From contig JAICLU010000007.1 in NCBI GenBank assembly GCA_025925195.1, positions 1 to 34,824 on the forward strand: DNA of 34,824 nt. The letters are read 5' to 3'. Source of the stretch: Thermoleophilia bacterium. GTDB lineage: Bacteria; Actinomycetota; Thermoleophilia; Gaiellales; Gaiellaceae. How positions within the stretch are numbered: position 1 is the stretch's first letter; each line of letters opens with the position of its first letter. Positions 1 to 34,824 of the stretch are shown here, one piece after another. The position numbers were made by a program, and so were the translations under genes. The notes under the pieces were generated by a model. It saw nothing but the letters and a program-made list of their open reading frames with translations. It ran no database searches and was not told the origin of the DNA.

Positions 1-179
1 ACGGTCGTCAGGACGACTGCGGCCACGGTCGCGACGAGCGCGCTGACGCCGACGCCGTAGAAGTGGACCCACATCGGCGGCATCACCTGCACCTCGCCGA
101 AGGCGAGAATGAGCGCAGCCGGGACGACGGCGCACGCGCCGAGCAGGGCGAAGATCGAGCCGAAGGGCCGCCGCAGCAT
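1..179 (-). CDS. Membrane protein, N-terminal fragment (runs off the window start)
   Basis: Reverse-strand frame from ATG at 179 reads MLRRPFGSIFALLGACAVVPAALILAFGEVQVMPPMWVHFYGVGVSALVATVAAVVLTT with two hydrophobic segments and no stop before the window edge. Confidence 0.55.
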   Translation of the reverse strand, partial: MLRRPFGSIFALLGACAVVPAALILAFGEVQVMPPMWVHFYGVGVSALVATVAAVVLTT

Positions 180-224
180 CCGCCAACGAGTATCGGATGT
201 TTTCCTGGGATAGTGAAGACCCAG

Positions 225-569
225 ATGGCAGAGCTGCGATCGGCCCTCCTGGCCCTCCACAAGTCCCTCCTGGCGGCCGAGCGGCGCCAGGTGGAGCGTG
301 TCCACGGGCGGCTCGGGAACGCGGAGTTCCTGCAGATCGTGTCGGATCCGGTGCGGTACGGCTGGTTGAAGCCCTTTACCGAGCTGTTGCTCCATTTCGA
401 CGACGAGGAGTACGCCGGCGACCTCGTCGTGGATGCCCGCGAGCTGCTGCTGCCGCCGAAGGCCGAGACGCCCTTCGGCCGCCGCTACCTCTCCCTGATG
501 CAGCGCGAGCCGGGCCTTGTCGTCGACCATCGCACCGTCACGCGCCTGCTCGAACGCAGGCCCGGCTAG
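225..569 (+). CDS. Hypothetical protein, about 114 aa
   Basis: ATG at 225, in frame with the listed 63..569 ORF; MAELRSALLALHKSLLAAERRQVERVHGRLGNAEFLQ...FTELLLHFDDEEYAGD; soluble, charged, helical. Confidence 0.6.
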   Translation: MAELRSALLALHKSLLAAERRQVERVHGRLGNAEFLQIVSDPVRYGWLKPFTELLLHFDDEEYAGDLVVDARELLLPPKAETPFGRRYLSLMQREPGLVVDHRTVTRLLERRPG

Positions 570-578
570 GCGTTGCCG

Positions 579-971
579 CTACTTCTCGTCGAGCTTCAGG
601 GCGGCGCTGTTGATGCAATAGCGGCTGCCCGTGGGAAGCGGCCCGTCCGGGAAGAGGTGGCCGAGGTGGCCGCCGCAGCTCGCGCACATCACCTCGGTGC
701 GAACCATGCCGAACGACGTGTCGGTTTCCTCCTCGACGGCATCGCCGGCGGCCGGGGCGGAGAACGCCGGCCAGCCGCAGCCGGAGTCGTATTTCGCGTC
801 CGACTCGAAGAGGACGGCGCCGCAGCCGGCGCAGCGGTACGTCCCGGGCTCGAAGGTGAAGTCGTACTCGCCGCTGAACGGCGCCTCGGTTCCCTTCTCC
901 CGCAGGACGCGGTACTGCTCGGGCGTCAGCTCAGCCCGCCACTCGGCGTCGGTCTTCTCGATTCGGCTCAT
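579..971 (-). CDS. msrB: Peptide-methionine (R)-S-oxide reductase MsrB
   Basis: [53 protein letters not shown] motifs with paired zinc CxxC motifs and the catalytic RYCINS motif. Confidence 0.95.
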
Positions 972-973
972 GA

Positions 974-2545
<1,572 letters not shown>

Positions 2546-2569
2546 CCGCCGATCCTGCTACCCTGGTGC

Positions 2570-2595
2570 CACGGACGACAACGGGTCGTCCCGTG
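2570..2595 (+). other. Imperfect hairpin in the 5' region of the helicase gene
   Basis: CACGGACGAC ... GTCGTCCCGTG, complementary apart from a single-base bulge. Confidence 0.4.
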
Positions 2596-2621
2596 GGATC
2601 CAGCCTCTCGTTCCTCCTTGC

Positions 2622-2651
2622 GTGGTTTCGAGTCGTGTGATCTCGAACCAC
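2622..2651 (+). other. Imperfect hairpin in the 5' region of the helicase gene
   Basis: GTGGTTTCGAG ... CTCGAACCAC, complementary apart from a single-base bulge; just upstream of the AGGAG ribosome-binding site and ATG at 2678. Confidence 0.4.
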
Positions 2652-2677
2652 AAGCACCGATAGGAGTCGAACACCAC

Positions 2678-3847
2678 ATGGAGCTTTCGTTTCAATCGCT
2701 CGGCGTGAGCGCTGCCGTCGAGCAAGCGCTTGCCGCTCGGGGCATCCTCGAGCCGTTCCGCATCCAGACCCTCGTCCTGCCCGACGCCCTGGCCGGCCTC
2801 GACATCCTCGCGAAGGCCCCGACGGGCTCCGGCAAGACGATCGCCTTCGGCCTCCCGGTCGTCGAGCGCACCGACGCATCGGCAAAGGCGCCGTCGGCGC
2901 TGGTCCTCGTCCCGACCCGCGAGCTCGCGCTCCAGGTCGCGGACGAGCTGTCGAAGTTCGCGGGGGCGAAGCACCTGAAGGTCGGGCTCGCGTACGGCGG
3001 CGCGCCGGTCGGCGCGCAGGCCAAGCGCCTGCAGGGCGCCCACATCGTCGTCGCGACGCCGGGGCGCCTGCAGGATCTCGTCGAGCGCCGCCTCGTGTCG
3101 CTCGACGGCATCCGCATCCTCGTCCTCGACGAGGCCGACCGGATGCTCGACATGGGCTTCCGGCCGCAGGTCGAGCGGATCGTCCGCCGGGTGCCGAACG
3201 ACCGCCAGACGATGCTCTTCTCCGCCACGCTCGACGGCGAGGTCGGCGAGCTCGCACACGCGTACACGACGGATCCGTCGCAGTTCGAGGCACGTCGCGA
3301 CGGCGCCGACGAGGACGGCGACGTCGAGCACCAGTTCGTCCCGGTCACGCCGGACGGCAAGCTCGACACGCTCGTCGAGCTGCTCGAAGCCGAGCCCGGG
3401 CTCTCGCTCGTGTTCGTCCGGACCAAGCGGGGCGCCGACCGCCTCGCCGACAAGCTGAAGCGGCGCGGCATCTCCGCCGTCGCCATGCACGGCGACCTCG
3501 GCCAGTCGCAGCGGGAGCGCGCGCTCGAGCGGTTTCGCACCGGCAAGGTGACGACGCTCGTCGCAACCGACGTCGCGGCCCGCGGGCTCGACCTCGAGGC
3601 GATCGAGCACGTGATCAACTTCGATCCGCCGGAGGACGACAAGGGCTACGTGCACCGGGTGGGACGGACCGGTCGTGCCGGTCGCGCCGGTCGCGGCAGC
3701 ACCCTCGTTCTGCCGGAGCAGCAGGCCGATGTCAGCCGGGTTGCAATGCTGGCCGGACATCGAGAGACTTTCGAGAGCACAGGTATGCGCACTGCTCGCC
3801 CGAAGCTCGTCTATACGAGCCGTCGCGGCCGGCGCTCGCGCTGGTAA
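2678..3847 (+). CDS. DEAD-box ATP-dependent RNA helicase
   Basis: Q motif plus [59 protein letters not shown] upstream of ATG 2678. Confidence 0.95.
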
Positions 3848-3866
3848 CGCGGGGGAGGTGAATCAA

Positions 3867-4073
3867 TTGGCTACAGGGACTGTTAAGTGGTTCAGCGACG
3901 AGAAGGGCTACGGCTTCATCACGCCGGAGGACGGGTCGAAGGATCTGTTCGTGCACTTCAGCGGCATCTCGGGTGACGGCTTCAAGTCGCTCGCCGAGGG
4001 CGCGCGCGTCGAGTTCGAGGCAACGGAGGGTCAGAAGGGCCCGCAGGCGACCAACGTTCGCCTGATCGGGTAA
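3867..4073 (+). CDS. Cold-shock domain protein (CspA family)
   Basis: [36 protein letters not shown] start at 3867 (alternative GTG at 3858) behind GGGGGAGG. Confidence 0.93.
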
Positions 4074-4097
4074 CACCGCTCTCGCACCGTTTCGTTC

Positions 4098-4121
4098 GAA
4101 GGGCCCCGCAAGGGGCCCTTC
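4098..4121. terminator. Bidirectional stem-loop terminator between csp and ctaB
   Basis: Perfect 10-bp stem GAAGGGCCCC-GCAA-GGGGCCCTTC between convergent genes; no long T tract. Confidence 0.75.
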
Positions 4122-4126
4122 GTCGT

Positions 4127-5314
4127 TCAGAGCGCGGCGTCGACCGCTGCGGCGACGAAGAGCAGCGCGAGATAGAGCAGCGAGTAGTGGAACGCGAACG
4201 CGGCCCGGCGGCGGTCGCCGTCGCGAAGCCGCAGCGCGAGGACGAGAAAGATGCCGCCGAGCCCAAGCGCGAAGACGAGATAGACGAGGCCGAACGCGCC
4301 GGCCGCATACGGCACGACCGTGAAGGCGACGAGCGCGATCGTGTACCAGACGATCCGCCGCACGGTCGCCGGGACGCCGGCGGCAACCGGCAGCATCGGA
4401 ACGTTCGCCTTCGCGTAGTGCTCGCGGAGCAGAAGGGCGAGCGCCCAGAAGTGGGGCGGCGTCCAGAGGAAGACGATCACGAAGAGCCACAGCGCCGGCA
4501 GGCCGAGGTTGCCGGTCGCCGCTGCGTAGCCGACGAGCGGCGGCACCGCGCCTGCGGCGCCTCCGAGCACGATGTTCTGCGGGCCGCGCCGCTTCAGGTA
4601 CCCGGTATAGACGAGCACGTAGAACGCGTTGCCGACGAGTGCGAGCACCGCCGTCAGCACGTTGACGCTCGACGCGAGCAGCGTGAACGAGCAGGCCGAC
4701 AGCGCGAGCCCGAACTCGAGGGCGCGCGACGGCGCGAGCCGTCCGGTCGCGACCGGACGTCCTTCCGTGCGGGATCCCATGAGGCGGTCGATGTCGCGGT
4801 CGAGCAGATGGTTGAGCGCGCTCGCGCCACCGCAGGCAAGTGCGAGGCCGACCATCGCGAGCACGAACTGCGCGCTGCCGGGCCAGCCGCGCGCGCCGAC
4901 GACCATGCCGCACGCGCCCGTGACGAGCAACAGGCTCATGATGCGCGGCTTCGTCAGCGTCAGGTAGTCGCGGGCGCTGCCGCGTTCGAGCGGGGCGCCG
5001 CGCAGGCAGCGCGCCGCAGCCACGCAGGTCGCCGCGAGCGCGAGCGATGCGAGCACGAGGTGCAGTTGCCGCGTCGTGACGGCGGCCGAGGTGCAGAAGA
5101 GCGCAAGCGCCGCACACGCCGGCGGCAGCAGTCTGCGGTGCGACAGGAAGGCGGCGAGCACGAGCGCCAGCAGGGGTGGCAGCGCCGCGGCCGCGACGAC
5201 GTCGTGCGTCGAGCGGCTGCCGGTCGCGCCGCTGACGACCGCGATCAGGCAGCCGGCGGCGGCGGCGAGCGCGGTCAGGCGCAGAGCGAGGCCGCCGCTC
5301 GCACCGGTTCTCAC
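4127..5314 (-). CDS. ctaB: Protoheme IX farnesyltransferase (heme O synthase) with N-terminal TM extension
   Basis: DYLTLTKPRIMSLLLVTG, NHLLDRDIDRLMGSRTEGRPVATG, YTGYLKRRGPQNIVLGGAAGAVPPLVGYAA, WTPPHFWALAL: UbiA/CyoE motifs. Confidence 0.92.
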   Translation of the reverse strand: MRTGASGGLALRLTALAAAAGCLIAVVSGATGSRSTHDVVAAAALPPLLALVLAAFLSHRRLLPPACAALALFCTSAAVTTRQLHLVLASLALAATCVAAARCLRGAPLERGSARDYLTLTKPRIMSLLLVTGACGMVVGARGWPGSAQFVLAMVGLALACGGASALNHLLDRDIDRLMGSRTEGRPVATGRLAPSRALEFGLALSACSFTLLASSVNVLTAVLALVGNAFYVLVYTGYLKRRGPQNIVLGGAAGAVPPLVGYAAATGNLGLPALWLFVIVFLWTPPHFWALALLLREHYAKANVPMLPVAAGVPATVRRIVWYTIALVAFTVVPYAAGAFGLVYLVFALGLGGIFLVLALRLRDGDRRRAAFAFHYSLLYLALLFVAAAVDAAL

Positions 5315-5991
5315 GCGGGGTCCCGCGCGAGCCGCGCCAGGTCAGACTGGACGAACGACTGCAAGAACGGGAACAGGTACGCAGTCCGCTCGGAGCCCCT
5401 CCGGTCGATCAGGTAGAGCGCGAGGCTGTGCACGATGTCGTTCGTCGTCGGCTCGACCTCGACCCCGTAGCGCTTCCACACGGCGGCGAGCTGCGCGCGG
5501 TGCGGCGCGTTCAGCCAGTGCAGCTGCCAGGGGCCCGACAGCTTCCATTTCGCGAGGGCGTGCGAGATCGAGCCCGGAGTGTCGCCGCGCGGGTCGACGC
5601 TGACCACGAGGACGACGGGGCGCCGCGCGGCCGGGAGCCGTCGCATGATCGAGCCGAGCTCACGGCCGACGATCGGGCATGCGGTCGTGCACTGCGAGTC
5701 GAGGAAGACGAGCAGCACCGGCTTTCCGCGCAGCCCTGCCAGCGAGATGGATGCGCCGTGTTGATCGCGGAGCGCGAACGGCGGAGCGGGGCGGGCGCCC
5801 GGCGCCCACGACGCCTGCCCATGGAACTCGGGCAGCGCCGGCTTCACGAGGGTGGTCGCGCCGCGCTCGTGCAGGACGCGGACGAGCGCACCGGCGCCGA
5901 TACCGGCCAGCGCGACCGCTGCGAGCACGAGCCCGACCTGCGCTCCGGCGGGCCGGCCGCGGCCGGGCGCGGCTGCGCCGACCTCGGTCAT
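5311..5991 (-). CDS. SCO1/SenC-family copper chaperone
   Basis: FALRDQHGASISLAGLRGKPVLLVFLDSQCTTACPIVGREL: thioredoxin-like fold with CxxxC metal site; ATGA overlap with ctaB and with the upstream small ORF. Confidence 0.9.
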   Translation of the reverse strand: MTEVGAAAPGRGRPAGAQVGLVLAAVALAGIGAGALVRVLHERGATTLVKPALPEFHGQASWAPGARPAPPFALRDQHGASISLAGLRGKPVLLVFLDSQCTTACPIVGRELGSIMRRLPAARRPVVLVVSVDPRGDTPGSISHALAKWKLSGPWQLHWLNAPHRAQLAAVWKRYGVEVEPTTNDIVHSLALYLIDRRGSERTAYLFPFLQSFVQSDLARLARDPA

Positions 5992-6131
5992 TGCACCTTG
6001 CCGCTGCGCGCGCCGGGCGTGCGCCGTCGTAGCAGGATCCACCAGTAGATGCCGACGGCGATCAGCGCGCCGACGGGGATGACGAGGGACAGGATCGCGC
6101 CGGTGAGGAAGTGCGTTGCGAGCAGGATCAT
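5988..6131 (-). CDS. 47-aa single-TM protein in the cytochrome oxidase operon
   Basis: MILLATHFLTGAILSLVIPVGALIAVGIYWWILLRRRTPGARSGKVQ; stop overlaps the SCO1 ATG (ATGA) and the start lies 2 bp after the ctaG stop. Confidence 0.65.
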   Translation of the reverse strand: MILLATHFLTGAILSLVIPVGALIAVGIYWWILLRRRTPGARSGKVQ

Positions 6132-6133
6132 GG

Positions 6134-6982
6134 TCAGGTTCCTCTCAGGAGACGCCCACGCGCCGGCAGGGGATCGAGCCAGCGGTAGACGAAGACGACG
6201 ATGGCGGCCGTGTACGCGATCGAGCCGGGCACCCACATGACGCCGGCGGCGAGGCGCTGGTCGGTGAGCTCTGACAGGCCGCCCGGGCGGTGCGCGAGGT
6301 CCGCATACCCGGAGTAGAGCGCGTTCGGCTCGAACGCGAGGATCACCGAGAGCAGCCAGCCGACGAGCATCCCCGATCCTGCAAAGGCGACCCGGTGCAG
6401 CCAGTCGAGTCGAGACCGGAACGGCGGCGAATCGACGATCGCCCCCCAGAAGAGCAGCGCCGTCGCGAAGAACAGCGCGTGCTCGAGGTCGTGCACGGCC
6501 TCGTTCCGCAACGTCAGGTCGTACAGCGCGGGCAGGTGCCAGACGAGCAGGGTCGTCGAGGCAACGGTCCACGCGCACACGGGATGGCCGAACGCGTGCG
6601 TGACTGCGCGCAGCCACGCGGCGCGCGGGCTGAGAGCGAGCGTCCGCGCGGTCGCGCGGCGGAAGCTCAGCGGCAGCGGCTGCCACATCCGCATCCAGGG
6701 CGCCGAGACCACGATGAGCGGCGGCGCGACCGCGATCAACAGCACGTGCTGCACCATGTGCGCGAGGAACAGCCGGTCGGCGAGCGCGTCGAGCGGCGAG
6801 TCGAGCGCGACGACGACGGCGAGCAGACCCAGCGAGAAGGCGATCGTCCGGCCGCGCTGCTCGTTGCCATGCGGCCCCGAGACGCGGCGCCTCCCGCCGA
6901 GCCAGTACAGGATCGCTGCGATCGCGACGACCGCGAGCGGCGGCTCGATCGGCCAGGCGGCGGCGCTCGTCAGGCTGGGCAC
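6134..6982 (-). CDS. ctaG: Cytochrome c oxidase assembly factor, CtaG (caa3-type) family
   Basis: Multi-TM; FLAHMVQHVLLIAVAPPLIVVSAPW, HLPALYDLTLRNEAVHDLEHALFFATALLFWGAI, QRLAAGVMWVPGSIAY. Confidence 0.88.
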   Translation of the reverse strand: MPSLTSAAAWPIEPPLAVVAIAAILYWLGGRRRVSGPHGNEQRGRTIAFSLGLLAVVVALDSPLDALADRLFLAHMVQHVLLIAVAPPLIVVSAPWMRMWQPLPLSFRRATARTLALSPRAAWLRAVTHAFGHPVCAWTVASTTLLVWHLPALYDLTLRNEAVHDLEHALFFATALLFWGAIVDSPPFRSRLDWLHRVAFAGSGMLVGWLLSVILAFEPNALYSGYADLAHRPGGLSELTDQRLAAGVMWVPGSIAYTAAIVVFVYRWLDPLPARGRLLRGT

Positions 6983-6992
6983 CGCGCGGGCC

Positions 6993-7673
6993 TCAGATCA
7001 GGTAGAGGACGACCCAGCTGAGGACGCCGAGCCCCGCCACGAAGCCCCAGTAGAAGGACAGGGACTCGAGGCCCGGCCGCACGAGCGACAGCGGATCGCT
7101 GATGTCGTGGCCCGGCCGTCCCGGGTCGCCGGACGCCTCGCCGGGAGCCGGGGAGCCGGTCGCGTGGCTCCGGTAGCGCAGCGAGGTCGCGACGATGTTC
7201 TCCAGCCAGAAGAGCGTGCCGATCGTGAAGAGCACGTTGAACGCCGTCCAGCCGAAGAAGACGCTCGCGTAGCCGCCGTCGGCCGGGCCGAACCCGATCG
7301 CCGTCCATTCGATCACCTGCACCACGACCCCGGCGATTCCGAGCGCGAGCGCGACCACTCCCGTGCGGCGCCACTGCGCGCGGCGCCCCGCACGGTGCTG
7401 CAGCAGTCCGATCCGCACGAGCAATGCGCTCAGGACGATCAGCGCCATGACGATCGTGCCGTAGGCGAGCGACGGGTCGATGTGCTTCGGCCGCCACTTG
7501 TCCGCATTGTTCAACGAGCGGAGGTAGAAGTACGCGAAGACGAACGCGAGGAAGAAGAACGCCGTCGCGCTGGCGAACAGATGCGCTCCGGAGTTCAGGT
7601 TGCGGCCGAGCAGCTCCGGCGGCTCGCCCTCGACGATCTCGTAGTCGGTCGCATGGCTCACCAGTTCGCTCAT
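6993..7673 (-). CDS. ctaE: Cytochrome c oxidase subunit III
   Basis: LFASATAFFFLAFVFAYFYLRS, LLFWLENIVATSLRY, FYWGFVAGLGVLSWVVLYLI; located between ctaD and ctaG. Confidence 0.88.
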   Translation of the reverse strand: MSELVSHATDYEIVEGEPPELLGRNLNSGAHLFASATAFFFLAFVFAYFYLRSLNNADKWRPKHIDPSLAYGTIVMALIVLSALLVRIGLLQHRAGRRAQWRRTGVVALALGIAGVVVQVIEWTAIGFGPADGGYASVFFGWTAFNVLFTIGTLFWLENIVATSLRYRSHATGSPAPGEASGDPGRPGHDISDPLSLVRPGLESLSFYWGFVAGLGVLSWVVLYLI

Positions 7674-9562
7674 GACATGCCTCCTACGCCGGTCGGGGCG
7701 GGTACGGCGACCGGGCCGCGCGCCTCGCCGTAGTCGTACGGATCACTCGTGATGTGTGGAATCCGGTCGAAGTTGTGCACCGGAACGGGCGACGGCAGCT
7801 GCCACTCGAGCGAGCGCGAGCCCCAGGGATTCGCCGGCGCCGGCACCTTCGCGAACACGAGCGACCAGACGAAGTTCACGAGGAACAGCAGCAGCGAGAA
7901 CCCGAGCACGAACGCCGAGATCGACACCCAGTCGTTCAGGAACTGCAGCGTGTGCGCGTACGTCACCGCGCGGCGCGGCTGCCCGAGGAACCCGATCGCG
8001 AACAACGGCCCGAACGTCGAGTTGAACGAGATGAACATCAGCCAGAAGTGCACCTTCCCGAGGCGCTCGTTCAGCATGTAGCCCGTCATCTTCGGCACCC
8101 AGTAGTAGATCGCGGCGAAGAAGGTGAACACGAGCCCGCCCATGATCGTGTAGTGGAAGTGGGCCATCGAGAAGAAGCTGCCGTGCGTCGTCACGTCGCT
8201 CGGAACGTCGGAGAGGAAGACGCCCGACAGCCCGCCGATCAGGAAGTTGAAGAACCAGGCGAGGCAGAACAGCATCGGCACCGGGAAGCGCAGGTTGCCG
8301 CGCCAGAGCGTCATCAGACCGCAGAGGAACGTGAAGCCGGTCGGAATCGAGATCAGCTCGGTCGACAGCATGTAGAACGGCCGCAGGTCGCTGTTGATGC
8401 CGCTGACGAAGATGTGGTGCTGCCAGACGAGCCAGCTCAGCAGCGTGACGCCGAGCAAGCCCGCGACCGAGAGGCGGTAGCCCCAGAGCGGCTTGCGCGC
8501 GAACACCGGCAGGAGCTCGAGCACGATCGCGAATCCGGGCAGCGCGAGGATGTAGACCTCCGGGTGCCCGAAGATCCAGAACAGGTTCTCGTACAGGTAT
8601 GGACTGCCGCCGCCGGTCGGCAGGAAGAAGGTCGTCTGCGCCGTCCGGTCGAGCATCGCCATGCCGAGCACCGCGACGAGCACCGGGGCTGCGAGCACCA
8701 TGAGGATCGCGGTCGACAGCACGCCCCAGCAGAAGATCGGCAGGCGCGACCACGTCAACCCCGGCGCGCGCATGGTCACGATCGTCGCGATCATGTTCAG
8801 GCCGAGCAGGCACATCGAGATCCCGACGAGCGCGAAGAACACGATGTACGCGTCCATGCCGGCGTTCGCCTGATCGTTGAGCGGCTCGTAGCCCGTCCAC
8901 CCCGTGGGGAAGCCGCCGAAGAAGATCGTCGTCGTCAGGATCGCGCCTGCCGACATCAGCAGCCAGAAGGTCAGCGCCTCGATGCGCGGGAAGGCCATCC
9001 GGCGCGCGCCGATCATCAGCGGCACGAGGTAGTTCGCAAACGGCCCGAGGATGCCGCTCGTGAACATCCCCATCATCATCGTGCCGTGCATTCCGACGAG
9101 CGTCAGGTACTGGCCGGGCGGGAAGATATGGCTCGTCGGGCTGAGCAGCTCCATTCGGATGAACATCGCGTTCAGCCCGCCGACGAAGAAGAAGAGACCG
9201 ATCCCCCACAGGTACTGGATGCCGACGACCTTGTGGTCGGTGCAGAGGCCGAAGTAACGGCCCGCGCCCTCCGTCTCCTTCTCGCGGAGCGACGGCGGAT
9301 AGCCGCGCATGCGCGACCACGGGTAGACGCCGAAGCCCAACCCGATCAGGAAGCCGAGCAGGCCGATGATGTAGCCGCAGAAGATCGCGACGTCGTTCTG
9401 GTCGATGTCGCCGAAGTAGTCGATGCTCGCGCCGGCGACCTGGTGGCCGATGAACCAGCCGAGATACCAGCCGCCGACGCCGAGGACGACCGCCGTCAGC
9501 AGGTTGAACCCGATCAGGCGGCGCCAGAGCGGTGGAGTGGTCTCGATCGCGACTGCGCTCAC
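7670..9562 (-). CDS. ctaD: Cytochrome c oxidase subunit I (GTG start)
   Basis: CTDHKVVGIQYL, MHGTMMMGMF, WIFGHPEVYILALPGFAI, WQHHIFVSGI, HFHYTIMGG: canonical heme-copper motifs; GTG at 9562. Confidence 0.96.
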   Translation of the reverse strand: MSAVAIETTPPLWRRLIGFNLLTAVVLGVGGWYLGWFIGHQVAGASIDYFGDIDQNDVAIFCGYIIGLLGFLIGLGFGVYPWSRMRGYPPSLREKETEGAGRYFGLCTDHKVVGIQYLWGIGLFFFVGGLNAMFIRMELLSPTSHIFPPGQYLTLVGMHGTMMMGMFTSGILGPFANYLVPLMIGARRMAFPRIEALTFWLLMSAGAILTTTIFFGGFPTGWTGYEPLNDQANAGMDAYIVFFALVGISMCLLGLNMIATIVTMRAPGLTWSRLPIFCWGVLSTAILMVLAAPVLVAVLGMAMLDRTAQTTFFLPTGGGSPYLYENLFWIFGHPEVYILALPGFAIVLELLPVFARKPLWGYRLSVAGLLGVTLLSWLVWQHHIFVSGINSDLRPFYMLSTELISIPTGFTFLCGLMTLWRGNLRFPVPMLFCLAWFFNFLIGGLSGVFLSDVPSDVTTHGSFFSMAHFHYTIMGGLVFTFFAAIYYWVPKMTGYMLNERLGKVHFWLMFISFNSTFGPLFAIGFLGQPRRAVTYAHTLQFLNDWVSISAFVLGFSLLLFLVNFVWSLVFAKVPAPANPWGSRSLEWQLPSPVPVHNFDRIPHITSDPYDYGEARGPVAVPAPTGVGGMS

Positions 9563-9578
9563 GCAGGGCTCCTCTCGG

Positions 9579-10448
9579 TCAGCCCGCGCGTTGCGACGGG
9601 TCGGGCAGATACGTGGTCGAGTAGGGCGGCAGATACTTCGAGACGGGCGCGAAGTACGACTGCTGCTGCTTGATCCAGCTCGTGAACCGGCCGGACGCCA
9701 CGACGTGGCCGGTGTCGAACATGTAGCCGTGCCACAGGCCGCAGAGTTCTGCACAGCGGATGTCGAACTGCATCGGGTCCTTCGTGTGCACGTAGACGAT
9801 GTTGTCGACGCCCGGGTTCGCGTCGGCCTTGACGCCGAGCCCGTACGCCCAGAACGAATGGATCGCGTCGAGTGACGTCACGTGCAGCCGCACGAGCGTC
9901 CCCGCCGGCAGCACGAGGTGCGGTGTCTCGATGCCGCCGTACGTGGGGTAGCGATACGTGAACTCCCACTGCTGCCCGATCACCTGGACGTCGAGCGCCT
10001 TCTGGTAGCCGGCCGGCTGGAACGCCGCCGTCGGGCCCTGGCCGCCGCCGGCGCCCGACTGCACGAGCTCGTAGCTGCCGAACCCGGCCAGGAAGAGGAC
10101 GATCGCCGACGTGATGACCATCCACAGCGTCTGGATCCGCGCGTTGCCACGGATCGGCGGCCCGTCCTCGAGTGCCCCGACCGTGCCGCGGTTCCGGAAC
10201 GTCCAGAGGGCGTAGCCGAGGAACATCACGACGAACAGGCCGGGCGGCGTCATGATCGCGAGCAGCCACGAGTTGTCGAAGACCTGCTCGTGCGCCTGCG
10301 CAGACCCGTTCCCGGGCGGCAGGTGGTCGCCGAGGAAGATCGCGACGAGCGGCGTCGCGATGACGCTCGCGACGATCCAGGCGACGAGGAAGCGCTTGCC
10401 GTGGTCGGTCGCGGGCGCGGGCGTTGTGGATGCGGCGGCCTCGGTCAT
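9579..10448 (-). CDS. ctaC: Cytochrome c oxidase subunit II (CuA)
   Basis: Two TM segments, VIGQQWEFTYRYP, DAIHSFWAYGLGVKADANPG, CAELCGLWHGYM (CuA ligands). Confidence 0.95.
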   Translation of the reverse strand: MTEAAASTTPAPATDHGKRFLVAWIVASVIATPLVAIFLGDHLPPGNGSAQAHEQVFDNSWLLAIMTPPGLFVVMFLGYALWTFRNRGTVGALEDGPPIRGNARIQTLWMVITSAIVLFLAGFGSYELVQSGAGGGQGPTAAFQPAGYQKALDVQVIGQQWEFTYRYPTYGGIETPHLVLPAGTLVRLHVTSLDAIHSFWAYGLGVKADANPGVDNIVYVHTKDPMQFDIRCAELCGLWHGYMFDTGHVVASGRFTSWIKQQQSYFAPVSKYLPPYSTTYLPDPSQRAG

Positions 10449-11134
10449 CAGACGACGTTCAGGAAGCCGTCCATGTAGCCGACGCTCTGCATCGGCCCGC
10501 CGAAGCCGTACTCGAAGCCGGCGGCGCACGGGACGAAGCACTGCCAGCGGTAGCGACCGGGCTTGCCGGTGCGGAACGTGAAGGTGATCGTGCGGTGCGC
10601 CATCGAGAGCGCGCACGGTGCGTAGCCGCAGGCCTTGGGCGAGTCTTCGCCGGCTTCGCTGACCGGTGCGACCGGGACGAGGATCCCCATTTCAGGGACC
10701 GCGAACGTGTGCGACGGCTGGTCGGGCGGGAACGCGTCGATCGGCTTGCCGTCGACGACCTCCTTGCCGACGAGGCCCTGCGGCTGGCCGAGGAAGGGAT
10801 TGCGAAGCCCGCTCGCGCCGTCGAAGTTGTAGATCGTCACGTGGACGAGCGCGTGGGCGGGCAGCGTGTAGATCGTGCTGCGCTCCCACTGGCCGTTCGG
10901 CCGGCGCACGAGGTACGAGACCCAGTCGGGGTGCGGCGCCTTCGTCGGGCCGACCGCGGCCACCGTCTGCAGGACGAGGTTGACGCTCGTCTTGCCGCTC
11001 GTCGTCTGCGCAGCGGGGCGGAACGGGGTCGTGTTCCCGACGAGGTAGCCCGAGATGTAGAAGCCGATCAGGATGCCCGCGACGGCGACGACCGCCGCCA
11101 CTCCTGCCACCTTCGCCGCCAGGCCTCCCCGCAT
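10448..11134 (-). CDS. Membrane-anchored cupredoxin-like protein, first gene of the oxidase operon
   Basis: N-terminal TM (GVAAVVAVAGILIGFYISGYLVG), then a beta-rich domain ending GRYRWQCFVPCAAGFEYGFGGPMQSVGYMDGFLNVV with a CxxxC; 1-nt TGATG overlap with ctaC. Confidence 0.7.
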   Translation of the reverse strand: MRGGLAAKVAGVAAVVAVAGILIGFYISGYLVGNTTPFRPAAQTTSGKTSVNLVLQTVAAVGPTKAPHPDWVSYLVRRPNGQWERSTIYTLPAHALVHVTIYNFDGASGLRNPFLGQPQGLVGKEVVDGKPIDAFPPDQPSHTFAVPEMGILVPVAPVSEAGEDSPKACGYAPCALSMAHRTITFTFRTGKPGRYRWQCFVPCAAGFEYGFGGPMQSVGYMDGFLNVV

Positions 11135-11187
11135 GGCTGGTGGATATACAGCGGCCCGAAGGCGGGGGTCGCACAAATGACGAAAGT

Positions 11188-11214
11188 GTCATCCGCCCGT
11201 CATTTACATGTCAT
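11188..11214 (+). promoter_or_regulatory. Three GTCAT direct repeats with 11-bp period (PhoB/OmpR-box-like)
   Basis: GTCAT at 11188, 11199 and 11210 in the divergent intergenic region upstream of the OmpR-family regulator. Confidence 0.6.
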
Positions 11215-11244
11215 TCGCAGGGCGATAGGTTGCGTGAGCGGCTG

Positions 11245-11904
11245 ATGAACATCCTGCTGATCGAGGACGAGGCTCGGATCCTGTCGTTCCTCGCGCGCGG
11301 CCTGGAAGCCGAGGGCTACTCGGTCGAGAGCGCCGGCGACGGGCGGCTCGGGCTCGCCCTCGCGGTCGCGCGCACCTGGGACCTCGTCGTGCTCGATCTG
11401 CTGCTGCCGTCCATGAGCGGCCTCGACGTCCTCGCCGAGCTCCACCGCCGGCGTCCCGACCTGCCCGTGCTCATCCTCTCGGCGAGGTCGGACCTGCAGA
11501 CGAAGCTGCGCGGGTTCGAGCTCGGCGCGTCGGACTACGTCCAGAAGCCGGTCGCGCTCGACGAGCTCCTCGCACGGGTGCGCGTCCAGCTGCGCCGCCG
11601 CGAGCCGGTCGACGGCGGACTCATCTGCTGCGGGCGCCTCGAGCTCGACGTCGAGCGCCGGCAGGCCCGCATCGGCGCCGCCGTCTGCGAGCTCTCCGAC
11701 CGCGAGTTCCGACTGCTCCGCCATCTCGTCGATCACGCCGGAAAGGTGATCAGCCGGGAACGGCTGCTCGCCGACGTCTGGGGGTACACGTTCGACCCCG
11801 GCTCGAACGTCGTCGACGTGTGCATCCGGCGGCTCCGGAAGAAGCTCGGGCCCGACGCTCCGATCGAGACCGTCCGCCATGCGGGTTACCGGCTGGCTGC
11901 GTAG
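11245..11904 (+). CDS. OmpR/PhoB-family response regulator
   Basis: MNILLIEDEARILSFLARGLEAEGY receiver domain; VLDLLLPSMSGLDVL; C-terminal winged helix LSDREFRLLRHLVDHAGKVISRERLLADVWGY...VDVCIRRLRKKL. Confidence 0.94.
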   Translation: MNILLIEDEARILSFLARGLEAEGYSVESAGDGRLGLALAVARTWDLVVLDLLLPSMSGLDVLAELHRRRPDLPVLILSARSDLQTKLRGFELGASDYVQKPVALDELLARVRVQLRRREPVDGGLICCGRLELDVERRQARIGAAVCELSDREFRLLRHLVDHAGKVISRERLLADVWGYTFDPGSNVVDVCIRRLRKKLGPDAPIETVRHAGYRLAA

Positions 11905-12961
11905 ATACTCGGTCGAGGTCGGCTGGTCGGTGTTCGCTGCGGCGAACGTCGCCGCGATGATCGCGGACCCGAGCTGGGAGACGATCCCGTTCCACTTCGT
12001 CTGGATCAGCCTGACGCTCGTCTACGGGTTCCGCGTCTGGTCGAACCGGACGACCACGATCGTGCTCGCCGTCGTCGTCGTCTCGACCGGCACGTCGATC
12101 TTCGCCGACGCGTTCGAGGGCATCCAGCTGTGGGGCGAGCTGTTCGAGGTGCCGCTGATGTCGGCGATGTTCCTCGCGATGGTGTGGCACGCGCGACGCC
12201 GGCAGATCGCGGTGCACGAGGCGGAGGCGCTCGTCGAGCAGCAGGAGCGGTTCCTGCACGACGTGTCGCACGAGCTGCGGACGCCGGTCGCGATCGCGCG
12301 TGGCCACCTCGACCTCCTGCGTCCGCGCGGCGGCGAGCTGCCGCCGGAGGTCGCGATCGCGATCGACGAGCTCGGCCGGATGGACAGGATCATCTCGCGC
12401 CTGCTGCTGCTCGCGAAGGCGGAGCAGCCGTCCTTCCTCGCATTCGCGCCGCTCGACGCGGCGGCGTTCCTCGAGGACGTCTTTCTCCGCTGGAGCGAGG
12501 TCGCGCCGCGCGTGTGGCGGCTCGGCCGGCTCGCGCAGGGCTCCGTCCTCGCCGACGAGGAGGCGTTGCGCGACGCGCTCGACGCGCTGCTCGAGAACGC
12601 CGTCAAGTACACCGACCGTGGCGACCGGATCGAGGTGCGCTCGTACGTCCTCGACTTCGGGCTCGTGATCGAGGTGATCGACACCGGCGTCGGCATTCCG
12701 GCCGAAGCCGTCGACCGGATCTTCGAGCGCTTCGCCCGCGGCGACGCCGCACGGACGCGGTCGACCGGCGGCGTCGGGCTCGGGCTCGCGATCGTCGACG
12801 CGGTGGCGCGGGCGCACGGCGGGGCCTGCTCCGTGCAGTCGAAGGGCCGCGGGGCGACGTTCTCGCTGAGGCTGCCGCGCTACACGGCGTCAGGGAACGG
12901 GGCGAGCACCGGGACGAGCGCGGGGGATCCGGCGATGCTGCCGGATCCCGTGCTCGAGTAG
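11879..12961 (+). CDS. Sensor histidine kinase
   Basis: TM segments, H box FLHDVSHELRTPVAIARGHLDLL, N box DALLENAVKYTDRGDRIEV, G boxes DTGVGIPAEAVDRIFERF / GGVGLGLAIVDAVARAHGG. Confidence 0.94.
   Translation: MRVTGWLRRYSVEVGWSVFAAANVAAMIADPSWETIPFHFVWISLTLVYGFRVWSNRTTTIVLAVVVVSTGTSIFADAFEGIQLWGELFEVPLMSAMFLAMVWHARRRQIAVHEAEALVEQQERFLHDVSHELRTPVAIARGHLDLLRPRGGELPPEVAIAIDELGRMDRIISRLLLLAKAEQPSFLAFAPLDAAAFLEDVFLRWSEVAPRVWRLGRLAQGSVLADEEALRDALDALLENAVKYTDRGDRIEVRSYVLDFGLVIEVIDTGVGIPAEAVDRIFERFARGDAARTRSTGGVGLGLAIVDAVARAHGGACSVQSKGRGATFSLRLPRYTASGNGASTGTSAGDPAMLPDPVLE
12903..12956. terminator. Nested inverted repeat at the 3' end of the histidine kinase ORF
   Basis: Inner arms GGGATCCGGC (12924-12933)/GCCGGATCCC (12940-12949); outer arms CGAGCAC (12903-12909)/GTGCTCG (12950-12956). 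Confidence 0.45.
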
Positions 12962-12977
12962 TCCCCGCGCTCTCGCG

Positions 12978-13199
12978 TCAGGCGGCGAGCGCTTCCGCGC
13001 GCTCGTCCTCGTGCAGGGCGACCTGGTGCAGCGGCAGCGGCGCAGACGGGACCCAGTGGTCGCCGCCGGTTCCCCAGCGAACGTCGCTGAGGGGAGCGTG
13101 GCCGGAGAGCCGGTGCGCGAGGCGGACGACGCCTACGACCGCGCCGACGGCGAGCAGTGCGAAGCAGGTGTTCATGATGATGATCGCTGTGATGGTCAT
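12978..13199 (-). CDS. 73-aa single-TM hypothetical protein
   Basis: MTITAIIIMNTCFALLAVGAVVGVVRLAHRLSGHAPLSDVRWGTGGDHWVPSAPLPLHQVALHEDERAEALAA; N-terminal TM and soluble C-terminal tail. Confidence 0.5.
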   Translation of the reverse strand: MTITAIIIMNTCFALLAVGAVVGVVRLAHRLSGHAPLSDVRWGTGGDHWVPSAPLPLHQVALHEDERAEALAA

Positions 13200-13280
13200 G
13201 CAGTCAGTGTTCCCCGACGGCGTGTGAGGCGCTTGGGAGCGGCCTGAGAGAACGCTGTGAGGGCCGATATGCTGCGCGCG

Positions 13281-13703
13281 ATGCTGACCGGCGGATGTCT
13301 GTGCGGCGGGGTGCGCTACGAAGTGAGCGAGCCGTTCGTCTCCGCGGGCTACTGCCACTGCACGCGCTGCCAGCGGCGGACGGGCACGGCAGCCGCCGCG
13401 TCCGGCCGGATCGTCCCGGGCTCGCTGCGGGTCGTGCAGGGCGAGGAGCTGATCTCGTGCTGGCAGCCGGAGGAGGGCTTCGCGAAGTGCTTCTGCTCGG
13501 CCTGTGGCGGCGCGTTGTGGAGCCGCCATCCGGAGGATCCGGACGCGATCGGGATCCGGCTCGGAACGGTCGACGGCGACCCGGGCGTGCGGCCGGAGTA
13601 CCGGCAGTTCGTCGCCTACGCGGCGCCGTGGGAGCCGATCCCGGACGACGGGCTGCCGCGCTATCCCGAGTCCCGCAGTGCTCCGAACGCCCGCCCCCTC
13701 TAG
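13281..13703 (+). CDS. GFA-family (glutathione-dependent formaldehyde-activating enzyme-like / CENP-V fold) zinc protein
   Basis: GGCLCGGVRYEVSEPFVSAGYCHCTRCQRRTGTAAAASG...FCSACGGALWSR Cys motifs; the ORF extends upstream to 13257 but MLTGGC is the likely start. Confidence 0.88.
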   Translation: MLTGGCLCGGVRYEVSEPFVSAGYCHCTRCQRRTGTAAAASGRIVPGSLRVVQGEELISCWQPEEGFAKCFCSACGGALWSRHPEDPDAIGIRLGTVDGDPGVRPEYRQFVAYAAPWEPIPDDGLPRYPESRSAPNARPL

Positions 13704-13715
13704 CGCACAACCCTT

Positions 13716-13732
13716 CAACGGGGATTATCCCC
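13716..13732. repeat. CAACGGGGATTATCCCC near-palindromic repeat, copy 1
   Basis: Near-identical to 13847-13862. Confidence 0.6.
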
Positions 13733-13846
13733 TTGTCTGGCTCGTTTCGTTGCGAAGGCGGCACGCAGCCGTGACGAATGAACGACCGCTGCGCGGCGAG
13801 CAGGCAGTTCGCTTCCGTCTTTCGAACGGCTTCGTCAACGGCGCGA

Positions 13847-13866
13847 CAACGGGGATTACCCCCGTT
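13847..13866. repeat. CAACGGGGATTACCCCCGTT near-palindromic repeat, copy 2
   Basis: 7-bp arms AACGGGG/CCCCGTT around ATTAC; overlaps the modC stop codon. Confidence 0.6.
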
Positions 13867-14869
13867 AAATACGCACGAGGCGGGTGCCGGTGGCTTTGAA
13901 GGTCGCATAGACCTCGCCGCCGCCGGCGAGGTCGAGTCGGTCCGCCGACGCCGCCGTCACCTCCGCGGTCAGCGGGCCGACGCGCACGCGGACGCGGTTC
14001 GCGACCGCCACGACCGAGCCGACCTCGCCGCGCAGGACGTTCAGCGCCGAGTCGTCCGCCGGCTCGCGCGCGAGCGACACGTCCCACGGATAGACGACGA
14101 CGCCGACCGCGCCGGACTCCTCGTCGGTCGAGTAGATCCGCTCGCCCGAGGTGAGCGTCACGACCGTCATGCCGCGGGCGCCGCGAGCGTCGCCGTGCAG
14201 CAGGTTCGCGCCGGTGAACGCGGCCACGAACCCGTCCTTCGGACGGGCGACGAGCTCGGCGGGCGGCCCGAGCTGACGGAGCGTCCCGTCGACGAGCACC
14301 CCGACCTCGTCGGCGAGCGAGGCCGCGTCCTCGTAGTCGTGCGTGACGAGCAGCGTCGGCAGGCGCAGCTCTCGCAGCAGATCGGCGAGCTCGTGTCGCA
14401 CCTCGCTCTTCGTGTGCGCGTCGAGCGCCGACAGCGGCTCGTCGAGCAGCAGCACCGCCGGGTCGCGCGCGAGCGCGCGCGCGAGCGCGACTCGCTGCCG
14501 CTCGCCGCCGGACAGCTCTCCCGGACGTACGCGCGCGAGGTGTGCGATCTGCAGCCGTTCGAGCAGCTCGTGCGCTCGCTCGCGACCGCCGTACGAGACG
14601 TTGCCGAGCACGTCGAGGTGGGGGAACAGCGCGTAGTCCTGGAACACGAGGCCGGCGCGGCGGCGCTCGGGTGGCAGCTCCGTCCAGTCCTCGCCGTCCA
14701 GGCGGACATGACCGCGCGCCGGCCGCGCGAGGCCGGCGACGACACGCAGCACCGAGCTCTTGCCGGCGCCCGACGGGCCGACGAGCGCGACTGTGCGCTC
14801 GACGTCCAGCGCGAGCGTCAGCTCGAAGCTGCGAAGCGGAAGCGCGAAGTCGAGACTGAGGGTCGCCAT
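13865..14869 (-). CDS. modC: Molybdate/tungstate-type ABC transporter ATP-binding protein
   Basis: VGPSGAGKSSVLRVVAGL, LSGGERQRVALARALARDPAVLLLDEPLSALD, C-terminal TOBE-like region; adjacent modB and modA. Confidence 0.9.
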   Translation of the reverse strand: MATLSLDFALPLRSFELTLALDVERTVALVGPSGAGKSSVLRVVAGLARPARGHVRLDGEDWTELPPERRRAGLVFQDYALFPHLDVLGNVSYGGRERAHELLERLQIAHLARVRPGELSGGERQRVALARALARDPAVLLLDEPLSALDAHTKSEVRHELADLLRELRLPTLLVTHDYEDAASLADEVGVLVDGTLRQLGPPAELVARPKDGFVAAFTGANLLHGDARGARGMTVVTLTSGERIYSTDEESGAVGVVVYPWDVSLAREPADDSALNVLRGEVGSVVAVANRVRVRVGPLTAEVTAASADRLDLAGGGEVYATFKATGTRLVRI

Positions 14870-15594
14870 TTGAGGGTGATCAGCAGCGCGGCGCTCAACG
14901 CGACGAGCAGCGCGCTGATCGAGAGCGCCACGTCGAAGTCGACGTTGAACTCGGAGTAGACCGCGAGCGGCAGCGTCTCGGTGACGCCGCGCAGGCTGCC
15001 CGCGAACATGATCGTCGCACCGAACTCGCCGAGCCCCCGTGCGAGCGCGAGCGCCGCACCGGCGGCGAGCCCCGTCCGGGCGAGTGGCAGGACGACGCGG
15101 AAGAAGGTTCGCGTCGGCCCCGCACCGAGCGTCCGCGACGCGGCGACGATGTTCGCGTCGACGCCCTCGAACGCGGCGATCGCGGCACGGACGTACAACG
15201 GCCCAGAGACGAACGCGACCGCGAAGACGACCGCGAGCCTGGTGAACGGGATCGACGTGTGCAGCAGCCCGAACCGCCCGAACGCCGCGAAGAGCCCGAT
15301 GCCCGCGACTGCCGGCGGCAGGACGAGCGGCAGCTCGACGACGCTGACGAGGAGCTCGCGCCCGTGGAAGCGTCGCGCGAGCACCACGGCGGTGGGCGTC
15401 CCGACGGCGAGTACGAGCAGCTGTGCGAGCGCGCTCGTCTCGGCACTCACCCGCAGCGCGTCGAGCACGGCGCCGTCGCCGAGCTGTGAGAGCAACCGCC
15501 CCGGCGGAACGCGCGCGAAGATCGCCACCACCGGCAGCAGCAGGAACGCGAGCCCGGCGAACGCGGCGCCCAGGACGACGACGCGCCGGATCAT
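14818..15594 (-). CDS. modB: Molybdate ABC transporter permease
   Basis: VVELPLVLPPAVAGIGLFAAFGRFG; ASRTLGAGPTRTFFRVVLPLARTGLAAGAALALARGLGEFGATIMFAGS (binding-protein-dependent permease EAA region). Confidence 0.93.
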   Translation of the reverse strand: MIRRVVVLGAAFAGLAFLLLPVVAIFARVPPGRLLSQLGDGAVLDALRVSAETSALAQLLVLAVGTPTAVVLARRFHGRELLVSVVELPLVLPPAVAGIGLFAAFGRFGLLHTSIPFTRLAVVFAVAFVSGPLYVRAAIAAFEGVDANIVAASRTLGAGPTRTFFRVVLPLARTGLAAGAALALARGLGEFGATIMFAGSLRGVTETLPLAVYSEFNVDFDVALSISALLVALSAALLITLKWRPSVSTSRFRFAASS

Positions 15595-16247
15595 CGCCGC
15601 GCGAGGAAGCCGGCCGCGCGCAGCTTCGCCTGCGCGACCCGGCCCGTCAGGCGCCGGACGAACGCCCGCGCCGCGGCCTCGTGGCTCGAGCCCCGCACGA
15701 CGGCGGCCGCGTACGAGACCGCCGGACGCGCGCTGCGACGAATGCCGATCGTCGCCACCCGGCCGCGCACGGTTCGGGCATCGGTGACGTAGACGAAGCC
15801 CGCGTCGGCCTCGCCGAGGGAGACCTTCGCGAGCACGTCGCGCACGTCGTTCTCGTCGCTGACGACCTGGTTCAAGACGTCGTCGGCATGCAGGTTGTGC
15901 AGCACCCGTCGTGTGTAGTCGCCGACCGGCACGCCCGGGGCCGCGACGACGAGCTTGACGCCGCGCCGGCGCAGGTCGAAGACCGAATGGATGTGCGCGG
16001 GATTCGACTTCGGCACGATCAATGTCAAGGCGTTGCGCGTGAAGACGACGGGCTTCTCGACGAGCCCGGCACGGTAGAGCTGGAACGGGAGCGAGGTGTT
16101 CGCCGACGCGAAGACGTCGGCCGGCGCACCCTGACGGATCTGCGCCGCGAGCGCGTTCGAGCCGCCGAACGAGTACCGCTCCTGGTGTGCGATCTGCGGG
16201 AAGACCGTCGTGAGCGACGCCGCGGCGAGGATCGTCAGCAGCGTCAC
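15591..16247 (-). CDS. modA: Molybdate ABC transporter substrate-binding protein
   Basis: ILAAASLTTVFPQIAHQERYSFGGSNALAAQIRQGAPADVFASANTSLPFQLYRAGLVEKPVVFTRNALTLIVPKSNP: ModA signature. Confidence 0.93.
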   Translation of the reverse strand: MTLLTILAAASLTTVFPQIAHQERYSFGGSNALAAQIRQGAPADVFASANTSLPFQLYRAGLVEKPVVFTRNALTLIVPKSNPAHIHSVFDLRRRGVKLVVAAPGVPVGDYTRRVLHNLHADDVLNQVVSDENDVRDVLAKVSLGEADAGFVYVTDARTVRGRVATIGIRRSARPAVSYAAAVVRGSSHEAAARAFVRRLTGRVAQAKLRAAGFLARR

Positions 16248-16618
16248 GACTCGACCATCACCGACGTCGACTTGACGATCGCCGTCGCGGGCGAGCCAGC
16301 CTTCAGCCCGAGCTCCTCGACCGCGTCCCGGGTCACGACCGCGACCACGCGGAAGGGCCGGTCGACGAGGATCTCGACCTGCGCCAGCAGACCCTCCACC
16401 TCGACCGACTGCACCGTCCCCGAGAAGCGGTTGCGCGCGCTCATGTGCGAGTCGCCGCCTCCTCGCAGCCGCTCGATCTCGTTCGCGGTGACGACGCGCC
16501 GGTTGCCCGCGTCGCGTCGCGTCTTGATGCGGCCGTCGCGATCCCAGCGGCGCAGCGTGTCGAGGCTGATGCCGAGGGCCTGCGCCGCCTCGCTCGCGGT
16601 GTACAGCGTCTTCGCCAC
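16244..16618 (-). CDS. MerR/excisionase-type HTH plus TOBE (molybdate-binding) domain regulator
   Basis: LYTASEAAQALGISLDTLRRWDRDGRIKTRRDAGNRRVVTANEIERL (HTH), then MSARNRFSGTVQSVEVEGLLAQVEILVDRPFRVVAVVTRDAVEELGLKAGSPATAIVKSTSVMV (TOBE). Confidence 0.9.
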   Translation of the reverse strand: MAKTLYTASEAAQALGISLDTLRRWDRDGRIKTRRDAGNRRVVTANEIERLRGGGDSHMSARNRFSGTVQSVEVEGLLAQVEILVDRPFRVVAVVTRDAVEELGLKAGSPATAIVKSTSVMVES

Positions 16619-16624
16619 ACCGCG

Positions 16625-16649
16625 ATCATATACCTAGGTAGTGCCTAGG
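16625..16649 (-). promoter_or_regulatory. Putative promoter/operator of the mod operon: TATGAT -10 plus two CCTAGG palindromes
   Basis: Reverse-strand TATGAT (16630-16625), 6-7 nt upstream of the GTG at 16618; CCTAGG at 16633-16638 and 16644-16649 (11-bp spacing). Confidence 0.5.
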
Positions 16650-17257
16650 CGGATGAGCGGGTGCGCCGACGGCCGCAGCCGGCGGAGCAGGCGCAGCAGG
16701 ATCGGCTCGGGCAGGGACACACACCCGGCGGTCGACCCGACCGCGACGTGCAGGAAGATCGCCGAGCCGCGGCCCGGCACGACCGGGGCGGCGTTGTACT
16801 CGATCACGGCGAAGTACCGGTACTGCGGGGAGATCCGCCACAGCGCCTCGCTGCCGCCGCCGAACGGCGGCGGCGTCCCGCAGCGCACGTGGCGGAACGT
16901 GTTGTACGCCGCCGAGCGCGGGTCCTCGTCCCACCAGTCGCCGCACACGAGCCGGTGGTAGCGCAGCCGTAGCCCCGGATCCGGCGCGATCCCGTAGACC
17001 GTGCCGCCGAGGCGATACGTCCCGGTCGGCGTCGCGCCGTCGCCCTCGCGCTTGTGGGCCGACAGGCCCGCCCGGCCGAGCCGGGCCCGCCACGGCCCGG
17101 CAACGCGGCGCCAGCAGCGGCCGTCCCGGGTCCAGAGGGCGACGACACCCGCGGTCGCACCGGGTGGCGCCTGGACGGTCACGAGCTGCGTCGAGCCGTG
17201 CGTGCCCGCGAAGCAGGCCAGCGTGGCGAGGATCGTGGCACCATGCATCGCGCCCAT
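16634..17257 (-). CDS. L,D-transpeptidase (YkuD-like)
   Basis: SAIFLHVAVGSTAGCVSLPE matches the HxxxGSTxGCV catalytic region; N-terminal signal-like segment; start at 17257 or 17248. Confidence 0.82.
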   Translation of the reverse strand: MGAMHGATILATLACFAGTHGSTQLVTVQAPPGATAGVVALWTRDGRCWRRVAGPWRARLGRAGLSAHKREGDGATPTGTYRLGGTVYGIAPDPGLRLRYHRLVCGDWWDEDPRSAAYNTFRHVRCGTPPPFGGGSEALWRISPQYRYFAVIEYNAAPVVPGRGSAIFLHVAVGSTAGCVSLPEPILLRLLRRLRPSAHPLIRLGTT

Positions 17258-17840
17258 GGTTGCAGCACTGCCGCCGTTCGTCTCACATGTGGAGCGCGTC
17301 ACCGCGGCCGACCTCCGGTATTCGTGGCACCGCGGCTGCCCCGTCGCCCCGGCCCAGCTGCGGCGGATCCGGTTGCGCCGCGTCGGGTTCGACGGGAGGG
17401 CGCACCCCGGGGAGCTGATCGTCAATGCGGCTGTCGCGCGGGACGTCGTCGTCGTCTTCAGGACGCTGTACGACGCCCGGTTTCCGATCCGGCGGATGGT
17501 GCCGATCGACGCGTATCGCGGCAGCGACGACCGCTCGGCGGCCGCCGACAACACGTCGTCGTTCAATTGCCGCAAGGCGGTTGCGGCGGGCGCACCGTCG
17601 TGGTCGATGCACGCGTACGGCGAGGCGATCGACGTGAACGACCTCGAGAACCCGTACGTCGAGGGCGGCCGCGTCCTGCCGCCGCGCGGCAAGGCCTTTC
17701 TCGACCGCGGGCGCGTCCGGCCGGGGATGGCCGTCGACGGCGGCGTGCTCGTACGCGCGTTCGCGAAGGTCGGCTGGGGCTGGGGTGGACGCTGGGCCGG
17801 CTCACCCGACTACCAGCACTTCTCGACGAACGGCCGTTAG
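17256..17840 (+). CDS. M15-family D-alanyl-D-alanine carboxypeptidase-like metallopeptidase
   Basis: SFNCRKAVAAGAPSWSMHAYGEAIDVND ... GSPDYQHF: SxHxxGxAxD and HxH-like M15 zinc motifs. Confidence 0.85.
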   Translation: MVAALPPFVSHVERVTAADLRYSWHRGCPVAPAQLRRIRLRRVGFDGRAHPGELIVNAAVARDVVVVFRTLYDARFPIRRMVPIDAYRGSDDRSAAADNTSSFNCRKAVAAGAPSWSMHAYGEAIDVNDLENPYVEGGRVLPPRGKAFLDRGRVRPGMAVDGGVLVRAFAKVGWGWGGRWAGSPDYQHFSTNGR

Positions 17841-19192
17841 GCCGGGTTGCGGATGCCGACGGCGCCGATCGCGCCGCCGAGGCAGATCAGGCCGCCGACG
17901 ATCAGCATCGCGACGTGGAACCCGTGCGCGGTCAGGCGGTGGCTGCCGTCGGACGCCGCGAGCCCGACGCCCGCGATGGCAACGAGCCCTGCGATCCGGG
18001 CGACGGCGTTGTTGACGCCTGACGCGATGCCCGCGTCACCTGCGCCGGCCTCCGACAGCACGGTGGTCGTCAGCGGCGCCACCGTCATGGCGAGCCCGAC
18101 GGCGAACCCGACGAGCGGCGGCAGCAGATCGACCCAGTAGCTGAGGCCGACCGGCAGCCGTGCGAGCGCGAGCAGCGACGCGCCGCCGAGCAGCGGGCCG
18201 GCCGCCATGAAGACGCGCGGCCCGTGGGTCGCCGACAGCCGTCCCGCGTAGCGCGAGAGGAAGAAGAGGACGATCGTCACCGGGATCGTGGCGAGTCCCG
18301 ACCGGAACGGCGAGTAGCCGGCGACCTGCTGCAGGAACAGGGCGAGGAAGAACCCCCACGCGGACAGGCCGCCGTACACCGCGAGCGTCTCGACGTTCGT
18401 CACGGTGAAGTTGCGGCGTCCGAAGAGCCGCAGCGGCAGCATCGGCGAGCTCGCGCGCAGCTCCCAGAGGACGAACGCCGCGAGGCACAGCGCGCCGCCT
18501 GCGAATCCGAGCACGATCGCCCAGTGTGTCCAGCCGAGTCGCGGCTGCTCGATCAGCGCGAACACGACCCCGCCGAGCCCGGCCGCGCAGAGCACCGCGC
18601 CGGCGTAGTCGACGGGCGCAGCCGTCGGTCCCTGTGCACGCCGCGGCATCAGAAGGAGCGCGATCGCGACCGTGAGGATCGAGATCGGGACGTTGAGCAG
18701 GAAGATGACGCGCCAGGACGACACCTCGATCAGCCAGCCTCCGAGCAGCGGCCCGACGACGGTCGAGATCCCGCTCCACGCCGTCCACGTGCCGATCGCG
18801 GCGCCCCGGTCGGCCCCCTCGAAGGTCGACGTGATCACCGCAAGGGACGCCGGCGTCAAGAGCGCTCCCGCGACGCCCTGGACGCCGCGAAAGACGATCA
18901 GCGTCGTCACGTCCGGTGCGACCGCGCAGAGCGCGGAGGCGACGCCGAACGCCGCGACCCCGATCGTGAAGAGGCGGACCTCGCCGAAGATGTCGCCGAG
19001 CGAGCCGCCGACGAGGATCAGCGAGCCGAGCGTCAGCAAGTAGGCGTCGACGACCCACTGCTGGGCCGCAAGCCCGCCGCCGAGATCGGCCTGGATCCGC
19101 GGCAACGCGACGTTCACCACGGTCATGTCGATGAAGGCGATCGACGAGCCCAGGATCGTGCCCACGAGCGTGAATCTCCGCGAGCGGTCCAT
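17837..19192 (-). CDS. MFS transporter, DHA2 (EmrB/QacA-like) family
   Basis: SSIAFIDMTVVNVALPRIQADLGG, GSLGDIFGEVRLF, FRGVQGVAGALLTPASLAVI; ATG at 19192 (alternative 19210). Confidence 0.9.
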   Translation of the reverse strand: MDRSRRFTLVGTILGSSIAFIDMTVVNVALPRIQADLGGGLAAQQWVVDAYLLTLGSLILVGGSLGDIFGEVRLFTIGVAAFGVASALCAVAPDVTTLIVFRGVQGVAGALLTPASLAVITSTFEGADRGAAIGTWTAWSGISTVVGPLLGGWLIEVSSWRVIFLLNVPISILTVAIALLLMPRRAQGPTAAPVDYAGAVLCAAGLGGVVFALIEQPRLGWTHWAIVLGFAGGALCLAAFVLWELRASSPMLPLRLFGRRNFTVTNVETLAVYGGLSAWGFFLALFLQQVAGYSPFRSGLATIPVTIVLFFLSRYAGRLSATHGPRVFMAAGPLLGGASLLALARLPVGLSYWVDLLPPLVGFAVGLAMTVAPLTTTVLSEAGAGDAGIASGVNNAVARIAGLVAIAGVGLAASDGSHRLTAHGFHVAMLIVGGLICLGGAIGAVGIRNPA

Positions 19193-19227
19193 CTTCAGGC
19201 AGCATCTCATGTGAAAACCGATTCGCC

Positions 19228-19242
19228 CCGTTCGACGAACGG
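19228..19242. promoter_or_regulatory. 15-bp palindrome in the divergent promoter region
   Basis: CCGTTCG-A-CGAACGG, perfect 7-1-7, between divergent start codons at 19192 and 19251. Confidence 0.5.
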
Positions 19243-19250
19243 AGAAGCAG

Positions 19251-19925
19251 GTGGACGAACAGGCCCCGAGACGGTACGGCCGCGGGCTCTTCCTCGCGAC
19301 GGTCGCGGGCGGCCTGTCGTCGCTCGTGTGGGGCCGGCCGGTGTGGGGGCATGTGTCGTCGGCGATCGGCGGCGCCGAGCAGCTCATCCCGCTCGTGCCG
19401 AACGGCTGGCGCATCTACACGGTCGCGGCGACCATGCCCACGTTCGACCGGACGACGTGGCGACTCGAGGTGAGCGGCCTCGTCGACCAGCCGCTGACCC
19501 TCGACTACGACGCACTCCGCGCGCTGCCGCGCACCACCGAGGTGCGCGACTTCCACTGCGTCACAGGGTGGTCGGTGCCGAACGTCCGCTGGACGGGCGT
19601 GCGCCTGACCGACCTGTTCGAGCGGGTGCGGCCGCAGGCCCGCGCGGGCGGCGTGCAGTTCACGTCGGCCGAGATCCCGTACGTCGACTCGCTGACACTG
19701 AAGCAGGCGTCGCTGCACGACGTGCTCCTCGCGTACGAGATGGACGGCAAGCCGCTGCCACGCGAGCACGGCGCGCCCGTGCGCCTCGTGATGCCCGAGA
19801 TGTACGGCTACAAGAGCGTCAAGTGGGTGTCGCGGATCGAGCTCGTGCCGCAGGCGACCGACGGCTACTGGGAGGTGCTCGGATACGACCGCGACGCCTG
19901 GGTCGGCCGCTCGAATGGACTCTGA
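19251..19925 (+). CDS. Molybdopterin-dependent oxidoreductase (sulfite oxidase/YedY-fold)
   Basis: WRLEVSGLVDQPLTLDYDALRALPRTTEVRDFHCVTGWSVPNVRWTGVRL: Mo-coordinating Cys region; EHGAPVRLVMPEMYGYKSVKWV. Confidence 0.92.
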   Translation: MDEQAPRRYGRGLFLATVAGGLSSLVWGRPVWGHVSSAIGGAEQLIPLVPNGWRIYTVAATMPTFDRTTWRLEVSGLVDQPLTLDYDALRALPRTTEVRDFHCVTGWSVPNVRWTGVRLTDLFERVRPQARAGGVQFTSAEIPYVDSLTLKQASLHDVLLAYEMDGKPLPREHGAPVRLVMPEMYGYKSVKWVSRIELVPQATDGYWEVLGYDRDAWVGRSNGL

Positions 19926-20538
19926 TCGGCGGCCTGTGCTGCGCTACGTCGCGCGCTTCTCGCGCACCGAGCGCACGCTGCACTGGCTGAATGCGTCGTT
20001 CTTCCTCTTCCTGCTCGCGACCGGGCTCGCGCTCTATCTGCCGCGGTTTTCGACGCTCGTCGGTCGCCGGCCGCTGCTCAAGGACCTGCACTTCTGGGGC
20101 GGGCTCGCGTGGATCGCAGCCCTCGGGCTCGTTGCGTTGCTCGGCGACCGGCGCGCGCTCGCGCGAACCGCGCGTGAGCTCGAGACGCTCTCGCACGACC
20201 GCTTCAACCCGGGCCAGAAGATCAATGCGATCCTCACCGCGGCGTTCACGCTCCTGTTTCTCGTCTCCGGCGTGCTCCTCTGGCTCGGCGAGCGCGACAC
20301 GCGCTTCCGGTTCGCGAGCACCGTCACGCTGCACGACGCGCTCCTCTACGCCGCGCTCGTCCTGCTCGTCGGGCATCTCTATCTCGCCGTCATCCATCCG
20401 GCGACGCGCCACTCCCTGCGGGGAATGACGCGCGGCAGTGTCAGCGAGGAATGGGCTCGGCGGCACTACCCGGAGTGGGAAGTGCCGCCGAGAGCAGAGA
20501 ACGACGACCTGACTACGACGGGCGCTGGCCGAACGTGA
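19915..20538 (+). CDS. Cytochrome b561/formate-dehydrogenase-gamma-like membrane subunit
   Basis: RFSRTERTLHWLNASFFLFLLATGLALYLP, LHFWGGLAWIAALGL, VTLHDALLYAALVLLVGHLYLAVIHP: His-bearing TM helices; overlaps the molybdoenzyme 3' end. Confidence 0.88.
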   Translation: MDSDRRPVLRYVARFSRTERTLHWLNASFFLFLLATGLALYLPRFSTLVGRRPLLKDLHFWGGLAWIAALGLVALLGDRRALARTARELETLSHDRFNPGQKINAILTAAFTLLFLVSGVLLWLGERDTRFRFASTVTLHDALLYAALVLLVGHLYLAVIHPATRHSLRGMTRGSVSEEWARRHYPEWEVPPRAENDDLTTTGAGRT

Positions 20539-21634
20539 TGTCGACGGTCTTCGTCGAGCCGCCACGCTGGAGCGTGAGGGTCACCTTGTCGCCGGGCTTG
20601 TAGGTCGCGACGAGCGCCGTCAGGTCGTCGGCGGTCGAGATCTGCTTGCCGCCGATCGCCGTCACCACGTCGCCCGCCTGTAGTCCCGCCTTGTCGGCAG
20701 GGGAGCCGGCGATCACGCGGGAGATCGAGGCGCCGGTGTCGTTCGGGGTGTCGCCGATCGAGACGCCGAGGTAGGCGTGCTGCACCTTGCCGCCTGCGAT
20801 CACGGTGTCGGCGACGTTCTTGATCGCGTCGATCGGGATCGCGAAGCCGACGCCCGCGTTGTCGTTCGAGTTGCTCTCGATCTGCGCGTTGACGCCGATC
20901 ACGTTGCCCGAGGCGTCGAGCAGCGGGCCGCCCGAGTTGCCGTGGTTGATCGCCGCGTCGGTCTGGATCGCCCCCGAGATCGAGTAGTTGTTCGGCGCCG
21001 TGATCGTCCGGTCGACCGCGCTCACGATCCCGGCGGTCATCGTCTCGGGCAGGCCGAACGGGCTGCCGATCGCCGCCACCGTCTGGCCCACCTGGACGTT
21101 GTTGGAGGTGCCGATGGAGAGCGGGTGGAGGTCGGCGCTCGGGACGTCCACCTTGATCACGGCGATGTCCGTCGACTCGTCCTTGCCGACGAGGGTCGCG
21201 TTCACGACCTTGCCGGTCTGGAAGCGGACCTTGATCGCGGTCTCGCCGTCGACGACGTGCGCGTTCGTGACGATGTCGCCTTGGTCGTCGTAGACGAAGC
21301 CGGACCCCTCGGCCTGGCTCGACTGGCCGCTCGGGGCGCCGAAGAAGCCGCCGTTGTCCGAGCCGCCCGACGTCGTGACGACGATGTCGACGACACCCGG
21401 CGCCGCCTCCTTGTAGATCTGCGTCAGGCTCGTGGCCGAGGTCGTGGCGGCGGTCTGCGCGGGAACCGACGCGACCACGGTCGAGCGTGCAGGCGCCGAG
21501 GTCGAGTCGCCGCTGACGCCGGCGTAGATGCCTGCCCCGGCGCCGGCGCCGAGCACGAGGGCCGCCGCGATCGGGGCCGTCCTGCGAAGGATTCTCCTGC
21601 TGTTCACGGTCTGCTCCTGGGTCTCGTGTTCCAT
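20513..21634 (-). CDS. HtrA/DegP-like serine protease with PDZ domain
   Basis: NAHVVDGETAIKV (His), DIAVIKVD (Asp), GNSGGPLLDASGNVIGVN (Ser), C-terminal PDZ GVSIGDTPNDTGASISRVIAGSPADKAGLQAGDVVTAIGG; N-terminal TM. Confidence 0.95.
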   Translation of the reverse strand: MEHETQEQTVNSRRILRRTAPIAAALVLGAGAGAGIYAGVSGDSTSAPARSTVVASVPAQTAATTSATSLTQIYKEAAPGVVDIVVTTSGGSDNGGFFGAPSGQSSQAEGSGFVYDDQGDIVTNAHVVDGETAIKVRFQTGKVVNATLVGKDESTDIAVIKVDVPSADLHPLSIGTSNNVQVGQTVAAIGSPFGLPETMTAGIVSAVDRTITAPNNYSISGAIQTDAAINHGNSGGPLLDASGNVIGVNAQIESNSNDNAGVGFAIPIDAIKNVADTVIAGGKVQHAYLGVSIGDTPNDTGASISRVIAGSPADKAGLQAGDVVTAIGGKQISTADDLTALVATYKPGDKVTLTLQRGGSTKTVDITFGQRPS

Positions 21635-21731
21635 CGCTCTCCACGGTGCCCACGCCGGCTGAGAGGCCGATGAGAGAGCGCTAAGGACTGGTTAAAGCCG
21701 GAGGCCCTTCTCGCCGATGGAGGAATGGGCA

Positions 21732-22460
21732 ATGACAGAGACGGCCGGGATCATGGAACAGTACGCGCAGCACCTCGAGCGAAAGGCCGCCGGGGTCGTC
21801 TTCCGGTTCACGGTCGGGTTCGGGATCGTCGGCGCCGTGCTCGGCGCCTTCCCGCTTTTCGCGAGAGCGAACGCGCTCGTTCCGTCCCACCTCGGCCTCG
21901 CGACGCTCCTGCTCGGGCTCGGGGCGGGTGCGTACCTCGGGCACCGGACCGGCGAGCGGCGGGCGATGGAGCCCCGCTTCCAGGCGCAACTCGCGCTCCG
22001 CCAGCTCGCCGTCGAGCAGCGCCTGATCGGCGCGGCTCCCGTGGTCGTCGGCGGCGCCCCGGTCGCTCCGGCTCCGGTCGCCGCTCCGGCACCTGTTGCT
22101 CCGGCACCTGTTGCTCCAGTATCTGTTGCTCCGGCACCTGTCGCTCCGGCACCTGTCGCTCCGGCACCTGTCGCTCCGGCGCCCGTGGCTCCGGCAACGG
22201 CCCCTCCGGCCTCGCCTGCGCCCGCGCCTCTCGCTCCGGTGGCTCCCGCACCGCCGCTCGTCGCAGCCCCGGCCCCGCCCCCGGTCGTCGCGCCTGCACC
22301 CCTGTCGGCGCCTCCGTCGGCGCCCCCGCGGGTCGCCGAACCGCCCGTCGAGGCCGTACCGGCTCCCGCTCCGGCCGCGGTCGTACCGCAGCCGCTCCTC
22401 GCTCCGCCGCGGCTCGTCGAGCCGCCTGCCGCACCGCCGCTGAGCTCCGCCGGCGGCTGA
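21732..22460 (+). CDS. Membrane protein with long Pro/Ala/Val-rich C-terminal tail
   Basis: Two TM segments (FRFTVGFGIVGAVLGAFPLF; LATLLLGLGAGAYLGH), then (VAPAP)n repeat tail; an alternative start at 21717 exists. Confidence 0.72.
   Translation: MTETAGIMEQYAQHLERKAAGVVFRFTVGFGIVGAVLGAFPLFARANALVPSHLGLATLLLGLGAGAYLGHRTGERRAMEPRFQAQLALRQLAVEQRLIGAAPVVVGGAPVAPAPVAAPAPVAPAPVAPVSVAPAPVAPAPVAPAPVAPAPVAPATAPPASPAPAPLAPVAPAPPLVAAPAPPPVVAPAPLSAPPSAPPRVAEPPVEAVPAPAPAAVVPQPLLAPPRLVEPPAAPPLSSAGG
22083..22187 (+). repeat. 15-bp tandem repeat, seven units, GCTCCGGCACCTGTT consensus
   Basis: Units at 22083, 22098, 22113, 22128, 22143, 22158 and 22173; encodes (APAPV)n. Confidence 0.9.
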
Positions 22461-22484
22461 GCCCGGCCGCCGCAGCCCGCTGGC

Positions 22485-22507
22485 AAAACGCCCCTTCGGG
22501 GCGTTTT
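22485..22507 (+). terminator. Intrinsic terminator
   Basis: AAAACGCCCC-TTC-GGGGCGTTTT followed by CTCATTT. Confidence 0.85.
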
Positions 22508-22539
22508 CTCATTTCAAAGTCAGAAAAGTCCGTAAGTAT

Positions 22540-22582
22540 ATGATTTTGAAATCATAGCGACATGTTGTAGGAAAATATTTTC
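22540..22582. promoter_or_regulatory. AT-rich palindromic island upstream of the Flp pilin genes
   Basis: ATGATTT-TG-AAATCAT (22540-22555) and GAAAATATTTTC (22571-22582) in an otherwise very GC-rich window. Confidence 0.5.
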
Positions 22583-22677
22583 AAAAAGGCGTACCTCCAT
22601 TTCGGACTCGCCCGTTTTCAGGTCGGATCCGCCGGTCGGGAGCGGCGGACGTCGGGAGAACGGAAAGGAGCTACACC

Positions 22678-22866
22678 ATGTCGGATCTGTTCAGAGGGCT
22701 CTGGGTGCGGGTCGGCAACGCTGTCTACCGCGAGGAAGGCCAGGCGCTGACCGAGTACGCACTCGTCCTGTCGCTGCTCGCCGGAATCGTGGCGCTTGCT
22801 GCCTTCACGGGCATCGGCGCGTCGATCGTCGGCAAGATCAGCGGCGAGCTCGCGAAGATCAACTAG
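22678..22866 (+). CDS. Flp/Fap-type pilin 1
   Basis: EEGQALTEYALVLSLLAGIVALAAFTGIGASIVGKISGELAKIN: Flp pilin signature; RBS AAAGGAG. Confidence 0.92.
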   Translation: MSDLFRGLWVRVGNAVYREEGQALTEYALVLSLLAGIVALAAFTGIGASIVGKISGELAKIN

Positions 22867-22876
22867 GGCGCGGGCG

Positions 22877-23059
22877 ATGCGGGCGGAAGAGCTCTGGCGG
22901 CGACTGACGACGGCGCTGCTGACCGAGGACGGCCAGGCGATGACGGAGTACGCGCTCGTGCTCTCGCTGATCGCAGCGGCCGCGGCTGCCCTTCTGGCCG
23001 CGACGGGCATCGGCCAGACGATCGTCGACCAGATCAGCAACCAGCTGGGGAAGATCTAG
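22877..23059 (+). CDS. Flp/Fap-type pilin 2
   Basis: EDGQAMTEYALVLSLIAAAAAALLAATGIGQTIVDQISNQLGKI. Confidence 0.9.
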   Translation: MRAEELWRRLTTALLTEDGQAMTEYALVLSLIAAAAAALLAATGIGQTIVDQISNQLGKI

Positions 23060-23073
23060 GGATTTTTCCCGAC

Positions 23074-23101
23074 GGTGGGGCGGGTGACCGCCCGCCCCAC
23101 C
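23074..23101 (+). terminator. Stable hairpin between flp2 and tadE (possible attenuator or mRNA stabiliser)
   Basis: GGTGGGGCGGG-TGACCG-CCCGCCCCACC, 11-bp perfect stem, no downstream T tract. Confidence 0.6.
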
Positions 23102-23139
23102 AACCAGAACCACGAAGCGCGAGGACGGGGGTGCAGGAC

Positions 23140-23529
23140 ATGCGGAAGTTGAAGAACGAGAGCGGTCAGGCGATCACGGAATTCGCCGTCGTCATGCCGC
23201 TGCTGTTCATCCTCATCTTCGGGATCGTCGAGGGCGGGCTCACGCTCAACAACTATCTGCGGCTCACCGACGCCGTTCGCGTCGGCGGCCGGGTGGCGAG
23301 CGTCCAGGGAAGCCTCGGCGCACCGGCCGCCACGAGCGCCGCGACGAGCGCGCTCGCCGACGCGGCCGGGAACCTGCCGCTCCAGGGCGTCGACGTGACC
23401 GCGTCGGCCTGGCAGTCGGGCCAGCCGATCACCGTCCAGGCCTCGACGAAGTACTCGATCAACTTGCCGCTCTTCGGGACGATCCTCTCGGGGACCCTGA
23501 CGAGCAGCTCGACCCAGCGAATCGAATAG
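23140..23529 (+). CDS. TadE-like pseudopilin
   Basis: NESGQAITEFAVVMPLLFILIFGIVEGGLTLNNYLRLTDAVRVGGR; TadE-like signature; the ORF may start upstream at 23131. Confidence 0.88.
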   Translation: MRKLKNESGQAITEFAVVMPLLFILIFGIVEGGLTLNNYLRLTDAVRVGGRVASVQGSLGAPAATSAATSALADAAGNLPLQGVDVTASAWQSGQPITVQASTKYSINLPLFGTILSGTLTSSSTQRIE

Positions 23530-23545
23530 ACGGGGGACGCTGACC

Positions 23546-24259
23546 ATGCGCACGTACGGAATCAGGAATCTTGTGCTGCCGGCGCTCCTTGCGACGGTGG
23601 CCGCCGCCATGACCCTCGTGTACGTCGGGCATGGAGGCTCGAAGGACGCGGCCGCCGCAGCGGGGACGACCGGCGTCTACGTGGCAACGCACGACATCGC
23701 TGCCGGCGCGTCGGGAGACGACGTCATGCGCGCTCTGCGGCTCGTGCACATGTCGCCGGATGCCGTCGTCCCCAGTGCGGTGACGCGTCCGTCCGAGCTC
23801 ACGGGCCGGGTGCTGCTCGCACCGCTGTACCAGGGGCAGCAGCTGACGCTCCGCGCGTTCGGGCGCGTCCGCCAGCAGGGGATCGCAGGACAGCTGAACG
23901 GCCGCCTCCGCGCGATCTCGGTCGCCGGAGACCAGGACCAGCTGCTCGCCGGCACCCTCCGAAACGGCGACCACGTCGACGTCGTCGCGTCGCTGAAGTC
24001 GAACGACGGACAGCACACGTACGGCCGCACGGTGCTGCGGAACGTCGCGGTGCTCCAGGCGCCGTCGGCTCCGTCGTCGTCGCCCGGAGCGTCGCAGACG
24101 CTCAGCGCGACGCTCCGCCTGACCGACGCGCAGGCCCAGACGCTCTTCTTCGTGACGAAGAACGGCGACTGGTCGTTCGTCCTGCGCCCGGTCGTCCACG
24201 GCTCCGACAGCAGCGACTTCGTCGACTCGGTCGGGACGATCCTCGGAGCGGGACGGTGA
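23546..24259 (+). CDS. cpaB: Flp pilus assembly protein CpaB/RcpC (SAF domain)
   Basis: VYVATHDIAAGASGDDVM...LTGRVLLAPLYQGQQLTLRAF...GDQDQLLAGTLRNGDHVDVVASL; position within the tad operon. Confidence 0.85.
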   Translation: MRTYGIRNLVLPALLATVAAAMTLVYVGHGGSKDAAAAAGTTGVYVATHDIAAGASGDDVMRALRLVHMSPDAVVPSAVTRPSELTGRVLLAPLYQGQQLTLRAFGRVRQQGIAGQLNGRLRAISVAGDQDQLLAGTLRNGDHVDVVASLKSNDGQHTYGRTVLRNVAVLQAPSAPSSSPGASQTLSATLRLTDAQAQTLFFVTKNGDWSFVLRPVVHGSDSSDFVDSVGTILGAGR

Positions 24260-25395
24260 GCGCCCTGCGCATCGCCTGCGCGGGCGACTGGTCGCAGCTC
24301 GAGGCGCTCACCGACGAGCTGCGCCGGGAGCCGGGCGTCGAGCTGACCGGCCAGGCGCACGCCGACGTCGTGCTCCTCTCGGCGCCGGCCGCCGCGGTGT
24401 CCCGTGCGGAGCTCGAGGCGATCCGCATCGTCACGACGGCGCCGATCCTGCTCGTTGCCGCCGATCCGAGCGAAGCGCTGCTCGACGCTGCCGACTCGTA
24501 CGGCATCGCGGACGTCGTGCCGCTGCCGCAGAGCGCCGCGGGCGTCGTGTTCGCGGCGCGGAAGGCCGCGCGCGGCGGACGTCCTGCCGAGACGGCCGCG
24601 GGGTCGTCGACCGGCCCGGCTCGCGTCATCACCGTGTTCTCGCCGAAGGGCGGCACCGGCAAGACGACGACCTCGTGCAACCTCGCAGCGGCTGCTGCCG
24701 CAGCGGGCCGGCGCACGCTGCTGCTCGACCTCGACCTGCAGTTCGGCGACACGGCGATCATGCTCGGCCTCGAGCCGCGGAAGACCCTGCACGACCTCGT
24801 CTCCGACGCCGGCGTGATGGATGCCGAAAAGCTCGCGGGCTACGTCAGCGCGAGCGACATCGGGATCGACGTGCTGCCCGCGCCGCTGCGCCCGGAGGAC
24901 GCCGAGCGGGTGGGCGAGGAGCGCGTCTCGCAGCTGCTCGACGTCGCGAGTGGCGTCTACGACGTGATCGTCGTCGACACGTCGCCGTATTTCCACGGGC
25001 CGATGCTCGCGACGCTCGACCGCACAGATCAGCTCGTGCTCGTCGCCGCGCCGGACGTTCCCACGCTCAAGAACCTCCGCCTGACCTTGCACACGCTCGA
25101 GCTCCTCGGCTTCGCGCAGGATCGCACGCGCGTCGTGCTCAACCGGGCCGATCCGCGGATCGGGCTCAAGGCGGGCGAGGTCGGCGCGGTGCTCGGGCAT
25201 GCGATCGACTTCCAGCTGCCGAACGACCCGTCGGTTCCCGCGACCGTCAACCGCGGCGTGCCGGCCGTCGTCTCGCGCAAGCGGTGCCCGTACGTGCAGG
25301 CATTCGGGCCGTTCGCAGCCGAGGTGCTCGGCGAGACGAAGACGGCGCCGGCGCGCAGGCATCGCGGCGTGAAGCTCGCGCTGGGGTGGCGCTGA
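24256..25395 (+). CDS. cpaE: CpaE/TadZ-like MinD-family ATPase
   Basis: Receiver-like N-terminus, then ITVFSPKGGTGKTTTSCNLAAAAAAAGRRTLLLDLDLQFGDTAIMLGLEP. Confidence 0.9.
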   Translation: MSALRIACAGDWSQLEALTDELRREPGVELTGQAHADVVLLSAPAAAVSRAELEAIRIVTTAPILLVAADPSEALLDAADSYGIADVVPLPQSAAGVVFAARKAARGGRPAETAAGSSTGPARVITVFSPKGGTGKTTTSCNLAAAAAAAGRRTLLLDLDLQFGDTAIMLGLEPRKTLHDLVSDAGVMDAEKLAGYVSASDIGIDVLPAPLRPEDAERVGEERVSQLLDVASGVYDVIVVDTSPYFHGPMLATLDRTDQLVLVAAPDVPTLKNLRLTLHTLELLGFAQDRTRVVLNRADPRIGLKAGEVGAVLGHAIDFQLPNDPSVPATVNRGVPAVVSRKRCPYVQAFGPFAAEVLGETKTAPARRHRGVKLALGWR

Positions 25396-25397
25396 CC

Positions 25398-26792
25398 ATG
25401 GCGCTCGCCGAGCGGCTGAACACCGCGTCGAGCCTGGAGGCGCCCGAGGTCGAGGCGCACGCGCTTGCCGTCCGCATCGACCCCGCGCGGTCGGAAGCGC
25501 ACACCGACCCGTACATCGAGCTGAAGCTCCGGATCCACAATGCGTCGATCGCGAAGCTCGGCTCGGAGCTCGACAAGCTCGAAGAGCAGCGCGACCAGGA
25601 GCAGCTCGTCCGCGCCGTCGTCGAAGAGCACCTGCGTGAGGAGGAGACGCCGCTGTCACGCGAGGAGCGTGACCGCGTGATCGCCGACATCGTCGACGAG
25701 GTGCTCGGCTACGGCCCGCTCGAGGGCTACCTCCGCGACGACGAAGTGACGGAGATCATGGTCAACGGCCCGCATCACGTCTTCGTCGAGCGCCGGGGCA
25801 AGCTCGAGCAGGTCCCGGCGGCGTTCGCGAGCGACGCGCACGTCATGCGCATCGTCGACAAGATCGTGTCGCAGGTCGGCAGGCGGATCGACGAGTCGTC
25901 GCCGATGGTCGACGCCCGGCTGCCCGACGGCTCGCGCGTCAACGTCGTCATCCCGCCGCTGTCGCTGTGCGGCCCGGCGCTGACGATCCGCAAGTTCGCG
26001 CGCCGCCCCTTCACGATGGACGATCTCGTCGCGCGCGGCATGCTGACTCCGAAGGCGAGCGAGTTCCTCTCGGCGTGCGTCGCCGGCAAGCTCAACGTGC
26101 TCATCTCGGGCGGCACCGGCGTCGGCAAGACGACGCTCCTCAACGCCATGTCGGGCTTCATCCCCGACCGCGAGCGGATCATCACGATCGAGGACGCCGC
26201 CGAGCTGCAGCTGCAGCAGGCGCACGTCCTCTCGCTCGAGTCGCGGCCGCCGAACGTCGAGGGCAAGGGCGAGATCCGCATCCGCGAGCTCGTCCGCAAT
26301 GCACTGCGCATGCGGCCAGACCGGCTGATCGTCGGCGAGGTTCGCGGCGCGGAGACGGTCGACATGCTCCAGGCGATGAACACGGGCCACGACGGCTCGC
26401 TGACGACGATCCACGCGAACGCGCCGCGCGACGCCCTGTCGCGCCTCGAGACGCTCGTGCTCACCGGCGGCGTCGACCTGCCGCTGCGCGCCATCCGCGA
26501 GCAGATCGCGAGCGCGTTCGACCTCATCGTCCAGGTCGTGCGCTGCGTCGACGGCTCGCGCCGCATCAGCCACGTCACCGAGGTCGTCGGCATGGAGTCC
26601 GAGGTCGTGACGCTCCAGGACGTCTTCGCCGCCCGGTCGCCGAGCGAGCAGGACTACGACGACGGCGGCCGGCTGCTCGGACCGCTCGAGTACACGGGCA
26701 TCAAGCCTCGCTTCTTCCCCAAGTTGGCGACCAACGGCATCGTCCTGCCGCGGGACTTCTTCGCCAACGAGCTCGTCGGGAGCATCCGGTGA
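25398..26792 (+). CDS. cpaF: Tad secretion ATPase CpaF/TadA
   Basis: GYGPLEGYLRDDEVTEIMVNGPHHVFVERRGKL, LISGGTGVGKTTLLNAMSGFIPDRERIITIEDAAELQL, HDGSLTTIHANAPRDALSRLE. Confidence 0.95.
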   Translation: MALAERLNTASSLEAPEVEAHALAVRIDPARSEAHTDPYIELKLRIHNASIAKLGSELDKLEEQRDQEQLVRAVVEEHLREEETPLSREERDRVIADIVDEVLGYGPLEGYLRDDEVTEIMVNGPHHVFVERRGKLEQVPAAFASDAHVMRIVDKIVSQVGRRIDESSPMVDARLPDGSRVNVVIPPLSLCGPALTIRKFARRPFTMDDLVARGMLTPKASEFLSACVAGKLNVLISGGTGVGKTTLLNAMSGFIPDRERIITIEDAAELQLQQAHVLSLESRPPNVEGKGEIRIRELVRNALRMRPDRLIVGEVRGAETVDMLQAMNTGHDGSLTTIHANAPRDALSRLETLVLTGGVDLPLRAIREQIASAFDLIVQVVRCVDGSRRISHVTEVVGMESEVVTLQDVFAARSPSEQDYDDGGRLLGPLEYTGIKPRFFPKLATNGIVLPRDFFANELVGSIR

Positions 26793-27736
26793 GCGCGCTC
26801 CTCGCAATCGTCGTGGGAAGCCTCGCCTTCCTCGCGGGGCGCGCGCTCGTCGGACGTCGCAACGTCGCCAGGCTCGAGCGGAGAGTGCGGCCGCACGTCC
26901 ACGTCGAGTCGCGACAGCACGAAGGCGCGACGGGCGACCGCAGCCGGCTTCGACGCCGCCTCGACCGCATCGAGCGATGGTTCGAGGGACGGGAATCCTA
27001 CGAGAGCTTCGTGCTGCGGACCGAGCGCGCCGGCGTCGACCGGCGGCCGGTCGACGTGCTCGCGCTCGTCGTGGCCGTCGCGGTCGTGCTTGCGCTGCTC
27101 GGAGCCCTCGCAGGCTCGCCGGCCCTCGGCGTCGTGCTGCTGCTTGCCGCGCCGGGGATCGTCTGGCTTGCGCTCGGCGTGCTCGCGCAGCGCAGGGTGA
27201 AGGCGTTCGACGAGCAGCTGCCGGACCTCCTCGCCGCGCTGTCGAGCTCGCTGCGCGCGGGGCATGGGTTCCTGCAGAGCCTGCACGCGGTCGCGAACGA
27301 CGCACCCGATCCGACGGGCGCGGAGCTGCGCCGCGCGCTGCTCGAGACGCGTCTCGGCCGGCCCGTCGACGAGGCGCTCGCAGGCGTCTCGCGGCGGATC
27401 CCGTCGAAGGAGTTCGGCTATGTGCTGACGGCGATCGTCGTCCAGCGCCAGGTCGGCGGCAGCCTCGCGGGGCTGTTCGAGACGGTGAACGAAACCGTCC
27501 GCCAGCGGCAGCAGTTCGCACGCAAGGTGCGCGCGCTCACTGCGACGGGGAGGACGTCCGCCTATGCGCTCGTCGGGCTGCCGTTCGGCGTCGCGCTGCT
27601 GCTGACGCTGCTCAACCACGCGTACCTGACACCGCTCTTCACGACCCACGCGGGAAGGCTGATGGTCGCCTTCGGCCTGTTCTCGCTGTTCGTCGGGTCG
27701 GTTCTCGTCCGCCGCATCGTCTCGTTCAAGGGGTGA
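26789..27736 (+). CDS. tadB: TadB-like type II secretion F-domain membrane protein
   Basis: FDEQLPDLLAALSSSLRAGHGFLQSLHAVANDAPDPTGAELRRALLETRLGRPVDEAL; GTG start overlapping the cpaF stop. Confidence 0.9.
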   Translation: MSALLAIVVGSLAFLAGRALVGRRNVARLERRVRPHVHVESRQHEGATGDRSRLRRRLDRIERWFEGRESYESFVLRTERAGVDRRPVDVLALVVAVAVVLALLGALAGSPALGVVLLLAAPGIVWLALGVLAQRRVKAFDEQLPDLLAALSSSLRAGHGFLQSLHAVANDAPDPTGAELRRALLETRLGRPVDEALAGVSRRIPSKEFGYVLTAIVVQRQVGGSLAGLFETVNETVRQRQQFARKVRALTATGRTSAYALVGLPFGVALLLTLLNHAYLTPLFTTHAGRLMVAFGLFSLFVGSVLVRRIVSFKG

Positions 27737-27740
27737 AGCC

Positions 27741-28634
27741 GTGTCGATCCTGCTCGCACTGATCGTCTTCTGCTTCGTCGCCGCAGCGGCCTCGCTCGCG
27801 CAGGCGGCCGTGGCGCGCCGGGAGCTGCGGGCCTCGCTTGCACGTGTCGCCGGCGCCGGCGCGGCGGCGTCTTCGCCGTCGCTCGCGATCGGCGGCCGGA
27901 CACTGCCGTTCGTCGGCCGCCTCGCGCGCCTCGCCCTCGCCGTGCGACCGGGCGCGAGCCGTGACGAGCTCGCGCTCCGCCTCGCGGGCGCCGGCCTCGG
28001 CCGCCGTGTGTCGCCCGATGCGTTCCTTGCGCTGCAGGGCGCGCTGCTCGTCGTCTCCATCGTCGTCGGTGCCCTGACGGTCGCCGCCGGCTCGGCGGCG
28101 GTCGGCATCGTGCTCGCCCTCGCGGGAGCAGCCTCCGCGCTCGTCGTCCCGGACCGGCTGCTCGCCGCCCGCGCGTCGCGCCGCGGCGAACGGATCCTCG
28201 CGGAGCTGCCGGGCGCGCTCGACCTGCTCGCGATCTCGGTCGAGGCGGGTCTCGGCTTCGACGCGGCGCTGGCGCGGGTCGCGGACGCGATCGAGGGGCC
28301 GCTGGGCGAGGAGCTCAACACGATGCTGTCGGAGATCCGCGTCGGCGAGTCCCGGCCGGTCGCGCTCCAGCGGCTCGCCGACCGTGCCGGCACGAACGAC
28401 GTGGCGATCTTCGCGCGCGCAGTGATCCGCGCCGACCAGCTCGGCACGTCGCTCGCGCAGACCATGCGGGTGCAGGCGGGCGACGCGCGCGCCCGGCGGC
28501 AGGTCGCAGCGGAGGAAAAGGCCGGCAAGGCGCCGGTCAAGATGCTCTTCCCGACCGTCTTCTTCATCTTCCCTGCGCTCTTCGTCATCGTCCTCGGGCC
28601 GGCTGTCCTGTCGCTCGGGAGCTTCCTGGGATGA
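27741..28634 (+). CDS. tadC: TadC-like type II secretion F-domain membrane protein
   Basis: ILAELPGALDLLAISVEAGLGFDAALARVADAIEGPLGEELNTMLSEIRVGESRPVALQRLADR...MLFPTVFFIFPALFVIVLGPA. Confidence 0.9.
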   Translation: MSILLALIVFCFVAAAASLAQAAVARRELRASLARVAGAGAAASSPSLAIGGRTLPFVGRLARLALAVRPGASRDELALRLAGAGLGRRVSPDAFLALQGALLVVSIVVGALTVAAGSAAVGIVLALAGAASALVVPDRLLAARASRRGERILAELPGALDLLAISVEAGLGFDAALARVADAIEGPLGEELNTMLSEIRVGESRPVALQRLADRAGTNDVAIFARAVIRADQLGTSLAQTMRVQAGDARARRQVAAEEKAGKAPVKMLFPTVFFIFPALFVIVLGPAVLSLGSFLG

Positions 28635-29569
28635 CGCGGCTGCGCTCGGAGTCCGGGCAGGTGATCCCGTTCGTGGGCGTCGTCCTGCTGGCGACCTTGC
28701 TCGGCGTTTGTGCGCTCGCGATCGACATGGGCGTCTGGTACAAGACGTCGCGCCACGCGCAGGGTGTCGCCGACGCGGCGGCGCTCGCGGCGGTCCAGGA
28801 CCTGCCGGGCGATCCGGCCGTCGCACGGGCCGACGCGGTCGACTACGCGCAGGCGAACGGCGGCACCCTCGACGGGACGCCGGCGGTGACGACGACCGAT
28901 GCGCCCGACGACACGATCAGCGTCCGGGCGGTCGAGCAGGCGCCGGCGTTCTTCGCCCGCATCTTCGGCATCGACTCGGCGACGGTGCACGCGACCGCCT
29001 CGGCGCAGGTCTCGGCGGCGTCGATCATCAAGCAGGAGGACGAGTCCGCCGACGGGACGGGCCGGCCGCTGCCGCTCGTCATCTCGGTCGAAAGCGCGCC
29101 GAGCCCCGGCTGCAATTGCTTCGGAAAGCCCGTGACGCTGACGTACGGGCCGAGCGCCGCGATCGCAGGCGGCGAGTTCGGTCTGCTCGACTTCGCGAAC
29201 GCGAACGGCGGCACGCCGCCCCGAACGGTCGGCGACTGGATCGCGAACGGGTATCCCGGCGATCTCGCCACGGGCGACTACCAGGGCGTCACGGGCAACA
29301 AGACCGTGCCGCCCGCGGTCGACGGCGCGATGCAGGAACTGGCGGCGAACCATCCGACGGTCGTCCTGCCCGTCTACTCGGGGACGAACGGCGCCAGCGG
29401 CGGGCAGACGATCTACACCATCGTCGGCTGGGCGGCGTTCAAGATCGACTCGTGGAACGCGAGCGGCAGCACGACGACGCTGACGGGCTCGTTCCAGACG
29501 CTGCACACCGACGACACAGGCTCCGAGCAGCAGTACTTCGGCGTCGGCTCCGTGAGGCTGACGAAGTGA
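28631..29569 (+). CDS. TadG-like protein (Tad N-terminal domain)
   Basis: LRSESGQVIPFVGVVLLATLLGVCALAIDMGVWYKTSRHAQGVADAAALAAVQDLPGD: putative Flp pilus-assembly TadG signature; novel extracellular part. Confidence 0.82.
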   Translation: MTRLRSESGQVIPFVGVVLLATLLGVCALAIDMGVWYKTSRHAQGVADAAALAAVQDLPGDPAVARADAVDYAQANGGTLDGTPAVTTTDAPDDTISVRAVEQAPAFFARIFGIDSATVHATASAQVSAASIIKQEDESADGTGRPLPLVISVESAPSPGCNCFGKPVTLTYGPSAAIAGGEFGLLDFANANGGTPPRTVGDWIANGYPGDLATGDYQGVTGNKTVPPAVDGAMQELAANHPTVVLPVYSGTNGASGGQTIYTIVGWAAFKIDSWNASGSTTTLTGSFQTLHTDDTGSEQQYFGVGSVRLTK

Positions 29570-30027
29570 CGCCGGTGCGCCGCCGTCCCGTGCCCGACGA
29601 GGAGCTCGAGCCGCAGTCGATCGAGGAGCTGCGCCGCAAGGTCGGCTGGCAGGTGTCGAAGGCCTACGGCCTCGAGCTCGAGGAGATCGACCCGGAGCCG
29701 GTGCCCGTGCCCGTCACCGTGCTCCCGGCGGAGCCGGAGCCCGTGCCTGTGCCTGTGCCTGTGCCCGAGCCCGAGCCGGAGCCCGAGCTCGAGCTGCCGC
29801 CGGCGGCAGTCGCCGTCGACCTGATGTCCGTGCCGACGCTGCACGAGCTCGAGCGGCTCGTCGCCGCTGCAGGGGGGGTGCACCCGGAACGCGTCGAGGA
29901 GTGGCGCTGGTACCTGTTCTATCTGCGCGACTTCGCCCGGCCCGACGGGTCGCTCGACCCGACGTTCGGGCTGCTGATCGAGACGGCGTTCTCGGCGCTG
30001 CTGCCGGGCGGCTCAGCCCAGGCCTAG
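29566..30027 (+). CDS. Pro/Glu/Val-linker protein at the 3' end of the Tad operon
   Basis: GTG start overlapping the tadG stop; helical N-terminal segment, IDPEPVPVPVTVLPAEPEPVPVPVPVPEPEPEPELELPP linker, helical C-terminal domain; no TM. Confidence 0.65.
   Translation: MTPVRRRPVPDEELEPQSIEELRRKVGWQVSKAYGLELEEIDPEPVPVPVTVLPAEPEPVPVPVPVPEPEPEPELELPPAAVAVDLMSVPTLHELERLVAAAGGVHPERVEEWRWYLFYLRDFARPDGSLDPTFGLLIETAFSALLPGGSAQA
29695..29795 (+). repeat. Low-complexity GAGCCG/GTGCCC hexamer repeats (PEP/VP linker)
   Basis: Runs such as GTGCCTGTGCCTGTGCCTGTGCCCGAGCCCGAGCCGGAGCCC. Confidence 0.8.
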
Positions 30028-30663
30028 ATACGCGTCGACGATCCGGCGTCCCGCGAACAGGGCCACGGCTCCGCCGAGAGCGAGGAACGGCGCGAACGGG
30101 ATGCCCATCTTCCGCCCGCGGCTGCCGTGGCGCAGAAGGATTGCAACGGCGGGGACGAACGAGGCCGCGAGCGCGATCGCGATCGCGGCGAGCACGCCGC
30201 GCCCGAGCATCGCGCCGAGCAGCAGCGCGAGCTTCACGTCGCCCATGCCCATGCCGCCGGGCCGGGCGAGGGCTGCGACCAGGAAGAAGGCGGCAGCCGC
30301 GAGGCCCGCGACGAGCCATTCGACGCTCGGGTCGATCGCGGTCTGCGCTGCGAGCGCGACGAGCGCGGCGGGGACGACGATCCGGTTCGGGACGATCCGC
30401 AGCTCCACGTCGATCGCCGACAGCAGCACGAGCGTGGCTGCGAAGGCGGCCGCGACCGCCACGCGCGGGTGGAAGCCGAACGCGAGCCCGCAGCCGGCGA
30501 GCAGCGGCGGCGTCACGGCGAGCACCGCGGCGGCTCGCCCGGGCAGCCGCGTGCGTCGGCGCGCGTCGGGCCTGCGACGGGCCACGTCGTCGGCGAGTCG
30601 GTTCAGGCCGATGCCAACCGGCACACCGGCGACGGCCAGTACGGCCGCGAGCACCCAGTTCAT
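30013..30663 (-). CDS. A24-family prepilin peptidase (TadV/CpaA-like)
   Basis: SAIDVELRIVPNRIV and GGMGMGDVKLALLLGAMLG: aspartyl prepilin peptidase motifs; multi-TM. Confidence 0.9.
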   Translation of the reverse strand: MNWVLAAVLAVAGVPVGIGLNRLADDVARRRPDARRRTRLPGRAAAVLAVTPPLLAGCGLAFGFHPRVAVAAAFAATLVLLSAIDVELRIVPNRIVVPAALVALAAQTAIDPSVEWLVAGLAAAAFFLVAALARPGGMGMGDVKLALLLGAMLGRGVLAAIAIALAASFVPAVAILLRHGSRGRKMGIPFAPFLALGGAVALFAGRRIVDAYLGLG

Positions 30664-30998
30664 CCGTCGAGCACGAGCCGCTCGCCCGGCTCGACGTCGG
30701 CGGCGTTCGCCGCCGTCTCGAGCACGCACTTCGCGCCGCGCGCGCCGGACGCGCGCCACGGCGCCAGCGCGCGCGTCACCTTCAGGACGCGCAGGTCGCG
30801 GTCGAGGAACACGACGTCGATCGGAAACCGCATGAACATCGTGTGCACGCTGCCGGCGGGCCGGATGAGGACCCCCTCGTCGGGCGCGAGGCCCTTGCGG
30901 CCGAGGAGCCCGCGCAGCCGAGTCCAGGCCGAGTCCGCGACGCCGCACCGCTTGCAGACGACGCGGCCGGAATCGGTGCGGAGCGTCGCCGTGCGCAT
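30660..30998 (-). CDS. DUF192 family protein
   Basis: LRGLLGRKGLAPDEGVLIRPAGSVHTMFMRFPIDVVFLDRDLRVLKVTRALAPWR: DUF192 signature. Confidence 0.9.
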   Translation of the reverse strand: MRTATLRTDSGRVVCKRCGVADSAWTRLRGLLGRKGLAPDEGVLIRPAGSVHTMFMRFPIDVVFLDRDLRVLKVTRALAPWRASGARGAKCVLETAANAADVEPGERLVLDG

Positions 30999-31699
30999 CA
31001 GTCGAGCGCGGCCCGCAACGAGGCGACGTAGTCGCGCAAGGCAGCAGGGCCGTTCTCCGCGACCAGCACGGCACGCGAACCGACGGCGATCCCGTCGGCG
31101 AGCGAGCCCGCCGCGCGCGCGTGGTCGGGCGTCGAGATTCCGAAGCCGGCGTACAGCGGACGGTTCACGAGCCGCCGCGCGCGCTCGACGAGCCCGGCGA
31201 GCTCGGGGGAGACGTCGTCGCGTGCGCCGGTCGTCCCCGTCACAGTGACGAGGTAGAGCCAGCCGTCGGTCTGCTCGCCCGCGAGCGCGATTCGCTCGTC
31301 GGTCGACGTCGGTGCGATGAGCTGCACGCGGCGCAGGTCGGCGCGCTCGCCTGCGGGCACGTCGACGACGATCATGCTCGTGCCGCCGTTCGCATGCATC
31401 GCCTCGGTGAGCCGGTCCCAGCCGTACGCCTCGAAGAGCGACGCGTATGTCATCGGGATCAGCGGTATGTCGTCGCCGACGAGCTCGCGCGTACGCGCGA
31501 GCACGTCGAGGCATTGCGCGGTCCGCATGCCGCGCGCGAGTGCCCGTTCGCCGGCGCGGCGGATGACCGGCCCGTCCGCGAGCGGGTCGGAGAACGGGAA
31601 CCCGAGCTCGATGATGTCGGCCCCGCCGTCGACGGCCGCGCGCGCGAGGTCCGGCGTCTCCGGCTCCGCCATCAGGTAGATGACGAGCTTCTTGCTCAC
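30998..31699 (-). CDS. trpA: Tryptophan synthase alpha chain (GTG start)
   Basis: [63 protein letters not shown]. Confidence 0.95.
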
Positions 31700-32817
31700 G
31701 CAGTGTTGAGCCGGTCGAGCACCTCGGCGAGATCCTTGTCGCCGCGGCCCGACAGCGCGACGAGGATCAGGTCGGCGTCGAGATCGCGTGCCCGCGCGAG
31801 CGCGTGCGCAGGCTCGAGCGCAGGGATGATCCCCTCGGTGCGCGCGAGGTCGGCGAACGCCTGCAGCGCCTCCTCGTCGGTCGCGGTGCGGTATTCGGCC
31901 CGGCCCGTGTCGCGCAGGAACGCGTGCTCCGGACCGACGCCCGGATAGTCGAGCCCGGCCGAGATCGAGTGCGCGTCGGCGACCTGCCCGTCGTCGTCGG
32001 CGAGGATCGACGACCGCGCGCCGTGCAGGACGCCGGTGCGGCCGCTGCCGAGCGACGCGGCGCCTGCCGCCTCGACGCCGACGAGCCGCACGGCGACGTC
32101 GTCGACGAAGCCGCGGAACATCCCGATCGCGTTCGAGCCGCCGCCGACGCACGCGACGACCGCCTCGGGCAGCGCGTCGGCCGCCGCGAGGAACTGCTCG
32201 CGCGACTCGCGGCCGATGACGGACTGCAGCTCGGCGACGAGCTCCGGGTACGGCGCGGGGCCCACGCAGGATCCGATCAGGTAGTGCGTCGTCTCGACAT
32301 TCGTGATCCAGTCGCGGATCGCTTCGCTCGTCGCCTCCTTCAGCGTCTGCGTGCCGAAGTCGACGCCGCGCACCTCGGCGCCGAGCAGGCGCATCCGCTC
32401 GACGTTCGGCTTCTGCCGCCGCATGTCCTCGACGCCCATGTAGACGACGCACTCGAGGCCGAAGCGCGCGCACACGGTCGCCGTCGCGACTCCGTGCTGG
32501 CCGGCGCCGGTCTCGGCGACGATCCGCCGCTTGCCGAGCCGCTGCGCGAGGACGGCCTGGCCGACCGCGTTGTTGATCTTGTGCGCGCCCGTGTGGTTCA
32601 GGTCCTCGCGCTTGAGATAGATCTTCTTGCCGGGCGCGAACCGCTCGCTCAGCGTCAGCGGCGACGGCCGGCCCACGTAGGTCGTCGCGAGGTGGTGCAG
32701 CTCGGCGTGGAACGCGTTGTCCGCGAGCGCCTCCTGCCACGCGCGGTCGAGCTCGTCGAGCGCCGGGATCAGCGTCTCCGGGACGTACCGCCCTCCGTAG
32801 TCGCCGAAATCACGCAC
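31696..32817 (-). CDS. trpB: Tryptophan synthase beta chain
   Basis: [86 protein letters not shown]. Confidence 0.97.
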
Positions 32818-33967
32818 GGGCTGCCTCGACGTACGCGCGCACCCGCTCGTGATCCTTGACGCCCGGCTCGGACTCGAGCGACGACGACGCGTCGACCGCC
32901 CACGGGCGGACGGCCGCGATCGCGTCTTGGACGTTCTCCGGGCCGAGGCCGCCGGCGAGCATGACGCGCCCCTCGGCCGCGGCGGCGCGCGACCAGTGCA
33001 CCGGGTCGGTCTCCTGCCACGGCTGGTCGAGGACGCTCGCGACCTGCACGCCGTCGCGCAGCAGCATCGCCTCGCGGCCGCGCACGCCGGCGCCGCGGTC
33101 GGGATAGAACTGCACGAGGTCGGCGCTCGTCTCGCGCGTCTCCTCGACGAAAACCGAGACGGCGAGCGTCGTGTCGGGCGTGTCGAGCACGTCGCGCGCG
33201 TGGCGCGGGCTGCGCTCGACGTGGATGAAGCCGAGCAGGTCGGCGCCCGCCTCGACGGCGGCGTCGACGTCCTCCTGGCGCGTCAGCCCGCAGACCTTGA
33301 CGAGCGGCCGCGACAGCAGCTCGCGCAGCTTCGCCTGCGGATCGGTCGCGCGCATCAGCGCCGAGCCGACGAGGATCGCGTCGGCCCCGGCGAGCTCGGC
33401 TGCGGCCCCCTGCGCGCGGGTGTGCACGCCGCTCTCGGCGATCACGATCCGGTCTTTCGGCGCGCGCGCCACGAGCTGCAATTGCGTCCGGCGGTCGATG
33501 TCGAACGTCGTCAGGTCGCGCGCGTTGATCCCGACGATCGGCGCGTCGAGCGCCATCGCGCGCTGCAGCTCGGCGGCATCGTGCGCCTCGACGAGCGCGT
33601 CGAGCTCCAGGTCGTGTGCGAACGCAAGGAGCCGAGCGCACGTCTCGTCGTCGAGGTCGCGGAGGATCAGCAGCACCGCGTCGGCGCCCGCTTCCTTGAG
33701 CTCGCGGAGGTGATCCTCGGTCGAGAAGAAGCCCTTGCCGAGCAACGGCGTGTCGGTCGCGGCGCGCGCGGCGCGCAGGTCGTCGAGCGTCCCGGCGAAC
33801 CGCTCGTCGACGAGCACGCTGACTGCGGCTGCGCCTGCTGAGCCGAACTGCGCGGCGAGCCGCGCCGGGTCGGCGTCGGGGCGCAGGTCTCCGGCCGACG
33901 GCGAGCGCCGCTTCACCTCGGCGATCGCGCCGAGCCCGGGGCGAGACAGTGCGTCGGCGAATCTCAT
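32810..33967 (-). CDS. Bifunctional indole-3-glycerol phosphate synthase / phosphoribosylanthranilate isomerase (compact)
   Basis: [42 protein letters not shown] (TrpC), then [36 protein letters not shown] ... [30 protein letters not shown] (TrpF). Confidence 0.92.
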
Positions 33968-34824
33968 CGGCGCGTGAACTCCACCAGCTCGTCGAGCCGC
34001 GCCGCTGCGGCGCCGGAGTCGAGCGCCTCGCGGGCGATGCCGATCCCCTCGCGCAGGTCGGGCGCGTGACCGCCGGCCGCGATCGCGCCGGCGGCGTTGA
34101 GGACGATCGCCTCGCGCGCCGAGCCGCGCTCGCCGGCGAATACGCGCCGGATGGCGGCAGCGTTCTCGGCGGGCGAGCCGCCCGCGAGCCCGTCGAGCGT
34201 CGAGGGCTCGAGCCCGAGCTCCTGCGGGTCGATCGTCCGGTGGCGCACCTCGCCCTCGACCACCTCGCAGACGTTGCTCGGGCCGATCGGCGACAGCTCG
34301 TCGATGCCGCCGGCGCCGTGCACGACGAAGGCGCGACGGGCGCCGAGCTGCGCGAGCGCCTCGGCCACGGGGCGGACGAGGTCGTCGGAGTAGACGCCGA
34401 CCACCTGGGCGCGGGCGCGGGCCGGGTTCGTGAGCGGGCCGAGCACGTTGAACACCGTACGCGTTCCGAGCTCGCGTCTCACCGGGGCTGCGTGCTTCAT
34501 CGCGGGATGGTGTGCCTGGGCGAACATGAAGCCGAAGCCGAGGGTGTCGATCGACTCGGCGATCCGCTCGGGTGCGATCTCGAGCTCGAAGCCGAGCGCC
34601 TCGAGCACGTCGGCGGAGCCGGTCTGCGACGAGGCCGCGCGGTTGCCGTGCTTCGCGACGCCGGCGCCTGCCGCCGCGGCGACGAGTGCCGCGGCCGTCG
34701 AGATGTTGATCGTGCTCTTGCCGTCGCCGCCCGTCCCAGCCGTGTCGACGAGGTCGGCTCGCTGCGGCTGCACCGGCAGGACGTGGTCGCGCATCGCCTC
34801 GGCGCAGCCGGCGATCTCGTTCGC
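33964..34824 (-). CDS. trpD: Anthranilate phosphoribosyltransferase (5' end beyond window)
   Basis: DTAGTGGDGKSTINISTAAALVAAAAGAGVAKHGNRAASSQTGSADVLEALG, NVLGPLTNPA; frame stays open through 34824. Confidence 0.95.
   Translation of the reverse strand, partial: ANEIAGCAEAMRDHVLPVQPQRADLVDTAGTGGDGKSTINISTAAALVAAAAGAGVAKHGNRAASSQTGSADVLEALGFELEIAPERIAESIDTLGFGFMFAQAHHPAMKHAAPVRRELGTRTVFNVLGPLTNPARARAQVVGVYSDDLVRPVAEALAQLGARRAFVVHGAGGIDELSPIGPSNVCEVVEGEVRHRTIDPQELGLEPSTLDGLAGGSPAENAAAIRRVFAGERGSAREAIVLNAAGAIAAGGHAPDLREGIGIAREALDSGAAAARLDELVEFTRR

Follow-up and report, generated by a model that had tools for sequence, protein, structure and literature searches.

What does a phased array of short repeats do in the gap between two divergent promoters, one leading to a two-component system and the other to a terminal oxidase? 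The question is raised by a locus of a Thermoleophilia bacterium, one of the soil actinobacteria (assembly GCA_025925195.1, contig JAICLU010000007.1), of which we analyzed a stretch of 34,824 nucleotides, hereafter the window. Comparison across the class suggests that the array is probably a two-way operator, through which the adjoining two-component system would activate both its own transcription (i.e., positive autoregulation) and that of the oxidase operon. In the literature searched, we found no publication on two-component systems that control terminal oxidases in this class.

The array and its genomic setting

The array consists of four half-sites, each 11 bp from the next (ATGACn6GTCATn6GTCATn6GTCAT; Table 1). 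The sequence carries the three GTCAT copies and the ATGAC exactly where the initial annotation had placed them. That annotation listed the inverted ATGAC apart from the three direct repeats; it is in the same 11-bp phase, is equally conserved and is an integral part of the array. Half-sites 1 and 2 form a 16-bp inverted repeat (ATGACgaaagtGTCAT), and half-site 4 is the most variable of the four, with GTCAC or GTCAG in relatives.

Within the window, the triple pattern with up to three mismatches has three matches, all of them registers of one array, where shuffles predict 0.29. In the draft genome (2.6 Mb, 82% complete; searched by pattern), the array is the sole match at up to two mismatches and no second GTCATn6GTCAT was found; nor did these pattern searches find a second array that would point to a wider regulon in this genome. 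Within genomes of the same genus, the array is likewise present at this locus only.

The regulator gene starts 31 bp past the array and overlaps a histidine kinase gene; its receiver and DNA-binding domains, both above cut-off, confirm its assignment to the OmpR family. From start codon to start codon, 110 bp separate it from the divergent operon. This operon had been annotated as a cytochrome oxidase, which the gene content (COX2, COX1, COX3, CtaG, SCO, and UbiA/CtaB) bears out and narrows to the caa3 type. Its first gene is not ctaC, which is the second; the gene for P0003 comes first. Profile searches with P0003 gave no Pfam or NCBIfam match, and its C-x3-C...M end is reminiscent of a degenerate CuA site.

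Table 1. Features of the locus, in window coordinates.
Feature	Position	Strand	Remarks
UbiA/CtaB	4127–5314	-	
SCO1/SenC	5311–6042	-	
CtaG	6134–6982	-	
COX3	6993–7673	-	
Cytochrome c oxidase subunit I (ctaD)	7670–9565	-	PF00115, E=4e-128
Cytochrome c oxidase subunit II (ctaC)	9579–10451	-	PF00116; TIGR02866 best but below cut-off
P0003, small membrane-anchored protein, first gene of divergent operon	10448–11134	-	Kept before ctaC-ctaD in relatives
Putative -10 box of oxidase promoter, TATATC	11143–11148	-	28 bp from array; predicted function
Half-site 1, inverted	11177–11181	-	ATGAC on + strand, GTCAT on oxidase strand
Half-site 2, GTCAT	11188–11192	+	
Half-site 3, GTCAT	11199–11203	+	Direct repeat in 11-bp phase
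Half-site 4, GTCAT	11210–11214	+	Direct repeat in 11-bp phase
Putative -10 box of regulator promoter, TAGGTT	11226–11231	+	16 bp past half-site 4 start; predicted function
OmpR/PhoB-type response regulator, 219 aa	11245–11904	+	Response_reg (PF00072) and Trans_reg_C (PF00486), above cut-off
Sensor histidine kinase	11879–12961	+	HisKA and HATPase_c

Conservation upstream of orthologous regulators

Orthologues of the regulator were sought in 61 relatives and 399 genomes of the class Thermoleophilia, which yielded 43 (the window's own included), 42 of them at loci with upstream DNA and hence testable. Upstream regions were scored by the number of matching half-site letters out of 20. The array, or a recognizable version of it, lies upstream of the regulator at 42 of the 42 testable loci—a tally of loci from draft MAGs, in which related loci are not independent. 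Loss of the repeats from orthologous intergenic regions was the outcome that the initial annotation had named as speaking against its reading, and they are kept throughout. At 37 loci (plus L154) the array lies no more than 260 bp from the start codon and scores 15–20; shuffled upstream regions never scored above 14 in 2100 trials. The distance to the regulator start codon is 315–355 bp at L131, L141 and L142, and 254 bp at L159, a 58% orthologue; at L140, L152 and L155 one half-site has decayed. Upstream regions of 11 paralogous regulators score 9–12, with no array just upstream.

In the set of 41 anchored arrays, for which the register of L131 was corrected, half-site 1 reads ATGAC or GTGAC in all except L142. 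Except for T, which is strongly preferred before half-site 2, and for some letters common to close relatives, the spacers are variable, and such variation between kept half-sites argues for binding-site constraint. The array might also be a chance repeat without function. Half-sites are short, and nothing else speaks for such a reading, which is already refuted by conservation of the array at all 42 loci, down to 58–63% protein identity, while spacers vary; we give it next to no credence.

Three side observations concern related loci. One of the 11 paralogues (L038, in genome G017) carries an array of this kind at a greater distance upstream. In one clade (L131, L141, L142), a small open frame (MTLTTL..., about 55–60 codons) lies between the array and the regulator gene. 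In the sister group L160–L162 (about 50% identity) all half-sites are direct (GTCATn6GTCAT), and in L162 (G043) the gap between the regulator gene and ccoN holds two separate GTCATn6GTCAT pairs in one orientation, one near each gene, again as direct repeats only.

Two oxidase types beside one two-component system

At all 40 loci with an identifiable divergent neighbor, this neighbor is a haem-copper oxidase operon, of the aa3/caa3 type at 25 and of the cbb3 type at 15. In the cbb3-type operons the COX1-family gene ccoN is nearest, followed by that for a FixO/cytochrome c protein. The two labels are intermixed on the tree of regulator plus kinase, with four changes of type, at least two of them forced by well supported branches. 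Among five aa3/caa3 operons of relatives that lack an adjacent two-component system, four have no array; the fifth (G038) has an ATGACn6GTCAT inverted repeat before the operon, several more sites elsewhere, and a different regulator group. Taken together, oxidase neighbors of two types at 40 of 40 loci and lone operons without the array indicate that the array follows the two-component system, and that the two-component system follows either oxidase type.

This distribution bears on whether the array serves the regulator gene only (i.e., autoregulation), with the oxidase operon an uncontrolled neighbor. Such a reading would suit an array that follows the regulator, that is mostly lacking from aa3/caa3 operons without a neighboring system, and that same-genus genomes hold at this locus alone. 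Yet the identifiable partner is always an oxidase operon despite several exchanges of type, the spacing to the oxidase -10 box is fixed, and the array stayed with the oxidase where the regulator gene lies farther off (see below). We regard exclusive service to the regulator as unlikely and favor the two-way operator, against which one locus does count: L159 has kept the array with no recognizable oxidase beside it.

In one genome (G020), where the two-component system adjoins the cbb3 operon, a receiver-only protein of 129 aa (L166, 3606–3995) comes before the aa3/caa3 operon and shares about 60% identity with the receiver domain of the regulator. This protein is perhaps the remnant of a former copy.

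Promoter geometry and the direction of control

For promoter geometry, sequences were anchored on the array, and -10 boxes are consensus matches. On the oxidase side, a TA step lies at -30/-29 from the array start at 29 of 40 loci and at -31 at 7 more, with both oxidase types represented. In the cbb3 group all 15 loci have this step within a TANNNT on the oxidase strand, and the stacking of TANNNT on this side was matched by none of 2000 shuffles; the -10 box of the aa3/caa3 operons departs from canonical TANNNT. The conserved TA step probably belongs to the oxidase -10 box. In the window, the candidate box TATATC lies 8 nt upstream of the P0003 start codon at 11134, so that the oxidase transcript would be almost leaderless.

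On the regulator side, TANNNT falls 16–17 bp past the start of half-site 4 at 21 of 35 loci and 11–13 bp past it at 8 of 35, i.e., in two spacing classes. In this layout the array would cover the -35 region of the regulator promoter, and that of the oxidase promoter would come directly after it. These two classes, like the non-canonical aa3/caa3 box, count against a two-way operator. We consider that use of the array by the oxidase promoter is best argued from L131, L141, L142 and L157, where the regulator gene lies 126–355 bp from the array and the distance from array to oxidase -10 region is as usual.

From this geometry we infer the following mechanism. The regulator of the adjoining two-component system would bind the array; on its own side, the direct half-sites over the -35 region would let the system activate its own transcription (class II, as for AgrR). 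On the oxidase side, the inverted half-site would read as GTCAT immediately before the -35 region, with constant spacing to the -10 box, and one bound array would switch on the divergent oxidase operon too. Both promoters would thus be controlled, and by activation rather than repression. The initial annotation had proposed an autoregulatory site that may also control the oxidase operon. Conservation at 42 of 42 loci, constant oxidase linkage, constant spacing on the oxidase side and preferred spacings on the regulator side support this proposal, and the presence of two oxidase types facing the array, together with the fixed distance to the oxidase -10 region, makes the oxidase link stronger than that annotation could know.

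Alternatively, the bound regulator might shut off one or both promoters. In the regulator promoter, one half-site falls between the -10 and -35 regions, where a half-site at about -27 would suit repression, and some positions allow repression by OmpR-family regulators (PMC7380067). The geometry, however, fits class II activators with weak or missing -35 boxes, such as AgrR (PMC7380067), and the array covers the -35 region. A repressor site is thus quite unlikely, and activation from the array remains the reading that we prefer.

Comparison with known operators

The initial annotation read the array as a Pho-box-type site. Pho boxes sit over the -35 region. Those of E. coli repeat the half-site TGTCAT directly at 11-bp steps (PMC10294691), and both half-site and step recur in the array, as would be expected were it bound by another regulator, e.g., a true PhoB. 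Pho boxes, however, have no inverted half-site, and the one found here is as conserved as the direct ones; the array also occurs at only a single promoter of the genome and accompanies the adjoining regulator. The regulator itself scores 175.2 bits against the PhoB family, below the cut-off of 296.2, and no link to phosphate genes was seen. We set aside a plain Pho box on the inverted half-site and the missed cut-off, and consider binding by PhoB or any other such regulator very improbable. Of the Pho-box-type reading, the 11-bp direct repeats stand; the class is better described as CusR/CopR/AgrR-type, i.e., with inverted plus in-phase direct repeats.

AgrR of Cupriavidus metallidurans, a CopR-like member of the OmpR family, binds the inverted repeat ATKACANNNNTGTMAT and extra in-phase direct half-sites, both of which contribute to binding and activation (PMC7380067). 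It is described as a type II activator with positive autoregulation, and its targets are silver/copper resistance genes (PMC7380067). The window's ATGACgaaagTGTCAT agrees with this inverted repeat at 11 of 12 specified positions, with G instead of A at position 6, where relatives have A, C, G or T. The array shares with the AgrR box the inverted repeat, the in-phase direct half-sites and, as predicted from the geometry, the class II position and positive autoregulation; it differs in being one dedicated site, in a gap between two-component system and oxidase, and in having as a rule two extra direct half-sites. Of the marks of a CusR/CopR/AgrR-type operator, the array has the inverted repeat and the additional in-phase direct half-sites, here two further conserved GTCAT at 11-bp steps; a third, activation by the bound cognate regulator, is predicted.

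The cusR–cusC gap of E. coli K-12 contains AAAATGACAATTTTGTCATTTTTCTGTCACC (ATGACaattttGTCATttttctGTCAC), i.e., three half-sites arranged as ATGACn6GTCATn6GTCAC. CusR reportedly activates the operons on either side of this gap, cusRS and cusCFBA, from a box within it (PMC10920338), and a PhoB ChIP site in the same gap reads TGTCATTTTTCTGTCACC (PMC10294691). Half-site arrangement and divergent regulator/target gap are alike in the two systems, whereas the direct half-sites lie toward the target gene cusC in E. coli and toward the regulator gene here. The regulator is 37% identical to CusR, and its best NCBIfam family is TIGR01387 (cztR_silR_copR) at 188.2 bits, below the curated cut-off of 279.2, so it is not filed as CopR/CusR itself. 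By analogy, the two-component system here may work like the AgrR and CusR systems.

The sensor kinase and a possible respiratory system

In the AlphaFold model, kinase residues 1–159 (mean pLDDT 92.6) form four membrane-length helices, with an extracytoplasmic domain absent. The membrane domain (window 11879–12330, + strand) carries the strongly conserved motifs WETIPFHF(xW) and WGELFEVPLMSAMFLAMVWH / WGELFEVPLM, with W33, E34, T35, P37, F38, H39, W42, E87, E90, P92 and H104 invariant or nearly so. A PDB fold search with this domain gave no significant match, and it matches no known sensor domain family. The CusS sensor of E. coli, by contrast, has a periplasmic metal-binding domain. A copper-sensing role is conceivable by analogy with CusR, though the sensor here has no periplasmic domain and the regulator misses the TIGR01387 cut-off. 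As for the signal, one might reasonably guess at something in the membrane or the respiratory chain, but this would be only a guess.

The redox two-component systems RegB/RegA, RoxS/RoxR and ResD/ResE control terminal oxidases through regulator and sensor families other than those found here, and we know of no system of these types that lies divergent to exchangeable oxidase operons. Tentatively, and with somewhat less than even confidence, we suggest that Thermoleophilia possess a two-component system dedicated to respiration. Its four-helix kinase would sense the condition of the membrane or respiratory chain and, via the two-way operator, drive the adjacent aa3/caa3 or cbb3 oxidase; the oxidase would have been exchanged while sensor, operator and promoter spacing were kept. 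A control module that stays constant while the oxidase type behind it is exchanged would be a clear case, in nature, of a two-component system whose target has been replaced, and a short, conserved, single-copy operator serving two promoters would offer a direct handle on regulon, activation type and signal.

Pattern searches beyond the class

A search of 84,980 genomes (257 billion bases) for the exact four-half-site pattern gave 48 stretches, against about 0.5 expected (our own estimate, assuming even base composition); about 19 are Thermoleophilia orthologues. An OmpR-type regulator or its kinase lies within about 2.5 kb of about 32 of 49 arrays, and these span phyla from Firmicutes to Verrucomicrobia. 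Arrays beside regulators or kinases in so many phyla indicate that the architecture is general for such regulators and not special to the genome studied here. Exact arrays with no regulator gene nearby occur in Janthinobacterium (L053, L087), Pseudomonas alkylphenolica (L059, L062) and Sphingomonas (L056, L078, L086).

In close relatives, extra matches with one or two mismatches proved to be another motif (ATCACnnTGATGTCAT..., in which TGACATCA/TGATGTCA form a palindrome ahead of a conserved open frame) and were rejected as arrays. A motif common to genomes of the same genus, TGACATCAnnnTGATGTCATnnTGnnGTCATGCA (L198 at about 1500–1530, G000:C100:18386; also L196 and L197), sits just before a conserved open frame (MQIDG...ALREDLARIAAVGDESTARAAELL) and looks like a separate palindromic operator.
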